NCBI RefSeq assembly: GCF_008868005.1
Contig: NZ_WAAO01000001.1
Span: 744,001 to 808,000 of the forward strand
DNA length: 64,000 nucleotides
Direction: 5' to 3'
Origin: Microbacterium algeriense
GTDB taxonomy: Bacteria > Actinomycetota > Actinomycetes > Actinomycetales > Microbacteriaceae
Shown: positions 1 to 64,000 of the stretch, piece by piece
Numbering within the stretch: the stretch's first letter is position 1
How the letters are laid out: the number at the start of each line of letters is the position of its first letter
Translations under genes and position numbers: made by a program
Notes under the pieces: generated by a model
The model's database searches: none
What the model was told of the DNA's origin: nothing
What the model saw: only the letters and a program-made list of their open reading frames with translations

Positions 1-637
1 AGAGCGTCGCTCCTCGAACGATCACGGTCGTATCGAGCGTGACCCTCGTTGGCAGGGCGGGTACGAAGATGACGTCGCCAGTGTCGACGACGCCTGTGGC
101 CGGTGCGCCGATCGCAGCCTGCCAGTGGCTGACGGCACTTCTGGTTCCCTCGCCGAACAGCCCGTCGATTCGGCCGTCGTACTGGCCGACAGCGCGAAGC
201 ATCTCCTGCAATTGCCGAACGTCGGGACCCGCGCTGTCGGGACCGAGCGGCCGGAACATCGGCACCGCTCCTTGCGCGATGACGACGGGCTGCAGATCGA
301 TCGTGTACAAGACCGCACCCGAGACGACCTCCTCGCCTGCTTCGACGGCGACGTCCGTGACGACGCCCGCGGCGCGGTTCGTGCCGATGGGTTGCTGCGA
401 CCACTCGGCCATCGTGTTGAGATTCAACGCTTGCCCGACGGTGCCCTGCTCGACGGCGACGAAGGAGTGACCTGTCGAAGCCAGGGGGTCTTCGGTGGGG
501 CCGAGGATGGTCGCGACGGCCCACGCACTCGCGGCTCCGATCAGCAGCAGGGTGATAGCCACGACGACAAGCGCGCCGCGTCCGGGTCGGGGTCGCGCGG
601 CAGCATTCTGGCTGTCCGTCATCTCAGCGGCTGGCAT
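1..637 (-). CDS. membrane-fusion/adaptor protein with peptidoglycan-binding domain (partial)
   Basis: No stop is met before base 1, so the gene runs out of the window. The start is the ATG at 637, directly after the TAG of the upstream lipoprotein gene; an alternative ATG is at 622. Residues about 21-42 form one membrane helix. A lipoyl/biotinyl-like hairpin (GVVTDVAVEAGEEVVSG) follows at about residue 90. A PG_binding_1 domain (GPDVRQLQEMLRAVGQYDG, then a DGLFGEGTRSAV stretch) lies at about residues 130-175. This order is typical of periplasmic adaptors of Gram-positive ABC exporters or of vancomycin-B type proteins. Inference: adaptor for an ABC exporter encoded beyond the left edge, cotranscribed with the lipoprotein. 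Confidence 0.8.
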   Translation of the reverse strand, partial: MPAAEMTDSQNAAARPRPGRGALVVVAITLLLIGAASAWAVATILGPTEDPLASTGHSFVAVEQGTVGQALNLNTMAEWSQQPIGTNRAAGVVTDVAVEAGEEVVSGAVLYTIDLQPVVIAQGAVPMFRPLGPDSAGPDVRQLQEMLRAVGQYDGRIDGLFGEGTRSAVSHWQAAIGAPATGVVDTGDVIFVPALPTRVTLDTTVIVRGATL

Positions 638-1168
638 CTAATACCCCGGCCGGGGGCACTTCTCGAGGAGAGCGAAGTACTCGTCTTCGGTCACCTGCGA
701 GTTCGAAGTCGTGTACACCGTCGCATACGGGTCCCAGGCGTTTCCGTCGACGAGGGCCGCCTCCACGAAGCTCTGCTCGCTCGGGGCGATGCCGGGATCG
801 AGGCCCTCGCCGCGTAGGCACGCGGCCGTGTCCAACTCCATGAGATACAGCAGCCGCAACTCGGGTTCGGTGAGTGCGGGTGCGATGCTGTCGAACCCGT
901 TCTTCTCCTCACATTCCGCGAGGTCCGTGTCGTAGGACTCGTCCTGACCATCGGGTATGTCGCTCATTATTCCGCCGTCGCCGGTGACGACCGCATCCCA
1001 TCCTCGTTCGACCATGCACGAGGCCATGACGGTCCCGAACTCCGGGTCGACTCCGAGGTCGACGCTTTCGGCTGTGGGCAGCGGCTCAGGCGAAGCCTGC
1101 GCGCATCCGGCGATGGCGAGCAAAGCCCCAGCCGTCAACGCCGCGACGAGAGCGGGCGCTTTTCGCAT
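638..1168 (-). CDS. secreted lipoprotein, unknown function
   Basis: The protein has a signal peptide with lipobox LAIAGC, so it should be lipid-anchored outside the membrane. The mature part has several Cys residues (ASCMVERGW, LAECEEKNGF, DTAACLRGEG, LLEKCPRPGY) spaced like paired disulfides. I chose the ATG at 1168 because GAGGCGGAG sits about 5 bases upstream; a TTG at 1183 would add five residues. The stop abuts the ATG of the adaptor gene, so the two are probably one operon and this protein may be an accessory to the exporter. I do not recognise a named family. Confidence 0.75.
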   Translation of the reverse strand: MRKAPALVAALTAGALLAIAGCAQASPEPLPTAESVDLGVDPEFGTVMASCMVERGWDAVVTGDGGIMSDIPDGQDESYDTDLAECEEKNGFDSIAPALTEPELRLLYLMELDTAACLRGEGLDPGIAPSEQSFVEAALVDGNAWDPYATVYTTSNSQVTEDEYFALLEKCPRPGY

Positions 1169-1302
1169 CAGTCTCCGCCTCAATAGCTGCAGTCGTAACC
1201 CTGGTACACCCAGCGCGCAGCGTTCGGTCTGTTCACGTGACTGCGGGTGGCGATCGAGCCGCCTCTCTGTGTGTCGATGATCGTCCCTCTCGCGTCGATG
1301 TA

Positions 1303-1329
1303 ATGAGTGACGAGTATAACATTACTCAT
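1303..1329. promoter_or_regulatory. candidate promoter with overlapping dyad for the lipoprotein operon
   Basis: On the minus strand a -10-like TATACT (1318-1313) is bracketed by the inverted repeat ATGAGT (1303-1308) and ACTCAT (1324-1329), with an inner AGTA-N6-TACT. The site is A+T-rich compared with its surroundings and lies about 135 bases upstream of the lipoprotein start, so a long leader is implied. A repressor site over the -10 is an inference. Confidence 0.35.
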
Positions 1330-1347
1330 GTGGGACGGGCAGAGGAA

Positions 1348-1381
1348 TGAGCGCTGTCCCCCTTTCGGAGGACAGCGCTCA
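1348..1381. terminator. stem-loop terminator after pgm
   Basis: A 12-bp perfect stem (TGAGCGCTGTCC with its complement) has a 10-base loop and lies 20 bases past the pgm stop codon. It has no U-tract, as is usual for this genome. Confidence 0.7.
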
Positions 1382-1401
1382 ACCGGGCGGCTCGGCTCGC
1401 G

Positions 1402-3045
1402 TCAGCCGCCGAGTGCGGCCGACACGACCGCGCGGGCCTCGGCCTGCACCTCGGCGAGGTGGTCCGGGCCGCGCAGGCTCTCGGCGTAGAGCTTGTACAC
1501 GTCCTCCGTGCCCGAGGGGCGGGCTGCGAACCAGGCGTGCTCGGTCTGCACCTTGAGGCCGCCGATCGCCGCGTCGTTGCCGGGTGCGTGCGAGAGCTTC
1601 GCGGTGATCTCCTCGCCCGCGAGGGTGGTCGCGGTCACGGACTCCGGAGCGAGTCTCGCGAGCGTCGCCTTCTGCTCCGGGGTCGCGGGGGCGTCGACGC
1701 GCTGGTACGCGGAGGCCCCGAACTCCTGCTCCAGCTCGGCGTAGCGCTGCGACGGCGTCTTGCCGGTCACGGCGATGATCTCGGCGGCCAGCAGGCACAG
1801 CAGGATGCCGTCCTTGTCAGTGGACCAGACGGAGCCATCTCTGCGGAGGAAGGACGCGCCGGCGGACTCCTCGCCGCCGAAGGCCACAGAGCCGTCGAGC
1901 AGGCCGGGCACGAACCACTTGAAGCCGACCGGAACCTCCAGCAGGCGACGACCCAGCGATTCGGCGACGCGGTCGATGATCATGGACGACACCAGGGTCT
2001 TGCCCACGGCCGCGTCGCTCGGCCACTGCTCGCGGTGCGAGAACAGGTAGTCGATCGCGACGGCGAGGTAGTGGTTCGGGTTCATCAGACCCGCGTCCGG
2101 GGTCACGATGCCGTGGCGATCCGCATCCGCGTCGTTGCCGGTGAGCACGTCGTACGACCCCTTCTTCGCCACGAGCGAGGCCATGGCCGACGGCGAGGAC
2201 GGATCCATCCGGATCTTCTCATCCCAGTCCAGGGTCATGAACCGCCAGGTGGGGTCGACCTCGGGGTTCACGACGTCGAGGTCGAGGTCGTGCATCTCGG
2301 CGATCAGCGCCCAGTACTCCACGGATGCCCCGCCGAGCGGGTCGGCTCCGATGCGGACGCCGGCTTCACGGATCGCGTCGAGGTCGATGATGGAGGGGAG
2401 GTCGCGGACGTAGGCGTCCCGGAAGTCGTACCCGGTGAGGGCGTCCCAGTCCACGTCGGCGAAGCGCTCGCGGGCGACGCCGTCGAGTCCGGCGGCGATC
2501 AGGGCGTTCGCGCGGTCGGCGATCCAGCCCGTGGCATCGGTGTCGGCGGGGCCGCCGTGCGGCGGGTTGTACTTGAAGCCGCCGTCCCGCGGCGGGTTGT
2601 GCGACGGCGTGACGACGATGCCGTCCGCCCTGCCCGCGTCGTCGGCCGCGCGTCCGCGGTTGTAGGTGAGGATCGCGTGGCTGAGCGCCGGGGTCGGCAC
2701 CCAGGCGTCGCGGGAGTCGACGCGCACATCCACGCCGTTCGCCAGCAGCACCTCGATCGCGCTGCGCTCGGCGGGCAGCGACAGGGCGTGCGTGTCCCGT
2801 CCGAGGAACAGAGGGCCGGTGATCCCCTGAGCTGCGCGATAGTCCACGATCGCCTGGGTCGTGGCGAGGATGTGATTCTCGTTGAAGCTGTTCGTGAGCG
2901 AGGAGCCGCGGTGGCCGCTGGTGCCGAACACGACCCGCTCTGCCGGGACGTCCGGGTTCGGGGCGCGGTCGTAATAGGCGGCGATCAGCTCGTCGACATC
3001 GATCAGGTCACTTTCCTCCGCGGGGAGGCCGGCACGGCTGGTCAT
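1402..3045 (-). CDS. pgm: phosphoglucomutase (alpha-D-glucose-1,6-bisphosphate dependent)
   Basis: Interconverts glucose-1-phosphate and glucose-6-phosphate in the cytoplasm, feeding glycogen, trehalose and cell-wall sugar nucleotides. At 547 residues it matches the Pgm family. All four hallmark sites are present: TPSHNPP with catalytic Ser148, the Mg-binding loop NDADADRHG (about 304-312), the sugar-binding loop GGEESAG (390-396) and the phosphate-binding [12 protein letters not shown] (509-520). The start is ATG at 3045, divergent from pheA with about 87 bases between them. It stands alone and ends before a strong hairpin. Confidence 0.96.
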
Positions 3046-3132
3046 GTCTTCAGTCTGCCCCCACTTTCGCCCGATCGCATCCGCGGCGTCGTCCGGAAGT
3101 CGTCATCGCTGCCGAGGACTAAGGTGAAAACC

Positions 3133-4074
3133 GTGACCGAACGCCGCACGTACAGCTATCTGGGACCAGCCGGAACCTTCACGGAAGCGGCGCTCGACCA
3201 GGTCGCCGAGGCCCGTGGCCAGGAGTGGCGCCCGGTGCACAACGTGGGCGAGGCGCTCGCGGACGTGCTGGAGGGTCGCAGCGACGCCGCGATGATCGCG
3301 ATCGAGAACTCCATCGAGGGTGGCGTGTCGACGACGCAGGACGCCCTGGCGACGCTCCCGGGTCTGCGCATCATCGGCGAGTACCTCGTGCGGGTGAACT
3401 TCGTGCTCGTCGCCCCGCGCGGGACGACGCTCGATCAGGTCGACGTGATCGCCGCGCATCCGGTCGCCTACGCGCAGTGCCACGGCTGGCTCGGCGCTCA
3501 CCTGCCGTCGCACTCGCACGTGCCGGCCGCGAGCAACGTCGCCTCGGCCATCGGCGTGCTCGACGGCACGCTGCCCGCCCAGGCGGCGATCGCGGCCCCC
3601 GGCATCGTGAACCACTACGACGTCGAGGTGCTCGCCGAGGGGATCGGCGACAACGCGCAGGCCGTGACGCGCTTCGTCCTGGTGACCAGGACGACCCGCT
3701 CCCCGGAGCCGACGGGAGCCGACAAGACCTCCCTCATCGTCGAGCTCCCGCACGACCACCCCGGCTCGCTCCTGGAGATGCTCGAGCAGTTCTCGACGCG
3801 CGGCATCAACCTCTCGCTCATCGAGTCGCGGCCGATCGGCGACGAACTCGGCCGCTACCGCTTCGTGATCGACGCAGACGGGCACATCGAGCACGAGCGC
3901 ATGGCCGACGCGCTGCTCGGCATCCGCCGGTTCAGCCCGCGTGTGGTCTTCCTCGGTTCATACCCGCGCGCCGACCGTCAGATCGTGCAGTACCCGGACC
4001 GCTACTCCGACGACGTGTTCGTCGAGGCGCGCGACTGGCTGCGCGGCATCCTCTCCGGCGAACCCGAGTCCTGA
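3133..4074 (+). CDS. pheA: prephenate dehydratase
   Basis: Converts prephenate to phenylpyruvate in phenylalanine synthesis. The N-terminal catalytic domain shows GPAGTFTEAA, ENSIEGGV and the family's TRF site (DNAQAVTRF). A C-terminal ACT domain follows, with the GSLLEMLEQF and LIESRP signatures of Phe feedback inhibition. Monofunctional, 313 residues. The chosen GTG at 3133 gives the expected N-terminus TERRTYSYLGPAG. An alternative GTG at 3124, with GAGG six bases upstream, would add three residues. No chorismate mutase domain is fused. Confidence 0.95.
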   Translation: MTERRTYSYLGPAGTFTEAALDQVAEARGQEWRPVHNVGEALADVLEGRSDAAMIAIENSIEGGVSTTQDALATLPGLRIIGEYLVRVNFVLVAPRGTTLDQVDVIAAHPVAYAQCHGWLGAHLPSHSHVPAASNVASAIGVLDGTLPAQAAIAAPGIVNHYDVEVLAEGIGDNAQAVTRFVLVTRTTRSPEPTGADKTSLIVELPHDHPGSLLEMLEQFSTRGINLSLIESRPIGDELGRYRFVIDADGHIEHERMADALLGIRRFSPRVVFLGSYPRADRQIVQYPDRYSDDVFVEARDWLRGILSGEPES

Positions 4075-4084
4075 GCCCTGACGT

Positions 4085-4119
4085 CATCCGCCCGACCGCC
4101 CAGCACGGTCAGGCGGATG
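4085..4119. terminator. bidirectional terminator between pheA and the small ORF
   Basis: CATCCGCC (4085-4092) pairs with GGCGGATG (4112-4119), with an inner ACCG/CGGT stem. It lies between convergent genes. Confidence 0.6.
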
Positions 4120-4126
4120 CCGCGAC

Positions 4127-4336
4127 TCAGTGCTCCTGGAAGCGCGGCCAGTCGCTGCCCGGAGCCATGTGCGAGTGCAGGGCGCCCTTCGCCGAGGCCA
4201 GGCTCGGATAGGTCCCCGTCGTCGCGTCCGAGCCCGCCATCGTGACGGTGTAGCCGTCCTCGTCGTGCCGGATGCTCCCGACCACGCCGTTGCGTCCGTA
4301 GGCGACCCACAGGGCGAGTGTCTTCGTGGTGCTCAT
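4127..4336 (-). CDS. small conserved hypothetical protein (69 aa)
   Basis: A compact cytoplasmic protein with no signal or membrane segment. It starts MSTTKTLALWVAYGRNG and ends with an Ala/His-rich helix (LASAKGALHSHM). I recall similar short proteins in Microbacteriaceae with no assigned role. Codon use and third-position G+C match its neighbours. A putative terminator separates it from pheA. Confidence 0.65.
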   Translation of the reverse strand: MSTTKTLALWVAYGRNGVVGSIRHDEDGYTVTMAGSDATTGTYPSLASAKGALHSHMAPGSDWPRFQEH

Positions 4337-4417
4337 CGTCGAACCCCTCTCTCCGGCTGAGGGTACGCTCCCTCGCGCCGGAAGACCAGGGGTCGGCGTG
4401 CGCTCGAGCGCGGGTGG

Positions 4418-5458
4418 TCAGAGCGCGGCGGCGATGAGCTCCAGCGTCTGCGCGCGACCCGTGGCGGAGTCCTTCGGCTCGGCGTCGAGCGCGCCGGCGA
4501 CCGGAGACAGCATGACCTCGTCGACGCCGTGGCGCTCGGCGAAGGAGCGGACCTCGGCGGCGACGGCTTCCCCGGTCCCGACGAACCAGCGCGACCGTGC
4601 GTCCTGCACGACCTGGTCGGTGGCGGGGTCCGCAGCCGCGGCCGCCGCCTGCTCCACGGTCTCCAGCGCACGGAGGGGCTGGTTCAGGCGCAGACGCGCC
4701 ATCATCCTCAGCTGCGGCAGGGCACGCGCCTCCGCCTCCTCCGTCGTGGGCGCGGCGACGGCGTTCACCGTGAGGAACGTGCGGGGCTCCGGGTGCTCTT
4801 CGCTCGGGCGGTAGCCGGTGCGGTAGAGGTCGAGAGCGCGCTCCAGCCCCTGCCCGGAGAAGTGGTTCGCGAACACGTACGGCAGCCCCTGCGAGGCGGC
4901 GAGCTGCGCGGAGTAGTCGCTCGATCCCAGCAGCCACACCTCGGGGGAGCCCGTGGCGGCCGGTGTCGCGCGGACCGTGTACTCCCCGCCCGACGTGAAG
5001 CGCACGGTGGCGCCGTCGCCGGACAGCAGGGCGGCGATGTCCTGCACATGACGCGGGAACTGCTCCACGTCGCTGGTGGTGCCCGATCCGCGCAGCAGTT
5101 GGGTGATCACCGGGTCGCTGCCGGGCGCGCGGCCGAGACCGAGGTCGATGCGGCCCGGGGCGATGGCCTCGAGCGCGGCGAACTGCTCGGCGACGATGAG
5201 CGGCGCGTGGTTGGGCAGCATGACCCCACCGGAGCCCAGGCGCAGGCGCGCGGTGCGGGTTGCCGCGGCCGCGATCAGCACGGGAGGCGTGGTAGAGGCG
5301 ACCGCCGGCATGTTGTGGTGCTCGGCGAACCAGTAGCGGCGGTAGCCGAGTCGATCGGCGATCTCGGCGAGGGCGAGGGAGGAGGCGATGGCCTCGGTGC
5401 TCGTCTGCTCGGTGCGGACCGGGACGAGGTCGAGGACGGAGAGGGCGACGTCATTCAT
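4418..5458 (-). CDS. LLM-class flavin-dependent oxidoreductase (luciferase-like)
   Basis: An F420/FMN-type bacterial-luciferase fold protein of 346 residues. The N-terminus has the family start (ALSVLDLVPVRTEQTST), then YRRYWFAEHHNMP and the flavin-site stretch LRLGSGGVMLPNHAPL. The substrate is unknown; members include alkanal monooxygenases and MsnO8-like proteins. The start ATG at 5458 is preferred over an upstream in-frame start at 5491 because the family begins with this beta strand. No partner reductase is nearby. Confidence 0.88.
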   Translation of the reverse strand: MNDVALSVLDLVPVRTEQTSTEAIASSLALAEIADRLGYRRYWFAEHHNMPAVASTTPPVLIAAAATRTARLRLGSGGVMLPNHAPLIVAEQFAALEAIAPGRIDLGLGRAPGSDPVITQLLRGSGTTSDVEQFPRHVQDIAALLSGDGATVRFTSGGEYTVRATPAATGSPEVWLLGSSDYSAQLAASQGLPYVFANHFSGQGLERALDLYRTGYRPSEEHPEPRTFLTVNAVAAPTTEEAEARALPQLRMMARLRLNQPLRALETVEQAAAAAADPATDQVVQDARSRWFVGTGEAVAAEVRSFAERHGVDEVMLSPVAGALDAEPKDSATGRAQTLELIAAAL

Positions 5459-5518
5459 CCCGAAGGACAACCGGCGGCGCCCTCCGCGCATTCCCTCGAC
5501 ACGGCGGTTCGCGAGCGC

Positions 5519-5749
5519 TCAGGCGGCCGCGGGCGCTGTCGTGGGGGAGAGGCCCTCGACGAACGAGCGCCGCGCCAGGCGATAGCGGATGTGCCATGCG
5601 GCGCTGTAGCTCTGCTCCGGCAGGTCGGCGAGCAGGGCGCGGTCGTCGGGGCCGAGGCCTTCGCGCGCGGCCTCGCGCAGCAGGTCGTCGCGCGTCGCCG
5701 GGTACTCCATGCCGGCGAGGAAGCGATCGAGCGTGGGGGTGAGGGACAT
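5519..5749 (-). CDS. DUF2795-like small protein
   Basis: 76 residues with the DUF2795 pattern (FLAGMEYPATRDDLLREA ... LADLPEQSYSAAWHIRYRL). AAGGAAG precedes the ATG at a suitable distance. It lies just downstream of hsp20 on the same strand, across a strong hairpin. I recall DUF2795 genes beside stress genes in actinobacteria. Function is unknown; a role in stress is inferred from position only. Confidence 0.7.
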   Translation of the reverse strand: MSLTPTLDRFLAGMEYPATRDDLLREAAREGLGPDDRALLADLPEQSYSAAWHIRYRLARRSFVEGLSPTTAPAAA

Positions 5750-5776
5750 GGGACTTCCTTTCCGTTCAGGGGAGCG

Positions 5777-5809
5777 CGCGGGGGCGGTGCGGTGTGCACC
5801 GCCCCCGCG
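5777..5809 (-). terminator. 14-bp perfect stem-loop after hsp20
   Basis: CGCGGGGGCGGTGC (5777-5790) pairs perfectly with 5796-5809 across a 5-base loop. It lies 5 bases past the hsp20 stop and 28 bases before the DUF2795 start, so it should limit read-through and stabilise the 3' end of the hsp20 message. Confidence 0.75.
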
Positions 5810-5813
5810 TCGG

Positions 5814-6236
5814 TCAGGCGTCGATCGCCTGTCGCTGCTCGGACGTCTCGACGGCGATCTTGCGCGGCTTCGCGCGTTCGCTCACCGGGATGATGACCGA
5901 CAGGACGCCGCTCTCGTACGAGGCGCTGATCCCCTCGAGGTCGACGCCCTCGCCGAGCGTGAACTGGCGGAGGAACGAGCCGGCGCCGCGCTCGCGCGCC
6001 AGCCAGCGCACACCTTCTCGGGTGTCTGCGGTGCGCTGCGCGCGGATCGTGAGCTGCCCGCCGTCGAGGTCCACGTCGATGGAGCCCGGGTCGACGCCGG
6101 GGAGGTCGGCGTGGAGCACATAGCGGTCTCCGTCGCGGAACAGGTCCACCGGCATCAGCCGGGGTGCGCGAACGGAGTCCAGCACGCTCGCGGCGAAGCG
6201 ATCGAGCTGGCTGAAGGGGTCGAAGGTCAGTGCCAT
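5814..6236 (-). CDS. Hsp20/alpha-crystallin small heat-shock protein
   Basis: ATP-independent holdase chaperone of 140 residues. The alpha-crystallin domain spans about residues 35-125 and is seen in VDLFRDGDRYVLHADLPGV, then a GSIDVDLDGGQLTIRA strand, and the conserved GVLSVIIPVSE near the C-terminus, followed by the RKIAVE tail (I-x-V anchoring motif). AAAGGAG lies 8 bases before the ATG. It is divergent from a MerR-family gene that probably controls it. Confidence 0.92.
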   Translation of the reverse strand: MALTFDPFSQLDRFAASVLDSVRAPRLMPVDLFRDGDRYVLHADLPGVDPGSIDVDLDGGQLTIRAQRTADTREGVRWLARERGAGSFLRQFTLGEGVDLEGISASYESGVLSVIIPVSERAKPRKIAVETSEQRQAIDA

Positions 6237-6274
6237 GAGGTTCTCCTTTCGTGCGGCCCTGGTGGGGCGAGGTG

Positions 6275-6295
6275 GGATACAGAGAATCTGTATCC
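6275..6295. promoter_or_regulatory. perfect 21-bp dyad between hsp20 and merR
   Basis: GGATACAGA (6275-6283), GAA, TCTGTATCC (6287-6295). It lies 38 bases upstream of the hsp20 ATG. It does not match the HAIR consensus of HspR. It is the likely binding site of the divergently encoded MerR protein. Confidence 0.6.
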
Positions 6296-6374
6296 GTTGC
6301 TGTAGATTTGTTATACGACAACTCGTGCTAGGTTTGCAACCCCGGAAGAAGATCTCATGGCAAGGAGCGTTCGG

Positions 6375-6701
6375 ATGCCGCATCGGGACTCCCGCACACC
6401 GCTGTACGGCATCGCGGTGGCCGCCCAGCTGGTCGACCTCCCCGAGGCCACACTGCGTCTCTTCGAGAGCAAGGGGCTCCTCACGCCTGCGCGCAGCGAC
6501 GGCGGCACGCGCCGGTACAGCGACGACGACATCGACCGCCTGCGCCGAGCAGCACGGCTCCGCGAGGACGGCGTCAACATCGCCGGGATCGCCCGGGTGC
6601 TCGAGCTGCAGGACGCGAACGATCACCTCCAGGTGCAGAACGACGGTCTGCGTGATGCGCTCGACGGCCGGCGCGGGACGGACGCCACGGTCGCCGACTG
6701 A
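6375..6701 (+). CDS. MerR-family regulator (HspR-like)
   Basis: 108 residues with a winged HTH at the N-terminus: YGIAVAAQLVDLPEATLRLFESKGLL, written here as two parts (YGIAVAAQLVDLPEAT, LRLFESKGLL), then RRYSDDDIDRLRRAARL. A short coiled-coil tail (LELQDANDHLQVQNDGL) follows and no effector domain is present, the layout of HspR. AAGGAG lies 7 bases before the ATG at 6375, which decides this start over ATG 6357. Inferred to repress hsp20 and itself through the 6275-6295 dyad. Confidence 0.85.
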   Translation: MPHRDSRTPLYGIAVAAQLVDLPEATLRLFESKGLLTPARSDGGTRRYSDDDIDRLRRAARLREDGVNIAGIARVLELQDANDHLQVQNDGLRDALDGRRGTDATVAD

Positions 6702-6758
6702 CCGGCGCACGGCGAGGCCGCGGGGGAGCGCAGTCCCTCGCCCGGTTACGCTTCCTGC

Positions 6759-8489
6759 ATGGAAGCAGGCATCTTCTACGTCCTCGTCGGGTCGGTCGCC
6801 GTGGCGGCGTTCGCACGATCGAGGGGATGGCCCGCCCCGCTGCTGGTGACGGTGGCCGCGCTCGCCGCCTCCTTCCTCCCGTTCGTACCCGAGCTCGACA
6901 TCGACGGGCACCTGCTGCTGAGCCTGGTGCTGCCGCCGCTGCTGTACTCGGCCGCGCTCGACGTGTCCTTCGTGGGATTCAAGCGCAGCCTCCCGCAGAT
7001 CCGCCGTCTCGGGATCTGGCTGGTGCTCATCACCGCGCTCGCGGTCGGGTTCGTGGCGTGGTGGATCATGCCGTCGCTGACGCTCCCCGGCGCGCTGCTG
7101 CTGGGGGCGATCGTCGCTCCGCCCGACGCGGTCTCGGCGGCCGCGATCGGCCGCCGCCTCGGCCTGCCCCGACGCATCATGACCGTGCTCTCCGGAGAGA
7201 GCCTCATCAACGACGCGACCTCGTTGACGCTGTACCGCGTCTTCGCGGCGATCCTCGCCGGAGCGACCGTCTCGGTCTGGGGCGGGATCTGGCAGTTCCT
7301 GGTCGCCGTCGGCGTGGGCGTCGGGATCGGTCTCGTGTTCGGGATCGTCCTGCACCAGCTGCGCATGCGCATCAGCGATGCGGTCGTGATCGGCACGTTC
7401 GGCCTGCTCGCACCGTTCGGCGCCTACGCGATCGCCGAGCACCTGCTCGGATCCGGGGTCCTCGCGGTCGTCGCGATGGGACTCTACGTCGGCTACAACT
7501 CCCCGCGCACCGACTACACGACCCGCCAGCAGGAGAAGCCGCTGTGGCTGTCGGCCGATCTGCTGCTCGAGAGTTTCGTGTTCGCCTACATCGGCCTGCA
7601 GTTCCCCCGCGTGCTCAGCGACCTCGGCAGCGAGTCCGTGGGCGAGATCCTGCTGCTCTCCGGGGTGGTGCTGCTGGTCGTGCTCGTCGTGCGTCCGCTG
7701 TTCATCTATCCGACCAGCGCGTGGTCCAACTTCCAGGACCGAAGGCGGCTCGAACGGTGGGACCGGGGCGTGGCATCCGGCGAGTTCGAGAAGCGGCACC
7801 GTGCATCGAGACGGTGGGGAAGCTACACCGCCGACGAGTTGCGCGGCCACATCGTCCGGGAGCAGATGGCAGGGCTGCAGCTGACCTGGAAGGACAGCGC
7901 CGTGATCTCCTGGGCCGGGATGCGGGGTGTCGTGACCTTGGCGATCGCGGTCGCGGCGGCCGACCTCGCGACGCTCGACACCGAGGCCTCGCATGCGATC
8001 GTCGTCGTGGCGTTCATCGTCACGGTGGGCACGCTGCTGCTGCAGGGACTGACGCTGCCGCTGCTCATCCGGAGCCTCGGGATCGAGAGCGACGTCGACG
8101 AGCAGGAGGATGCGGAGGCGCTCGCGGCCGTCCGGGAGAAGAGCCGCGAGGCGGGGAAGGCCTTCCTCGCGGAGAAGCGTGTGGAGTGGGAGGCGAAGTA
8201 CGGCGAGGTCGACCTCCGCGTGTTCGACGCCTTCACGCGACGCATGACCCGTGTCGAGAAGGACACCGACGAGGCGCAGAGCATGGAGGACGCGACGAGC
8301 CGTCCGTCCTATGAGGACCTCGTCGCGCTGTCACGCGGCTGGTTGCAGGTGCGCCGTGACATCCTGCTCGCCGAGCGCGATGCGGGCAACCTCGACGAGG
8401 AGGTCATGCGGGAGCTGATCGCCGCGATGGACGCCGAGGAGCTCGCCCTCGACACCCGCGGGGCCACCCGTCAGCCGGGGCGCGCCTGA
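6759..8489 (+). CDS. CPA1-family cation/proton antiporter
   Basis: A 576-residue integral membrane Na+(K+)/H+ exchanger with about 12 helices in the first 430 residues. CPA1 signatures are APPDAVSAAAI (about residue 119, transport Asp) and GESLINDATSL (about 145), followed by the WAGMRGVVTLAIA helix near 387. A cytoplasmic C-terminal region of about 130 charged residues, rich in Glu/Arg, may be regulatory. It stands alone, with a shared terminator to the convergent symporter gene. Confidence 0.93.
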   Translation: MEAGIFYVLVGSVAVAAFARSRGWPAPLLVTVAALAASFLPFVPELDIDGHLLLSLVLPPLLYSAALDVSFVGFKRSLPQIRRLGIWLVLITALAVGFVAWWIMPSLTLPGALLLGAIVAPPDAVSAAAIGRRLGLPRRIMTVLSGESLINDATSLTLYRVFAAILAGATVSVWGGIWQFLVAVGVGVGIGLVFGIVLHQLRMRISDAVVIGTFGLLAPFGAYAIAEHLLGSGVLAVVAMGLYVGYNSPRTDYTTRQQEKPLWLSADLLLESFVFAYIGLQFPRVLSDLGSESVGEILLLSGVVLLVVLVVRPLFIYPTSAWSNFQDRRRLERWDRGVASGEFEKRHRASRRWGSYTADELRGHIVREQMAGLQLTWKDSAVISWAGMRGVVTLAIAVAAADLATLDTEASHAIVVVAFIVTVGTLLLQGLTLPLLIRSLGIESDVDEQEDAEALAAVREKSREAGKAFLAEKRVEWEAKYGEVDLRVFDAFTRRMTRVEKDTDEAQSMEDATSRPSYEDLVALSRGWLQVRRDILLAERDAGNLDEEVMRELIAAMDAEELALDTRGATRQPGRA

Positions 8490-8525
8490 CCGCAGCGACG
8501 TTCCGCGCCCGGGAAGCGGGTGCGA

Positions 8526-8566
8526 CGACAGAGCGCCCCGTCCCGGAAGGACGAGGCGCTCTGTCG
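8526..8566. terminator. bidirectional terminator
   Basis: CGACAGAGCGCC (8526-8537) pairs with 8555-8566. The stem continues inward with CGTCC/GGACG after one mismatch. It is shared by the convergent antiporter and symporter genes. Confidence 0.75.
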
Positions 8567-8582
8567 TGAGGTGTGGGTGCGA

Positions 8583-10007
8583 TCAGCGGGCGCCGACCGG
8601 CTCCTTGTCGGCGGAGGCATCCGTTTCCGGCGCTTCCTCCTCGCCCGAGTCGTCGGCGAAGGGCAGGCCCTCGCGGGGCGCGTTGTAGAGCTCCTCGTTC
8701 AGGATGCCCTCGCGCTTGGCGACGATGGTCGGGATCAGCGCCTGGCCGGCGACGTTGACCGCGGTGCGGCCCATGTCGAGGATCGGGTCGATCGCGAGCA
8801 GCAGCCCGACGCCCTCGAGCGGCAGGCCCAGGGTGGACAGCGTCAGCGTGAGCATGACGACCGCGCCGGTGGTTCCGGCGGTGGCGGCGGAACCGACGAC
8901 CGAGACGATCACGATCAGCAGGTACTGCACGAAGTTCAGCTCGATGCCGAAGAACTGCGCGACGAAGATCGCGGCGATGGCCGGGTAGATCGCGGCGCAG
9001 CCGTCCATCTTCGTGGTCGCGCCGAGCGGCACGGCGAAGGAGGCGTAGGAGCGGGGCACGCCCAGGTTCCGCTCGGTGACGCGCTCGGTGAGGGGCAGCG
9101 TGCCGATCGAGGAGCGGCTGACGAAGGCCAGCTGCACCGCCGGCCACACGCCGGAGAAGTACTGCTTGATCGACAGGCCGTGCGTGCGCACCAGGATCGG
9201 GTACACGACGAACAGCACGAGTGCGAGGCCGATGTACACCGCGCCGGCGAACCAGCCGAGAGAGGCGAGCTTCTCCCAGCCGTACTTGATCACGGCCGAG
9301 CCGATCAGGCCGAACGTGCCGAGGGGCGCGATGCGGATGATCCACCACAGCACGCGCTGGATGACCTTGAGCAGCGACTCGGTGAAGACGAGGAAGGGCT
9401 CGGCCTTCTTGCCGGCCTTGAGCGCGGCGATGCCGACGACAGCGGCGACGACGATGACCTGGAGGATGTTGAAGCCGACGCTGGAGCTGAACGTGCCCTC
9501 GACGGCACCCGGGTTGGTGCTGACCGTGAGGCCGAGGAAGTTCTGCGGGATGAGGCCGAGGAGGAAGTTCCACCACGTTCCGACGGTGTACGGGTCGCCG
9601 GTCTCGAGGCCATCGCCCGCGTGGTTGCCCGGCTGGATCACGAGGCCGAGGCCGATGCCGATGATCACGGCGATGAACGCGGTGATCGCGAACCACAGGA
9701 TCGTCTGGCCGGCGAGGCGCGCGGCGTTCTGCACGCGGCGCAGGTTCGAGATGCTCGCGACGATGGCCGTGAAGATCAGCGGGACGACGGCGGCGCGCAG
9801 CAGCGTGACGTACGAGCTGCCGATCGTGTCGAGGGTCGCGGACAGGCCGTTCGGGTTCTCGGCGGTGGCGCCGAGCTGACGGCCGATCAGGCCGGCGGCG
9901 ACGCCGAGGACGAGGGCGGCGAGGATCTGGAAGCCGAACGAGGTCAGCAGCTTCCGGACCGGGCCGCGGGTGTCTGGCGCCTTCTGGGCGCGTGCGGTGG
10001 TGCTCAT
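8583..10007 (-). CDS. dicarboxylate/amino acid:cation symporter (DAACS family)
   Basis: A secondary Na+ or H+ coupled importer of C4-dicarboxylates or acidic amino acids, 474 residues. DAACS landmarks: the helical-hairpin serines in RSSIGTLPLT, the KMDGCAAIYPA motif (equivalent of NMDGT), and DPILDMGRTAVNVAGQ in the last core helix. The charged C-terminal tail (SGEEEAPETDASADKE) is cytoplasmic. The start ATG at 10007 begins MSTTARAQKAP; an upstream in-frame start has no support. Substrate specificity cannot be read from sequence. Confidence 0.93.
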   Translation of the reverse strand: MSTTARAQKAPDTRGPVRKLLTSFGFQILAALVLGVAAGLIGRQLGATAENPNGLSATLDTIGSSYVTLLRAAVVPLIFTAIVASISNLRRVQNAARLAGQTILWFAITAFIAVIIGIGLGLVIQPGNHAGDGLETGDPYTVGTWWNFLLGLIPQNFLGLTVSTNPGAVEGTFSSSVGFNILQVIVVAAVVGIAALKAGKKAEPFLVFTESLLKVIQRVLWWIIRIAPLGTFGLIGSAVIKYGWEKLASLGWFAGAVYIGLALVLFVVYPILVRTHGLSIKQYFSGVWPAVQLAFVSRSSIGTLPLTERVTERNLGVPRSYASFAVPLGATTKMDGCAAIYPAIAAIFVAQFFGIELNFVQYLLIVIVSVVGSAATAGTTGAVVMLTLTLSTLGLPLEGVGLLLAIDPILDMGRTAVNVAGQALIPTIVAKREGILNEELYNAPREGLPFADDSGEEEAPETDASADKEPVGAR

Positions 10008-10118
10008 TGAGGTGGGGACTCCAGAAATCGCGGCGCGCCGGATGCACGCCCTCAGGCTCAACGCTATGGCTGCCTGAGAATTCCCTGGGCGGATATGACG
10101 AACGATGACGCGGTGCGC

Positions 10119-10571
10119 TCAGCGCGCGCCGTGCTCCGGCATGTCCGAACCCGGATCGAACCATCTCAGGTCGGGGAATCGAGCGAAGCCGCGGTCGCGG
10201 GTCGCGAGGCGTGCGCCGTTCGCCAGGGTCACCGCGGCGATGTACGCGTCGGGGACGAGGTTCCCGCGGATGCCTCGATCGCTTGCGGCGAGGGCGTCGA
10301 ACCGGTCCCAGGCCGGGGATCCTGTCGTGAGCCATTGCGTGCGCGGGGCAGCGAGGAGGCTGCGGGTGAAGGCCATCGCGGCGTCGATCGGTGCCGGGGC
10401 GGTGGTGATCCGGGGGTGGGTGACGATGCGGACGAATCCGCTGAGGATCGTGTCCGACACTCCGATCGACTCGTGGGCGAGCGCCTCGTTCAGCCACGGG
10501 CCATAGGTCGGGTGTTCTGCGGAGTCGGCGCGGAACGCGTAGACGAGGATGTTGACGTCGGGCACGATCAT
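10119..10571 (-). CDS. VapC-like PIN-domain ribonuclease toxin
   Basis: 150 residues with the PIN fold. Acidic catalytic residues are visible: Asp5 in IVPDVNILVYAFR, a middle Glu (WLNEALAHES), Asp in VPDAYIAAV and Asp in ATRDRGFARFPDL. VapC toxins cut tRNA or rRNA; the target here is unknown. The ATG overlaps the antitoxin stop by four bases (ATGA), which supports this start over an upstream in-frame one. Confidence 0.9.
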   Translation of the reverse strand: MIVPDVNILVYAFRADSAEHPTYGPWLNEALAHESIGVSDTILSGFVRIVTHPRITTAPAPIDAAMAFTRSLLAAPRTQWLTTGSPAWDRFDALAASDRGIRGNLVPDAYIAAVTLANGARLATRDRGFARFPDLRWFDPGSDMPEHGAR

Positions 10572-10813
10572 CGGATCGGTGCCTCTTCGAGTGCCTCCCA
10601 CAGGGCGTCGCGGTCATCGATGTCGACGAGGAATCGTGATGTGCGCGGGTCGCCGAAGGTCGGCAGGGGTTCGACGGTCGCAGCGGGTCGGCGCTTCGCC
10701 AGGTGTTCCCGCAGGGCTTCTTCGATGAAGCTCGTGAAGGTTCGACCCTCGGCGGCGGCGCGGGCCTTCGCCTCGGCCGCGAGAGCGTCGGAGAGGTTCA
10801 AGGTGGTGCGCAT
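10568..10813 (-). CDS. VapB-like ribbon-helix-helix antitoxin
   Basis: 81 residues. The N-terminus MRTTLNLSDALAAEAKA is an RHH (CopG/VapB) beta strand plus helix, followed by FTSFIEEALREHLAKRR. The C-terminal half (PRTSRFLVDIDDRDALW) should wrap the VapC active site. The start ATG at 10813 gives the exact RHH N-terminus; an ATG at 10825 would add four residues. It is translationally coupled to vapC. Confidence 0.88.
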   Translation of the reverse strand: MRTTLNLSDALAAEAKARAAAEGRTFTSFIEEALREHLAKRRPAATVEPLPTFGDPRTSRFLVDIDDRDALWEALEEAPIR

Positions 10814-10847
10814 GCAGACAAGCATACGCGTGCGCGCAGACATCTGC
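10814..10847 (-). promoter_or_regulatory. vapBC promoter and candidate operator
   Basis: TATGCT (10826-10821) lies 7 bases before the vapB ATG with no Shine-Dalgarno, consistent with a leaderless mRNA. TGTCTGC occurs just after it and again inside GCAGACATCTGC (10836-10847), a 5-2-5 dyad. Autorepression by VapB-VapC at these repeats is inferred from the family. Confidence 0.45.
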
Positions 10848-10854
10848 CTCGGTG

Positions 10855-11091
10855 TCAGCGCGGGGCGAGCACGAGCAGGTCGCCGACCTCGCAGTCCAGG
10901 GCCTCGCAGATCGCGCGCAGCGTCGAGTAGCGGATGGCGCGGGCGCGGTCGTTCTTCAACACGGAGAGGTTCACGATGCTCACCCCCACCGCGGCGCTCA
11001 GCTCGGTGAGGGTCATGCCGCGGTCGACGAGGAGCTCGTCGAGACGGCAGTGGATGCCCGTGAACTCGTCGTCGCTCTCGGCCGGGCTCAC
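10855..11091 (-). CDS. small Cro/C1-type HTH regulator (YozG-like)
   Basis: 78 residues, almost all HTH: LDELLVDRGMTLTELSAAVG, then VSIVNLSVLKNDRARAIRYS and LRAICEALDCEVGDLL. This is the short YozG-type family often found next to DUF2975-like membrane proteins. GTG at 11091 overlaps the upstream stop (GTGTGA), so translation is coupled. It probably controls its own operon. Confidence 0.85.
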   Translation of the reverse strand: MSPAESDDEFTGIHCRLDELLVDRGMTLTELSAAVGVSIVNLSVLKNDRARAIRYSTLRAICEALDCEVGDLLVLAPR

Positions 11092-11861
11092 ACCAGACCC
11101 TCCGTGTCCTTCTGCAGTCGCTCGGTCTCCTGCTGCAGGCGCTCCTGCTCGCGTTGGAGTCGCATGCCCTGTCGGAAGACCGCGGCGAGAGCGGCGAGGC
11201 CGAGCGCCGCGGCGAAGGGCAGCGGTGTGACGGTGAGCTGGTAGGCCGAGGGATACCAGGGGCTGCCGGGCGAGAAGGCTTCGCGCAGGCCGGCGGTGGC
11301 CGCGATGCCGCTCAGCAGATCGGCCGCCACTCCGAGCAGCAGCACGGCGACGGCGGCGCTCGCGAGGGTCCGTGTCACGGTGCGCGAGAACGCCCGTCCG
11401 CGAAGCGTGTAGAAGCAGATGACAGCCACGATGACGGCCGGCATGGTCGTCAGGGCGAGACTGCTCAGCTGCGCCGCCGCCGCGAGCAGCCGCAGGCCGA
11501 GGGAGGCGTTCCCGACCGTGAAGGCCGAGAGGGATTCGCCGCTGCACGTCAACATCGTCGTCCCGCTGTCGCCGAACTCGGCGCAGGGAAGGTCGGCCGG
11601 CCATGCCACATACACATGGGTCTCGCCGTGAAGCTCGGCCCAGTCCACGGCGAACGCCTTCACGATGAAGATGACGGCACTCACCGCGGACAGCAGGATC
11701 CACCACCCGGAGAGCGTGAGTGCCGCATCGAGCGCGATGGTCCGGCTTCCTCGCCGGCGCCCGTTCCAGACGAGGAGGCAGACGAGAAGGGCGATGACCG
11801 CGAGGGCGATGGCGATGTTGAGCAGAGACGGCCAGAGCTCGTCCGATCCGAAGGACAGCAT
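11088..11861 (-). CDS. multi-pass membrane protein (DUF2975-like)
   Basis: 257 residues with about four helices: near residues 12-33, 46-68, 133-158 and 170-195, with another near 215. An extracellular loop between helices 2 and 3 has two Cys (ADLPCAEFGDSG, TMLTCSGESL). The C-terminus is a basic/Gln amphipathic stretch (RLQREQERLQQETERLQ) ending KDTEGLV. The ATG at 11861 overlaps the previous stop (ATGA). The pairing with a YozG-like regulator fits the DUF2975 group. Function unknown. Confidence 0.75.
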   Translation of the reverse strand: MLSFGSDELWPSLLNIAIALAVIALLVCLLVWNGRRRGSRTIALDAALTLSGWWILLSAVSAVIFIVKAFAVDWAELHGETHVYVAWPADLPCAEFGDSGTTMLTCSGESLSAFTVGNASLGLRLLAAAAQLSSLALTTMPAVIVAVICFYTLRGRAFSRTVTRTLASAAVAVLLLGVAADLLSGIAATAGLREAFSPGSPWYPSAYQLTVTPLPFAAALGLAALAAVFRQGMRLQREQERLQQETERLQKDTEGLV

Positions 11862-12484
11862 CAGACGAGTCCCTCCGTGTCGCGCTGCAGTCTCCGCCCG
11901 ATCTCGAACACCCCGGCGACGAGGGCGAGAGCGAACGCCCAGCCGACCGGGGCGAGGTCGACCTGGACGAGGAAGGTCCACAGCACGTTCTGGACGTCCG
12001 GATCGGTCGAGGCCAGGTCCTGGACGATCATGGCCCTGCCGACGCCGCCGGCGAGCTGGCCGAGGAGGGCGCCGGCGATCATCAGGCAGGCTGCGGCACC
12101 GAACAGCCACCCCAGCGACGGTCGGAACGGGTGGGAGCGGATCAGGGAGACGCCGAGCCACCAGACGCCGGCGCACAGGGCGATGGTCGCGAGGGCGGGA
12201 AGGGCGGTCTCGAGCAGCAGCATCCAGCGTGCGCCGGAGGGCACCGACGCCAGCGTGATGACGGCGGAGTCGACGGCGGCGCGCTCGATGCCGGGGACGC
12301 CGTCGAGGGCGGGCAGGTCGGTGTCGTGCACCGGCATCCGAATCGCGGGCGAGCGTCCGAAGATCTCGGCCGCAGCGGCAACGACGGCCACGATCGCGCC
12401 GATCCCGACGCTCACCGCCCCGGTCGCGATGATCCCGAGCCCGATCCCGTCCGCCAGGGAGGGGCGTCTCTCCGTCGTGCGCAT
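11861..12484 (-). CDS. multi-pass membrane protein, paralogue of the next gene
   Basis: 207 residues with about four hydrophobic helices (near 14-40, 88-112, 125-148, 172-196). It ends RRLQRDTEGLV, nearly identical to the C-terminus of the downstream membrane protein (LQKDTEGLV), so the pair likely arose by duplication and shares a cytosolic tail signal. It is the first gene of a three-gene overlapping operon with the HTH regulator at the end. Confidence 0.75.
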   Translation of the reverse strand: MRTTERRPSLADGIGLGIIATGAVSVGIGAIVAVVAAAAEIFGRSPAIRMPVHDTDLPALDGVPGIERAAVDSAVITLASVPSGARWMLLLETALPALATIALCAGVWWLGVSLIRSHPFRPSLGWLFGAAACLMIAGALLGQLAGGVGRAMIVQDLASTDPDVQNVLWTFLVQVDLAPVGWAFALALVAGVFEIGRRLQRDTEGLV

Positions 12485-12519
12485 CCGTGCCTCCTGTGTG
12501 TGCGTGCTGTCGCCGCGGT

Positions 12520-12556
12520 GTTATCGACTTTCGTTAACATAACGACAGTCGATAAC
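12520..12556. promoter_or_regulatory. nested 37-bp dyad upstream of the membrane-protein operon
   Basis: The outer arms GTTATCGACT (12520-12529) and its complement (12547-12556) are perfect. Nested inside is CGTTA-ACA-TAACG (12532-12544). The centre lies about 54 bases upstream of the operon start. It is the likely operator of the YozG-like regulator and also lies in the only space for the promoter. Confidence 0.6.
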
Positions 12557-12658
12557 CCCGTCAACCTCCGGTATGCCCACGGCGAACACGGGCATACACG
12601 GCATCCGCGGTGGTTACTCTCGATGTACAGGCGCAGAGAACGCCATAGGTGTCAGCGC

Positions 12659-12673
12659 TTCGCCCCGTGCGAA
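12659..12673 (+). promoter_or_regulatory. possible ClgR-type box before clpC
   Basis: TTCGC-CCCGT-GCGAA contains the CGC-N5-GCG core reported for ClgR, an activator of clp genes in actinobacteria. It sits immediately before the AAGGAG, which is downstream of where an activator would normally bind, so this is tentative. Confidence 0.3.
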
Positions 12674-12687
12674 TAAGGAGTCACAGC

Positions 12688-15219
<2,532 letters not shown>

Positions 15220-15224
15220 CCCTG

Positions 15225-15266
15225 ACGCAGAAGGGGCGGATGCCACGGCATCCGCCCCTTCTGCGT
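15225..15266. terminator. 20-bp perfect stem terminator after clpC
   Basis: Bases 15225-15244 pair perfectly with 15247-15266 around a 2-base centre. It begins 6 bases after the clpC stop. It contains the G+C block GGGGCGGATGCC. Confidence 0.85.
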
Positions 15267-15349
15267 CCCCGCCCCGCCCCTGCCTCTGCTCCCGCCCCTG
15301 CTCCTCCTGCCGCTGCCCCTGCTCCTCCTGCCCCTGCCCCTCCTGCCGC

Positions 15350-15429
15350 ACAGCTTCGGAGATCCGGGGCGACGCGCCGAGGTCGGGCCGCAGATGTCCG
15401 GCGTGTCGCCTCCGATCTCCGAAGCTGTG
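15350..15429. repeat. REP/MITE-like long imperfect palindrome
   Basis: Outer arms ACAGCTTCGGAGATC (15350-15364) and its exact complement (15414-15428). Inner arms GGCGACGCGCCG and CGGCGTGTCGCC pair with one G-T. About 28 of 32 positions per arm can pair, folding the whole 80 bases. It sits between the clpC terminator and the acetyltransferase gene. The preceding 15267-15349 is a C/T-rich run of CCTGCTCCT-type units. Confidence 0.6.
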
Positions 15430-15474
15430 TCGCGTCTGGGAGGGGCTGGGGGGAGCGGGTTCTAGGCTGGAGCG

Positions 15475-15975
15475 GTGAGCGAGTACATCGTCCGGCCGGC
15501 GCGCAGCGCCGACATCATCGGCATCCGCAACCTGCTGCAGCCGCTCGTCGAGAAGCGGATCCTCCTCGGCAAGGACCTGGCGGTGCTGTACGGCGCGGTC
15601 CAGGAGTTCGTGGTCGCCGAGGCCGACGGGGTGCTCATCGGATGCGGCGCGCTGCACGTGATCTGGGAGGACCTCGGCGAGGTGCGCACGCTCCTCGTCA
15701 GCGAGGACTGGCTGCATCACGGCGTCGGGCGGGCCATCGTCGAGCGCCTCGAGGAGAACGCGCGGATGCTCGGGCTGACGCGGCTGTTCTGCCTCACGTT
15801 CGAGGTCGAGTTCTTCGGACGACGCGGCTTCACCCCGATCGGCGAGCAGGTCGTGGACCCCGACGTGTACTCGCAGCTGCTGCGCAGCGGTGACGCGGGT
15901 GTCGAGGAGTTCCTCGACCTCGCCCACGTCAAGCCGAACACGCTCGGCAACACCCGCATGCTCAAGGTGCTCTGA
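15475..15975 (+). CDS. amino-acid N-acetyltransferase (ArgA-like GNAT)
   Basis: 166 residues. The GNAT fold resembles the short actinobacterial N-acetylglutamate synthase. Visible are IRNLLQPLVEKRILLGKD at the N-terminus, the core GCGALHVIWEDLGEVRTLLV, the acetyl-CoA loop HHGVGRAIVERLEENA and FEVEFFGRRGFTPI. It probably makes N-acetylglutamate for arginine synthesis. Start GTG at 15475. No other arg gene is nearby. Confidence 0.85.
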   Translation: MSEYIVRPARSADIIGIRNLLQPLVEKRILLGKDLAVLYGAVQEFVVAEADGVLIGCGALHVIWEDLGEVRTLLVSEDWLHHGVGRAIVERLEENARMLGLTRLFCLTFEVEFFGRRGFTPIGEQVVDPDVYSQLLRSGDAGVEEFLDLAHVKPNTLGNTRMLKVL

Positions 15976-16037
15976 CGGCGCTCGCCCACACCGTCGGGCT
16001 CCCAGGGAGCGGGCGTCCGATCGCATAACCTGGAGGC

Positions 16038-16688
16038 ATGCCCCGTCGTTCCGCCGCCGTGTACCGCCGTCGGCGACTCGTGGTGATCCTCGGGCTCATC
16101 CTCGTCGTCGCTGCCATCGGCGTCGGTGCGTGGCTGCTGATCGCGCGGCCGTGGGCGGCGGCGGACACCACCACGCCGCAGCCGTCGTCTTCCTCCTCGG
16201 AGACGCCGACCACCCCGGCGACCGACACCACGTCTCCGTCTCCGTCTGCCACGCCCTCGGGCGAGCAGACCCCCGCGGTCGTCGCGTGCGAGGCGAAGGA
16301 CATCGAGGTCACGGCCGTCACCGATGCCGAGTCCTATCCGTCCGGGGCGCTGCCGAAGCTCTCCATCTCCCTGACCAACAAGGGCGCGAAGGACTGCACG
16401 ATGGACGTGGGGTCGACGACGCAGGTGTTCACGGTCTCCAGCGGCGCGGACGTCTGGTGGCGCTCGACCGACTGCCAGGAGAACCCGAGCAGCATGATCG
16501 CCACGCTGAAGGCGGGCACCACGGTCACCAGCAAGGACCCGGTGGTCTGGGATCGCACCCGGTCGAGCGTCGAGACGTGCGACCAGGAGAATCGCCAGAG
16601 GGCACCGGGCGGAGGCGCGTCGTATCACGTCGAGGTCTCGATCGGCGGCTTCCCCAGCCTCAGCACCGCGCAGATCCTGCTCTACTGA
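16038..16688 (+). CDS. membrane-anchored extracellular protein with Ser/Thr/Pro linker
   Basis: 216 residues. A basic N-terminus (RRSAAVYRRRRL) is followed by one helix at about 14-36, a Thr/Ser/Pro-rich linker (about 44-78) and a beta-sandwich-like domain with LSISLTNKGAKDCTMDVG and three or four Cys. The domain resembles DUF4232-type extracellular proteins. The type II topology puts the domain outside. The role is unknown; conserved near clpC only by my recollection. Confidence 0.7.
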   Translation: MPRRSAAVYRRRRLVVILGLILVVAAIGVGAWLLIARPWAAADTTTPQPSSSSSETPTTPATDTTSPSPSATPSGEQTPAVVACEAKDIEVTAVTDAESYPSGALPKLSISLTNKGAKDCTMDVGSTTQVFTVSSGADVWWRSTDCQENPSSMIATLKAGTTVTSKDPVVWDRTRSSVETCDQENRQRAPGGGASYHVEVSIGGFPSLSTAQILLY

Positions 16689-16862
16689 CGCCGCGCCTGC
16701 GGATTCCGAAGCCGAAATGCTGCGAGATCACCGAGGCAACCGGGCCGGAGGCTGACATCCGTCCTTCTTTGGGATACCATTGAGGTGACTCTCCGCATCA
16801 TGCGGCACATGCCATCCCCAGTGGCGTCGAATCACAGCGTCCCCAGCGCTTCGACACCGCCG

Positions 16863-16923
16863 CTCGAGAGTCCGAGGGCCCTCTCGAGTACCCCAGTCCC
16901 CAATGTGGGACTCGAGAGGGCCC
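16863..16923 (+). promoter_or_regulatory. mutually exclusive hairpins in a 295-base intergenic region
   Basis: CTCGAGAG (16863-16870) pairs with CTCTCGAG (16881-16888). Alternatively GGGCCCTCTCGAGT (16876-16889) pairs with 16910-16923, a perfect 14-bp stem. The two structures share bases. The second could simply terminate the upstream gene. The rest of 16689-16983 shows no other gene. Confidence 0.5.
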
Positions 16924-16983
16924 CAATCGTATCCGCCGCCCTTCCGGGCGCTTCTCGCCTCGCGCCGTGCATAAGCTGGTGAC

Positions 16984-17394
16984 ATGGCAGCGAAGAAGGC
17001 GAAGTCCGCGAAGAACAAGCCCGCACCCGAGGACTTCCGGTCGGAGGCCCTGGCGCTCGCGCTGGAGAAGCAGGATGTCGCCGCGGTCGCGCTCGCTCTT
17101 CGTCACGGCACCACCGTCGTGCCGCTGATCAAGCCCGGGGCGCGCGACAACCCGCTCGACAGCGGCGAGGTGTGGACCTACCGCGACCCGAACTCGGGCG
17201 ATCTCGCGCTGCTGCTGTTCAGCGACGCGAAGAACAAGCCCGCGAACCTGCCGCCCGGTGTCGGCATCTACGACGCCACGTGGCTGCGGAAGTTCCTCGC
17301 CGCGCACCCGATCACGACGGTGTTCCTCGACATCGCCGGTCCCCACCCCATGCAGGCGGATCCGGTGGAGCTCCTGAAGGCGCTCGACGCCTGA
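16984..17394 (+). CDS. conserved hypothetical protein, SseB-like
   Basis: 136 residues, soluble. A Lys/Ala-rich N-terminus (AAKKAKSAKNKPAPEDF) precedes a domain resembling SseB N-terminal-like proteins: GEVWTYRDPNSGDLALLLFS, a GVGIYDATWLRKFL helix and the DIAGPHPMQADP turn. Function is unknown. It is convergent with radA, with ten bases between the stops. Confidence 0.65.
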   Translation: MAAKKAKSAKNKPAPEDFRSEALALALEKQDVAAVALALRHGTTVVPLIKPGARDNPLDSGEVWTYRDPNSGDLALLLFSDAKNKPANLPPGVGIYDATWLRKFLAAHPITTVFLDIAGPHPMQADPVELLKALDA

Positions 17395-17404
17395 GGCGCC
17401 GGTC

Positions 17405-18772
17405 TCAGAACGGCGGGATGTCGCGGTCAGACCGGCGGGACGTGTTCCGCGCTCTGACGTCTCCGAGGGCGGCCCGGAGCGTCTTCGAACGATCGTCCAC
17501 CACCTGCTCGTAGCCGAGGCGCGCGGCCTCCGATCGACGCTGCGCCGCCTGCGTGACCGGCCGGATCTCGCCGGCGAGGCTCAACTCGCCCACCGCGGCG
17601 ACCGTGCGCGGCACCGAGATCTGCTGGATGGAGCCGGCCACCGCGATGGCGATCGCGAGATCCGCCGCCGGCTCGGTGAACCGCACGCCTCCGACGGTCG
17701 ACACATAGACGTCGAGGCTGCCGGTGGCGATGTTCGCGCGCTTCTCGAGGATCGCCAGCACCATCGCCACGCGTGACGAATCCACCCCGTGCACGATGCG
17801 GCGCGGATTGGGCGTGTTGCTGGGCACGGTGAGCGCCTGCACCTCGACCGGCAGGGCGCGGCGCCCCTCGAGCGAGATCGCGACGCATGTGCCGGGCTCG
17901 GTGGCGCCCTGAGACAGGAAGAGACCGGAGGGGTCGGGCACTTCGGCGATCCCATCGCCGGTCATCTCGAAGCAGCCGACCTCGTCGGTGGGCCCGAATC
18001 TGTTCTTCAGCGCGCGGATGAACCGCAGCGACGTCTGCCGATCACCCTCGAAGTGGCAGACGACGTCGACCAGGTGCTCGAGCACCCGCGGTCCGGCGAC
18101 CTGCCCGTCTTTCGTCACGTGTCCGACGATGATGATGGGCAGATCGCGGTCCTTCGCGACGCGGATCAGGGTCGCCGCGACCTCGCGCACCTGGCTGGGC
18201 TGCCCCGCCGCGCCGTCGATCAGGGACGAGGAGACGGTCTGCACGGAATCGACGATCACGAGCTGCGGCTGCACCTCGTCGATGTGGCCGAGGATCGTGG
18301 CCAGGTCGGTCTCGCTCGCGAGGTACAGCTCGTCGTGGAGAGCTCCGGTGCGCTCGGCGCGCAGGCGCACCTGACCGGGGGACTCCTCGGCGCTCGCATA
18401 CAGCACCCGCCGGCCGCCGCGTGCCGCCTGTGCGGCGACCTCGAGCAGCAGAGTCGACTTCCCGACACCCGGCTCGCCGCTGAGCAGGATCGCGGCACCC
18501 GGCACGATGCCGCCGCCGAGCACGCGGTCGAACTCGCCGACGCCGCTCGTGCGCCGGGGAGCGTCCTGCGTGGTGATCTGCGTGATGGGCCGTGCGGAGC
18601 GGTCGGCGCTCGGGGCGACCGGGCCGATCCGACGGAGGATGCCGGTCTGCACGGCCTGCTCCTGGACCGTGCCCCATTGCTGGCACTCCGCGCAGCGGCC
18701 GACCCACTTCGCGGTCGTCCACCCGCATTCCGTGCACACGTACGCAGGGGGAGCGGGTTTCCGGGTGGCCAT
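17405..18772 (-). CDS. radA: DNA repair protein RadA
   Basis: RecA-like helicase that drives branch migration in recombination. 455 residues. It has an N-terminal C4 zinc finger (Cys13, 16, 27, 30), an ATPase core with Walker A GEPGVGKST (99-107), the RadA-specific KNRFG motif (256-260) and a C-terminal Lon-protease-like domain (GGVRFTEPAADLAIAIAVAG). Full length with all motifs intact. It is divergent from the regulator gene of the cyd operon. Confidence 0.97.
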   Translation of the reverse strand: MATRKPAPPAYVCTECGWTTAKWVGRCAECQQWGTVQEQAVQTGILRRIGPVAPSADRSARPITQITTQDAPRRTSGVGEFDRVLGGGIVPGAAILLSGEPGVGKSTLLLEVAAQAARGGRRVLYASAEESPGQVRLRAERTGALHDELYLASETDLATILGHIDEVQPQLVIVDSVQTVSSSLIDGAAGQPSQVREVAATLIRVAKDRDLPIIIVGHVTKDGQVAGPRVLEHLVDVVCHFEGDRQTSLRFIRALKNRFGPTDEVGCFEMTGDGIAEVPDPSGLFLSQGATEPGTCVAISLEGRRALPVEVQALTVPSNTPNPRRIVHGVDSSRVAMVLAILEKRANIATGSLDVYVSTVGGVRFTEPAADLAIAIAVAGSIQQISVPRTVAAVGELSLAGEIRPVTQAAQRRSEAARLGYEQVVDDRSKTLRAALGDVRARNTSRRSDRDIPPF

Positions 18773-18872
18773 GCCCCCAGGCTATCGCCGGGATCGGACA
18801 TCCCTATCGACCAGGTGATTATTCACGGCCCTTGGTCCCCTGACGCCGCCGTCCCCGCGCGATACTGGTGTC

Positions 18873-19577
18873 ATGTCCAACGGCGGGTCCGTCTGCGGGC
18901 CGATCTCGAGCTACTCCCGGGTGCGCATCCTGCACCTGCTTTTCGAAGCGCGTCACACGCATCCCGAAGGCCAGCTCTCGATCGGCGATCTGTGCGAGGC
19001 CACCGGCCTGCACGCCAACACGGTGCGCGAGCACCTGCAGCGGCTCATCGAGGGCGGGTACGTGATCCCGACGATCGAGCACCGCACCACCCGGGGGCGT
19101 CCCCGCACGCTCTACAGCGCCGCCACCGGCGACCCCGGCGCCTCCAGCCCGGTCGCGCGGGACAAGGCCAAGGCCGCCGCCCGCCGAGGCGATCTCCTGC
19201 GGAGCATGCTCCCCGGCATCGCCACCGACCTCGGCCGCGAAGCGACCTACCAGCTCGACGCGCTCGTCGAGCACCTCGAGGAGAGCGGGTTCGAGCCGAT
19301 CGTCGACGACGAGCGGCTCACGGTCGACCTCAGCCCCTGCCCGCATGCGGCGGGGCGTCCGGAGAACCGGCCCATGCTGTGCCAGGTGCACCTCGGGCTC
19401 ATGCAGGGCGTGCTGAACGAGGCCGGCGGCCCTCTCGCCGCCGAGCGCGTGCGCGACGCCGTGCTCCCCTCCGACTGCACCGTGCAACTGCGCGACACCT
19501 CCGCGCGGCCGAGCGAGCAGCTGCGTCACCGCACGGCGCAGTCTCACAGAACAGGAGTCGTGCATGGAATGGCTTGA
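18873..19577 (+). CDS. winged-HTH regulator with Fe-S-type cysteines, upstream of cydABDC
   Basis: 234 residues. The N-terminal ArsR/DeoR-like winged HTH includes IGDLCEATGLHANTVREHL, then the wing TRGRPRTLYS. The C-terminal part holds Cys156 (LSPCPHAA), Cys170 (MLCQVHLGLM) and Cys202 (PSDCTVQL), a pattern recalling SufR-type [4Fe-4S] repressors. The gene overlaps the cydA start by 14 bases. Inference: redox or oxygen sensing control of cytochrome bd. The cysteine ligation is unproven. Confidence 0.75.
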   Translation: MSNGGSVCGPISSYSRVRILHLLFEARHTHPEGQLSIGDLCEATGLHANTVREHLQRLIEGGYVIPTIEHRTTRGRPRTLYSAATGDPGASSPVARDKAKAAARRGDLLRSMLPGIATDLGREATYQLDALVEHLEESGFEPIVDDERLTVDLSPCPHAAGRPENRPMLCQVHLGLMQGVLNEAGGPLAAERVRDAVLPSDCTVQLRDTSARPSEQLRHRTAQSHRTGVVHGMA

Positions 19578-20979
19578 TCCGCTTGCGCTCGCCCGATGGC
19601 AGTTCGGGCTGACCACGGTCTACCACTACCTCTTCGTGCCGCTCACGATCGGCATGGCGCTGATCGCCGCGATCTTCCAGACCGCGTGGGTGCGCACCGC
19701 CAAGGTCCAGTACCTGCACCTCACCCGCTTCTTCGGCAAGATCTTCCTCATCAACTTCGCGATGGGCGTGGTCACCGGCATCGTGCAGGAGTTCCAGTTC
19801 GGCATGAACTGGTCCGACTACTCCCGGTTCGTCGGCGACGTGTTCGGCGCCCCGCTGGCGTTCGAGGGTCTGCTCGCGTTCTTCTTCGAGGCGACCTTCA
19901 TCGGTCTGTGGATCTTCGGCTGGGACAAGCTCCCGCAGAAGCTGCACCTCGCCACGATCTGGTGCGTGTCGATCGGCAGCATCCTCTCGGCGTACTTCAT
20001 CATCGCGGCCAACGCGTTCATGCAGAACCCGGTCGGATACACCTTCAACGAGGCCACCAACCGCGCCGAGCTCACCGACTTCTGGGCGCTGCTGACCAAC
20101 CCGGTCGCGCTCGCCGCGTTCCCGCACACGATCTTCGGCGCGCTGATGTTCGCCGCCGGCGTCGTGATCTCGGTCTCGGCCTGGCACCTCTCCCGCGGCC
20201 AGCACTTCGACACCATGCGCATCTCGCTCAAGTTCGGGCTGTGGGCGATGATCGTGTCCACCGCGGGCGTCGTGCTCACGGGTGATCAGCTCGGCCTCGC
20301 GATGTACGCCGCACAGCCGATGAAGATGGCAGCAGCGGAGGCGACGTTCAACACCGTGTGCGGTCCGGACGCCGCGTTCAGCATCTTCACGCTCGGCACA
20401 CCCGACGGCAGCTCCGAGCTGTTCTCGATCCGCGTGCCGTACCTGCTCTCGCTGCTGTCGACGCACACGCTCGACGCCTGCGTGCACGGCATCAACGACC
20501 TCAACGCGGAGTACGCGCAGACCTACGCGTCGACCGGGCTGACGGACTTCGCTCCGATCCTCTGGATCACGTACTGGGCGTTCCGTTGGATGATCGGCCT
20601 GGGCATCGCCGCCGCGCTCGTCGCCGTCGCCGGTCTCTGGGTCACGCGCAAGGGCGCCAAGAAGCCCGTCGCCCCGTGGATGTGGAAGGTCGCCATCTGG
20701 TCCTTCCCGCTCGCGCTCGCCGCCAACATCATGGGCTGGGTGTTCACCGAGATGGGCAGACAACCCTGGATCGTCTTCGGGCTGATGACGACGCAAGACG
20801 GTGTCTCGCCGGGCGTCAGCGGGCTCGAGGTGCTGATCTCGCTCATCGCCTTCACCGCGATCTACGCCGCGCTCGCCGTGGTGGAGATCCGGCTCATCAT
20901 CCGGGCCGCGCAGAAGGGCCCTGACACCGAAGAACAGCCGCACGAAGAGACGGCCCAGCTGCCGTCGGTCGTCTACTGA
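19564..20979 (+). CDS. cydA: cytochrome bd oxidase subunit I
   Basis: High-affinity quinol oxidase subunit carrying hemes b558, b595 and d. 471 residues. N-terminal heme-ligand region YHYLFVPLTIGM, then AFFFEATFIGLWIFGWDKLP, and near the C-terminus the quinol/heme motif GWVFTEMGRQPW. The start ATG at 19564 lies inside the regulator gene, with AGGAG a few bases upstream. The Q-loop is of the short type. It forms an operon with cydB, cydD and cydC. Confidence 0.97.
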   Translation: MEWLDPLALARWQFGLTTVYHYLFVPLTIGMALIAAIFQTAWVRTAKVQYLHLTRFFGKIFLINFAMGVVTGIVQEFQFGMNWSDYSRFVGDVFGAPLAFEGLLAFFFEATFIGLWIFGWDKLPQKLHLATIWCVSIGSILSAYFIIAANAFMQNPVGYTFNEATNRAELTDFWALLTNPVALAAFPHTIFGALMFAAGVVISVSAWHLSRGQHFDTMRISLKFGLWAMIVSTAGVVLTGDQLGLAMYAAQPMKMAAAEATFNTVCGPDAAFSIFTLGTPDGSSELFSIRVPYLLSLLSTHTLDACVHGINDLNAEYAQTYASTGLTDFAPILWITYWAFRWMIGLGIAAALVAVAGLWVTRKGAKKPVAPWMWKVAIWSFPLALAANIMGWVFTEMGRQPWIVFGLMTTQDGVSPGVSGLEVLISLIAFTAIYAALAVVEIRLIIRAAQKGPDTEEQPHEETAQLPSVVY

Positions 20980-20993
20980 GAAGGAGGAGCATC

Positions 20994-22022
20994 ATGGATC
21001 TCGCAACGCTCTGGTTCTTCATCGTCGCCTTCTTCTTCGTGGGCTACTTCGTCCTGGACGGCTTCGACTTCGGCGTCGGGATGTCGCTGCCGTTCCTCGG
21101 CAAGGACGACGTCTCCCGCCGCCAGGTCATCAACACGATCGGCCCGGTCTGGGACCTCAACGAGACCTGGGTCATCGTCGCCGGCGCCGTGCTGTTCGCA
21201 TCGTTCCCCGAGTGGTACGCGACGCTGTTCAGCGGGTTCTATCTGCCGCTCCTGCTCATCCTGCTGGCGCTGATCCTGCGCGGCGTCTCGTTCGAGTACC
21301 GTCACCAGCGCGAGGGCCGGAAGTGGAAGCAGGGCTTCGACCGCATGATCGTGATCGGCTCGGTCGTGCCGGCGCTGCTGTGGGGTGTCGCGTTCGGCAA
21401 CATCGTGCAGGGCGTCGCGATCGATGAGAACCACATCTACGTGGGTGGCTTCTTCTCCCTCCTGAACCCCTACGCGCTGCTGGTGGGCGTCACCACGCTG
21501 CTGCTCTTCTTCCTGCATGGGGTGCTGTTCGTGGCGCTCAAGACCGACGGTCAGGTGCATGAGGATGCGCATCGACTGGCGAAGCAGGCCGCCATCCCCA
21601 CGATCCTCCTCGCGGCCGCAACGGTGATCTGGACGGTCGCGATCGCGATGGGCCGGGAGGCTCCGCTGCTCTGGCTGGTCATCGGAGCCGGGGCGCTCGC
21701 AGCGGTCAGCCTGATCGCCGCCGTAGGGTTCTCGCTCGTCCGTCGTGACGGGTGGGCGTTCTTCGCGGGCATGCTCACGGTCATGTTCGCCGTGGTCATG
21801 CTCTTCTCCGCGCTGTTCCCGTACGTGATGCCGTCGACGATCGACCCCGCCTACAGCCTCACGATCGCGAACGCCTCCAGCACGCCGTATACGCTGCAGA
21901 TCATGAGTTGGACGGCCCTGATCGCGATGCCGCTCGTGATCGCGTACCAGGCGTGGACCTACTGGGTCTTCCGCAAGCGCGTCACCCGGACCTCCATCGA
22001 GGGGGCTCCGGCGCACGCGTGA
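20994..22022 (+). CDS. cydB: cytochrome bd oxidase subunit II
   Basis: 342 residues with about eight helices. Typical CydB N-terminus (FFFVGYFVLDGFDFGVGM) and the GPVWDLNETWVIVAGAVLF stretch that packs against CydA. AGAAGGAGG lies 7 bases before the ATG, 14 bases after the cydA stop. The stop overlaps the GTG of cydD. Confidence 0.97.
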   Translation: MDLATLWFFIVAFFFVGYFVLDGFDFGVGMSLPFLGKDDVSRRQVINTIGPVWDLNETWVIVAGAVLFASFPEWYATLFSGFYLPLLLILLALILRGVSFEYRHQREGRKWKQGFDRMIVIGSVVPALLWGVAFGNIVQGVAIDENHIYVGGFFSLLNPYALLVGVTTLLLFFLHGVLFVALKTDGQVHEDAHRLAKQAAIPTILLAAATVIWTVAIAMGREAPLLWLVIGAGALAAVSLIAAVGFSLVRRDGWAFFAGMLTVMFAVVMLFSALFPYVMPSTIDPAYSLTIANASSTPYTLQIMSWTALIAMPLVIAYQAWTYWVFRKRVTRTSIEGAPAHA

Positions 22023-23728
22023 AACCCGTCGATCCGAGACTGCTGAAGTACGCAGGTGCCGCGAGGGGCTTCCTCGCGGCATCCGCGTTGATCGGCATCG
22101 TGCAGACAGCCGTCACGATCGTCTTCGCCTGGCTGCTGACCGACGCGATCACGGGAGCCATCGCGGGTCGCGACGTCTCCGGCTCGCTGCTCTGGCTGCT
22201 GCTCACGGCTCTGCTGCGGGGCCTGCTGATCGCGGCTTCGGACGCGGCAGGCACCCGCGCGGCGGCGAAGACCGGGATGCAGCTGCGTTCCGCTCTCATC
22301 GCCGCCGTCGGACGCCTCGGTCCCGGGTGGCTCGCGCAGCGGAACCAGGCCGCGCTCGCGGTCACCGCCGGGCACGGACTGGAGGCGCTGGACGCGTACT
22401 TCGCCCGCTACATCCCGCAGCTGGTCCTCACCGTGATCGCGACGCCCGTGCTGGTCGCGGTCATGTGGTGGCAGGACTGGCCCAGCGGCTTGACCGCCGT
22501 GATCACGCTGCCGCTGATCCCGCTGTTCCTGATCCTGATCGGGATGGCGACCCGCACCGTGCAGACCCGGCAGTGGCAGACGCTGCAGCGGCTCGCGGCC
22601 CGCTTCGCCGACACGGTGCAGGGGCTGTCGACGCTGCGACTGTTCGGGCGTGACCGCAGGGCGGCCGACCGCATCGAGGTCACGGCCGAGGAGTACCGCC
22701 GCGAGACCATGAAGGTGCTCCGGTTCTCGTTCCTGTCGGGCTTCGCGATGGAGCTGCTGGCCTCGATCGCGGTGGCGCTGATCGCTGTGTCGGTCGGATT
22801 CCGGCTGCTGTCGGGCGACCTGACGCTCGAGGTCGGGCTGTTCGTGCTGCTGCTCGCCCCGGAGGCCTTCCTGCCGATCCGCCAGGTGGGGGTGCAGTTC
22901 CACGCCGCGTCGGAGGGCGTCGCCGCGACCGAGGACGTGTTCGCCGTGCTCGACGCCGACCGCACCCGCGCGGACGCGGCCGCGGGCGCGGGGGCGGGCG
23001 CGGGGGCGGGCGCGGGGGCGGGCGCGGGACGGATGTCGGACGGATTCACGGATGTCGGACGGACCGGTGGGGAACGGTCCGACAGGCGGGAAACGGTCCG
23101 ACAGATGGCGGCGGGCGGGGCGCTCGTGGTCGAGGGCCTGCGGGTTCGGGACCTGCCGCCCGTGTCGTTCACGGCCGAGCCCGGCACGATCACCCTCATC
23201 GAAGGGCCGAGCGGATCGGGCAAGTCGAGCCTGCTCGCGGCGCTGCGGGGCGCGAGCGACTTCGACGGAACGGCCGTCTACGGCGGACGGGATGTGCGTG
23301 ACCTCGCGCCCTCGGCGTGGCTGGCGTGGGCCGGGCAGAGCCCCGGTCTGATGCGGGGGACCGTGGCCGCGAACGTCGCGCTGGGAGAGGGAGAGCCGGA
23401 TGCGGAGGGCGTCCGCACTGCTCTCGCCGCTGCCTGCGCCGAGGGCATCGACCCCGAGCGCGAGCTCGGCGTGCAGGGCGCAGGCCTCTCCGGGGGTCAG
23501 GCGCAGCGGGTCGCCGTCGCGCGGGCGCTGTACCGGCAGGGTTCAGGGGGCGGAGCGGTCCTCGCGCTGGACGAACCTTCCAGCGCCCTGGACCCCGAGA
23601 CCGAGCAGCAGCTGTGGCGGTCGCTTCGAGGCAGGGCGGATGCCGGAGCCACGGTGCTGCTCGTCTCGCACCGCCGCTCCGCACGCGAGATCGCGGACCG
23701 GATCGTGCCGCTGGGGGTGCGCGTATGA
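22019..23728 (+). CDS. cydD: thiol/heme exporter ABC protein CydD
   Basis: One half of the CydDC ABC exporter needed for cytochrome bd assembly. 569 residues. An exporter-type transmembrane domain (about 1-310) is followed by a linker (about 318-365) and an ATPase domain with Walker A GPSGSGKSS, signature LSGGQAQRVAVARAL and Walker B LALDEPSSALD. GTG at 22019 overlaps the cydB stop (GTGA). Oddities: the linker carries an Ala-Gly tandem repeat (22984-23029) and an Arg/Asp-rich insert derived from repeated DNA units. Confidence 0.94.
   Translation: MKPVDPRLLKYAGAARGFLAASALIGIVQTAVTIVFAWLLTDAITGAIAGRDVSGSLLWLLLTALLRGLLIAASDAAGTRAAAKTGMQLRSALIAAVGRLGPGWLAQRNQAALAVTAGHGLEALDAYFARYIPQLVLTVIATPVLVAVMWWQDWPSGLTAVITLPLIPLFLILIGMATRTVQTRQWQTLQRLAARFADTVQGLSTLRLFGRDRRAADRIEVTAEEYRRETMKVLRFSFLSGFAMELLASIAVALIAVSVGFRLLSGDLTLEVGLFVLLLAPEAFLPIRQVGVQFHAASEGVAATEDVFAVLDADRTRADAAAGAGAGAGAGAGAGAGRMSDGFTDVGRTGGERSDRRETVRQMAAGGALVVEGLRVRDLPPVSFTAEPGTITLIEGPSGSGKSSLLAALRGASDFDGTAVYGGRDVRDLAPSAWLAWAGQSPGLMRGTVAANVALGEGEPDAEGVRTALAAACAEGIDPERELGVQGAGLSGGQAQRVAVARALYRQGSGGGAVLALDEPSSALDPETEQQLWRSLRGRADAGATVLLVSHRRSAREIADRIVPLGVRV
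22984..23029 (+). repeat. in-frame 12-bp tandem repeat in cydD
   Basis: Unit GGGCGCGGGGGC, about 3.8 copies, encoding (Ala-Gly)n in the CydD linker. The 12-base unit keeps frame, so copy-number changes by slippage would only change linker length. Immediately downstream (23031-23108) are two direct and two near-inverted units of about 19 bases. Confidence 0.85.
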
Positions 23729-25392
23729 GCGCCGACACGCGGTCGCAGCGGGTGCGAGGCGTTCTCCGTCTCGCGCAGCCGCCGACCGGACGTTTCATCC
23801 CGGGACTGGTGTGGGGAGTGCTCTCGGCCGGGGCGGCTGTGAGTCTGCTCGCGGTCAGCGGCTGGCTGATCGTCAGCGCCTCGATCGTCGACTCCCTGGT
23901 GCCGCTGTCCGTCGCGGTGGTCGGGGTGCGCTTCTTCGCGGTGACGCGAGCTGTGACGCGGTATCTGGAGAGGCTGAGCGGACACGACGCCGCCCTGCGC
24001 CAGCTCGCCGCGACCCGTGCGGACATGGTGCGTCGTCTGACCCCGCTCTCTCCCGCCGGCCTGGGCTCGACCGACCGCGGCCAGGTGCTCACGGCTCTCG
24101 TGGACGATGTGGAGAACCTGCAGAACCTGCCCCTCCGAGTTGTCCAGCCGCTCGGCGTCGCTGCCCTCGTCGCCGTCGGCGCCGTGGGGTTCATGGCGTT
24201 CGTCTCGCCCGCTGCCGCCCTCACTCTTGCGATCTGCCTGCTCCTGGCCGCGGCGGCCGCGATCGGGCTCGGCTGGCTCTTCGGATCGAAGGCCGAATCG
24301 CTGGTCTCCGCACGGAGGGCTGAGCTCTCCGCCGCGCTGGTCGACTACTTCGGCAGTCTGGACGTGCTCCTCGCGTACGGCGTGGAGGGGCAGGCCCGTG
24401 CGCGCATCGCCGCTGCCGACTCGGCGCTGCGTCGGGTGGTCGACAGGGCGTCGCTCGCTCAGGCCGTCGCCGCCGGCGCGGTGTCTGCGGTCGCGGGAGC
24501 GGCGTCGGTCTGGGCCCTCGCGGCAGCTGCTCCCGGACTCTCCGACGGGACGATCGACGGGCCGTGGCTCGCCGTCGCGGTGCTCGTCCCCATGGTCGTG
24601 TTCGAGATCTTCGGGGCGGTGCCGATCGCCGCCGGGTCCTGGCGCAGCGTCCGCTCCAGCGCCGAGCGCATCGTCGACGTGCTCCCGGAGCGGGTGCCGG
24701 ACGAGCTGCGGCCCGACGCGGGGGAGGACGTCGCGTTCGACGGGACGCCCGAGGTGCGGCTGCGCGGTGTGCGGGCGAACTGGCCCGGCGGCGCGGCTGC
24801 CTTGCGGGGTGTGGACCTCGACCTCGGGTCCGGTGAGCGGGTACTCGTGGCGGGACCGAGCGGTGCGGGGAAGAGCTCCCTGGCTGCCGCTCTCGTCGGG
24901 TTCCTGCGTGTGGAGGGCGAGTACCGCATCGGCGGGCACGATGCCACGGGGCTTTCGGGTCCCGCGCTGCGTCGCGTGATCGGGCTGTGCGAGCAGAGTC
25001 CTCAGCTGTTCGACGAGGACGTCCGCCAGAATCTGCTGTTCGCGCGTGACACCGCCACGGACGACGAGCTGCTGGCGGTGCTCGACCGGGTGGGGCTGGG
25101 CGCGTGGGTGCGCGAGCGCGGCGGCCTCGACGCGCGGGTCGGCGATCGGGGAGCCCTGGTCTCGGGCGGCCAGGCGCAGCGCATCTCACTCGCCCGGGCG
25201 CTGCTGCGCGGTTTCCCGATCCTCGTGCTCGACGAGCCGACGGCGGGCGTCGATCCCGACGCCTCCGACGCCCTGCTGCGCGATCTGCTGCAGGCGGCCG
25301 GTGACCAATCGGTGCTGCTGATCTCGCACGTGGCGCCCCCGGCGGGGACGGTCGACCGCGTGGTCCGCCTGGACGGCGGTCGCACGGTCTGA
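23725..25392 (+). CDS. cydC: thiol/heme exporter ABC protein CydC
   Basis: Partner of CydD. 555 residues with an N-terminal exporter domain (GVLSAGAAVSLLAVSGWLIV onward) and a C-terminal ATPase with Walker A GPSGAGKSSLAAALVG, signature VSGGQAQRISLARAL and Walker B LVLDEPTAGVD. The ATG overlaps the cydD stop (ATGA). It ends at a palindrome shared with the convergent oxygenase-like gene. Confidence 0.95.
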   Translation: MSADTRSQRVRGVLRLAQPPTGRFIPGLVWGVLSAGAAVSLLAVSGWLIVSASIVDSLVPLSVAVVGVRFFAVTRAVTRYLERLSGHDAALRQLAATRADMVRRLTPLSPAGLGSTDRGQVLTALVDDVENLQNLPLRVVQPLGVAALVAVGAVGFMAFVSPAAALTLAICLLLAAAAAIGLGWLFGSKAESLVSARRAELSAALVDYFGSLDVLLAYGVEGQARARIAAADSALRRVVDRASLAQAVAAGAVSAVAGAASVWALAAAAPGLSDGTIDGPWLAVAVLVPMVVFEIFGAVPIAAGSWRSVRSSAERIVDVLPERVPDELRPDAGEDVAFDGTPEVRLRGVRANWPGGAAALRGVDLDLGSGERVLVAGPSGAGKSSLAAALVGFLRVEGEYRIGGHDATGLSGPALRRVIGLCEQSPQLFDEDVRQNLLFARDTATDDELLAVLDRVGLGAWVRERGGLDARVGDRGALVSGGQAQRISLARALLRGFPILVLDEPTAGVDPDASDALLRDLLQAAGDQSVLLISHVAPPAGTVDRVVRLDGGRTV

Positions 25393-25410
25393 GCGTCTGC
25401 TCAGACGCTC
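25391..25410. terminator. palindrome overlapping both convergent stop codons
   Basis: GAGCGTCTG-CT-CAGACGCTC begins within the cydC stop codon and covers the stop of the oxygenase-like gene (25401-25403). A compact bidirectional terminator. Confidence 0.65.
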
Positions 25411-26198
25411 ATGTCGACCGGGGGCTCCATCACGATGCCCTGGGCTTCGAACGCGCGGCGACGTTCCTCGATCCGACGGTGCATCTCGACCTGGGCGGCG
25501 TCGACGAACTCCGGGTCGAGGTCGACCGTGCGGGGGTGCGGGTCGCCGTGGTTCGCGGCGATGTATGCGTCGAGCTCGGGACCGCTGGTCCACGACGTGA
25601 TGAGCGCGTAGCGCGGAGCGGTGCCGCGGTGCCAGACCGCGTGCCAGAAGCGCTGGGTGTCGACGATGATCCGCGATCCGGCACGCAGGGGCAGACGGAT
25701 CTCGGTCGCCGGGTCGAAGCGGTCGGAACGGAGGATCAGCATCGAGTCGGCGTCGTCGGAGAGGTTGAAGAACCCGCGGACGACCCAGCCGGTACCCTCC
25801 TCGTTCAGGCGGTTGTTGTCGTCCTGGTGCAGGTTGTAGATCGCGTCGGCGTACTCGTTGGGCTGGAGCTCGATCACGCGGCAGCGTCCGACGCCGGCGC
25901 CGGGTTCCTGGGCGCACCGCTGCAGCGTCGGAGCGACCGCGACCTGCGAGGCGACCCAGACGCCGTCCTTGTCGGTGCGGGGCGGGGTGTGGTTCCAGAA
26001 GCCGTTGCAGTCGACGTCGCCCGCATAGCTGGTGAGCGGAGCGAAGCGGGTGATGCCGGACGAGCGCCAGCCGACGTACTCGAGGTCACGCCATTCGGCG
26101 GGATCGATCGACGTGGTGTGATCGTCGAGGACCACGTATCCGGTCTCGCCCAGAGCCTCGGACCTGATGAATCCCACGGTGCGCATCCTTCCCGTCAT
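25401..26198 (-). CDS. putative 2-oxoglutarate/Fe(II)-dependent oxygenase-like protein
   Basis: 265 residues, soluble. A jelly-roll iron site can be read: His124-x-Asp126 in YNLHQDDNNRL, a distal His (DTQRFWHAVWHRG) and Arg196 (TAPRYALITSW) to bind 2-oxoglutarate. The substrate is unknown. ATG 26198 is chosen; TTG 26231 would add 11 residues and ATG 26186 would remove 4. A DtxR-like dyad lies just upstream, so iron-controlled expression is plausible. The gene is divergent from a MetE-like gene. Confidence 0.65.
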   Translation of the reverse strand: MTGRMRTVGFIRSEALGETGYVVLDDHTTSIDPAEWRDLEYVGWRSSGITRFAPLTSYAGDVDCNGFWNHTPPRTDKDGVWVASQVAVAPTLQRCAQEPGAGVGRCRVIELQPNEYADAIYNLHQDDNNRLNEEGTGWVVRGFFNLSDDADSMLILRSDRFDPATEIRLPLRAGSRIIVDTQRFWHAVWHRGTAPRYALITSWTSGPELDAYIAANHGDPHPRTVDLDPEFVDAAQVEMHRRIEERRRAFEAQGIVMEPPVDMSV

Positions 26199-26223
26199 CG
26201 CTGCCCCCACAGGCGGCGGGTTC

Positions 26224-26237
26224 TTAGGCAATCCTAA
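26224..26237 (-). promoter_or_regulatory. DtxR/IdeR-like iron box
   Basis: On the minus strand TTAGGATTGCCTAA, a 5-4-5 dyad agreeing at 12 of 14 positions with the first part of the DtxR consensus (TTAGGTTAGCCTAA), as I recall it. It overlaps a -10-like TAGGAT and lies 26 bases upstream of the oxygenase-like start. Confidence 0.5.
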
Positions 26238-26302
26238 CCGGGTTCGTCGCGATCTGCTCTCGAGCTGCTCCGTGCAAAAACCGGCGCCGATATCCTGAGG
26301 TG

Positions 26303-27349
26303 ATGACTCAGCCGCAGGGCGCCCTCCTCGTGGGCAGCGTGAACTACGACGACGCCGAGACCACGATCCGCACGGCGGCGGACATGCTGGGCGACCGGCT
26401 CCGCCGCATCCCCGACGGCGAGGTGGGCAAGCGGTTCCACTGGATCATGTTCCAGCCCGACGTCATCGGACAGGCGGAGGGGATCGAGCGCATGGGCGAT
26501 GAGCCCATCCCGTTCCCCGCGGGGATCGACGCCCGTGGACTGCGCATCGGCGAGGGCGTGGATGCGGCGCAGATCCAGCTGCCCCCGCTCGGCTACGCCG
26601 CTGCCGCGATCGAGTCGTATGCCGTGTTCACGCGTCTCCGGGCCGAGGGTGCGGTTCCCGCGGGCGTGCGGTTCCAGGTGTCGCTGCCGACGCCGCTCGC
26701 GGTGATCTCCTCCTTCTTCCACGGCGACGATCGCGCGGCCATCGAGCCCGTGTACACCGCCGCGATCCTGCGTGAGCTCGACGAGATCCTGGCGGCGATC
26801 CCGCACGAGGACCTCGCGGTGCAGTGGGACGTCGCGAGCGAGATGGGCATCATCGAGCGCGCGGCCGGGTACGGCGCCGTGATGGAGGCCTGGTGGCCCG
26901 GCGATCCGTTCGACGGTCTCGTCGCGCGGCTGGCATCCCTGGTCGACGCCGTGCCCGTCGACGTCGAGGTCGGCGTGCACCTCTGCTACGGCGACGCGGG
27001 GGAGAAGCACTTCTTCGAACCGGCCGATGCGGCGAATCTCGTCCGGTATGCGAACGCCGTCGTCGCGGCATCCGCCCGTCCGCTCACCTGGCTGCACCTG
27101 CCGGTGCCGATCGCGCACGACGACGAGGCGTATTTCGCGCCGCTCGCCGACCTCACCCCGGTCGAGGAGCTGTACCTCGGACTCGTGCACCGCGAGGACG
27201 GCGCGGAGGGCGCCGAGCGCCGCATCGACGCCGCCCGCCGGTTCGCGCCCGAGTTCGGCGTCGCGACCGAGTGCGGCATCGGACGCGCTCCCGCCGGGTC
27301 GACCGAGGGCATCCTGCGCACGCACGCCGAGGTCGCCGCCGCCTGGTGA
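26303..27349 (+). CDS. MetE-like (cobalamin-independent methionine synthase fold) protein
   Basis: 348 residues, a single UROD/MetE-type barrel without the MetE N-terminal half. Candidate zinc site: His-Cys in VGVHLCYGD, Glu in the following strand and Cys in VATECGIGRAP. It also has AVQWDVASEMGI and PLTWLHLPVP. A methyltransfer role is inferred; the substrate is unknown and it differs from the MesD-type gene at 44114. ATG 26303 is used; GTG 26300 is an equal alternative. Confidence 0.75.
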   Translation: MTQPQGALLVGSVNYDDAETTIRTAADMLGDRLRRIPDGEVGKRFHWIMFQPDVIGQAEGIERMGDEPIPFPAGIDARGLRIGEGVDAAQIQLPPLGYAAAAIESYAVFTRLRAEGAVPAGVRFQVSLPTPLAVISSFFHGDDRAAIEPVYTAAILRELDEILAAIPHEDLAVQWDVASEMGIIERAAGYGAVMEAWWPGDPFDGLVARLASLVDAVPVDVEVGVHLCYGDAGEKHFFEPADAANLVRYANAVVAASARPLTWLHLPVPIAHDDEAYFAPLADLTPVEELYLGLVHREDGAEGAERRIDAARRFAPEFGVATECGIGRAPAGSTEGILRTHAEVAAAW

Positions 27350-27394
27350 CCGTTCGATTCGCGCGTCCGGCCCGCGTCGCGTAAGCTATTCCGC

Positions 27395-27485
27395 GGTGAC
27401 GTGTCCGAGCGGCCGAAGGTGCAACTCTCGAAAAGTTGTGTAGGGTAACCCCCTACCGTGGGTTCAAATCCCACCGTCACCGCCA
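27395..27485 (+). tRNA. tRNA-Ser (CGA)
   Basis: Acceptor stem GGTGACG/CGTCACC with discriminator G and encoded CCA (27483-27485). Anticodon arm CAACT-CTCGAAA-AGTTG gives anticodon CGA at 27429-27431, reading UCG. It has the long variable arm of class II serine tRNA (TAGGGTAACCCCCTA) and the T-loop GGTTCAAATCC. Confidence 0.95.
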
Positions 27486-27490
27486 CCACG

Positions 27491-27531
27491 AAGGCTCCGA
27501 CTCCCTGAGAAACACTGGGATGCGGGGCCTT
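27491..27531 (+). terminator. tRNA-Ser terminator, containing the left island repeat
   Basis: AAGGCTCCGACTCCC (27491-27505) pairs with GGGATGCGGGGCCTT (27517-27531) with three mismatched positions. The 3' arm is duplicated at 35715-35737. Confidence 0.6.
27509..27531 (+). repeat. left 23-bp direct repeat (putative attL)
   Basis: Begins GAAACACTGGGATGCGGGG and continues CCTT. Identical to 35715-35737. It starts 23 bases past the tRNA-Ser CCA. Confidence 0.7.
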
Positions 27532-27648
27532 TGTCATGTCCGGAGTCGCGGTTGCGGTAACGCAGCGGTATCGCAGCGCCTCGTTCGTGGTCTACGGCGC
27601 CTGAGGCTCGAATCGACTACAGATTCATCCGCTCCCCGATGGGGGATT

Positions 27649-28560
27649 CTAGCCGCGAAAATCGACATTCCGTCCGCGGCCCGTGGCACAGGCTCGTTGA
27701 TACACGTGCCATGCGGCGACGCAGTCCTGGAGGGGGAGACCAGCGGCGATGTAGACGCTCGGCCACGCCGTCGGGGCGTCTTCTCTCAGCGCTGCGCTGA
27801 TGGGAAGTGATGTCTGTCGGATGATCGGACGGACGAGGGCGGGGTCGTCTGCATAGACGGTGGCCATATTCAGGAAATCAGGAGGCAGCTCCTGCTTCCC
27901 CGGCTCGTCCATTCCCAGCACCGTGACATGGTCCAAACCCTGCAGTGCCGGCGTCGACGCTACGGGACGTCGCCCCCACGTTGCCGTCACCGCTGACGAG
28001 CTGGCCCGCACGGCCGCCTCGGACGATGGTGCGACATCGGCATGCGCGGCGCCCAGAGCCTGCTGCAGGGCGAGGGCCCTGCGCTGATCTGAGTCATAGA
28101 TCGTGAAGTGTCCGCCGCGACGGCGGGAGAGAGCGAGTGCGGTTGCCGTTCCTTGCGCACCGGCACCGATGATGCCGATGGATCCGGGTGAGTGCGACGT
28201 GAGCCGGTCGTGGACGAACGCGGCGGTCAGCGCTGTTCGCTGCGCCGTCAACCAGCCGCTCTCGATCACTGCGAGGAGGGCGCCGCCGGGCAGATCGTGC
28301 AGCAGCATCAATCCCCGGATCGCCTCATCGGCGTCAGGATTCTTCGCGTGCACCTTGACCGTGTACGCGGGCACGCCGTCGGCGAGGCCCGGCATCAACA
28401 CCATCGCGGTCAATTCAGCGCTCAATCGGCTTCGAACCCGTTGAGGGGCTCCTGCGCCGACGTATTTCACGAGTGCGGACCCGAGTTGCTCGGTCAGCTG
28501 GTCGGTGTCGACGACAGCCTGCACGGTGCTGCGGTCCAGGAGCAGGGTGTCGGTCGGCAT
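27649..28560 (-). CDS. ornithine cyclodeaminase/mu-crystallin family protein
   Basis: 303 residues. NAD-binding fold with IGIIGAGAQGTATALALSRR, preceded by VPAYTVKVHAKNPDAD (substrate-side Lys) and GGALLAVIESGWLTAQRTA. Family members deaminate or reduce imino/amino acids (ornithine to proline, alanine dehydrogenase, ketimine reductase); the exact substrate cannot be set. It is the first gene inside the island. Start ATG 28560. Confidence 0.85.
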   Translation of the reverse strand: MPTDTLLLDRSTVQAVVDTDQLTEQLGSALVKYVGAGAPQRVRSRLSAELTAMVLMPGLADGVPAYTVKVHAKNPDADEAIRGLMLLHDLPGGALLAVIESGWLTAQRTALTAAFVHDRLTSHSPGSIGIIGAGAQGTATALALSRRRGGHFTIYDSDQRRALALQQALGAAHADVAPSSEAAVRASSSAVTATWGRRPVASTPALQGLDHVTVLGMDEPGKQELPPDFLNMATVYADDPALVRPIIRQTSLPISAALREDAPTAWPSVYIAAGLPLQDCVAAWHVYQRACATGRGRNVDFRG

Positions 28561-28796
28561 GAGGCCAGTACACCACGACGGGCGTGGCGTCGGCGGACTG
28601 GTGCACTGCGTTGCCGGACACGATTCTGGCTATGCCGCTCTCCGGGGGCTGGCGCGGGCGGATCGGCGGTCGGCACGGTTGCGGCACTCAGGCGACAACC
28701 GTCGCGGTCTCGGGGTGCTGGTCCGCGTCAAGTCTGACGATCTTCACCCGCTCGTCGCACCATCTGCAAGGTCGCGTAGTTGTCTAGTGTGGGGCC

Positions 28797-29228
28797 ATGA
28801 GGGAAGAACCGGATCTCATCGAGGTGGCTCGCACAAAGCTCAACCCGCATCGTGTGGGCGATCGCCTGTTCGGCGACGTCGCTGCTGCGCTCGAGACCGT
28901 CACGGGCGCGATCCACGTAGGCGTGTGCATCGATACCGGTTCCGGAACAGGCTTCTGCGCCGAGCACGCTGCGATCGCATCGATGGTTACCAGCGGCGAG
29001 TACGCAATAGCCCGCATCGTCGCTGTGTGGCGGGACGCGGAGGGGTGTCTGACAGTGCTCGCCCCGTGTGGCCGTTGCCGAGAGTTCATCAAGCAGATAG
29101 ACGAGTCGAATATCAAGACAACTGTCCTCCTCGGTCAGGGCAGAACGGCAGCGCTTCGCGATCTGCTCCCGGAATGGGAGTGGCCCGAGCCGGAGCCAGT
29201 TGCGACGCCACGCAGCGCCAGCCGGTAG
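28797..29228 (+). CDS. cytidine/blasticidin-S deaminase-like protein
   Basis: 143 residues with a zinc deaminase core: the catalytic Glu in FCAEHAAIASM (Cys-Ala-Glu instead of the more common His-Ala-Glu) and the zinc pair in LAPCGRCREFI. The CAE form is that of blasticidin S deaminase and tetrameric cytidine deaminases. Role: pyrimidine salvage, or resistance to a nucleoside antibiotic, inferred from its island location. Start ATG 28797. Confidence 0.8.
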   Translation: MREEPDLIEVARTKLNPHRVGDRLFGDVAAALETVTGAIHVGVCIDTGSGTGFCAEHAAIASMVTSGEYAIARIVAVWRDAEGCLTVLAPCGRCREFIKQIDESNIKTTVLLGQGRTAALRDLLPEWEWPEPEPVATPRSASR

Positions 29229-29270
29229 CGAGGATCGCGGCGGGATTGATACCGCGATACGGCAATATCA

Positions 29271-30524
29271 TCATGTCGCTGGTGCGGGCGTCTGCTCCGA
29301 GGCGGTGGGAAGCTCTCTCACTGCGGGGAGAGCCGAAGCGAGCACGACGAGCAGCTGTAAAGCAAATACGATCACTGCGGCTGCGATGCACCATGTCATC
29401 CCGAACGTGGCCGAGATCGCAACTCCCAGTCCGGCGCCGATGGGTCGAGCGCCGTAGGTGGAGACCACGACCAACGACGACACCCGGCCGATGAGCGATG
29501 CCGGCGTGACCGCCTGCCGCAGCGAGGTCGTGGATATCGTCCACAGGACGGGGCCCAGTCCGAAGAGGAAGAACGAGGCGAAGGCAAGAGCCGGAGACGG
29601 AATCCACAAGCTGGTGGCCATCAGCATGGCCGCGATGAACCCGCCTGCCGGTCCGAGCACCGTCATCACCCCGAACCGGAGGCGCCGTGACAGCGGCTGC
29701 GAGAGCGCCGCGCCGATGACCATGCCCGCCCCGTACGCTCCCATCGCGAGTCCCACCGTGGCGGGTGTCATCCCCAGCCAGTCCAATGCATAGACGACGA
29801 ACACCGCTTGAATCAGGAACCACCCGATGTTGAAGATCGTCGAGGTCGCGATCATCGGACGCAGGAAGCGGTGGGACAACACGTATCGCATTCCGTCTGC
29901 GGCCTCGCTCCATGCCGAGGTGCGGGGCGACGGCGCGTTTCGAGGGATGTCGAGTCGGATCAGCAGCACACCCGCAGCCGCGCAGGCGATGGTGGCGACG
30001 ACGAGCGCCGCTCCTGCGCCGGCCGCTGAGACGATGGCACCCGCGAGGACAGGACCGCTGACGAACGCGGTACTTCTTCCGAGCTCCAGCCACCGGTTGG
30101 CGTCCATCAGGCGAGCGGCATCCACGAGCCGCGGCACCGATGAGGGGACCGCGACGCTGACACCGACGGTCCCGATCGCCCCCACACAGCTGAGCGCGAG
30201 GAGCGCGCCGAAGGACAGGGCGTCGAGCGTGATCAGCACGACGATCCCGCCGAGGGTGGCCATGCGCAGCAGTTCCGACGCGATGAGGACCCGCTGCGGA
30301 GAGGTGCGATCGATGACGAGTCCGAACGGCAGCGCGAGCACGAGGAAAGGCAGCGTCTGCGCAACCTGCAGCAGCGCCGTCTCGGTGGCTCCGGCGCGCA
30401 GCATCAGCACGGCGGCGAGAGGCACGGCGACCAACGCGATCTGTTCCGCCAGCTGGGTGAGCACGCTCGACCACGCGATGCGCGTGAATCGGCTCGGGAG
30501 GGGATCGCGTCGAGGTGTCGTCAT
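29271..30524 (-). CDS. MFS transporter
   Basis: 417 residues with 12 predicted helices. The loop 2-3 motif is GLVIDRTSPQRVLI (variant of GxxxDRxGRR). It belongs to the DHA3-like efflux group (resembling macrolide or multidrug exporters) by its N-terminus (LAEQIALVAVPLAAVL). Substrate unknown. It is convergent with the deaminase gene, with about 40 bases between the stops. Confidence 0.88.
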   Translation of the reverse strand: MTTPRRDPLPSRFTRIAWSSVLTQLAEQIALVAVPLAAVLMLRAGATETALLQVAQTLPFLVLALPFGLVIDRTSPQRVLIASELLRMATLGGIVVLITLDALSFGALLALSCVGAIGTVGVSVAVPSSVPRLVDAARLMDANRWLELGRSTAFVSGPVLAGAIVSAAGAGAALVVATIACAAAGVLLIRLDIPRNAPSPRTSAWSEAADGMRYVLSHRFLRPMIATSTIFNIGWFLIQAVFVVYALDWLGMTPATVGLAMGAYGAGMVIGAALSQPLSRRLRFGVMTVLGPAGGFIAAMLMATSLWIPSPALAFASFFLFGLGPVLWTISTTSLRQAVTPASLIGRVSSLVVVSTYGARPIGAGLGVAISATFGMTWCIAAAVIVFALQLLVVLASALPAVRELPTASEQTPAPAT

Positions 30525-30627
30525 GTGTCAAGTCCACCAGCGTTGCGCGCTCGGTTCCGGCGGGAATCAGACATCGCATTCCCGCGCACGAGGACGTGGC
30601 TCCGTCGGGCGGTGAAGAACGCCGACC

Positions 30628-31665
30628 TCAGCGGCGCCGGCGTCGCGCGGGGTCGGTCAGCCAGGGATAGCTCGGCGGTGATGCGTTGTAGATCCGGTCG
30701 CCGGGGGCGACGATCTCGTCGATGCGGTCGAGGACTGCATCGTCGAGAGCGAGGTCGGAGCCGGCGAGCGCCGCGTCCAGCTGCGGCATCGTCCGGGGCC
30801 CGATGATGACCGAGGTGACCGCGCGGTGGGCGAGGGGGAATGCCACGGCGAGCTCCGGGAGCGTCACACCGATGCCCTCGGCGACCTCGACGAGTTGCTC
30901 CACGACGTCCAGCTTCCGCGCCGTCGTCGGGTCGCTCGGGTCGAACCACGCTGGGCGGATCGCAGCGCGCCCGGCGTTCTCGACCGTGACGCCCTTGCGG
31001 TATCTGCCGGTGAGGAACCCGAAGGCCAGGGGGCTCCAGGTGAGCACCCCGAGGCCGAGCCGCTCGGTGACGGGGAGGACGTCCGCTTCTGCGCCTCGAT
31101 CCAGGATGTTGTACGGCGGCTGCTCGGTACGGAAGCGCATGAGGTGCCGCTCGCGGGCGACCTGGTCTGCATGCACGATCTCGTGTGCGGGGAACGTCGA
31201 AGTCCCGAAGGTGCGGATCTTGCCGTCGCGGACGAGGTCCGTCAGGACTCCGAGCGTCTCCTCGATGTCGGTGTCCCAGTCCGGCCGGTGGACCTGGTAG
31301 AGGTCGATGTAGTCGGTGCCGAGTCGCTTCAGGCTCGCTTCGACGGCTCGGATGAGGTACCGCCGCGAGTTGCCGCTGGTGTTCGGTGCCGGGTCCTCGT
31401 CGAGCGAGAAGTGTCCCTTGGTTGCGAGCACGACCGCATCCCGACGCCCCCGCAGCGCCTTGCCGACGATGATCTCGGACTCACCTGCGGAGTACATGTC
31501 GGCCGTGTCGACGAAGTTGATCCCTCGGTCGAGGGCCGAATGGATGATGCGCACGGCATCGTCATGGTCGTCATTGCCTATCGAGCCGAACATCATCGTG
31601 CCGAGAGCGAAGGGAGAAACGGATATGCCCGTCCCCCCGAGTGGTCTGTAAGGAAGCATCGTCAC
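30628..31665 (-). CDS. aldo/keto reductase
   Basis: 345 residues, TIM barrel. The catalytic tetrad is visible: Asp and Tyr in NFVDTADMYSAGESE, Lys in VVLATKGHFS, His in DLYQVHRPDWDT. NADPH is the usual cofactor. The LGTDYIDLYQVHRPD stretch places it in the AKR11/AKR15-like group. Start ATG 31665 (MTMLPYRPLGGTG). It is on the same strand as the two hydrolases upstream. Confidence 0.92.
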   Translation of the reverse strand: MTMLPYRPLGGTGISVSPFALGTMMFGSIGNDDHDDAVRIIHSALDRGINFVDTADMYSAGESEIIVGKALRGRRDAVVLATKGHFSLDEDPAPNTSGNSRRYLIRAVEASLKRLGTDYIDLYQVHRPDWDTDIEETLGVLTDLVRDGKIRTFGTSTFPAHEIVHADQVARERHLMRFRTEQPPYNILDRGAEADVLPVTERLGLGVLTWSPLAFGFLTGRYRKGVTVENAGRAAIRPAWFDPSDPTTARKLDVVEQLVEVAEGIGVTLPELAVAFPLAHRAVTSVIIGPRTMPQLDAALAGSDLALDDAVLDRIDEIVAPGDRIYNASPPSYPWLTDPARRRRR

Positions 31666-31750
31666 TCCATGTCAGGTTCGTCCGGCGATGAGGGGTAGGA
31701 CGCCGTGATCGTCGGATGTATTCCCTCGGCGACATCGAGGGCTGCCGGCG

Positions 31751-32587
31751 TCATGGGTGAGCCCGATGCTGTTCGAGCCAGCGGGAGAGCTCAGCCGTGA
31801 GCGCTTCGGGACCGTCCAGCTGGATGAGGTGCCCGGCGTCGGCGACCCCGGCGAGGGAAGCGTTCGGGATCATCGCTTGAAGTCGGGTGGCGCGGTCGGC
31901 CGGGATCCATGCGTCCTGGACACCCCAGATGATGTGCACGGGTTCGTCGATGTCGCCGTACCGGCCTTCCACCTCGTCGGTGTAGACCTCATCGGCCTGG
32001 GCAATCTGACGGTAGAAGGCAGGCTGCCCGTCCGGTCCCGTCCACGGATGCACGAGCATGTCCAACGCCTCTTCGCTGAGTCCGCGGAAGCTCGCGCCTC
32101 GAACATACGCTTCGACGGCTCCACGGTGCACGGCAGGCGGCAGCTGGGCGAAGACCTCTGCATGCTCCTTCACGAGCTGGAAGAACGGCGAGCCCCAGGG
32201 CGAGAGCGCAACGACATCGACCAGACAGAGGGAGGCGTAGGTCATGCCGTGCAGGAGTCGTGCCCGTAGCGCGACTGCCCCACCGAAATCGTGCGCGACG
32301 ACGTGCGGGCGCCGGACGCCCCACAGCTCGCACAGGTGCGCGAACAGCTCGCCTTGGACACCGAGATCGACGGGATGATCCGCATCCTTTGAGGAGGCGC
32401 CGTACCCGGGCATGTCCCAGAGATACACCGTGAACCGCGACGAGAGGGCATCGGCGATGGGGCGCCAGAGCGCCGAAGACCACGGCGTTCCATGCAGGAA
32501 GATGAGCGGTGGACCATCGCCGAATCGATCCCACGCGACCTGTCGCCCTCGCCAGTGAACCGTGCGGTCGAGCTGATGGTGAGTCAT
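31751..32587 (-). CDS. alpha/beta hydrolase, haloalkane dehalogenase/epoxide hydrolase type
   Basis: 278 residues. Oxyanion motif IFLHGTPWSSALW (HGTPW), nucleophile elbow VVAHDFGGAVAL with Asp in place of Ser, acid in WGVQDAWIPAD, and the catalytic His in GVADAGHLIQLDGPEAL. An Asp nucleophile points to halide, ester-intermediate or epoxide chemistry. It sits next to an EHN-type epoxide hydrolase and may be part of one catabolic unit. Confidence 0.87.
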   Translation of the reverse strand: MTHHQLDRTVHWRGRQVAWDRFGDGPPLIFLHGTPWSSALWRPIADALSSRFTVYLWDMPGYGASSKDADHPVDLGVQGELFAHLCELWGVRRPHVVAHDFGGAVALRARLLHGMTYASLCLVDVVALSPWGSPFFQLVKEHAEVFAQLPPAVHRGAVEAYVRGASFRGLSEEALDMLVHPWTGPDGQPAFYRQIAQADEVYTDEVEGRYGDIDEPVHIIWGVQDAWIPADRATRLQAMIPNASLAGVADAGHLIQLDGPEALTAELSRWLEQHRAHP

Positions 32588-32690
32588 GGCTCCATGCTTT
32601 CAGAGGTCGAGAAGGGCGGATCGGGGGGCAAGGACTTTCCGGAGACGCCGCACCTCGTTCTGCTCCGGCGGGCGCCTCGGCGCTCGGTGA

Positions 32691-33848
32691 TCACCGCAGC
32701 GCTCGGAAGAACTCGCGGACATCGGTCAGCAGCGCATCGGGCTCCTCGAGTGCGGCGAAGTGGCCGCCGCGCCCCTCGACATCCGTCCAGCGCACGATGT
32801 CGTTCGCCTTCTCTTCGGCGAATCGCAAGCCCACGTCATGGGCGAAGACGATCACCGCGGTGGGCACGCCGGAACTGGTGGGCACCGCACCCCAGCCGGC
32901 GTCCTGCGCGTAACCAACGTAGGCCGCCGAGCCTCCGGTCGCGGTGAACCAGTACAGCGAAGCGTTGTCGAACAGGAATCGCTCGCCCACGATCTCGGCG
33001 ACGGGCGTCTCGGCGGGATGGGTCCACTCCTGGAACTTGTCGTGGATCCAGGCGAACTGCGCGACCGGGCTGTCCGCCGTCATGGCTCCGATCAGAGCAG
33101 GCCGCGTCGATTGGATCGCGATGTACCCGAACTCCTTCTGCATGAACTCTCCGACCCGGCGCAGGCGATTCTGCTCGAGCGGTGTCAGCGCCGCCGCCGT
33201 CTCCTCGTCGACCTGTCCGACAAACGAGCCGAGAGAGCCGTTGGCGTGCACCCCGATCACGCGGTCAGGCGCGAGGCGCCCGATCTCGGGGGCGACGCCC
33301 GCTCCCATGTCGCCGCCCTGTACCGCGAAGCGCTCGTAGCCGAGTCTCGTCATCAGCTCGAGCATCGCTGCGGCGATGTCGCTGCGCTTCCAGTCCCGGC
33401 CGACGAGCGGGGTGGAGAATCCGAAACCCGGGTGCGAAGGGATCACCACGTCGAACGCATCGGATGCGTCGCCGCCGTGAGTGGTCGGATCGGTGAGCGG
33501 TCCGATCAGCGCCTCGAACTCGAGGAAGGACCCGGGCCATCCGTGCATCAACAGCAGCGGTGTCGCGTCCGGATGCGGTGACCGCACATGCACGGCGTGG
33601 ATGTTCTGCCCGTCGATCGTCGTGACGACCTGCGGGAACGCGTTCAGGCGGGCTTCGGTCGCGCGCCAGTCGTGATCCGCCCAGCGTGCGATCAGCGTCT
33701 GCAGTTCGGCCGCGGGGATGCCGGTGCTGCGGTCGTCGATGGGAAGAGGAGACGCGAACCGCGCCCGGGTGAGCCGACTGTGAAGGTCTGAGATGGCGGA
33801 CTGGGGAATGTCGATGCGGAAGGGGCGGACCGTCTCGTTCGTGTTCAT
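32691..33848 (-). CDS. epoxide hydrolase (EHN-domain family)
   Basis: 385 residues. An N-terminal EHN domain (PFRIDIPQSAISDLHSRL) is followed by the alpha/beta hydrolase core with oxyanion HGWPGSFLEFE, nucleophile Asp in VQGGDMGAGVAP, and the catalytic His in GRGGHFAALEEPD. It opens epoxides to diols. GGAGG lies 8 bases before the ATG at 33848, fixing the start. It is divergent from the WYL regulator. Confidence 0.93.
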   Translation of the reverse strand: MNTNETVRPFRIDIPQSAISDLHSRLTRARFASPLPIDDRSTGIPAAELQTLIARWADHDWRATEARLNAFPQVVTTIDGQNIHAVHVRSPHPDATPLLLMHGWPGSFLEFEALIGPLTDPTTHGGDASDAFDVVIPSHPGFGFSTPLVGRDWKRSDIAAAMLELMTRLGYERFAVQGGDMGAGVAPEIGRLAPDRVIGVHANGSLGSFVGQVDEETAAALTPLEQNRLRRVGEFMQKEFGYIAIQSTRPALIGAMTADSPVAQFAWIHDKFQEWTHPAETPVAEIVGERFLFDNASLYWFTATGGSAAYVGYAQDAGWGAVPTSSGVPTAVIVFAHDVGLRFAEEKANDIVRWTDVEGRGGHFAALEEPDALLTDVREFFRALR

Positions 33849-33873
33849 GACTTCATCCTCCCCAGCTAAACGG

Positions 33874-33894
33874 CCATAATATGTCCTGATATGG
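33874..33894. promoter_or_regulatory. A+T-rich dyad between epoxide hydrolase and WYL regulator
   Basis: CCATA (33874-33878), 11 bases, TATGG (33890-33894). -10-like hexamers for both directions overlap it (TATTAT on the minus strand). Likely operator for the WYL protein. Confidence 0.45.
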
Positions 33895-33909
33895 AATGAG
33901 GCTGACGGC

Positions 33910-34866
33910 ATGACTCGTACCACCGGGCGCACGCTCGCTCTCCTGTCTCTCTTGCAGGTTCGACGGGAATGGAGCGGTGCGGAACTCCGTGATCGCCTCG
34001 AAGTGAGTGATCGCACGCTCCGACGTGATATCGACGACCTGCGCGAGCTCGGATATGGGATCGAGGCGACCCGCGGACGGCACGGCGGCTACCGCTTGGG
34101 ACCGGGCGCCGAGGTCCCGCCGCTGGCGCTCGCACCCGACGAGTCCGTCGCCATCGCCGTGGGGCTGCGAGCTGCCGCAGGTAGCGTGATCACCGGTATG
34201 GAGGACGCCGCGGCGCGGGCCTTGGCCAAGCTCGAGCAGTCGCTGTCGTCGGCGACTCGCCAGCAGATCAGTGAGGTTGAGCAGGCGATGGTGCCGCTCG
34301 CGGGTCAGGTGCGCTCGGACATCGATCTGACCATCGTCACAACTGCGGCCTCCGCGATCGCCGGTCGCCTGCGACTCCGCATCGACTACACGCGCCACGA
34401 TGGCGTCGAGGTGCAGCGCATCGTCGAACCGCATCGCATCGTTCACACGACGACACTCTGGTATCTGATCGCGTGGGTGCCGGAGCATGAAGCCTGGCGA
34501 ACATTGCGCGTCGACCGCATTCGCCGGCCTGTCCTGATGCGCGACGTCTTCCCCCGCCGTGACATCCCCGATGAAGCACTGCGGGAGTTCACCACACGGA
34601 GCATCACGACAGCGCCGTACCCTTACCGGGCGCGACTGAAGATGCACGCTCCCGCAGCGGAGGTTTCACGGCTCTTCGATGCCACGGTGGCCACGGTCGA
34701 AGCCCTCGGTGACGATGCCAGCACCCTTACTGCGGGGTCACGCAGTCCGGAGGAGTTCGCCCTGTACATCGGCATGAGCGGCATCGAGTTCGAGGTGCTC
34801 GAAGGAGAAGAGGTGCGTCAGGCCCTGGTCGATATGGCCCAACGGCTGCTGCGTGCCGCCGCGTAA
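33910..34866 (+). CDS. YafY-type WYL-domain regulator
   Basis: 318 residues. N-terminal winged HTH (LRDRLEVSDRTLRRDIDDLR with the wing ATRGRHGGYRLG), then a WYL domain with TTLWYLIAWVPEHEAWRTL and a C-terminal WCX-like part. WYL domains bind small ligands or nucleic acids. Divergent position indicates control of the epoxide hydrolase and perhaps the following hydrolase and reductase genes. Confidence 0.9.
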   Translation: MTRTTGRTLALLSLLQVRREWSGAELRDRLEVSDRTLRRDIDDLRELGYGIEATRGRHGGYRLGPGAEVPPLALAPDESVAIAVGLRAAAGSVITGMEDAAARALAKLEQSLSSATRQQISEVEQAMVPLAGQVRSDIDLTIVTTAASAIAGRLRLRIDYTRHDGVEVQRIVEPHRIVHTTTLWYLIAWVPEHEAWRTLRVDRIRRPVLMRDVFPRRDIPDEALREFTTRSITTAPYPYRARLKMHAPAAEVSRLFDATVATVEALGDDASTLTAGSRSPEEFALYIGMSGIEFEVLEGEEVRQALVDMAQRLLRAAA

Positions 34867-34919
34867 CAAGGCTACCGACGGCACTTGAGTCGCGGACGGG
34901 CCTGGTGCGCACGGCAGTG

Positions 34920-35120
34920 TCATATCCCGAAGAACGGTAGACACGGGGCGAGTCCCTCGACAGCGACCGTCGGGCGTTGAACCCGAAACCACGTGCCTCG
35001 ATCCAGCCGCAGCCGGTCGGAGACAAGGACGAGCCCATCTCGATCATCCCGGGAGATGCCGTCCGAGCGATGGCCGAGCCGACGCGACACTCCATGAGAA
35101 GCAGCGTTGTCCTGAAACAC
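34920..35120 (-). pseudogene. C-terminal remnant of a GNAT acetyltransferase
   Basis: Translation on the minus strand gives a GNAT-type tail: NAASHGVSRRLGHRSDG, then SDRLRLDRGTWFRVQRPTV and EGLAPCLPFFGI. This matches the last helix and strands of RimL-like proteins. The N-terminal two-thirds are missing, so this is a decayed fragment. The flanks (34867-34919 and 35121-35150) show nothing else. Confidence 0.55.
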
Positions 35121-35130
35121 CTCACCGAGG

Positions 35131-35597
35131 GGCGGATGCCGCCTACATCACGCTGATCCCCGAGAAAGAGTCCGGCCGCTCCGTGCGCAAGAGGACACCT
35201 TCCCCGGCTACCAGAACGTTCGGCTGCGGCACCACGAGCTGCAGCGCATCATCGCCGGCGACGAGCCCAGCTGGAAGGACGCGCTCTCCAGCGTGAAGGG
35301 CGTCTACGTCATCACCGACCTCAGCTGCGGGCGGCTGTACGTCGGGTCAGCATCCGGAGAGGCCAACGGCCTGTGGCAGCGCTGGTCCAGCTACGCGCAC
35401 CTGAAGAACCTCACCGGCGGCAACCGGGAGCTCGAGCAGCTGCGCCAGACCCTCGGCGACGCGCACATCGTGGAGAACTTCCAGTACTCCATCCTGGAGA
35501 TCTTCGACCCCAAAACCCGCGCTGACACGATCCTGGCGCTGAGTCGTTCTGGAAGAACGCGCTGGACAGCCGCGCCCACGGAATGAACTGGAACTGA
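35131..35597 (+). pseudogene. GIY-YIG nuclease family protein, frameshifted
   Basis: Reading from about 35191 gives EDTFPGYQNV, then GVYVITDLSCGRLYVGSASG (the GIY-YIG core is GVY...LYVG) and the expected downstream helices. At about 35540 one base appears lost: the true C-terminus ESFWKNALDSRAHGMNWN continues in the next frame to the stop at 35595. A second break lies near 35190, upstream of which AYITLIPEKESGRSVRK is in another frame. Not functional as written. Confidence 0.7.
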
Positions 35598-35630
35598 GGA
35601 TCTGGGCTCCGAGGGTGAAGCCGAGTCGAT

Positions 35631-35714
35631 CTACGGGCGCCCCACCGCGCGGAGCACTCTCGGGCGGTATTCGGACAGGCCGTAGTCGCGCAGCCAGCTG
35701 AGGCGGGAGTCGCG
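35631..35714 (-). pseudogene. short C-terminal coding remnant at the island edge
   Basis: An open stretch ending LSEYRPRVLRAVGRP then TAG at 35631, preceded by RDSRLSWLRDYG. It is cut by the right direct repeat. Composition looks coding, but the family is not recognised. Confidence 0.3.
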
Positions 35715-35737
35715 GAAACACTGGGATGCGGGGCCTT
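35715..35737 (+). repeat. right 23-bp direct repeat (putative attR)
   Basis: Exact copy of 27509-27531, here without the partner 5' arm of the tRNA-Ser terminator. It marks the right edge of the accessory region. Confidence 0.7.
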
Positions 35738-35776
35738 CGTTCTCTGCGGTCGAGGCGTTCGTCGTACCCTCGATCC

Positions 35777-36070
35777 ATGGCGGGATCGATCGACCGGCGG
35801 AGCCTTCGCTTCCATCGCGCCATGCTCGGCTTGTGCGCGGGCCTGTTCGGATACATGATCGGCTTGCTCACGAGGACCATCCAGACCGGCAGCGACTATT
35901 CGCTGCCCCAGTGGATTCTCGTCGGATCACTGGTCGTCGGTTCGGCGGCGCTGCTCACGTATCAGATCGGGCAGGTCCGGCGTCGTGGCGGTGGACGCCC
36001 ACGGGGCTCCAGACGGAGTCGACGCCTCGAAGCCTCCGCCGCCGACGGGAGCGACGATGCAGGACAGTGA
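35777..36070 (+). CDS. small two-helix membrane protein
   Basis: 97 residues starting MAGSIDRRSLRFHRAM. Two helices (about 16-33 and 46-66) are followed by an Arg/Gly-rich cytoplasmic tail. It resembles short integral proteins near islands in actinobacteria; no function known. The next small ORF overlaps its 3' end. Confidence 0.55.
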   Translation: MAGSIDRRSLRFHRAMLGLCAGLFGYMIGLLTRTIQTGSDYSLPQWILVGSLVVGSAALLTYQIGQVRRRGGGRPRGSRRSRRLEASAADGSDDAGQ

Positions 36071-36221
36071 CGACGACGAGGATCTGAGCGAAACCGAGTT
36101 GAGGGCTCGCCTCCGCAGTATCGAAGACGAACACACGATGCTCCTGTCGACGACGATCGGAGCGGTCAGCCTGGGTAACGCCGAGCTCGCTGAGCAGGCC
36201 AACGGGCTCCGAGGCGCATGA
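36057..36221 (+). CDS. small acidic hypothetical protein (54 aa)
   Basis: Starts MQDSDDDEDLSETELRARL and continues as a probable helix. It overlaps the upstream membrane-protein gene by 14 bases and ends at a strong hairpin, so the pair may be a small operon. No family recognised. An earlier in-frame ATG at 35985 would give 78 residues. Confidence 0.45.
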   Translation: MQDSDDDEDLSETELRARLRSIEDEHTMLLSTTIGAVSLGNAELAEQANGLRGA

Positions 36222-36260
36222 TGCCCTCAGGTGCGAGCGTGTCGCGTCTGAGGGCATCAT
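36218..36260. terminator. 13-bp stem terminator
   Basis: ATGATGCCCTCAG (36218-36230) pairs perfectly with 36248-36260 across 17 bases. It is shared by the small ORF pair and the convergent CPBP gene. Confidence 0.75.
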
Positions 36261-36265
36261 GACGA

Positions 36266-37201
36266 TCACAACGGCGCCGGGGTGCGTGCGGGACCGGTTC
36301 TCCGCGTGATCCACCAGACGGCGGAGGTGATCAGGACCAGTGCCGCGCTGGGGATGAGAGTGGCGATGGATCCTGCGATCTCTCCCCGGCTGTTGAGCGC
36401 GCCGCCGAGATCGACGTGCAGCGTCGTGCCGAGCACGAGGGCCGACACGTTGTAGACGACGTGGAGGACGACGGCGGTCTCGAGCCCGCCGGTGCGCCAG
36501 GTGACGATCGCCAAGGATCCGAACAGCACGAGGTAGGAGGTGAGGATGTACGGGTCGAGCGAGCCGTGGAAGAGAGAGAAGAGGACCGTCGGGATGACGA
36601 TGCCGATCACTGCGCCGAGACGCGCACCTCGCGTCCACCCGCCGATGATGCGGAACATGAACCCGCGGAAGCCGTACTCCTCGCCTGCTGCCGCGAGTGG
36701 TGTCAGCAGCATGCCGATCACGAAATAGGCGACGAGGTCGAATGTCGACCAGGGCACCTGGTCGACGGGCGCCAGGAGGAAGCCGACAGCGACGACGACG
36801 AGCAGCAACGGACCGAAGGCGAGCAGCGCTCGCCCGAGCACGCCGTATCGGAAGCGCCCGGCGACCGAGTGCAGCGACCGGAAGGGCACGCCGTAGAGCA
36901 GGCGCTGCAACAGCATGCAGTAGGGGATGAGCGCGGCGAGCGACAGTGCACCCGCAGCCTGCTGAAGAGGCGTGAAACCCGAGCGCCCCAGGATCTCGGT
37001 GTCGAGATAGCGTGCCCCGAGCAGGAGCAATTGCGCGAAGACGACCATCCCGACGACCACCAGCACGATCGCGAGGATGCCGCGGAGGATGCGGCGCTTC
37101 TCGCCGGCGTAGACGCGGTGGTACTCGACGCCAGGGGGAACTCGAGGACTGGGGACGGGTTCGTCCAGCTGGAGGAGCCAGTTCGGCGCGGTGTCGGTCA
37201 T
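36266..37201 (-). CDS. CPBP-family intramembrane metalloprotease (first)
   Basis: 311 residues with about eight helices. Active-site motifs of the CAAX-protease/bacteriocin-processing family: AAAGEEYGFRGFMFR (EExxxR), FSLFHGSLDPY and LHVVYNVSALV. Members process prenylated or secreted peptides, or give bacteriocin immunity. Two TetR-type operators lie 19-69 bases upstream of the ATG, so it belongs to the TetR regulon described here. Confidence 0.88.
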   Translation of the reverse strand: MTDTAPNWLLQLDEPVPSPRVPPGVEYHRVYAGEKRRILRGILAIVLVVVGMVVFAQLLLLGARYLDTEILGRSGFTPLQQAAGALSLAALIPYCMLLQRLLYGVPFRSLHSVAGRFRYGVLGRALLAFGPLLLVVVAVGFLLAPVDQVPWSTFDLVAYFVIGMLLTPLAAAGEEYGFRGFMFRIIGGWTRGARLGAVIGIVIPTVLFSLFHGSLDPYILTSYLVLFGSLAIVTWRTGGLETAVVLHVVYNVSALVLGTTLHVDLGGALNSRGEIAGSIATLIPSAALVLITSAVWWITRRTGPARTPAPL

Positions 37202-37219
37202 GGGTGATCCTCTTCGGTG

Positions 37220-37236
37220 CTAATACGGCGTGATAG
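37220..37236. promoter_or_regulatory. TetR-type operator site 1
   Basis: CTAATACGGCGTGATAG fits CTAnnACnnnGTnnTAG. It lies 19 bases before the CPBP start codon. Confidence 0.7.
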
Positions 37237-37253
37237 TTGCAAGAGGTATCAAA

Positions 37254-37270
37254 CTAGCACAGTGTGCTAG
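37254..37270. promoter_or_regulatory. TetR-type operator site 2
   Basis: CTAGCACAGTGTGCTAG is a perfect palindrome. Its centre is 34 bases from site 1. The 37271-37433 stretch beyond it shows no gene. Confidence 0.75.
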
Positions 37271-37433
37271 CCGGTCGTGGACCGGGGAGCGAGAGGGGAC
37301 AGAGCGCGTCGAGTACGCGATCCGCCCAGGCGATCTGCTCGCCGTGGCCTTCAGTGTCTGAATGCGATCGTGAGCCAGCTCGATGCCACGCCCGTGATGC
37401 CGACGAGCGTCGACGGACGTCTGCGAACGGCGA

Positions 37434-38369
37434 TCATGAGGTGCTGCGGTCGAGCGCGTGCAGGGTGATGGATGCGGCACTCGCCACAAGCGTGTCGTCG
37501 AAGTCTGCGTGCGGGTCGTTCCGCGACGTCAGCACCGTGATGATGATGGGGTCCTGTCCGGGGCGCGTGACGACGGCGATGTCGTTGCGGATCGGACCTG
37601 CGCCTCCCGATTTGTCGGCGACCGTCCAGCCGGCGGGCGCGCCGGAGCGGATGAGGGCGTCTCCGGTCCGGTTGTCGCTCATCCAGTCGACCAGCAGCGC
37701 CGCATCCGCAGCGGACAACGTGGAACCGTCCAGGATCCGCGTAAGCGAGGCGGTGAAGGCGGCGGCGGTCGTGGTGTCGTCGGTGCTGCCCGGTTCGATC
37801 GTGTTGAGAGTCGGCTCGTCGTTCACGACCTCCGTGGTGGCATCGCCCAGCTCGGCGAGTGCGTCGTCGAGGGCTGCGGAACCACCGATCCGGTCGACGA
37901 TGAGATTGAGAGCGGCGTTGTCGCTGACCCGGACGGCCGCTTCGGCGAGCTGCGCGTAGGTGAGGCCGTCCTCGACGTGCTGCGACGTCACGGGTGCGTG
38001 GCCGGCGGCGGCGGCTTCTTCTGCCGTCCAGTGCACGATCTCATCGCGGGCTGCGCCCGGCACGGACTGGAGGAACACTGCAGCGGCGAAGGCTTTGATG
38101 GTGGATGCGAAGCCGAAGCGGCGGTCCTCGCCGTACGAGACGGATTCGCCGGTTCCGGTGTCGACCGCCATGACGCCGACAGTCGCGTCGTACTCCTGTT
38201 CGAGAGCCGCCAGTTCGTCTGCCACGAGCTCGTCGAGGTCCGTTGTGGTCGCACGGGCCGTCGGAGATGCCGGGGCAGATTCGGCGGCAGGCGGGGGCGC
38301 GCCCACGCACCCCGCGAGCGCGAAGCCGGCGAGAAGGCAGCAGAGGCTGAAGGCCGGAGTTCGGCGCAT
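37434..38369 (-). CDS. class A beta-lactamase (lipoprotein)
   Basis: 311 residues. A lipoprotein signal (LAGFALAGC, Cys21) is followed by the serine beta-lactamase core: Ser89-x-x-Lys92 (ASTIK), Ser-Asp-Asn 149-151 (VSDNAALN), Glu185 with Asn189 (NDEPTLN) and Lys-Ser-Gly 253-255 (DKSGG). All catalytic residues are present, so hydrolysis of penicillins is expected; KSG replaces the usual KTG. ATG 38369 is used; GTG 38381 is possible. It follows tetR by 69 bases on the same strand. Confidence 0.93.
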   Translation of the reverse strand: MRRTPAFSLCCLLAGFALAGCVGAPPPAAESAPASPTARATTTDLDELVADELAALEQEYDATVGVMAVDTGTGESVSYGEDRRFGFASTIKAFAAAVFLQSVPGAARDEIVHWTAEEAAAAGHAPVTSQHVEDGLTYAQLAEAAVRVSDNAALNLIVDRIGGSAALDDALAELGDATTEVVNDEPTLNTIEPGSTDDTTTAAAFTASLTRILDGSTLSAADAALLVDWMSDNRTGDALIRSGAPAGWTVADKSGGAGPIRNDIAVVTRPGQDPIIITVLTSRNDPHADFDDTLVASAASITLHALDRSTS

Positions 38370-38438
38370 GTGGTCACGCACCGAGGAACGCTCCGGTGGG
38401 CGCGAGGACGAGGTCTCGCACGTTCGTGAGCAGCGAGG

Positions 38439-39050
38439 TCACGCGGCGGGCCACTCGCTCAAGACCGCGTGGACCGCGAGCCGCAGACTCGTCGTCTCGG
38501 CCTCGATGCCCACGGCGTCGGAAGGCAGCGCGCGTTCGGTCATGAGCCCCGCCAGCACGGTCGAGAGGAACCGTGCTCGCTCCTCGACTCGACCGGCGGG
38601 GACCGCGCCCTCGTCGATCAAGACGGTCAGCCATTGCGCGATCCGATGTCGCCCCATGCGGTCCAGCGCGATGTAGGTGGCTGCCTCGTCTTCGGACGGA
38701 GCCGTGGCCACGTACGCCTCGTAGAGCGCCCCCCACTGCCTCCGTGCGCTTTCACCCACGCCGACTTGACGGAGGATGAGCTGCAAGCACGCGATGAGTC
38801 GCTCCTCCGCCGTCAGAGAGCGGTCGTTGATCGGATCATCGGGGAGCTCCAGGTCGTACATCGCGGCCACCACTGTCTCGATGAGCTCCCGCTGTGTTGG
38901 GAAGAAGTGGCGTAGCGACCCCGTGCTCACCTGAGCGCGGGCGGCCACTGCTCTCACGCTCAGGCGTGCGGTGGGGTTCTCGCCCAGCATGGTCGCCGCG
39001 GCGATGAGGATCTTCTCCCGCGTTCCCGGTTCCTTCGACGCTTCGTCCAT
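38439..39050 (-). CDS. TetR-family regulator
   Basis: 203 residues. The N-terminal HTH is LSVRAVAARAQVSTGSLRHF; an all-helical ligand domain follows. GAGG lies 5 bases before the ATG at 39050, preferred over ATG 39068. Operator site 3 overlaps its likely -10 (TTATAG), so it should repress itself. Its sites also flank the divergent membrane-protein/CPBP genes and the first CPBP gene. Confidence 0.9.
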   Translation of the reverse strand: MDEASKEPGTREKILIAAATMLGENPTARLSVRAVAARAQVSTGSLRHFFPTQRELIETVVAAMYDLELPDDPINDRSLTAEERLIACLQLILRQVGVGESARRQWGALYEAYVATAPSEDEAATYIALDRMGRHRIAQWLTVLIDEGAVPAGRVEERARFLSTVLAGLMTERALPSDAVGIEAETTSLRLAVHAVLSEWPAA

Positions 39051-39072
39051 TTCTCCCTCATGAGCCATCCGT

Positions 39073-39089
39073 CTATAACAGTGTGCTAG
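39073..39089. promoter_or_regulatory. TetR-type operator site 3
   Basis: CTATAACAGTGTGCTAG fits the shared consensus. It overlaps a minus-strand -10-like TTATAG upstream of tetR. Confidence 0.7.
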
Positions 39090-39105
39090 CTTAGCCCGTC
39101 GTCGG

Positions 39106-39122
39106 CTATCACGCTGTATTAG
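39106..39122. promoter_or_regulatory. TetR-type operator site 4
   Basis: CTATCACGCTGTATTAG fits the shared consensus. It overlaps a plus-strand TATTAGAT just before the membrane-protein gene. Centre spacing to site 3 is 33 bases. Confidence 0.7.
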
Positions 39123-39137
39123 ATTATGGAGGGCGAG

Positions 39138-39782
39138 ATGATGGCGGGAAACAACTGGCGGAACCGTCGCGTCCGTGTCGGTTCCGGCGAACCGCTGCGC
39201 CGCTATCGCTGGTGGCAGATGTTCGGCCGGTCTCTCCGATCGATCACGCTGCGCTCTGACGCCGGCACGATGTCGACGTACACGATCGACGTCCGTCATG
39301 CCGGCGATATGACCGACGGCGAGATTCGTGCGCGTCTCTACGTCGACGGAGCTCTGCAGTCCTACGCGAAGATGCCCACACGCTTCGCCGTGCCTGGCGG
39401 GCACATCGAGGTGGCGATCACCGGGTTCGGGCTCAAGCGGTGCCACTATGTGCGGGCAGACGGCACCGAGCAGCAGCTGTCGCCCGATCCTCGATCCGCC
39501 GAAGGGCGTCGCGCTCGTTTGCACGAGCGGCATCCCGGAGTGAGCCGCGTGATCGGCCTCGTCTCCATCGCGTTCGTCGTGGTGGGCCTCAGTGTCGAGG
39601 TCCCTCAGATCATCGAGGCCCTCTCGAAGATCCCCCTGATCGCCGACTCGATCGGCACTTTCACCTCTCCCCTCCGACTCCCGCTCGAGCTCAATCTGCT
39701 CGTCGGTCTCGCCGCTGTCCTCGGCAGCACGGAACGAGCCCTGCGAATGCGTTCGAGCTGGATCGACGAGCTCGCCAGCTGA
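39138..39782 (+). CDS. membrane protein of unknown function in the TetR locus
   Basis: 214 residues. A soluble N-terminal beta-rich domain of about 125 residues (TMSTYTIDVRHAGDMTDGEI, then a LYVDGALQSYAKMPTRF strand) precedes two helices near residues 134-155 and 178-200. GGAGG lies 5 bases before ATG 39138. It is followed after 20 bases by the second CPBP gene. No family recognised. It may be a partner or substrate of the CPBP protease. Confidence 0.7.
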   Translation: MMAGNNWRNRRVRVGSGEPLRRYRWWQMFGRSLRSITLRSDAGTMSTYTIDVRHAGDMTDGEIRARLYVDGALQSYAKMPTRFAVPGGHIEVAITGFGLKRCHYVRADGTEQQLSPDPRSAEGRRARLHERHPGVSRVIGLVSIAFVVVGLSVEVPQIIEALSKIPLIADSIGTFTSPLRLPLELNLLVGLAAVLGSTERALRMRSSWIDELAS

Positions 39783-39802
39783 CCTCTCCGAAAGGGATGA
39801 CC

Positions 39803-40732
39803 ATGCATCAGATCGGCCCTGCCACGACACCGGTACCGCATGTCGGCGACAGCCCCGGCGTGGGGAGAGGAGGCCGCCCCTTCGGAGTGCACTTCCGGAT
39901 GGCGGGGTGGAAAGCACTCATCGTGATCGTGGCGCTGCCGGCGACGCTCCTGGTCACTCAGCTCGGGCTGTACCTGCTCGCGGGACTCGTCGAAAGCGGG
40001 GACCCGTTCGCACCCGAGCTGACGCCCCTGAAGCTCCTGGCGGCGAACATCAGCACCGGCCTCACCGCGTTGTTGGCGCTCGCCCTCGTCGGGTGGTTCG
40101 CGAAGGTGCCGTGGCGCGTCGTCTTCAGCGCGCCGCGCAGCTTCGACCGCCGTCGTCTGGTGACGTACTTCCTGGGCTCGCTCGCGATCGTCGGCCTGGT
40201 CATGGGGGCAGTCGGGCTGACAGCTGCGGAACAGGTCGGCTGGACCGGGCTCTCGATCACCGGCACGACGGCAGGCCTGCTCATCGTCATGCTCCTCTCG
40301 ACGCCGATGCAGACCGTCGGTGAGGAGATCATGTTCCGTGGCGTGCTTCTGCCCGCTGCCGGGTCATGGTTCCGGTCTGCGAAGCCGGCCTTCCTTGCGG
40401 GCCTCATTCTCTCGAGTGCGATGTTCGCCCTCCTGCACGGTTCCAGCGACCCGCTGCTGTTCGCGTACTACCTCTTCTTCTCCGTGTGCACGGCGGTGAT
40501 GGGACTGCTCACCCGCGGACTCGAAGCAGCGATCGCCTTTCATACGGCGAACAACCTCCTGACGACGACACTCAACGCGGTCTTGAGCGGGGGCGGTGCT
40601 GTTGCTGTCGATCGCTCAGAGGGGTCCACCGGCGGGTTCGCCCTTCTCCTGCCCGCAGCCGGGAGCCTCGCAGCGCTCGTCATGGTCGGGGTTCGGGAGC
40701 GTTCGCGCCACCGGGCCGGGACGCACCGGTAG
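39803..40732 (+). CDS. CPBP-family intramembrane metalloprotease (second)
   Basis: 309 residues, about eight helices. Motifs: QTVGEEIMFRGVLLPAAG (EExxxR), FALLHGSSDPLL and AIAFHTANNLL. AAAGGG precedes ATG 39803 by 6 bases; ATG 39797 is an alternative. Moderate similarity to the first CPBP by eye, mainly in the motifs. It is in an operon with the preceding membrane protein. Confidence 0.87.
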   Translation: MHQIGPATTPVPHVGDSPGVGRGGRPFGVHFRMAGWKALIVIVALPATLLVTQLGLYLLAGLVESGDPFAPELTPLKLLAANISTGLTALLALALVGWFAKVPWRVVFSAPRSFDRRRLVTYFLGSLAIVGLVMGAVGLTAAEQVGWTGLSITGTTAGLLIVMLLSTPMQTVGEEIMFRGVLLPAAGSWFRSAKPAFLAGLILSSAMFALLHGSSDPLLFAYYLFFSVCTAVMGLLTRGLEAAIAFHTANNLLTTTLNAVLSGGGAVAVDRSEGSTGGFALLLPAAGSLAALVMVGVRERSRHRAGTHR

Positions 40733-41097
40733 GTTCGCCGGGATGGCGACGCTACCGGCCCGCTGCCACATTCGCGAGACTCTCGGCGAGCTCCTCCGCG
40801 CCTTCAGGGACATCGAGCGCGGTGTGACGAGGGAGCTCCCCGTCCTCGCCGCGAGCGTAGAACGCAGCCAGGAGCGCGATGATGTTCGGGTACCAGTCAC
40901 CACGTACGATCGGCGACCGCGGCGATCGCTCTCATCGCGCGGGCGGCACAGCTGGCACTGACGGATCCTCGCTTGCGGTTCTGCGCAGGCGCCGAGTGCG
41001 CGCGAAGGCGGCAGCGTACCGCCGTCGCGTCTCCGCGAGGTCCTAGTCCTATCGGAGCTCCGACGCCCGCAGGGCCCGTTGCGTCGACGCCGATCGG
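40733..41097. other. 365-base intergenic stretch with a possible coding remnant
   Basis: No intact gene. On the minus strand about 40735-40935 is open and reads protein-like (GDWYPNIIALLAAFYARGED, then LPRHTALDVPEGAEELAESL), ending in TAG, but has no start codon and a stop just upstream. Probably a decayed C-terminus. Confidence 0.35.
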
Positions 41098-41577
41098 TCA
41101 GACCTCCCCGGCGGTCAGCAGCGCGTCGAGCTTCGCGTAGCCGTCGTTGACGCCGACTTCCATGCCCGACTCGAGCCAACCGTCGCGCGCTTCGAAGGAG
41201 TCGACGAGCGACTGTGCATGCAGTCGGGTGCGCCCGTTGCCGAGATCCTCGAACCAGAGCGTCTCGAGGGAGACGTTCTCCGGCATCGCATCCCAGGTGA
41301 ACGTCTGCACGATACGGTCCTCGGTCACGTCGTGGAAAGAGCCGTGGAAGCTGTACTCCTCGCCACCACGGATGTTGCGCATGCGCCAGCTGCCGCCGGT
41401 GCGGGCTTCCCACACATCGAGCACGGTGGTGACGTCATTGGGTCCGACCCACTGGGCGTAGAGCTCGGGGTCGAGGTGTGCGCGCATGAGCTGCGCGGGG
41501 GTCGCGTCGAAGTCCCGCGTGGTGCGGATGATCGGGAGAGTCGGGTCGGCCTCGATGGTGGCGGTGGTGGTGGTCAT
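41098..41577 (-). CDS. SRPBCC/AHSA1-family protein
   Basis: 159 residues, START/Bet v 1-like fold. Typical elements are IIRTTRDFDATPAQLMRAHL, PELYAQWVGPNDV and GGSWRMRNIRGGEEYSFHG. It follows the ArsR gene by 10 bases, the common ArsR-SRPBCC arrangement in which the pair is autoregulated. Ligand unknown. Confidence 0.9.
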   Translation of the reverse strand: MTTTTATIEADPTLPIIRTTRDFDATPAQLMRAHLDPELYAQWVGPNDVTTVLDVWEARTGGSWRMRNIRGGEEYSFHGSFHDVTEDRIVQTFTWDAMPENVSLETLWFEDLGNGRTRLHAQSLVDSFEARDGWLESGMEVGVNDGYAKLDALLTAGEV

Positions 41578-41587
41578 GGCATGCTCC

Positions 41588-41968
41588 TCATTCGTGGTCT
41601 TCGGCGGGTGCCGAGTCGTCCTGCGGCAGCTGCGCGAGCAGCGCGTCGAGGCGCGTGAAGCGCTCCTCGGCCTGTCGCTGATGGCGCTCGATCCATGCCG
41701 TCATGAGACCGAGCGTCTCCGCCTCCAGGTGCACGAGCCGCCGCTGGCCGTGCTTGTCCTTGGTCACGAGACCCGCCTGCTCGAGCACGGTGATGTGCTT
41801 GGAGACGGCCTGGAGGCTGACGTCGAACGGGGCCGCGAGCTCGCCGACAGTCGCATCCCCGACCGCCAGTCGTGACACGATGTCGCGACGGGTCGGATCG
41901 GTGAGCGCCTGGAAGACCTGGTTCAGCGTCGCCGCGTCGCCGGTGGATTCGCCCGAGGTCCTGTTCAT
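41588..41968 (-). CDS. ArsR-family regulator
   Basis: 126 residues with winged HTH ALTDPTRRDIVSRLAVGDAT then DVSLQAVSKHITVLEQAGLV. No metal-binding Cys pair is visible, so this is a non-metal ArsR of the SRPBCC-linked type. GAGGAG lies 6 bases before ATG 41968. Two identical 16-bp operators flank its promoter. Confidence 0.92.
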   Translation of the reverse strand: MNRTSGESTGDAATLNQVFQALTDPTRRDIVSRLAVGDATVGELAAPFDVSLQAVSKHITVLEQAGLVTKDKHGQRRLVHLEAETLGLMTAWIERHQRQAEERFTRLDALLAQLPQDDSAPAEDHE

Positions 41969-41978
41969 GATGTACTCC

Positions 41979-42040
41979 TCAACCGTTTGGTTGAATATGA
42001 GAATACGAACCGGACCGCTCTTTGTCAACCGTTTGGTTGA
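41979..42040 (-). promoter_or_regulatory. near-consensus promoter flanked by two identical ArsR operators
   Basis: Minus strand: -35 TTGACA (42028-42023), 17-base spacer, -10 TATTCT (42005-42000). TCAACCGTTTGGTTGA occurs at 41979-41994 and 42025-42040, one over the -35 and one just after the start site. Centres are 46 bases apart. Confidence 0.85.
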
Positions 42041-42050
42041 GGACAGATGC

Positions 42051-42992
42051 TCAACCGAGCAGTTCCACCCCGAACTCGGAGACGACGGCGCGCAGTTCGG
42101 CGAGGTAGCGCTGCGCCTGCTCGGTGAGCGGGATCGCCGAGTGGCCGATCCATCCGATCTCGATGTTCTCGTCGACGTCGAGCGGGATCGCGACGATCTC
42201 GGGGTCGAGGTCGTCGCTGATGATGCCGGTCGAGATGGTGTAGCCGTCGAGGCCGATCATCAGGTTGAAGATGGTCGCGCGGTCGGAGACGCGGATGTCC
42301 TGCGGGCTGGAGAGGGTGGAGAGGATCTCCTCGGCGAAGTAGAAGGAGTTGTTCGCCCCCTGGTCGAACGTGAGCCTCGGCACACCGGTGAGATCCGCGA
42401 GAGTCACGCGATCCCGGGTGGCGAGGGGGTTCTTGCGGGAGATGAAGATGTGCGGGTCTGCGACGAAGAGCGGATGGAAGGCGAGTCCGGAGTCGCGGAG
42501 CAGCTTGTCGATCACGTTGCGGTTGAAGTCGTTCCGGTAGAGGATCCCCAGCTCGCTGCGGAGGGTGCGCACGTCTTCGATGATGTCCCAGGTGCGCGTC
42601 TCGCGCAGGGAGAACTCGTACTCGGTCGCCGCGGTCGCCTTCACCATGCGCACGAGGGCGTCGACCGCGAACGAATAGTGCTGGGTCGAGACGCCGAGGA
42701 GCCGCCGGGAGGGCGGACGCCCGAGGTAGCGCTGCTCCAGGAGTGCCACCTGCTCGACGACCTGCCGGGCGTACCCGAGGAACTCGACACCATCGGTGGT
42801 GAGTGTCACACCGCGAGCGGAGCGGATCAGCAGTTCGCGTCCCACTCTGCCCTCGAGATCCTTCATCGCCGCGGACAGGGTGGGCTGGGCGACGTAGAGC
42901 AGGTCGGCGGCGGCACTGATCGATCCTTCCGCGGCGACCTCGATGTAGTAGGTGAGCTGCTGCAGGGTGATGCCGTTCGAACGCTTGGCCAT
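42051..42992 (-). CDS. LysR-family regulator, divergent from mesXD
   Basis: 313 residues. N-terminal HTH QQLTYYIEVAAEGSISAAAD and LLYVAQPTLSAAMKDLEGRV, then a periplasmic-binding-like effector domain. Its position, divergent from the MesX/MesD pair, suggests control of methionine synthesis. A perfect 16-bp dyad lies 10 bases upstream of its start. Confidence 0.9.
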   Translation of the reverse strand: MAKRSNGITLQQLTYYIEVAAEGSISAAADLLYVAQPTLSAAMKDLEGRVGRELLIRSARGVTLTTDGVEFLGYARQVVEQVALLEQRYLGRPPSRRLLGVSTQHYSFAVDALVRMVKATAATEYEFSLRETRTWDIIEDVRTLRSELGILYRNDFNRNVIDKLLRDSGLAFHPLFVADPHIFISRKNPLATRDRVTLADLTGVPRLTFDQGANNSFYFAEEILSTLSSPQDIRVSDRATIFNLMIGLDGYTISTGIISDDLDPEIVAIPLDVDENIEIGWIGHSAIPLTEQAQRYLAELRAVVSEFGVELLG

Positions 42993-43001
42993 AGATTCAA
43001 C

Positions 43002-43017
43002 CTATGCCACGGCATAG
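43002..43017. promoter_or_regulatory. LysR-type dyad
   Basis: CTATGCC-AC-GGCATAG, perfect 7-bp arms, between the LysR start (42992) and mesX (43113). A related half-site CATAG lies at about 42990-42994. Confidence 0.65.
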
Positions 43018-43112
43018 TCGACGCGCATTACCCGATGGGAGCCTGCAGTCGTCATCATGGAGAAACCCCGATCGAGGCCGAGCCCGGCCGATCTTCCACC
43101 GATTGGCCGCTC

Positions 43113-44117
43113 ATGGCATCCGAATTCACGTTCCGCATCACGACGACCCGTTTCGACGAGGACTACTCGCCGTCCGACGACTCGCGCATCACCACGAACT
43201 TCGCCAACCTGGCGCGCGGCGAGCACCGTCAGCAGAACCTCCGCAACGCCCTGACGATGATCGACCGACGGTTCAACGATCTGGCGCACTGGGACAACCC
43301 GGGCCGTGATCGCTACACCCTCGAACTCGAGATCGTCTCGGTCGCGATCCAGTTCGCCACGGAAGGGGAGGATCGGGAGTTCCCTCTTCTGGAGGTGCTG
43401 GAGGTGACCATCGTCGATCGCCTCACGGGCGCGCGCACCCAGGGCATCGTGGGCAACAACTTCTCCTCCTACATCCGCGACTTCGACTTCAGCGTGCGGT
43501 TGCCGGCGGCCAGCGAAGCCGCTGGCGGATTCACTGTTCCCGACGACTTCGGCGACCTGCACGGCAAGCTCTTCCAGTACTTCCTCGACTCCGAGGCGTA
43601 CCGGGAGCGGTTCGCGCTGTCACCCGTCATCTGCATCAGCGTCTCGACGAGCAAGACGTACCGCCGCACCGAGAACCACCACCCGATCCTCGGCGTCGAG
43701 TACGAGCAGAAGGACGGCTCGCTGACCGACGAGTACTTCGGCAAGATGGGCCTCTCGGTCCGCTACTTCATGCCGCGGGGCAGTGTCGCCCCGCTGGCGT
43801 TCTACTTCCGCGGGGATCTGCTGAACGACTACACGAACCTCCAGCTCATCGGCACGATCAGCACGATGGAGACGTTCCAGAAGATCTATCGGCCGGAGAT
43901 CTACAACGCGAACTCCGAGGCGGCGAGCATCTACCGGCCGACGCTGGAGCAGCAGGACTATTCGGTGACCAAGATCGCCTACGACCGCGAGGAGCGGAGC
44001 CGGCTCGCGACCGAACAGGGGCAGTACGCGTCGGATCACCTCATGAAGCCGCACGGCGAGCTCCTCGAGAGATGGGCCGCCGGCCGCTCCGCTGACTCGC
44101 TGGTGTCTGTCGGATGA
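43113..44117 (+). CDS. mesX: MesX (DUF1852), putative oxygenase partner of MesD
   Basis: 334 residues. Full DUF1852 pattern: FTFRITTTRFDEDYSPSDDS at the N-terminus, RGEHRQQNLRNALTMIDRRF, GNNFSSYIRDFDFSVRLP and KMGLSVRYFMPRGSVAPLAF. From published work as I recall it, MesX is required with MesD for an unusual, oxygen-dependent methionine synthesis that does not need folate-type MetE. ATG 43113 is used. The 3' end overlaps mesD (ATGA). Confidence 0.9.
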   Translation: MASEFTFRITTTRFDEDYSPSDDSRITTNFANLARGEHRQQNLRNALTMIDRRFNDLAHWDNPGRDRYTLELEIVSVAIQFATEGEDREFPLLEVLEVTIVDRLTGARTQGIVGNNFSSYIRDFDFSVRLPAASEAAGGFTVPDDFGDLHGKLFQYFLDSEAYRERFALSPVICISVSTSKTYRRTENHHPILGVEYEQKDGSLTDEYFGKMGLSVRYFMPRGSVAPLAFYFRGDLLNDYTNLQLIGTISTMETFQKIYRPEIYNANSEAASIYRPTLEQQDYSVTKIAYDREERSRLATEQGQYASDHLMKPHGELLERWAAGRSADSLVSVG

Positions 44118-45172
44118 CGAACGGACGAGCCCCGATCATGCCCGGGATCCTTCCCACGTCGATCGTCGGCAGCCTGCCCAAGCCCTCCTGGCTGGCCGAG
44201 CCCGAGAAGCTCTGGTCTCCGTGGAAGCTGGAGGGCGATGCCCTGGTGGAGGGCGTGCAGGACGCGCTCCGCATCACCGTGCACGAGCAGCGTCAGGCGG
44301 GCATCGACATCATCAGCGACGGGGAGCAGTCGCGCCAGCACTTCGTCACGACGTTCATCGAGCACCTCTCCGGCGTCGACTTCGACCAGCGGGAGACCGT
44401 GCGCATCCGCGACCGGTACGACGCCAGCGTGCCGACCGTGGTCGGTGCCGTGAGCCGCGAGAAGCCCGTGTTCGTCGAGGACGCGAAGTTCCTCCGCCAG
44501 CAGACCGACCAGCCCATCAAGTGGGCACTCCCCGGTCCGATGACGATGATCGACACGCTCTACGACCGTCACTACAAGAGCCGCGAGAAGCTGGCCTGGG
44601 AGTTCGCGACCATCCTGAATCAGGAGGCGAAGGAACTCGAGGCGGCCGGCGTGGACATCATCCAGTTCGACGAGCCGGCCTTCAACGTCTTCTTCGACGA
44701 CGTGCAGGACTGGGGCGTGGCCGTGCTCGAACGCGCAGCCGAGGGGCTGCGCGCGGAGACCGTCGTGCACATCTGCTACGGGTACGGGATCAAGGCGAAC
44801 ACCGACTGGAAGGCGACCCTCGGCTCGGAGTGGCGGCAGTACGAGAAGTCGTTCCCGCTTCTGCAGCAGTCGAGCATCGACACCGTCTCGCTGGAGAGTC
44901 ACCACTCGCACGTTCCTCTCGATCTCATCGAGCTCATCCGGGGCAAGAAGGTCATGCTCGGCGCCATCGATGTCGCCAGCCAGACCATCGAGACTCCGGA
45001 AGAGGTCGCCGACACGCTCCGCAACGCCCTCCGCTTCGTCGACGCGGACAAGCTCGTGCCGAGCACGAACTGCGGATTGGCGCCGTTGTCGCGTGACGTC
45101 GCCCGCGGCAAGCTGCGGGCGCTCAGCGCGGGCGCCGCTCTCCTTCGCGAGGAGCTCGCCTCCGCGCCCTGA
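44114..45172 (+). CDS. mesD: MesD, core-MetE methionine synthase
   Basis: 352 residues, corresponding to the C-terminal catalytic barrel of MetE only. Start region ILPTSIVGSLPKPSWLAEPE; homocysteine/zinc site suggested by His-Cys in VVHICYGYGIKAN, Asp-Glu in QFDEPAFNVFFDD and Cys in PSTNCGLAPLSRDVA. Translationally coupled to mesX. Together the pair should make methionine from homocysteine with an unidentified methyl donor. Confidence 0.9.
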   Translation: MTNGRAPIMPGILPTSIVGSLPKPSWLAEPEKLWSPWKLEGDALVEGVQDALRITVHEQRQAGIDIISDGEQSRQHFVTTFIEHLSGVDFDQRETVRIRDRYDASVPTVVGAVSREKPVFVEDAKFLRQQTDQPIKWALPGPMTMIDTLYDRHYKSREKLAWEFATILNQEAKELEAAGVDIIQFDEPAFNVFFDDVQDWGVAVLERAAEGLRAETVVHICYGYGIKANTDWKATLGSEWRQYEKSFPLLQQSSIDTVSLESHHSHVPLDLIELIRGKKVMLGAIDVASQTIETPEEVADTLRNALRFVDADKLVPSTNCGLAPLSRDVARGKLRALSAGAALLREELASAP

Positions 45173-45274
45173 GGGGCCTCGGCTTCCGCGCAGCGGTCCG
45201 AGGAGGTGGCGAGCAGGAACGCCCTCACGTCAGAGGCTTTTCCGTCGGCGCGTGTCCGGCGGTATGGTCGCGGG

Positions 45275-45925
45275 ATGGATCTGCAGAGCATCTGGCCGCT
45301 GTTCGGCCTCTCGATCGAGACTCCCCGCCTGCGCCTGCGTCCCGTGCGCGACGAAGACCTCCCCGGCCTGGTCGATGCGGCCCTGGGTGGGGTGCACGAG
45401 CCGGAGCGCACGCCGTTCGGGTTCCCGTGGACGGATGCACCGGAAGACGAGCTGCCGAGCAACATGGCGCGGTTCCATTGGAGTCTCCGCAACCGCGTCG
45501 CCCCGCACGACTGGACGGTGGCCTTCGCCGTGCACGAGGGGGAGCGGATCATCGGGGCGCAGGATCTCGCGGCGTACGGATTCTCGGATCGCCGCACCGT
45601 GAACACCGGATCCTGGCTCACCCGCTCCGCCCAAGGACAGGGGTTCGGGACGGAGATGCGGGCCGGCCTGCTCTCGTTCGCGTTCGACACCCTCGGGGCC
45701 GAATGGGCCGAGTCCAGCGCGGCGTCGTGGAATGAAGCGTCGCTCCGCGTCTCCTCGAAGCTCGGGTACCGTCCCAACGGTGTGACGCGCGTCTCGCCAC
45801 GGGCCGGGGAACCCGTCGACGAGCAGCGGGTGCGGTTGCGCAGGGCGGACTTCGTCCGTCCGGACTGGGCGATCACCGTGCGTGGCCAGGGCCCCGCTCT
45901 GCGGCAGCTCGGCATCACGGCGTGA
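45275..45925 (+). CDS. GNAT acetyltransferase (RimJ/RimL type)
   Basis: 216 residues starting MDLQSIWPLFGLSIETPRL. GNAT motifs: LRLRPVRDEDLPGL, WTVAFAVHEGERIIGAQDL, the acetyl-CoA loop RSAQGQGFGTEMRAG and WNEASLRVSSKLGYRPNG. Substrate unknown. ATG 45275 is preferred because the family begins at this strand; an upstream in-frame ATG at 45206 lacks support. Confidence 0.87.
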   Translation: MDLQSIWPLFGLSIETPRLRLRPVRDEDLPGLVDAALGGVHEPERTPFGFPWTDAPEDELPSNMARFHWSLRNRVAPHDWTVAFAVHEGERIIGAQDLAAYGFSDRRTVNTGSWLTRSAQGQGFGTEMRAGLLSFAFDTLGAEWAESSAASWNEASLRVSSKLGYRPNGVTRVSPRAGEPVDEQRVRLRRADFVRPDWAITVRGQGPALRQLGITA

Positions 45926-46029
45926 CGCGACGACGCGCGGTGTGAGCCGGAGGCCAGGCAGCAGGTCGGGCTCGGAGCCCCGTTGATGGCGATCGGTCAG
46001 AGCACGGGACGCTCGGTAGTCTGGCGCGC

Positions 46030-46650
46030 ATGACGGATTCCGCAGACATCCCCACATCGCGCCCGATGGATGCGTGGCTCGACGCCCTCAGCGAGCCCAC
46101 CGGCTCGCCGGGAGGGGGCGCGGCGTCGGGGGTCATGCTCGGAATCGCGGCATCGTTGATGCGGATGGTCGCCGGTTACACCCCGGACGAGCCCGCCGTG
46201 GCCGGGAGCGCCGGCCGTCTCGCGCGTGTTCGCACCGATCTCCTGGAGGCGGTCGAAGCGGATGGCGTGGTGTCGGCGCGCTTCGGAGCCGCGCTGGCGC
46301 TCGACGCCGACGACCCGGAGCGGGACGAACGGGTCGCACAGGCCGCCCTCGACGCCGCCGCTTCCGTGGCGGAGCTCGGCTCCCTCGGCATCACTCTCGT
46401 CTCGGACGCAGACGCGCTCGCCGCGGACGGAAACCCCAACCTCGCGGTGGACCTCGCTGTCGCGATGGAGGCTCTGGTCGCGGGGCTGTCGGGTGCGTCC
46501 GTGAATCTCCGCGCGAATCTGAAGACGGCGCGCGCCCACGGTGCATCCTCTTCCCTGCTCGGCAGCCGGGAGGAGGACGTCGCGCGTTTGGCCGAAGCGC
46601 GGACCCGGATCGGGCGGATCTCCGCCGCGCTGTCCGCCCGCCTGGAGTGA
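46030..46650 (+). CDS. cyclodeaminase/cyclohydrolase family protein
   Basis: 206 residues, an all-helical single domain like the C-terminal half of formiminotransferase-cyclodeaminase. The diagnostic glycine-rich start is SEPTGSPGGGAASGVMLGIA. Known members release ammonia from 5-formiminotetrahydrofolate. The N-terminal formiminotransferase is not encoded nearby, so the reaction is inferred by family only. Confidence 0.82.
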   Translation: MTDSADIPTSRPMDAWLDALSEPTGSPGGGAASGVMLGIAASLMRMVAGYTPDEPAVAGSAGRLARVRTDLLEAVEADGVVSARFGAALALDADDPERDERVAQAALDAAASVAELGSLGITLVSDADALAADGNPNLAVDLAVAMEALVAGLSGASVNLRANLKTARAHGASSSLLGSREEDVARLAEARTRIGRISAALSARLE

Positions 46651-46700
46651 CGACGCGTCCACCCACGGTCGCGGATTCCCGACTCCGTTAGGCTCGCGTC

Positions 46701-47141
46701 ATGGCACAGCCGCAGTCCCCCGGCCGGGGCGCCGACCCGAAGGCAGGCCACGACGCGGCGAGACGGCGGCGGACGGTGTGGACCGTGATCGTGACGCTGC
46801 TCGTGCTGCTCGTGCTGTTCTACGGCGCCCGCGTGGCATGGCTGTCCATGATGGCCACAGAGGGCGACGTGCCTCCCGCGTCGGCCGTTCCGCTCCCTCC
46901 CGGGGCGGAGATCCTGGGCGACAGCGTGGGCTGCGGCAGCGGAGGCTGCTCCGTCACGTTCACAGTGCGCCCCCCAGCCGGGCAGTCTCCGCACGCTCTC
47001 GCCGAGGAGATGGGGGCGACGCCGCAGCTCGCCGTCCCGGGGAACTTCTTCGATCCGCGAACCGTCTGGGTGTCGGCGCGGCCTGCCGGCCCCGTCCTCA
47101 ACCTCGTCGTGGACTACTGGTCGACGGAGTGGGTTCCCTGA
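46701..47141 (+). CDS. single-pass membrane protein, unknown
   Basis: 146 residues. Basic N-terminus, one helix at about 25-48 (VWTVIVTLLVLLVLFYGARV) and an outside domain with a Cys pair (GCGSGGCSVTF). N-in/C-out topology. No family recognised. Codon use fits the chromosome. Confidence 0.65.
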   Translation: MAQPQSPGRGADPKAGHDAARRRRTVWTVIVTLLVLLVLFYGARVAWLSMMATEGDVPPASAVPLPPGAEILGDSVGCGSGGCSVTFTVRPPAGQSPHALAEEMGATPQLAVPGNFFDPRTVWVSARPAGPVLNLVVDYWSTEWVP

Positions 47142-47199
47142 GCCCTTCGAGCGAGCGCGTCATCGAGCAGTCCGGCGGCAGCGCTCCCTGACGATCCGG

Positions 47200-47356
47200 G
47201 GGCATCCGCGCGGGTGGGGTCGCTGCTCCATCCGCTGTCCAGGGCCGGCCACAGATCGAAGCTGGCGTCACCGATGAGCGGCTCCGGGTCGATCGCCAAC
47301 CACGGTTCGCGCTCCGCAGCCAGCGGGGCGTCGGGTCCACGATGCCAGTCCATCAC
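47200..47356 (-). pseudogene. remnant of an aminoglycoside phosphotransferase-like kinase
   Basis: The minus strand reads AAEREPWLAIDPEPLIGDAS followed by FDLWPALDSGW, the strongly conserved end of the streptomycin/hydroxyurea-type phosphotransferase core (the metal-binding IDP...GD motif). The HGDLHPGN catalytic loop just upstream is degenerate (DWHRGPDAP) and the N-terminal three-quarters are absent. An open frame reaches 47114 but the gene is non-functional. Confidence 0.55.
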
Positions 47357-47387
47357 AGCGAGGCGAGTCCCGTGGCCGCCGCCTGGG

Positions 47388-47834
47388 CTACCCCTGCGCG
47401 GCGTTCCGCTCGTCGTCGGAGTTCGGGGTCCAGCCGTACCAGCCGCCCGAGGCGGGGATCACGCTCCAGTCGCCGCAGACGAAGACCGTCTTCGCGTCGT
47501 ACGCCGACGGAGCGTCGTCGAGTGTCCACGACGGCGCAGACGTTCGGGAGGTCTCCACACACTCGGCCGGGAGCGACGCAGACGCGCTCCGCAGCAGGAT
47601 GACGGCATCGGCGGCGTCCTTGATCGTCGATGTCCTGACCGTGATGGCGGTGGCGTCGTCGGGCACCCAGTCCGCCTTCACCGGTGCCTCCGCACGGAAG
47701 GCGGCGCTGTCGTCGAACGTCTGGGTGGACTGCTTGTGCACGAGCCCGTCGACGGCAGCGCATCCGCCGAGCGTCAGAGCGCCGCCGAGGAGAAGGAGGG
47801 CGGTGGCGGGGAGGAGCAGGCTTCGTCGTGTCAT
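47388..47834 (-). CDS. lipoprotein, unknown function
   Basis: 148 residues with signal peptide and lipobox LTLGGC (Cys25). The mature domain is short, with two Cys (PAECVETS, VFVCGDWS) and a Trp/Gly-rich end (GGWYGWTPNSDDE). No family recognised. It is the only gene between the kinase remnant and the esterase. Confidence 0.72.
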   Translation of the reverse strand: MTRRSLLLPATALLLLGGALTLGGCAAVDGLVHKQSTQTFDDSAAFRAEAPVKADWVPDDATAITVRTSTIKDAADAVILLRSASASLPAECVETSRTSAPSWTLDDAPSAYDAKTVFVCGDWSVIPASGGWYGWTPNSDDERNAAQG

Positions 47835-47918
47835 GTTTCCAGCCTCATCGACGTTGCGGGCCGACGCGTCAGCCTGGGGAGGTATCCCTGCTCCGTCGCG
47901 GGAGGGATCTCGTCCGCA

Positions 47919-48959
47919 TCAGCGCCACGCGTCGGCGACGCCCTCGCGCATCTCGGCCCCGGTGACGTCGCGGAGGAACGCGACCTGGGCGACCATGGCC
48001 TGCTTCGCCTGCGGGGTGTCGAGCGCCAGCTGGTACTCGTGGCCGACCGTGTCGGGTGTCGTGGCGGGGTCGAAGAACAGCTCCGTGATGTCGACGCCGG
48101 CCCCGTCCAGCGCCTGCGCCCACTCCTGGTTCTGCTTCAGGAGCGGGTCGGCCGGGCCGGTGGAGACCAGGGTCGGCGGATACTCCGCGTCCACGTACTT
48201 CGGGAGGGCCGTGTAACGGAACTCCTCCGCGTCGAGGAAGGACTTCGTCCCGGAGTACGACCACATCACGGTGCGCATGAAGAATCCGAACGTGTCGTTG
48301 TCGTAGTCGACGGTGGTGGGGTCATAGGGGCCGCTGAACAGGACGACGCCGCGGAGCTGGTCCGGCGCGACGGATGTCGGGAGCCCCGCGGCCTCCGCGT
48401 AGTCGGGCTGCGCGATCGCCATCGCCGACTGCGCCGCGATGTGGGCCCCAGCGGAGTCGCCGGCGAGGACGAGACGTTCCGGATCCACTCCGAGCTTCTC
48501 GGCGTGCGCGACGACGTAGTCGATCGCACGATCCACCTGGCGGATCGGCGTCGGGTAGACGGCTTCGGGGGCATGGGTGTACTCCACGTTCACGACGGTG
48601 AAGCCGTGCGAGGCGAGAACCTGGAGGTAGTTCCGCAGCGGTTCCTTCTGTCCGGCGATGAAGGCGCCGCCGTGCACCCAGAAGATGGTCGGCAGCGGAG
48701 CATCGGCGTCGGCGGGGCGGAACACGTCGAGCCGGCCCTCGGCCGAGGACTCGTCGTAGACGAGGTCGAGGTCGGCATGGATGTCGTCGGGGACGTACTC
48801 GGCCGCGGTCTCGGCATTGTGCAGGCCGGCGGGGTCGGGAGCGGAGCGGATGATCCAGACGCCGGGCCAGGGGCTGACGTTCCAGAAGATCGCCCCGGCG
48901 ACCGCGAGCGCGGCGATGACGCCGACGATCCACAGGACGACGCGAACCCACCGCTTCAT
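47919..48959 (-). CDS. membrane-anchored alpha/beta hydrolase (HSL/esterase type)
   Basis: 346 residues. One N-terminal helix (about 5-27) anchors the enzyme facing outside. Oxyanion motif IFWVHGGAFIAGQ, nucleophile elbow LVLAGDSAGAHIA (GDSAG), acid in STGPADPLLKQ and His in DTVGHEYQLAL. Carboxylesterase activity expected; substrate unknown. Confidence 0.9.
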   Translation of the reverse strand: MKRWVRVVLWIVGVIAALAVAGAIFWNVSPWPGVWIIRSAPDPAGLHNAETAAEYVPDDIHADLDLVYDESSAEGRLDVFRPADADAPLPTIFWVHGGAFIAGQKEPLRNYLQVLASHGFTVVNVEYTHAPEAVYPTPIRQVDRAIDYVVAHAEKLGVDPERLVLAGDSAGAHIAAQSAMAIAQPDYAEAAGLPTSVAPDQLRGVVLFSGPYDPTTVDYDNDTFGFFMRTVMWSYSGTKSFLDAEEFRYTALPKYVDAEYPPTLVSTGPADPLLKQNQEWAQALDGAGVDITELFFDPATTPDTVGHEYQLALDTPQAKQAMVAQVAFLRDVTGAEMREGVADAWR

Positions 48960-49071
48960 TCCGCCCGACCCCTCAGGTTCTGATGCCGCACAGACCGGAC
49001 GGGCTGCGCGCGTTCGAACCTATCGCGCCTCTGCCTCGGGCGCTGTCGCCGGGCGACCCTATGCTGACGAC

Positions 49072-50082
49072 ATGAGCGAAGACGCTGGCCGCGCAGTGAT
49101 CGCGGATCTCTCTCGCATCCCCAATCCCGATGCGATCGACCGCACCGCCTTCGTCGAGCTCGGGGGCGTCGAGCAGTTCGTGTCGATCCGTGGCCGAAGC
49201 GCGGCGAACCCGGTCCTCATCGTGTGCCACGGCGGCCCGGCGCTGCCCTCGCTGCCGTCATCGTGGATCTGGCAGCGCGCGGTCGAGGACTACTTCACCG
49301 TGGTCAACTACGACCAGCGGGCCAGCGGCAAGTCGGCCGGGAGTGTGACCGAGGGGATGGATCTGCGCGTCGACCGATACGTCGATGATCTCGAGGAGCT
49401 GATCGCCTGGGTCCAGGATGAGCTCGGCGTGCGGAAGGTCGGCGTCCTCGGCCACAGCTGGGGGACGATCCTCGGCCTCACCCTCGCCGAGCGGAGGCCC
49501 GACCTGCTGTGGGCGTACATCGGGGTCGGCCAGGTCATCTCCGGACCCGAGAACGAAGCGGAGAGCTTCGGGTTCGCGATGCGGAGCGCGATCGCGGACC
49601 AGAACCGGCAGGCCATCGCGGAGCTGCAAGGCCTCGGCGACTACCCCGGAACCGAACCGCTGACCATGGACCGGATCGTGACGTGCCGGAGATGGGCGCA
49701 ATACTACGGCGGTCTCTCCGCGTACCGATCGGATTTCGCGTATTTCACCGAATCGCAGGAGCTGTCTCCGTACTACACGGACTCCGACCTGAGTCTGATC
49801 GGCGTGGGACAGCGGGCGACCATGCCCCAGGTGCTGCCCGCCCTGCTCGGCTTCGACGCACGGGATCGGACCGCGTTCGAGGTGCCGATGCTCCAGTTCC
49901 TCGGACGCCACGACTGGACGACGCCCACGGGTCCCGTCGCGCGCTGGCTCGAGCACGTGACGGCACCGGCCACGCATGTCGTCTGGTTCGAGAACTCCGC
50001 GCACCTGTGCATGTTCGAGGAGCCGGGGAAGTTCGTCGTGAGTCTGGTGACGCACGCTCTTCCCCATGCCGCGGCCGAGTAG
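49072..50082 (+). CDS. alpha/beta hydrolase, prolyl aminopeptidase-like
   Basis: 336 residues, soluble. VLIVCHGGPALPSLPSSWIW (HGGP motif), then NYDQRASGKSAG and the nucleophile elbow VGVLGHSWGTILGL (GHSWGT), with acid in FLGRHDWTTPTG and catalytic His in FENSAHLCMFEEP. This set is typical of the proline iminopeptidase (S33) family. Start ATG 49072. Confidence 0.9.
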   Translation: MSEDAGRAVIADLSRIPNPDAIDRTAFVELGGVEQFVSIRGRSAANPVLIVCHGGPALPSLPSSWIWQRAVEDYFTVVNYDQRASGKSAGSVTEGMDLRVDRYVDDLEELIAWVQDELGVRKVGVLGHSWGTILGLTLAERRPDLLWAYIGVGQVISGPENEAESFGFAMRSAIADQNRQAIAELQGLGDYPGTEPLTMDRIVTCRRWAQYYGGLSAYRSDFAYFTESQELSPYYTDSDLSLIGVGQRATMPQVLPALLGFDARDRTAFEVPMLQFLGRHDWTTPTGPVARWLEHVTAPATHVVWFENSAHLCMFEEPGKFVVSLVTHALPHAAAE

Positions 50083-50097
50083 GACGGCGCTGTTCCG

Positions 50098-51798
50098 TCA
50101 GCGCTCTTCGAGCAGCCGATCGCGCACCTGACGGCGCAGCACCTTTCCGATGAGCGAGCGGGGGAGCTCATCGACGGCGGTGATGCGCCGGGGCACCTTG
50201 TACGGGGTGAGGCGGGTGCGGCAGAAGTCGCGCAGGGCGTCCACGTCGAGGACGGTGCCCTCACGGAGGACGACGGCGGCGGCGACATCCTCCCCGCCGT
50301 GCGGACGCGGGAGTCCCACCACAGCCGCCGCGGCGACGTCAGGGTGCGCTTCGAGCACGCCCTCCACCTCGCTCGGCGACACGTTGAACCCGCCCGTGAT
50401 GATGAGCTCCTTCAGGCGATCGACGATGGTCACGAATCCATCGTCCGAGACCTCGACGATGTCGCCCGTCCGGAGCCAGCCGTCGGGCAGCAGGGCATCG
50501 GCTGTGTCGCCGGCGCGCCCCCAGTACCCCTGGAACACCTGCGGTCCTCGGATGAGGAGCTCCCCGCTCTCCCCGGCCGGCCGGTCGACGGTGGGATCCG
50601 CCGGGTCCACGACGCGGATCTCCGTGCTCGGGAAGGGGACGCCGACGGTGCCTGGGCGACGGGTGCGCCCCATCGGATTGCCGAGCGCGACCGGAGAGCT
50701 CTCGGTCATGCCGTACCCCTCGACGAGGATTCCGCCGGTGGCCTCCTCCCAGCGCTCGACGGTCGCGACCGGCAGGCTCATGGCACCCGAGATCGCGAAC
50801 CGCACGGTCGAGAGATCGATGGTGCCGCGTCCCGCGGCCCGGGCCAGGGCGTCGTAGATCGGCGGCACCGCCGGGAGGAATGTGGGCGGGGCGGAGCGCA
50901 CGGCCGCCGTCACCAGATCCAGATCGAACGTCGGGAAGAGGACGAGGCGGGCGCCGATGCTCATCGCGAAGGTGAGGCACAGCGTCATCCCGTAGGCGTG
51001 GAAGAGCGGGAGGACCCCGTAGAACGTCTCCTCGCCGTCGACGAGGCCCGGGACCCACGCCCGACCCTGCATGGCGTTGGCGCGGAGGTTCGCGTGGGTG
51101 AGGATCGCCCCCTTCGGCACGCCCGTGGTGCCGCTCGTGTACTGCAGCAGGGCGGTGTCGCCCAGCGCGGGACCCGGTACGCGCCGGGAGAGCCGCCGGT
51201 GGTCGACGAGCTTCTTCCAGGGGAGGAGATGCCGCGCCTCAGGCCTCGCCGTCAGCTTCGCTCGGGCCGACCGCGCCTGGGGGAGCGGAAGGCGGAGCGC
51301 CAGCCGCTTCGACAACGGCATCGCCTCGGTGAGGTCGACGCTGACGATGTGCTCGACGCGGAGGTCGCTCGGGAAGCCGGCGATCATGTCGGCGGCCTTG
51401 TCCCACACGATCGCGACCCTCGCGCCGTGGTCTTCGAACTGGTGCCGGAGCTCGCGCGGTGTGTAGAGCGGGTTGTGCTCCACCACGATGGCCCCGAGGC
51501 GCAGCGTCGCATAGAAGGCGATGACGTGCTGCGGGCAGTTCGGCAGCACGAGCGCGACACGATCACCGTGGACGACGCCGAGTCGGCGCAGACCCTCCGC
51601 CGCACGCTCGATCTGCTCCCCGAGCTCGCGATAGGTGGTGACGGCTCCGAAGAAATCGAGTGCCGGGCGCCGGGCGAAGGCCTTCACGCTGGCGGCCATC
51701 ATCTCCGGGAGCGTCTGCGTCGGTCGATCGATCTCCGCAGGAACGCCGTCCGCGTAGGAGTCGAGCCAGGGTCGCGAGTCGAGAGGATGGGCCGTCAT
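50098..51798 (-). CDS. long-chain fatty-acid-CoA ligase
   Basis: 566 residues, an ANL-superfamily enzyme that activates fatty acids with ATP and CoA. Motifs: AMP-binding YTSGTTGVPKGAILTH (about residue 217), VEGYGMTESSPVALGNP, GWLRTGDIVEV and the C-terminal Lys in PRSLIGKVLRRQV. Start ATG 51798 (MTAHPLDSRPWLDSY). Convergent with the aminopeptidase-like gene, only 15 bases between the stops. Confidence 0.94.
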   Translation of the reverse strand: MTAHPLDSRPWLDSYADGVPAEIDRPTQTLPEMMAASVKAFARRPALDFFGAVTTYRELGEQIERAAEGLRRLGVVHGDRVALVLPNCPQHVIAFYATLRLGAIVVEHNPLYTPRELRHQFEDHGARVAIVWDKAADMIAGFPSDLRVEHIVSVDLTEAMPLSKRLALRLPLPQARSARAKLTARPEARHLLPWKKLVDHRRLSRRVPGPALGDTALLQYTSGTTGVPKGAILTHANLRANAMQGRAWVPGLVDGEETFYGVLPLFHAYGMTLCLTFAMSIGARLVLFPTFDLDLVTAAVRSAPPTFLPAVPPIYDALARAAGRGTIDLSTVRFAISGAMSLPVATVERWEEATGGILVEGYGMTESSPVALGNPMGRTRRPGTVGVPFPSTEIRVVDPADPTVDRPAGESGELLIRGPQVFQGYWGRAGDTADALLPDGWLRTGDIVEVSDDGFVTIVDRLKELIITGGFNVSPSEVEGVLEAHPDVAAAAVVGLPRPHGGEDVAAAVVLREGTVLDVDALRDFCRTRLTPYKVPRRITAVDELPRSLIGKVLRRQVRDRLLEER

Positions 51799-51892
51799 GG
51801 TCCCATCCTGCCTGCTCCGACCTATCTGCACACCGAGACCGGACTGTGGGTAGCATGGGCCGCAACGCCCATCCACGGCGAAGCGGAGAGTC

Positions 51893-54700
51893 ATGCGACA
51901 CCGTTCCTCTGTCCGTGCCGCGCTCGCGGCCGTCCTGATGATCGCGGCTGCGATCCTGGTCGCACCCGCGACGACCGCCACGGCGGCCGGGGAGGCGAGA
52001 CTCTCGCTGTTCAAGCGGATCGAGAATCTCGACACGGGCTCGAGCATCGGCGATCGTTCGCTCTGGGATGTGCAGGCCGTCAACGTCGCCACAGGGCAGA
52101 CGTTCCGCGGGCAGGGACTCAACGGCATCCAGAGCACGCCGGTGCCGCCGGGGACGTACCGCATCTCGGAGATCGTCCGCCCGGATACGCCGGGCGGCTA
52201 TCGGTTCACGGAGTGGGACTGCGGGGGCAGCATCACCACCGCGCCGGTGCGCACCATCACGCTCACGGCCGACCAGCAGCTCACCTGCACCGTCACGAAC
52301 GAGGCCATCAGCCCGACCCTCACGCTCATCAAGGAGGTCGTCGGCGGCAGCGCCGATCCGTCGCTCTGGCTCCTGCGGGCGGACGGCCCGTCGAGCATCC
52401 AGGGGCAGGGGAATTCGGCCGACGTGACCGCTCGACCCGTCCGGGTCGGCCGGTATCAGCTCAGCGAGACGGGGGGACCGTCCGGATACGTCGCCGGTGA
52501 GTGGTCGTGCAGGTCCACGACGCTCGCCGGGGCTTCCGCGCCGTTGCCCGTCGAAGCGGGCGGCTGGATCGACGTCGGGCTCGACCAGTCCGTCACCTGC
52601 ACGATCCGGAACACCGGCTCGCTTCCGCAGCTGACGCTGCGGAAGCAGGTGGAGGGACCGGGAGGAGCGCCGGTGGATTCCGCCGCGGAATGGACGCTGT
52701 CCGCGGCCGGCCCCACCCCGGTGTCGGGCACGACCGGCTCCACCGAGGCCAGCCACGTCGCGATCGCACCGGGGACGTATGCGCTGTCCGAGGCCGGGCC
52801 CGCCGGCTATGCAGCCGGTGAGTGGGTGTGCGTCAACGTGGCGACGACCCCGGCGACCCCGCTGCCGGTCACGGCCGGCACCATCACGATCACGGGCGCC
52901 GAAGACGTGCAGTGTTCGATCGTGAACACGTTCTCCGGGGGATGGCTCACGCTCGTGAAGGAGGTCGACGGGCCGCAGCCTCCGCAGGCGTGGACCCTGA
53001 TCGCGGACAGCGGCGCCGATCACGTCGAGGGGGTCGTCGGTGATGCGGACGTGACGCGTGAGCCCGTCGCGGCCGGCACCTACGACCTCACCGAGTCCGG
53101 CCCGACGGACGGGTACACGACCGACGGCTGGCAGTGCTCGAACTCCACCGGATTCGTTGACACGGTCGACGTCGCCCCGGGCGAGGAGGTCACCTGCACG
53201 ATCGAGAACGTCTCGGTGACCTCGCATCTGACCCTCGTGAAGCAGGTTCAGAACGCGGGCGGCGGGGCCCTCGCCCCGGGTGACTGGACGCTGGCGGCCA
53301 CGGGGGACGTCGATTCCTTCTCCGGGCCGAGCGGGAGCCCCGCCGTGACCTATGCTCCTGCGGACCCGGGCGTGTACGAGCTCGGGGAGACGAGCGCGTC
53401 GGCCGATGCGGATCTCTACGCGGCGGGGGCCTGGTCGTGCATCGACGACGCGACAGGTGAGCCCGAACCCATGCCGACCGCGACCTCGGTGGTGATCGAC
53501 GGCACCGACGACTCCGTGACCTGCACCATCACCAACACATGGACGCGCTCCACCCTCACCCTGCGGAAGCGTGCGATCGCCCAGTTCGGGACGGTTCCGC
53601 CGCCGAGCAGCTGGACTCTGCAGGCACAGTCGGGGGCGACCACCATCACCGGTGCGGCCGGGTCGCCCGAGGTCACGGCGGTGTCGATCCCCGGCGGGCT
53701 GACCTGGTCGCTGTCGGAGGTCGCCGGGCCCGGCGGCTTCGAGGAGGTCGGGTGGTCGTGCCCCGGCGTCGACCCGACCGGCCGGATCACCATCCCGGGC
53801 GGGCGAGACGTCGTGTGCGAGGTGCTGAACAACGGCCTCCCGCCGCGGATCACCCTCGTCAAGCAGATCGACGACGCCGCCGGAGGTACAGCCTCGATCG
53901 GAGACTTCGAGATCAAGACCCGCGGCCCGGGGAACGCAGCTTTCGCGGGCGCGAGCGGAACACCGGCCGTGACCGGGCTGCTGACCCCTCCGGGGGAGTA
54001 CGTGTTCAGTGAGGATGGTCCGGCGGGCTACGACGTGTCCTGGTCGTGCACCGGCACCGCGTTCGATCCGGCGACGGAGACGGCCACGCTCGGGTTCGGC
54101 GACGTCGCCGTGTGCACCGCCCTCAACACCGCGATCGCCCCCTCTCTCAGCCTGGTGAAGGAGGTCGAGGGCGGCGAGGCCGGTCCGGCGCTCTGGACTC
54201 TGCGCGCCGACGGGCCGTCCGACCTCGAGGGCCGCGGCGCGGTGGACGAGACCGACGTCATCGCGGGTGTCTACACCCTCTCCGAGACCTCGTCGGCTGA
54301 GGCGGCGACCGACTACGGCGCCGGCGACTGGCTCTGCGAGGGTCCGGGATTCCCGGGAGCGGGCGGCATCCGGCAGACGGGTGAGGGCACCGCCGAGCTG
54401 ACTCTGCCGCTCGACGCCGCCGTCACGTGCACGATCGTGAACACGTTCGGAGATGCCGTCGAACCGACGGACCCGCCGACCCCGACGGGTCCGCCGAGTC
54501 CGACCGGTCCCCCGAATCCGATCGACCCGACCGACCCGACGGGCGGAGGTTCCGGCGGGGCGCTGCCGGGAACCGGTGGTGACGGCACCCTCGCCCTGAT
54601 GGTGGGCGGAGTCGCGCTCCTCGTCGTGGTCGGCGGCATCACGCTGATCGTGGTCTCGCGTCGACGCTCGCGTGCCGCCGAGGAGCGGGACGCCGAATAG
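51893..54700 (+). CDS. LPXTG cell-wall protein with eight prealbumin-like repeats
   Basis: 935 residues. Signal peptide to about residue 31 (ILVAPATTATAA). Eight tandem domains of about 100 residues from residue 36, each opening with L-x-L-x-K-x-V, holding W-T-L and a SExGPxGY-like core and closing with CTIxNT. Then a Pro/Thr wall-spanning stretch, LPGTG at 891-895, a membrane helix and the basic tail RRRSRAAEE. It should be anchored by sortase; none is in the window. The two-Cys pattern per repeat (W-x-C ... T-C-T-I) suggests one disulfide each. Confidence 0.92.
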   Translation: MRHRSSVRAALAAVLMIAAAILVAPATTATAAGEARLSLFKRIENLDTGSSIGDRSLWDVQAVNVATGQTFRGQGLNGIQSTPVPPGTYRISEIVRPDTPGGYRFTEWDCGGSITTAPVRTITLTADQQLTCTVTNEAISPTLTLIKEVVGGSADPSLWLLRADGPSSIQGQGNSADVTARPVRVGRYQLSETGGPSGYVAGEWSCRSTTLAGASAPLPVEAGGWIDVGLDQSVTCTIRNTGSLPQLTLRKQVEGPGGAPVDSAAEWTLSAAGPTPVSGTTGSTEASHVAIAPGTYALSEAGPAGYAAGEWVCVNVATTPATPLPVTAGTITITGAEDVQCSIVNTFSGGWLTLVKEVDGPQPPQAWTLIADSGADHVEGVVGDADVTREPVAAGTYDLTESGPTDGYTTDGWQCSNSTGFVDTVDVAPGEEVTCTIENVSVTSHLTLVKQVQNAGGGALAPGDWTLAATGDVDSFSGPSGSPAVTYAPADPGVYELGETSASADADLYAAGAWSCIDDATGEPEPMPTATSVVIDGTDDSVTCTITNTWTRSTLTLRKRAIAQFGTVPPPSSWTLQAQSGATTITGAAGSPEVTAVSIPGGLTWSLSEVAGPGGFEEVGWSCPGVDPTGRITIPGGRDVVCEVLNNGLPPRITLVKQIDDAAGGTASIGDFEIKTRGPGNAAFAGASGTPAVTGLLTPPGEYVFSEDGPAGYDVSWSCTGTAFDPATETATLGFGDVAVCTALNTAIAPSLSLVKEVEGGEAGPALWTLRADGPSDLEGRGAVDETDVIAGVYTLSETSSAEAATDYGAGDWLCEGPGFPGAGGIRQTGEGTAELTLPLDAAVTCTIVNTFGDAVEPTDPPTPTGPPSPTGPPNPIDPTDPTGGGSGGALPGTGGDGTLALMVGGVALLVVVGGITLIVVSRRRSRAAEERDAE

Positions 54701-54740
54701 CGGCATCCTCGCGCGGCTGCCCATGGCGCGGTCGCGCTGA

Positions 54741-55787
54741 TCAGCGCGGCGCGTCCAGGCGGGCGACGACGATTCCTGAGCTCGACTGCGGATCGTCCAT
54801 GGCGACGAGGGCGTCGACCGCGCCGTCCAGATCCACGGTCGAGCCGAGGAGGAGCTCGGGGCGCAGGCGTCCCGCTCGCACCAGATCGAGCAGTGCGGGG
54901 TAGTCCGCTCCCGGCATCCCGTGGGACCCGATGATGCTCAGCTCCCAGGCGATCACGCGTCCCCAGGGCAGGGCGGCCTCCTCGCTCTCGCCGAACATGA
55001 GCCCGACCTGCACGTGCGTCCCTCGACGGCGCAGACTCCTGATCGCCGTCTGCGCGGTGGCCGCGGAGCCGATCGCGTCGATCGTGACGTGCGCGCCCCC
55101 GGATGTCGCCCGGCCGATCGCCTCCTCGGCGTCGGCTCGTGTCGCGTCGACCGTGTGCGCGGCGCCGAGCACGCGAGCTCGTTTCAGTGCGACCGGGGAG
55201 ACGTCGACGGCCGTCACCGTCGCGCCGAGAGCCGTGGCGATCATGACCGCCGACAGCCCGACACCACCGCAGCCGAACACCGCGACCTCGGTCCCGGCGT
55301 CGACCCGGCCGTGCGCTGTGACCGCCCGGTATGCGGTGGCGAACCGGCAGCCCAGCGAGGCCGCGGCCACGGCATCGACGCTGTCGGGGATGGCGACCAG
55401 GTTGGTGTCCGCAGCACGCACCACGACGTACTCCGCGAACGAGCCGGGGTGCGTGAAACCGGGCTGGGTCTGATCCGGGCAGACCTGCGCCTGTCCGGAG
55501 AGACACCATTCGCACCGCCCGCAGCCGTTCACGAACGGCGCGGTCACCCGATCGCCGGGCGCGAACCGGCGCACCTCGGCTCCGACCTCCGCCACGACGC
55601 CGGCGTACTCGTGACCGGGGACGTGGGGGAGGGCGACCGGGTCGTGCCCTCGCCAGGCGTGCCAGTCGGAGCGGCAGACGCCGGTGGCCTCCACGCGGAC
55701 GAGAGCTCCGTCCGCAGGGCACTCCGGAACCGGGATGCGGGTGACCGTGGGGCGCTCGCCGGTTCGCTCGTAGACGACGGCACGCAT
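54741..55787 (-). CDS. zinc-dependent alcohol dehydrogenase
   Basis: 348 residues, MDR superfamily. Catalytic zinc site: Cys in EATGVCRSDWHAWRG and HE in VPGHEYAGVV. Structural zinc: four Cys in GCGRCEWCLSGQAQVC. NAD(P)-binding loop VAVFGCGGVGLSAVM. Start ATG 55787 gives the family start MRAVVYERTGE; ATG 55802 would add five residues. Substrate unknown. Confidence 0.93.
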   Translation of the reverse strand: MRAVVYERTGERPTVTRIPVPECPADGALVRVEATGVCRSDWHAWRGHDPVALPHVPGHEYAGVVAEVGAEVRRFAPGDRVTAPFVNGCGRCEWCLSGQAQVCPDQTQPGFTHPGSFAEYVVVRAADTNLVAIPDSVDAVAAASLGCRFATAYRAVTAHGRVDAGTEVAVFGCGGVGLSAVMIATALGATVTAVDVSPVALKRARVLGAAHTVDATRADAEEAIGRATSGGAHVTIDAIGSAATAQTAIRSLRRRGTHVQVGLMFGESEEAALPWGRVIAWELSIIGSHGMPGADYPALLDLVRAGRLRPELLLGSTVDLDGAVDALVAMDDPQSSSGIVVARLDAPR

Positions 55788-55919
55788 GTCGAGGGGAGGC
55801 ATCCCCTCATTCTGCGCGCTTCGGCGCCGCACGGGGATGTGCAGAGCGCTGATCCGGCCCGATGGAGCGTCGCACTCTGCACATCCGGGCGGAGGTCCTC
55901 CCCACCGGCGGAGCGTCGA

Positions 55920-56969
55920 TCAGGGGATGATCCGCCGATCGCGCAGGTCCTGGAAGATGCGCGCGAACATCGCCTCCGTCTCGACGTACTCGTGGAAGCC
56001 GGCGCGGCGCACCTTCGAGGAATCGGCGATGACGTCGTAGTCCCAGCCGAAGACGAAGTCGCCGAAGGGCCAGGACGCGACCTCGTCGTACGGCGTCGGC
56101 ACCAGCCCGTGGCGTCGGACCATCGCCGCCCAGACGTCCGCCTTGTCCGCCATCACCTCCGTGAGGCTCAGCGGCAGCGGCGGAGCGACTTCGAGGTCGA
56201 AGAACGCGGCGATCCGGGGCCACAGCGCTGACCATCGGAACATGTCGCCGTTGGTGATGTTGAACGCCTGGTTCCGGGCGGCTTCGCTCGACGCCGCCCA
56301 CGTGGTCGCCTTCGCCAGCAGGTCGGCGTCTGTCATCTCGAGCAGGCTCGAATATGCGCCGGGCTTGCCGGGGAACCGCAGCGGGATCCCGAGCTCCTTG
56401 CTGATCGACGCGTACACCGCGATGACCATCGCCAGATTCATGGGGTTCCCGAGCGCGACGCCGGCGACGACCGAGGGGCGCAGCGCCGACCAGGTCCATG
56501 TCGCCCCGCCCTGGCGTCGCTCCAGGAAGCGCTGCTGGTCGACGTTGAACTCGGGCGGCATGTGCGGCGCGTCGTCCTCACGCGCCGGGGTGGCGAACGG
56601 TCCGAGATGCGCGCCGTAGACCTTGTATCCCTGCATGAGGCTGATGTGCGCGAGCCGCGGGGCGATCGGCTCGATCGCGTCGACCACGTTCTCGAGCATC
56701 GCGAGGTTCGGCGCGACCAGGTCCGCCCATCGCGCGCGATCCTGGTAGGCGGCGTAGAAGATGTGCGTCGCGTCCGTGAGTCCGGCCAGCTGCTCCCGCG
56801 TCGCCGCCCCGTCGAGCAGATCGACCGCGATGTGTCTGACCGCACCGGCGTCGCGGCCGCCCCTGCGCGACAGCCCGACGACCGACCAGTTCCCTTCCCT
56901 CTCGAGGTGTGCGATCAGGTTTCCGCCGATCACTCCCCGTGCTCCGACCACCACTGCTGTGCGTTGCAT
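55920..56969 (-). CDS. PRISE-type NAD(P)-dependent reductase (SDR)
   Basis: 349 residues. Rossmann motif VVVGARGVIGGNLIAHLERE, then THIFYAAYQDRARWADLVAP and the active-site-like Tyr-Lys in SLMQGYKVYGAHLGP. The pattern is that of progesterone 5-beta-reductase/iridoid synthase-like (PRISE) proteins that reduce activated C=C bonds. GGAGG precedes the ATG by 6 bases. Divergent from an ArsR-type gene. Confidence 0.88.
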   Translation of the reverse strand: MQRTAVVVGARGVIGGNLIAHLEREGNWSVVGLSRRGGRDAGAVRHIAVDLLDGAATREQLAGLTDATHIFYAAYQDRARWADLVAPNLAMLENVVDAIEPIAPRLAHISLMQGYKVYGAHLGPFATPAREDDAPHMPPEFNVDQQRFLERRQGGATWTWSALRPSVVAGVALGNPMNLAMVIAVYASISKELGIPLRFPGKPGAYSSLLEMTDADLLAKATTWAASSEAARNQAFNITNGDMFRWSALWPRIAAFFDLEVAPPLPLSLTEVMADKADVWAAMVRRHGLVPTPYDEVASWPFGDFVFGWDYDVIADSSKVRRAGFHEYVETEAMFARIFQDLRDRRIIP

Positions 56970-56979
56970 GCGCTGCCTC

Positions 56980-57005
56980 CATCGTTAAATCGCGATCTAA
57001 CGATG
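56980..57005. promoter_or_regulatory. nested 26-bp dyad upstream of the PRISE gene
   Basis: CATCGTTA (56980-56987) and TAACGATG (56998-57005) enclose ATCGCGAT (56989-56996). It shares TAAATCGC with the second dyad at 57029. Confidence 0.65.
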
Positions 57006-57028
57006 AACTATGACGGATGCATCGGTAA

Positions 57029-57044
57029 ATCGCAATATTGCGAT
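57029..57044. promoter_or_regulatory. 16-bp perfect dyad at the ArsR promoter
   Basis: ATCGCAATATTGCGAT. It ends 11 bases before the GTG of the ArsR gene, which has no Shine-Dalgarno; TACGAT (57044-57049) may be the -10. Confidence 0.65.
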
Positions 57045-57055
57045 ACGATCGATCC

Positions 57056-57367
57056 GTGAGCGAAGCGGACGACGAGACGATCGAGGCGGCCTTCAAGGCC
57101 CTCGCGCACCCCACTCGCCGTGCCATCCTCGAGTGGCTGAAGGAACCCGACTCCTTCCCGCCGCAGGACCGCCCCGCCGAAGAGGTCGGTGTCTGCCTCA
57201 AGCACATCCAGGCGCGCGCCGGGGTCTCGCAGTCCACCGCCTCGCAGTTCATGGCCTCGTTGCAGCGGGCGGGGCTCGTCACGTGCACGCGGATCGGACA
57301 GTGGTCGCACTACCAGCGGGACGAGCGAGGGATCGACCGCCTGCGTCAGCACCTGAACGCCCTTTAG
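57056..57367 (+). CDS. ArsR-family regulator
   Basis: 103 residues: FKALAHPTRRAILEWLKE then AGVSQSTASQFMASLQRAGL, a winged HTH. A single Cys (EVGVCLKHIQ) and one in VTCTRIGQ give no clear metal site. GTG 57056 is the start; an upstream TTG at 57038 would sit inside the dyad. Probably represses itself and the PRISE reductase gene through the two dyads. Confidence 0.88.
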   Translation: MSEADDETIEAAFKALAHPTRRAILEWLKEPDSFPPQDRPAEEVGVCLKHIQARAGVSQSTASQFMASLQRAGLVTCTRIGQWSHYQRDERGIDRLRQHLNAL

Positions 57368-57422
57368 CCCGCGTTCGATCCGGGCGGACGAGGACGCGGT
57401 CGCGGGCTCCTAGACTCGGGAC

Positions 57423-57788
57423 ATGAGCGACGACGTGCGCAACCTGAAGACAGCTCTCTCCGCCATCTCCGAGCACTGGCAGCCGCACCGGCTGACCAGC
57501 GTGAACGACTATGACGTGAAGGTGGTGAAGCTGCAGGGCGAGTTCGTGTGGCACACCCACCCCGACACCGACGAGCTGTTCCTGGTCGTGCAGGGTGAGC
57601 TGACGATCCAGCTGCGCGACCGCGACGTGGTGCTCGGCCCGAACGACGTGTTCGTGGTGCCGAAGGGCGTGGAGCACTGCCCGAAGGCGGACCAGGAGGT
57701 GCACGCGATCCTCTTCGAGCCGCAGGGCACCGTCAACACGGGCGACGCGGGCGGCGACCGGACCTCCGAACTCCGCGAGCTGGACTAG
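57423..57788 (+). CDS. cupin-domain protein
   Basis: 121 residues, a single conserved beta-barrel. Motif 1 is HTHPDTDELFLVVQGELTIQ (His-x-His, Glu) and motif 2 is PNDVFVVPKGVEHCPKA, so a metal site of three His and one Glu is present. Function not assigned. Convergent with leuA, with 10 bases between the stops. Confidence 0.88.
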   Translation: MSDDVRNLKTALSAISEHWQPHRLTSVNDYDVKVVKLQGEFVWHTHPDTDELFLVVQGELTIQLRDRDVVLGPNDVFVVPKGVEHCPKADQEVHAILFEPQGTVNTGDAGGDRTSELRELD

Positions 57789-57798
57789 CGGTCGTCGC

Positions 57799-59571
57799 TC
57801 ACCGCATGCTCGCCTCCTGACCGAGCGCCGTCGCGTTCATCACGGCGTCGAGGGAGGCCGTGAGCACCGACCGGTCCTGGCCGGCGGCCCATCCCGTGCG
57901 TGAGCCGTGGCGGTACTCGATGAGGGTGATCGCCTCGCTGTCGCTCCCGACGCCGGTGCTGGCCTGGTGGAGGCTCAGGATCTCGGTCGCGAATCCGAGC
58001 CGTGCGAGCGCCTCGGTGAGCGCCTCGACCGGGCCGACGGCATCGTGGCGGGTGGTGGTCTCGATTCCCCCCACGCGGAGCGTGATGGTGGTGCTCCGGC
58101 CCGTCGTGTCGAATCCAACGAGTTCCACGGGGGTATGGCGCGGATCGGCGAGGTACGCGGTGCGGAAGATGTCCCAGAGCTGGGCGGCCGTGACCTCGCT
58201 GCCCCTCTCGTCGGTGTGCCGCTGGACGTGGCGGGCGAAGTCGATCTGGAGCCGGCGGGGCAGCTCGAGCCCGTACTCCGCCTCCAGCAGGTAGGCGATG
58301 CCGCCCTTGCCGGATTGGGAGTTCACGCGGATGACGGCGTCGTAGCTGCGTCCGATGTCGGCGGGGTCGACCGGCAGGTACGGCACCCGCCACTCGATCT
58401 GCCGTTCCGGGCGCCCCTCGGCGGCGGCGCGGGACCGATGCTCGGCGAAGCCCTTCTTGATCGCGTCCTGGTGCGTTCCGGAGAACGCCGTGTGGACGAG
58501 GTCTCCGACGTAGGGATGGCGGGGATGGATCTCGATGCCGTTGCAGTGCTCGACCGTGCGGCGGATCTCGTCGATGTCGGAGAAGTCGATCATCGGATCG
58601 ACGCCCTGCGCGTGGAGGTTCAACGCCAGCGTGGCGAGGTCGACGTTCCCGGTGCGCTCTCCGTTGCCGAAGATGCACCCCTCGACGCGCTGCGCACCGG
58701 CGAGGACGGCGAGCTCCGCGCAGGCCACGCCGGTCCCTCGGTCATTGTGGGGGTGCACCGACAGGATCACCGCGTCGCGGCGGTCGAGGTTCTTGTGCAT
58801 GTACTCGATCTGGTCGGCGTAGACGTTCGGGGTCGCGATCTCCACGGTCGCCGGGAGGTTCAGGATCACCGGACGCTCGGGGGTGGCGTCCCACAGCGTG
58901 GTCATCGCATCGCACACGTCGAGGACATAGTCGGGTTCCGTGAGGTTGAAGACCTCGGGAGAGAACTCGAACCGTACGTTCGGCAGCTCGCCGGCGAACT
59001 CCCGCACGTCGCGGCCGCCCGCGAGGATCAGTCTCTTCAGTCCCTCCCGGTCGTGCCCGAGCACGACGTCGCGCCACGTCGGGGCTGTCGCGGTGTACAT
59101 GTGGACGACCACGGGATTGCGGATGCCGCGGATGGATTCCACCGTGCGCCGGATCAGCTCCCGCCGCGCCGGCGTGAAGACCACGACCGTGACGTCCTCG
59201 GGCGCGATGTCGGACTCGGCGATCAGGCGAACGAAGTCGTAGTCCGTCTGCGACGCGGAGGGATAGCCGACCTCGATCTCCTTGTAGCCCATCGCGACCA
59301 TCAGTTCGAAGAAGAGCCGCTTCCGTTCCGGGTCCATCGGCTCCGCCAGGGCCTGGTTCCCGTCGCGCAGATCCACCGGCACCCACAGCGGAGCCCGGGT
59401 CAACCGGTGGGAGGGCCAGTCGCGGGTGGTGAGGGGGACCGGCACGCGGGAGTACACGTCGCGGTAGCGCTGCGACGGCATCTGCGAGTGCCGCTGCCTG
59501 TTCCATTCCGGCGCATCCGTCGGGATCGCTCCTGCCGGAGTGGCGAGGGTGGGGAAGGTGCTGCTGTACAT
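57799..59571 (-). CDS. leuA: 2-isopropylmalate synthase
   Basis: First committed step of leucine synthesis, condensing acetyl-CoA with 2-oxoisovalerate. 590 residues, the long actinobacterial type. Motifs LRDGNQAL (68-75), HPHNDRGTG (273-281) and NGERTGN (303-309), then a C-terminal LeuA-dimer domain for leucine feedback. The first about 30 residues are not conserved; Met31 is a possible later start. Preceded by a leucine leader peptide and attenuator. It looks divergent enough from the usual type that it could be a paralogue. Confidence 0.93.
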
Positions 59572-59605
59572 GGTCTGGTTCCTGTCGGGATCGTTCGCGA
59601 AGATC

Positions 59606-59642
59606 GACCGGCGCGTTGCGGCTCCACGGTGGGGAGCCGGTC
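59606..59642 (-). terminator. leuA attenuator hairpins
   Basis: CGGCTCC (59619-59625) pairs with GGAGCCG (59633-59639). Alternatively GACCGGC (59606-59612) pairs with GCCGGTC (59636-59642). Overlapping arms just downstream of a Leu-rich leader peptide are the layout of transcription or translation attenuation. Confidence 0.6.
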
Positions 59643-59645
59643 AGG

Positions 59646-59693
59646 CTAGGCCCCGCCGTGGCGGCGAAGGAGGAGGAATCTCGAGAGGAGCAC
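59646..59693 (-). CDS. leuL: leu leader peptide (15 aa)
   Basis: GTG at 59693 then LLSRFLLLRRHGGA and TAG at 59646-59648. Five of 15 residues are Leu, in two blocks, the ribosome-stalling pattern of leu attenuators. No Shine-Dalgarno is at the right distance; TAGCTT ending 7 bases upstream could be the -10 of a leaderless message. It lies 74 bases before leuA. The RRHGGA ending resembles known actinobacterial leuA leaders. Confidence 0.7.
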   Translation of the reverse strand: MLLSRFLLLRRHGGA

Positions 59694-59716
59694 GAGTCGA
59701 AGCTACCACAACTCCT

Positions 59717-59736
59717 CAGACAAGTAGAGAAGTCTG
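59717..59736. promoter_or_regulatory. candidate GntR operator between leuL and gntR
   Basis: CAGAC (59717-59721) and GTCTG (59732-59736), a 5-10-5 dyad upstream of both divergent genes. Weak evidence. Confidence 0.3.
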
Positions 59737-59757
59737 TCGCAGTGAGAGAATGACCGC

Positions 59758-60426
59758 ATGACGACCGTCCGCCGCGAATCCCTCGCCGAGCAGGCCGCCG
59801 AGATCCTCGCCACCCGCATCCGTGACGGCGAATGGGAGATCGGCGGGAAGCTGCCAGGGGAGACGACGCTCGCCCCGCAGCTCGGGGTCGGGAGATCGAC
59901 CGCCAGGGAGGCCATCCGCATCCTCGCCGGCCGCGGGATCCTCGCCACCCGCCAGGGGTCCGGAGTGTTCGTCGCCGCGACGGATGACGCGGCGACGTGG
60001 GACAGCGTCCTGCGGCGTGCCGACATCGTCGCGGTCATCGAAGCGCGGACCGCGATCGAGGTCGAGGCCGCCGCCCTGGCCGCGGAGCGCCGCACGGCCG
60101 CACAGCTGAAGCTCCTGCGAGAGGCGCTGGACGAACGGGAACGACACCGCGGCGACATCGACGAACACGTCGCGACCGACATGGCCTTCCATCGCCAGAT
60201 CGTCGTGGCGGCGCACAGCCCGATGCTGCTGGACCTGTTCGACGGGTTCGCGCCGCGCAGTCGCGAGGCCATGGTGGACATGCTCCGCCTCCGCGGGCGG
60301 TCCGGGGACGACGCCGATCACGGAACCCACGTCCGCATCACCGAGGCGATCGCGTCCAGGGACGCGGCTGCCGCGGCCGCGCTGACCCGCGACCACCTTC
60401 GCGCGCTCACGGCGCAGCTCGGCTGA
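59758..60426 (+). CDS. FadR-subfamily GntR regulator
   Basis: 222 residues. GntR winged HTH (GGKLPGETTLAPQLGVGRST, REAIRILAGRGILATRQGSG) and an FCD effector domain with the Asp/His metal-ligand set (ATDMAFHRQIVVAAHS, GTHVRITEAIASRD). The ligand is probably a small carboxylate. Divergent from leuL-leuA, but control of leucine genes by it is only inferred. Confidence 0.88.
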   Translation: MTTVRRESLAEQAAEILATRIRDGEWEIGGKLPGETTLAPQLGVGRSTAREAIRILAGRGILATRQGSGVFVAATDDAATWDSVLRRADIVAVIEARTAIEVEAAALAAERRTAAQLKLLREALDERERHRGDIDEHVATDMAFHRQIVVAAHSPMLLDLFDGFAPRSREAMVDMLRLRGRSGDDADHGTHVRITEAIASRDAAAAAALTRDHLRALTAQLG

Positions 60427-60437
60427 GAGGGAGCAGT

Positions 60438-60470
60438 CCGGTCCTCCGCGACCCGAACGCGGAGGACCGG
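60438..60470 (+). terminator. 13-bp stem terminator after gntR
   Basis: CCGGTCCTCCGCG (60438-60450) pairs perfectly with 60458-60470 across a 7-base loop, 12 bases past the stop. Confidence 0.8.
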
Positions 60471-60757
60471 CGAAGTCGAGCGAGAAGGTTCGCGAACGCA
60501 CCCACCCCCAATCGAGGCTCCCAGACCCGAGAGAGATCTGAGCGCGTCGTCTGGTTCGACCGACGCAGAGCGCGAAGCGACTCCGTGTGCCTGCAACGAT
60601 ACGGGTGGTCGAGCCGTGCGCCCGTATCGGGGGCCGTCCCTTGACGCGGGCACCGGAGCACTGCTAGCGCGAGGGGCGGCGGGGAGCGGATAGCGCGCGC
60701 TCCGGCCTCCGCGCAAGCCCTTCGACCGCGCGGGCGGGATGGGTGAGGCTCTCGGGC
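60471..60757. other. intergenic stretch with a weak hairpin
   Basis: No gene can be supported. GATACGGG (60598-60605) pairs with CCCGTATC (60621-60628). No promoter of clear quality is seen. Confidence 0.4.
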
Positions 60758-61102
60758 ATGAAGCTCGTGTCCTACGCAGGTCAGCAGATCACCACCACGG
60801 ATGAGGTGGCCGAGGCGCTCGTCGCGCTCGCGGCCGCCATCGCCAGGGAAGGGGAGTCCGCGGCTCTGCGGATCCCGATCGCTGTGGACGGACGGAAGGA
60901 GGCCGCCGATCTGATCGTCGGTGTCGGGAACGACATCCTCGTCGGGCCGCAGGCCTCGGACGGTGACGACCCCGACTTCTCCGCCGAGGCGGCGCAGATC
61001 CGCGCACACCGCCTGTTCCCGCAGCGCGTGGAGGGCGATGAGGACGACGAGGAGGTCGTGGCGGTGCTGCCGCTCGACCTCGACATCGAGCGCGGAGTCT
61101 GA
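60758..61102 (+). CDS. conserved hypothetical protein
   Basis: 114 residues, soluble, starting MKLVSYAGQQITTTDEVAEA. A beta-alpha-beta pattern with acidic clusters (GDDPDFS, GDEDDEEVV). GAGG precedes ATG 60758 loosely; GTG 60743 would add five residues. No family assigned. Confidence 0.65.
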   Translation: MKLVSYAGQQITTTDEVAEALVALAAAIAREGESAALRIPIAVDGRKEAADLIVGVGNDILVGPQASDGDDPDFSAEAAQIRAHRLFPQRVEGDEDDEEVVAVLPLDLDIERGV

Positions 61103-61272
61103 CCCGTCAGCCGACGGAGCGAACGGGATCGGACAGCACGCGCACACTTCGCCTCATCTCACGCCCCCGCGAGCCTTTCGCCGTCAACGGGCGTAGGCTG
61201 AACGCACCACTCAGCGATCATCTCGGTTGCGCCTCTTGGCACGGGTTCCGTGGCAGAACAGAAGAGGCTGTG

Positions 61273-61605
61273 ATGGGTACGTTCATCTACGAAGGCAACG
61301 TCAAGACCGAGATCGAGGATCGTGCGCTCACGCACCTTCAGCTCGTGATGACGGCGAAACTGCGCCGCGGGGAGCCGTTCCCCTTCACCTGGAAGCAGGA
61401 CGCGAGCATCGGCGGCGGTCGTCTGACCGTCTGGATCCACGCCGGCAGCTCGATGGTCTTCAAGTACCACGGCAGCCGCCAGCCGTCGGTCAACCGCGAG
61501 TGGATCGAGAACCTCGCCTTCACCGCCAGCGCCCCCGGCGGCCTGTATCTCGTCCCCGAACCCGCGCCCTCGTCCGTCCCGGAGCGCGTCGCCGAGTCGG
61601 TGTAG
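61273..61605 (+). CDS. DUF7882-family small protein
   Basis: 110 residues with the family core FIYEGNVKTEIEDRALTHLQ, MTAKLRRGEPFPFTWKQDAS, WIHAGSSMVFKYHGSRQPSV and GGLYLVPEPAPSS. A Microbacteriaceae-typical protein of unknown function, often beside small acidic partners. ATG 61273 is used; GTG 61270 is an alternative. Confidence 0.85.
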   Translation: MGTFIYEGNVKTEIEDRALTHLQLVMTAKLRRGEPFPFTWKQDASIGGGRLTVWIHAGSSMVFKYHGSRQPSVNREWIENLAFTASAPGGLYLVPEPAPSSVPERVAESV

Positions 61606-61673
61606 CTACCGAACCGGCAGGCTCGGCGCAACCCCTCTTCTCGCTCTTCGAAACGGGGCATACCGTGGTCCCC

Positions 61674-61952
61674 ATGGACAGGGCGGACGCGACAAGGACG
61701 ATCACACGGTTGGAGATCGACGGGCACGCCATGGTCCTCTCGGCGGAGCACGACGTCCTCGACCTCATGCGTCGCATCGAGGAGGCGGCGCGGGGGCAGC
61801 CGACGTTCGTCGACGTCGCCGGCGACCGCGCGATCATGAGCGTGCTGATCACGGCGAACACACGCGTGATGATCTCCGTCGAGCAGGTCGATCGGGTCGC
61901 GCCGACCGTCGCCCCGAACGAGGCGCCGTTCCTCGACTGGGACAGCTGGTAG
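61674..61952 (+). CDS. small conserved protein next to DUF7882
   Basis: 92 residues starting MDRADATRTITRLEIDGHAM and ending APFLDWDSW. Beta-rich with a repeated V-x-V pattern (FVDVAGDRAIMSVLITANTR). It follows the DUF7882 gene on the same strand and may function with it. No other assignment. Confidence 0.6.
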   Translation: MDRADATRTITRLEIDGHAMVLSAEHDVLDLMRRIEEAARGQPTFVDVAGDRAIMSVLITANTRVMISVEQVDRVAPTVAPNEAPFLDWDSW

Positions 61953-61956
61953 CGTC

Positions 61957-62529
61957 TCAGAGCGCCGGGCGCTCATCCGTGCTGAGGGCGGCCATCAGGA
62001 TCGAGTCCACCCACTCGCCGTCCCAGAAGAGCGTATCGCGCTGCCGTCCTTCGTGACGGAATCCCGCCTTCTCATAGGACCGTTCGGCGCGCGGATTGAA
62101 GGCGAACACGTCGAGGCCGACGCGGTGCACGCCCAGGTCGTCGAACGCGTGATCGAGCACGGCGCGCGCGGCCTCGGTGCCGTACCCGCGCCCCATCCAT
62201 CCGGGATTGAGAGCGATGCGGAAGTTCATCGCCGCGTCGTCCGGCTCGAGCTCGTTGAGCACGACCTCCCCGACGTACCTCTCCGTCGCGAGGTCGATGA
62301 TCGCCCAGTCGGCGCGATCATCGCGGTCGGCGAGCGAGGTCAGGTGCCGCAGCACGTCGTCCCGCGAGAACGTCCGGCGCGTGCCGGTCAGCCGCAGGGT
62401 CTCCGGATCGGAGATGCCCTCCATCGCGCCGTCGATGTGCGACGGACCCAGGGGTTCGAGCCGGAGCCGCGGCGTCATGAGCGTGGCCACGGCGGTCAGG
62501 AGGGAGGTGTCGATGGACGGCGGATTCAT
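61957..62529 (-). CDS. GNAT acetyltransferase (RimL-like)
   Basis: 190 residues: MTPRLRLEPLGPSHIDGAME, YVGEVVLNELEPDDAAMNFR, the acetyl-CoA loop PGWMGRGYGTEAARAVLDHA and FNPRAERSYEKAGFRHEG. Acceptor unknown. Start ATG 62529. Divergent from the VOC gene. Confidence 0.88.
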   Translation of the reverse strand: MNPPSIDTSLLTAVATLMTPRLRLEPLGPSHIDGAMEGISDPETLRLTGTRRTFSRDDVLRHLTSLADRDDRADWAIIDLATERYVGEVVLNELEPDDAAMNFRIALNPGWMGRGYGTEAARAVLDHAFDDLGVHRVGLDVFAFNPRAERSYEKAGFRHEGRQRDTLFWDGEWVDSILMAALSTDERPAL

Positions 62530-62654
62530 GGGTCCTCAGAGGTCGGCAGAGCATCGGGCCGAAGGCGGCGCGCCCGTCCATCGTGGCACGGCCGCGGCTC
62601 GGGTGTCCGGAGCCGTCGATAGGGTGGTGCCGACCTCGAGGAAGGATTCGATCC

Positions 62655-63035
62655 ATGGCACCCGTCGTCACGGCGCTCGACCACATCCAGCTGCCCGTCC
62701 GAGACCTCGGCGAGGCCGTCGCCTGGTATCGGGAAGTCCTCGGCTTCCAGCTGCTCACCGATTACGGGGCCTACGCCATGCTGCGACTCGAACCCGCCCT
62801 CGACCTCATGCTGTGGGAAGCCCAGGAGTACACCCCGATGCGCGTCGCGCTCGACGGCGAGATCAAGCCGGTATTCTTCCTCAAGAGCACGGCGCTCGAC
62901 GAGCTCGCCCGTCGTCTGGAGCGCGCGGAGGCGGCCGTCGGCAGCGCGGAGGACCTGGGGTTCGCCCGGGTGCGCAAGTTCTCCGATCCGAGCGGGAACC
63001 TCCTCGGCGCGATCGAGTTCGCCGCGCAGGGCTAG
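62655..63035 (+). CDS. VOC-family (glyoxalase-like) protein
   Basis: 126 residues, a single two-repeat beta-alpha-beta3 module: LDHIQLPVRDLGEAVAWYRE, VLGFQLLTDYGAYAMLRLEP and FSDPSGNLLGAIEFA. His (LDHI) and Glu (AIEF) are candidate metal ligands. It may act on an electrophile or bind a drug. GAGGAAGGA precedes ATG 62655. Confidence 0.85.
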   Translation: MAPVVTALDHIQLPVRDLGEAVAWYREVLGFQLLTDYGAYAMLRLEPALDLMLWEAQEYTPMRVALDGEIKPVFFLKSTALDELARRLERAEAAVGSAEDLGFARVRKFSDPSGNLLGAIEFAAQG

Positions 63036-63046
63036 CGGTCCGGGGC

Positions 63047-64000
63047 TCAGCGCCGCACGCGCGCGCGGGTCTTCGCGACGCTCGCGAGGGTGGCCCGCAG
63101 CGGCGTCCCGAGGTACAGGCCGAGAGAGGCGCCGGATGCGAGTCCGATCCCGATCACCGCGGCGTCGATCAAGGAGCCGCCGCTGTCGAGCATGCCCGAC
63201 GACGTGCCGGCCGAGTGCACCATCTCCAACAGCCCCTGGAACACGGCGACACCGGGGACCAGCGGGACGATGGCCGCGGTGGTCACGGCGACGGACGGCA
63301 CATGCAGGTTGCGGGCGATCAGCATGCCGACGAAGCTCGCGAGCAGCGCTCCGATCGCGCTCGCGGCGGCAGGATGCAGGTTCACGGCGATCGTGGACGA
63401 GTACCCCGCCAGGGTGACGGCGCTGAGCAGCGCGCTGACCAGGATGATCCGGAGGCCGGCGCCGTTGAACACGGCCACGGCGACCGCGATGATGATCGCG
63501 CCCGTGAACTGGTTCAGGAGCGGGCCGAACGGGGCGGGATCGTCGGGCAGGTCCATCGTGAACCCGAGCACGCCGCCCAGCTCCAGCCCCACGAGGATGC
63601 CGATCACGACGCCGAGCGTCTGCATCGTCAGATCGAGGATCCGCCCGCCGGCGGTCAGGGCGAATCCGTCGATCGCATCCTGCGCAGCCCCGACGACGGT
63701 GAGCCCGGCGAGCATGAGCACGATTCCCGAGGCCACGATGATCGACGGGCGGATGTCGACGAACGGCTCGATCCCCGCCGTGCCGAGCGCGGAGACGACG
63801 ACCGCGACGACCGTGGTCACGAACCCGCCGGCGATCTGGCTGAAGAACAGCGGAACCCGCAGTCGGGCGAGACCGGCCTGCGTGAGGGCGGCGCACAGTG
63901 CCGCGATGAAGGTGAGACCGACGATGATGGGAGCCGCGCCGAGCATGATGCTCACGCCGACCGCGAGCAGTGCGCGGGCGACGATCACGACGGGCTGCTG
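63047..64000 (-). CDS. threonine/serine exporter family (ThrE-like), partial
   Basis: The reading frame continues past base 64000 to the N-terminus. The visible 317 residues hold about ten helices of the ThrE membrane domain, e.g. FIAALCAALTQAGLARLRVP, LFFSQIAGGFVTTVVAVVVS and the repeat VTTAAIVPLVPGVAVFQGLL. Known ThrE exports L-threonine and L-serine. The soluble N-terminal part is outside the window. Confidence 0.85.
   Translation of the reverse strand, partial: QQPVVIVARALLAVGVSIMLGAAPIIVGLTFIAALCAALTQAGLARLRVPLFFSQIAGGFVTTVVAVVVSALGTAGIEPFVDIRPSIIVASGIVLMLAGLTVVGAAQDAIDGFALTAGGRILDLTMQTLGVVIGILVGLELGGVLGFTMDLPDDPAPFGPLLNQFTGAIIIAVAVAVFNGAGLRIILVSALLSAVTLAGYSSTIAVNLHPAAASAIGALLASFVGMLIARNLHVPSVAVTTAAIVPLVPGVAVFQGLLEMVHSAGTSSGMLDSGGSLIDAAVIGIGLASGASLGLYLGTPLRATLASVAKTRARVRR

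Follow-up and report, generated by a model that had tools for sequence, protein, structure and literature searches.

Local repressors of the TetR/AcrR type with divergent targets are exemplified by QacR and TtgR, and TetRs normally bind small molecules. Inducible beta-lactamases are controlled by BlaI/BlaR1 and AmpR. WhiB7 governs the multi-drug regulon of mycobacteria, in which one regulator acts over several unrelated protective genes. Local repressors of the TetR/AcrR type have also been described in CssR of Corynebacterium glutamicum (PMC8176726) and QsdR of Rhodococcus (PMC6262395), which resemble the locus analysed here in having a TetR_N domain, palindromic site(s) in the interval shared with a divergent gene, and an expected release by a small molecule. 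The CssR operator is a 25-bp TAA(G)TGN13CA(G)TTA element (PMC8176726), unlike the paired 17-bp sites of the current analysis, and the payloads are ABC genes and a lactonase (PMC8176726, PMC6262395) as against MEM, CPBP and bla genes here.

The circuit at this locus is of a known kind, but its gene content is undescribed. It is similar to the BlaI/BlaR1 and AmpR systems in its predicted inducible beta-lactamase, but bla is flanked by tetR and a CPBP gene, blaI and blaR1 do not adjoin it at the locus, and the regulon would be larger and composed mostly of membrane proteins. The likeness to WhiB7 lies in one regulator acting over several unrelated, putatively protective genes, and a Tap-related pump is found in one relative; the difference lies in the TetR, the local operators and the mobile cassette. 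The CPBP proteins are like other CPBP/Abi/Rce1-like membrane proteins in family match and motifs, but their genomic setting differs. Among the matches listed from openly licensed papers none deals with the TetR, operator or gene set of this locus, and six operator strings occur in no paper found in the openly licensed literature.

Layout of the locus and its gene products

The source, a bacterium of soil type, belongs to the genus Microbacterium and its genome assembly consists of 3,633,280 bases in nine contigs. The window refers to the whole stretch of 64,000 nucleotides that was analysed, and the following features have been assigned in it, the operators being putative.

36266..37201, reverse strand: CPBP-1, an Rce1-like/CPBP membrane protein of 311 aa (Pfam PF02517; motifs; relatives in 19 of 38 TetR loci)
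37220..37236, unstranded: inner operator before CPBP-1, reading CTATCACGCCGTATTAG on the reverse strand, 18 bases ahead of the start codon (exact pattern match)
37254..37270, unstranded: outer operator before CPBP-1, a 17-bp palindrome imperfect at the central base only (exact pattern match)
37272..37361, reverse strand: remnant of an FAD-linked oxidoreductase gene, 30 codons (blastx E 1.5e-11)
37434..38381, reverse strand: class A beta-lactamase (bla), with a lipobox LAGC by inspection (NCBIfam bla_class_A; motifs; genome search)
38439..39050, reverse strand: TetR-family regulator of 203 aa, start 39050 (PF00440; ribosome site; alignment of 21)
39073..39089, unstranded: tetR-proximal operator, 22 bases ahead of the tetR start codon (exact pattern match)
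39106..39122, unstranded: MEM-proximal operator, 15 bases ahead of the MEM start codon (exact pattern match)
39138..39782, forward strand: MEM, an uncharacterised membrane protein (AlphaFold2 model; present in 30 of 38 TetR loci)
39797..40732, forward strand: CPBP-2, the second and distant Rce1-like/CPBP protein, immediately after MEM (PF02517; motifs; start codon)

By inspection, the likeliest start of tetR is the ATG at 39050, with a GAGGGAG ribosome site ahead, and that of MEM is at 39138, preceded by GGAGG, with an alternative in-frame ATG at 39126. The candidates for bla, also by inspection, are GTG 38381 and ATG 38369, and the gap of 69 bases between tetR and bla given in the sequence-only reading holds with the ATG. 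CPBP-2 starts at ATG 39797, 14 bases past the MEM stop. The GC content of the locus has nothing distinctive.

The gene identities proposed from the sequence alone agree with the family searches: two CPBP proteins (PF02517), a class A beta-lactamase, a TetR_N protein and a membrane protein without a Pfam family. The TetR_N domain (PF00440) scores 32.4 bits against a cut-off of 24, and the DNA-reading helix, VSTGSLRHFFPTQREL, is almost constant in an alignment of 21 TetRs. The beta-lactamase scores 239.3 bits with NF033103 bla_class_A of NCBIfam (cut-off 200) and carries STIK, SDN, EPTLN and KSG at the class A motifs SxxK, SDN, ExxLN and K(T/S)G; the source genome encodes no further relative of bla at E<=1e-20. 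The two CPBP proteins score 49.1 and 57.5 bits with PF02517 (cut-off 22.4), and the motifs EExxxR, FxxxH and HxxxN are all kept in CPBP-1 (EEYGFR, FSLFH, HVVYN) and in CPBP-2 (EEIMFR, FALLH, HTANN), so that both are predicted to be CPBP proteases. Since every NCBIfam match to the named CPBP subfamilies (MroQ, myxosortase, ABC_perm_CPBP) is far below its curated cut-off, no specific role is assignable to them.

MEM has no match to a Pfam or NCBIfam family or to a PDB sequence. Its AlphaFold2 model (mean pLDDT 78.7) comprises an N-terminal beta-sandwich and two long C-terminal helices. The best fold match of the beta domain is 3mx7 (Z 6.3, rmsd 3.1 over 78 residues), a range that may mean a common arrangement only; the fold matches are weak, and a FAIM N-domain is at the top of those listed. 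MEM relatives of about 50% in 17 other Microbacterium loci inspected include some beside a SpoIIM-like protein (4), a small membrane protein (4) or a GDSL-type protein (2), and these neighbours did not fix the function of MEM.

Predicted paired operators and their conservation

All four exact matches to CTAnnACnnnGTnnTAG reported earlier were recovered at the operator positions given above, with distances of 34 and 33 bases between paired sites. The intervals before CPBP-1 and MEM share a layout, namely an outer site followed by a near-identical inner site, CTATCACGCyGTATTAG, which is 18 bases from the start codon of CPBP-1 and 15 bases from that of MEM. Dinucleotide shuffles of the window (n=100) gave a mean of 0.01 matches and none reached 4. 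Recurrence of the motif elsewhere in the chromosome had been named as grounds for rejecting it, but the whole assembly has no exact match besides these four copies. When one mismatch is allowed 15 more genomic places appear, which do not form pairs; 10 of them contain CTACGAC or the complementary string. As a crude control the pattern read backwards also occurs 4 times in the genome, so the number of sites alone is unremarkable and it is their placing that is remarkable. A consensus scan for sigma-70-like promoters, which is uninformative in a high-GC genome, found 0 against 0.2 expected by shuffling; we therefore infer the overlap of operators with promoters that is proposed below.

A set of 38 loci with a total of 418,885 bases (~419 kb) was picked by TetR similarity alone, leaving out L060 and L149, which duplicate L047 and L058, and the TetR paralogues L066-L072 (~40%) and L073 (33%). 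Relatives occur in Agromyces, Arthrobacter, Rhodococcus, Pseudonocardiaceae and Nocardioides, and on three plasmids. The sequence-only reading would have been given up if relatives lacked the sites; a site pair is present within 220 bp upstream of tetR in 36 of the 38 loci, spanning several orders, and in none of the 38 within 220 bp downstream. A putative palindromic operator in the regulator's own upstream interval, a trait of the TetR/AcrR type, is seen at this locus and in a total of 36 of the 38. Markov resampling of the tetR-upstream stretches produced a pair in 1 of 7,600, and 55 of 18,204 random windows hold a pair when the tetR-upstream stretch is left out. The AC...GT core is invariant among paired sites of the 38-locus set. 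The spacing of 33-34 bases, or three helical turns, noted earlier stands for most of the close relatives but is not general; the 36 pairs are spaced by 13 (3 loci) or 24-35 bp (33 loci), and a fixed three-turn spacing was rejected as a general rule.

Outside the tetR-upstream stretch the same 38 loci hold only 7 further pairs. Four precede CPBP-1 (window, L045, L046, L062), one lies between MEM and bla (L051) and two lie between PapA-like and FAD-oxidoreductase genes (L059, L147). Where CPBP-1 is split from the MEM/tetR interval it has a site pair of its own (4/4 such loci). No pair was found in 24 control loci (241,024 bases) that hold MEM or CPBP-1 relatives and no TetR of the same branch. 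The motif also tracks tetR, with an exact site in 6/6 Microbacterium genomes with the TetR (E<=1e-50) versus 17/192 without it (Fisher p 1.3e-6). Direct observations on the sequences compared are the sites and how well they are conserved, the way they track TetR and CPBP-1, and the recurrent bla linkage and plasmid presence detailed below.

Spread and composition of the cassette

The cassette is sporadic, with a TetR at E<=1e-50 in 6/198 Microbacterium genomes, and occurs in 10/396 genomes of the order sample and 10/394 of the class sample. The Agromyces TetR is nested with starred support among the Microbacterium TetRs in the tree, homology to M. oxydans stops near the cassette ends, and relatives of the cassette are found on three plasmids and in a decaying state in sisters. 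MEM is the commonest partner of the TetR (30/38 loci), followed by CPBP-1 (19/38). CPBP-2 is a rare extra and no core member; a relative (E<=1e-40, 49%) is encoded in only 1 of 197 other Microbacterium genomes, at a different place, and remnants are seen in two sister cassettes. The two CPBPs as a conserved pair were rejected because CPBP-2 is rare in the genus.

A bla gene is present in the TetR locus of 8 of the 18 TetR-bearing genomes searched, which hold 16 bla relatives altogether. The linkage takes three arrangements (tetR-[GDSL]-bla, bla-tetR and CPBP1-MEM-bla), and in Rhodococcus (L051) and a plasmid bla is the first gene after the operators. Since bla is absent within 6.5 kb in 28/38 TetR loci and is not evidently in the operon in 2 of the 10 others (L140, L155), a beta-lactam is improbable as the general inducer. 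In the window bla is without an operator of its own, and its predicted control would rest on co-transcription with tetR, which a terminator or additional promoter between the two genes would undo.

Among the additions seen in other cassettes are esterase, acyltransferase, oxidoreductase and hydrolase genes, further membrane proteins and a pump. Over residues 379-408 of the FAD-oxidoreductase gene of a related cassette, the remnant in the window shows 70% identity. One genome (G022, locus L062) joins GDSL-type, bla, FAD oxidoreductase, CPBP-1, PapA-like and MFS genes, the last of which resembles H+ antiporter and Tap models most but scores under the respective cut-offs. The GDSL-type proteins have no literal GDS string and the PapA-like proteins have SHQxxDG-type motifs in place of HHxxxD, so the activity of both is unsure. 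The label SpoIIM-like reflects a Pfam match below the cut-off (22.4 vs 26.9 bits), as does the match of the small membrane protein (16.8 vs 30.7 bits). The sister TetR branch, whose sites are similar, is found opposite GPP34, a lipid-binding family in eukaryotes, and a small membrane protein; upkeep of lipids or of the envelope accounts for this arrangement no less well than protection does.

Proposed mechanism and alternative explanations

We propose, with a probability of about 0.55, that the TetR locally represses a modular protective cassette spread by horizontal transfer, probably one directed against natural products. Seated on the paired 17-bp palindromes, it would shut three promoters, those of tetR-bla, the divergent MEM-CPBP-2 and CPBP-1; TetR binding and repression at these sites are very strongly suggested by the comparative data. 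Lying 15-22 bases ahead of the start codons, the sites are expected to overlap the core promoters or border on them, so that occlusion of RNA polymerase would be the simplest mode of action; the tetR-proximal operator would lie over the core promoter of tetR-bla. On binding a small molecule, for which a toxic natural product reaching the cell is the likeliest candidate, the TetR would leave the DNA and the five genes would turn on together. The secreted, lipid-anchored beta-lactamase may then destroy part of the threat, while MEM and the CPBP proteins may act in the membrane and protect the cell. In other bacteria the same switch would drive other chemical-altering enzymes, forming a mobile, modular protective regulon of which the window would hold a reduced version.

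The earlier idea of one TetR, four operators and one regulon gains support from the genome-unique sites, the 36/38 conservation and the tracking of tetR, and the five genes probably do form one regulon. A protective or detoxifying purpose is an even call, and a natural product as the inducer is put forward with some hesitation. Operator-linked enzymes include several that could alter foreign compounds, in one case together with an MFS pump; to our knowledge no resistance role has been described for the commonest members, MEM and CPBP-1. Peptide processing, as suggested before, is not favoured, as the genes varying with the operators include a beta-lactamase, GDSL-type esterase, FAD oxidoreductase, PapA-like acyltransferase and alpha/beta hydrolase.

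More tentatively, this TetR subfamily with its shared operator code (CTAGyACrsyGTrcTAG-like) may run, across the class Actinomycetes, a plasmid-borne protective regulon of mix-and-match make-up. Its most constant core would be the undescribed MEM with exchangeable polytopic partners (CPBP, SpoIIM-like, DUF418), and the beta-lactamase, esterase, acyltransferase, oxidoreductase and hydrolase would be payload recruited or lost. The operator code would predict regulon members from DNA alone, every pair in the 419 kb lying before a gene of the set. A class A beta-lactamase would be tied to a TetR switch and not to BlaI/BlaR or AmpR, and the unannotated MEM family gains a context open to testing. 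Should the protective reading hold, this would be an unrecognised inducible resistance cassette moving between actinobacteria.

It is most improbable that the palindromes are due to chance or serve another regulator, given that four of four exact sites fall in one locus of a 3.63-Mb genome, that upstream pairs in 36 of 38 loci stand against none in the 24 control loci, and that the 7 further pairs all precede the same gene set; chance palindromes were rejected on these results together with the shuffles. The TetR might instead control itself, MEM and CPBP-1 only, with bla and CPBP-2 as chance neighbours. The operators are indeed directly in front of these three genes only and CPBP-2 is nearly unique to the source lineage, but bla shares the TetR locus in 8 of 18 TetR genomes holding just 16 such genes, it comes first behind the operators in Rhodococcus and on a plasmid, and CPBP-2 begins 14 bases behind MEM, which makes such a restricted regulon improbable.

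Envelope-lipid homeostasis is a less improbable, though still unlikely, explanation. The TetR would sense a lipid, acyl or isoprenoid compound of the cell's own and adjust the membrane make-up, with MEM, CPBP, SpoIIM-like, DUF418, PapA-like and GDSL-type proteins remodelling lipids or membrane proteins and bla as a passenger profiting from the same stress. The most frequent members are membrane proteins, acyl groups are, to judge by the family names, what the accessory PapA-like and GDSL-type proteins act on, and the sister TetR branch faces GPP34; however, a sporadic, plasmid-borne cassette that decays in sisters is unlike housekeeping, and three different arrangements include the beta-lactamase. 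Roles in immunity and processing are known for CPBP proteins, and both members here keep all three motifs, which would suit Abi-type immunity proteins or peptide processors, with the TetR sensing a peptide or its maker. Such immunity to bacteriocins or peptides appears still less probable than a regulon with chance neighbours. Several other loci lack CPBP-1 and have SpoIIM-like or DUF418 proteins, the usual TetR ligands are small molecules, and no peptide-precursor or peptide-modifying gene was recognised beside the tetR genes, a weak point as the neighbours are partly annotated. By inspection, an open frame for an ABC-type ATPase lies some 3 kb away from tetR in one locus (L148), which weakens the case against peptide immunity.

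Site pairs in the window and beside related TetR genes

The four exact matches to the 17-bp palindromic motif claimed by the sequence-only reading, which are candidate operators for TetR, have been borne out; the window holds four, against a mean of 0.01 in dinucleotide shuffles.

Sites of the 17-bp motif in the window
37220-37236 and 37254-37270, pair before CPBP-1 (Rce1-like/CPBP gene)
39073-39089 and 39106-39122, pair between tetR and MEM (uncharacterised membrane protein gene)

The motif does not recur as a further exact copy in the 3.63-Mb assembly (nine contigs). Allowing one mismatch adds 15 genomic places, 10 with CTACGAC or its complement, and there is no pairing among them. Both window intervals are organised alike, with 16-17 bases from the outer to the inner site and 15-18 more to the start codon. 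Their inner sites, CTATCACGCCGTATTAG and CTATCACGCTGTATTAG in the same orientation, differ at one base, which gives the intervals the look of related promoters. A consensus scan for promoters at the locus found none.

TetR relatives have been collected solely by protein similarity. They occur in 16 of 198 Microbacterium genomes at E<=1e-20, six of these at E<=1e-50, and at the latter threshold in 10/396 order genomes and 10/394 class genomes, with G465 and the genome of the window counted in both samples. Another 14 named loci come from further records of actinobacteria, and 38 loci are considered in all (window + 14 + 6 + 17, two copies removed), with TetRs 47-100% identical to that of the window (tblastn). 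A pair, defined by at most 3 mismatches across both sites together and a distance of 12-40 bases, lies within 220 bp upstream of tetR in 36 of the 38, and the site conservation in relatives is thereby confirmed. The remaining two have a pair at another position of the locus: L051 of Rhodococcus has the class A beta-lactamase gene bla between pair and tetR, and in L147 the pair is found between PapA-like and FAD-oxidoreductase genes. The spacing of three helical turns holds for the window intervals but not as a general rule, since the relatives have spacings of 13 or 24-35 (33 in 12 loci; 27, 30, 32 and 34 in three each; 13 in three; the rest within 24-35), and helical phasing is therefore no fixed requirement.

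The 220 bp downstream of tetR contain a pair in 0/38 loci, and of 7,600 first-order Markov resamplings of the upstream stretches one held a pair. The full listing of the 38 loci, made without exclusion, has seven pairs in 418,885 bases outside the tetR-upstream stretch.

Pairs outside the tetR-upstream stretch
Before CPBP-1: window, L045 (M. oxydans), L046 (Agromyces), L062 (genome G022)
Between MEM and bla: L051
Between PapA-like and FAD-oxidoreductase genes: L059, L147

No pair is present in 24 control loci (L105-L129 minus L127, which re-covers L062; 241,024 bases) that have MEM or CPBP-1 relatives without a TetR of this branch. These results show that the pair marks genes of the tetR/MEM/CPBP-1/bla/PapA/FAD set and nothing else in this sample, and the listing slightly strengthens the claim of a regulon. 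The exact site also follows the close TetR, being found in 6/6 genus genomes that have it and 17/192 others (p 1.3e-6). In four of those 17 (G011, G129, G174, G184) it adjoins the gene of a TetR further removed (33-42% identity), which indicates a code common to sister branches.

Gene content of the TetR loci

The window TetR is an ordinary TetR_N protein, and the best solved structure relative of a 21-sequence TetR profile has an E of 2.6e-9. CPBP-1 and CPBP-2 both pass the Pfam threshold for Rce1-like/CPBP and retain all three motifs; their identity of 32% across 170 residues shows that they are not recent duplicates. The beta-lactamase exceeds the class A cut-off of NCBIfam and contains all four motifs and, by inspection, a lipobox; it is without another relative in its own genome at E<=1e-20. 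Neither Pfam nor NCBIfam has a family for MEM, and its sequence matches none in the PDB. Its AlphaFold2 model (14 sequences, mean pLDDT 78.7) predicts eight strands followed by two long helices amid shorter ones, the top structural match of the predicted beta part being a weak one to the FAIM N-domain (Z 6.3).

Genes within 6.5 kb of tetR in the 38 loci
MEM: 30
CPBP-1: 19
bla: 10 (operon plausible for 8, not for L140 and L155)
SpoIIM-like: 5
PapA-like: 3 (a fourth, in L062, 7 kb off)
GDSL-type: 3
TAP-like alpha/beta hydrolase: 3

DUF418-type genes adjoin MEM or tetR in L148, L150 and L153 (Pfam run for L148 and L153). The GDSL-type proteins are above the Pfam cut-off yet without a literal GDS string; the PapA-like proteins have SHQxxDG-type motifs in place of HHxxxD, and two of three tested fall under Pfam cut-offs. 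CPBP-1 has a pair to itself in 4 of 4 loci where it lies away from MEM and tetR, and no second pair is seen in loci where it adjoins one of them. A MEM remnant lies between CPBP-1 and its pair in L062.

Relatives of bla have been sought in 18 TetR-bearing genomes, the order-sample, class-sample and L054 genomes being left out; at E<=1e-20 there are 16, spread over 13 of the 18, and eight of the 16 are in the TetR locus.

Position of bla in the TetR loci
Behind tetR: window, L045, L046, L050; with a GDSL-type gene in between in L059 and L062
Before tetR, first behind the operators: L051
Last in CPBP1-MEM-bla: L058

The close relationship of the window, L045 and L046 reduces the number of independent linkage events; even allowing for this kinship, chance placement of a one- or two-copy bla in TetR loci is very unlikely. 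With no bla nearby in 28 of the 38 loci, the general signal is unlikely to be a beta-lactam.

Mobility and decay of the cassette

The cassette is sporadically distributed. DNA homology to M. oxydans extends from 36275 to 39784 (CPBP-1 through the end of MEM) with 63 bases within CPBP-2; one flank of the M. oxydans locus corresponds to window DNA at a distance of 9 kb, and the second has no counterpart in the window. The M. oxydans cassette abuts DNA about 9 kb off in the window, which makes window 27538-36275 an insertion or rearrangement relative to that strain. A short GIY-YIG-like frame of 97 aa lies at 35293-35586, between a WYL regulator and the cassette; it scores 21 bits (Pfam cut-off 22.6) and may be what is left of a mobile or restriction gene. 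In the tree the Agromyces TetR falls inside the Microbacterium TetRs with starred support, and TetRs with a site pair are encoded on plasmids.

Plasmid-encoded TetRs with a site pair
Prescottella equi: TetR 63%; MEM, bla
Streptomyces anulatus: TetR 48%; MEM, alpha/beta hydrolase
Rhodococcus qingshengii (more distant): TetR 45%; alpha/beta hydrolase opposite tetR

Signs of decay include a FAD-oxidoreductase remnant in the window (30 codons, between bla and the pair before CPBP-1), a PapA-like stretch in pieces on the P. equi plasmid, and CPBP-1 of Agromyces (L046:6791-7716), split over two frames by either sequencing error or decay. Pieces of CPBP-2 (5' end in L045, 3' end in L059) suggest that it was probably present in an ancestor of these cassettes; it is intact only in the window among the cassettes seen, and a relative (49%) is encoded in 1/197 other genus genomes, at a different place.

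The most complete relative, L062, has the order PapA-like, CPBP-1, pair, MFS pump, MerR, SpoIIM-like, FAD oxidoreductase, MEM, pair, tetR, small protein, GDSL-type, bla. Its MFS pump comes closest to models of H+ antiporters and of Tap multidrug efflux, without reaching their cut-offs.

Proposed regulation and sister TetR branches

The shared candidate operators first noticed in the window are real as sites, and the case for them is stronger than one sequence could show, the comparisons pointing to an operator code that is conserved and a regulon that is modular and mobile. A TetR dimer would bind each 17-mer; with two sites per interval the core promoters would be covered, and every gene would stay shut until a ligand arrives. 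This circuit, a TetR with divergent targets, is of a known kind; the genes that it comprises and the membrane protein at its core are undescribed as far as searched, and no paper on the system was found in the openly licensed literature among the matches listed. MEM is the most constant member while its polytopic partner varies (CPBP, SpoIIM-like, DUF418), and our guess from gene content is that it could be a membrane-side effector or adaptor, the remaining genes being exchangeable. Among MEM relatives without this TetR, L105 and L107-L109 have a SpoIIM-like neighbour, and L113, L118, L119 and L121 adjoin a relative of the small membrane protein of a sister branch, which suggests a recurrent partner set.

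The payload suggests that the regulon may have a protective purpose. A lipid or envelope function is the less likely reading. It would account better than a protective one for the sister TetR branch (~40% identity) of other Microbacterium genomes, whose operators are similar and which, in six of the seven loci L066-L072 (L066-L070 and L072; for example L069:5793-7109), is found opposite GPP34 and a small membrane protein. This small protein is weakly like small multidrug export proteins. The GPP34-facing branch appears as another uncharacterised regulon with a like operator code. The distant TetR (33%) of G184 (L073:5397-6032) has two overlapping sites that share CTAG, 13 bases apart, an arrangement recurring in L066, L069, L148, L150 and L153.
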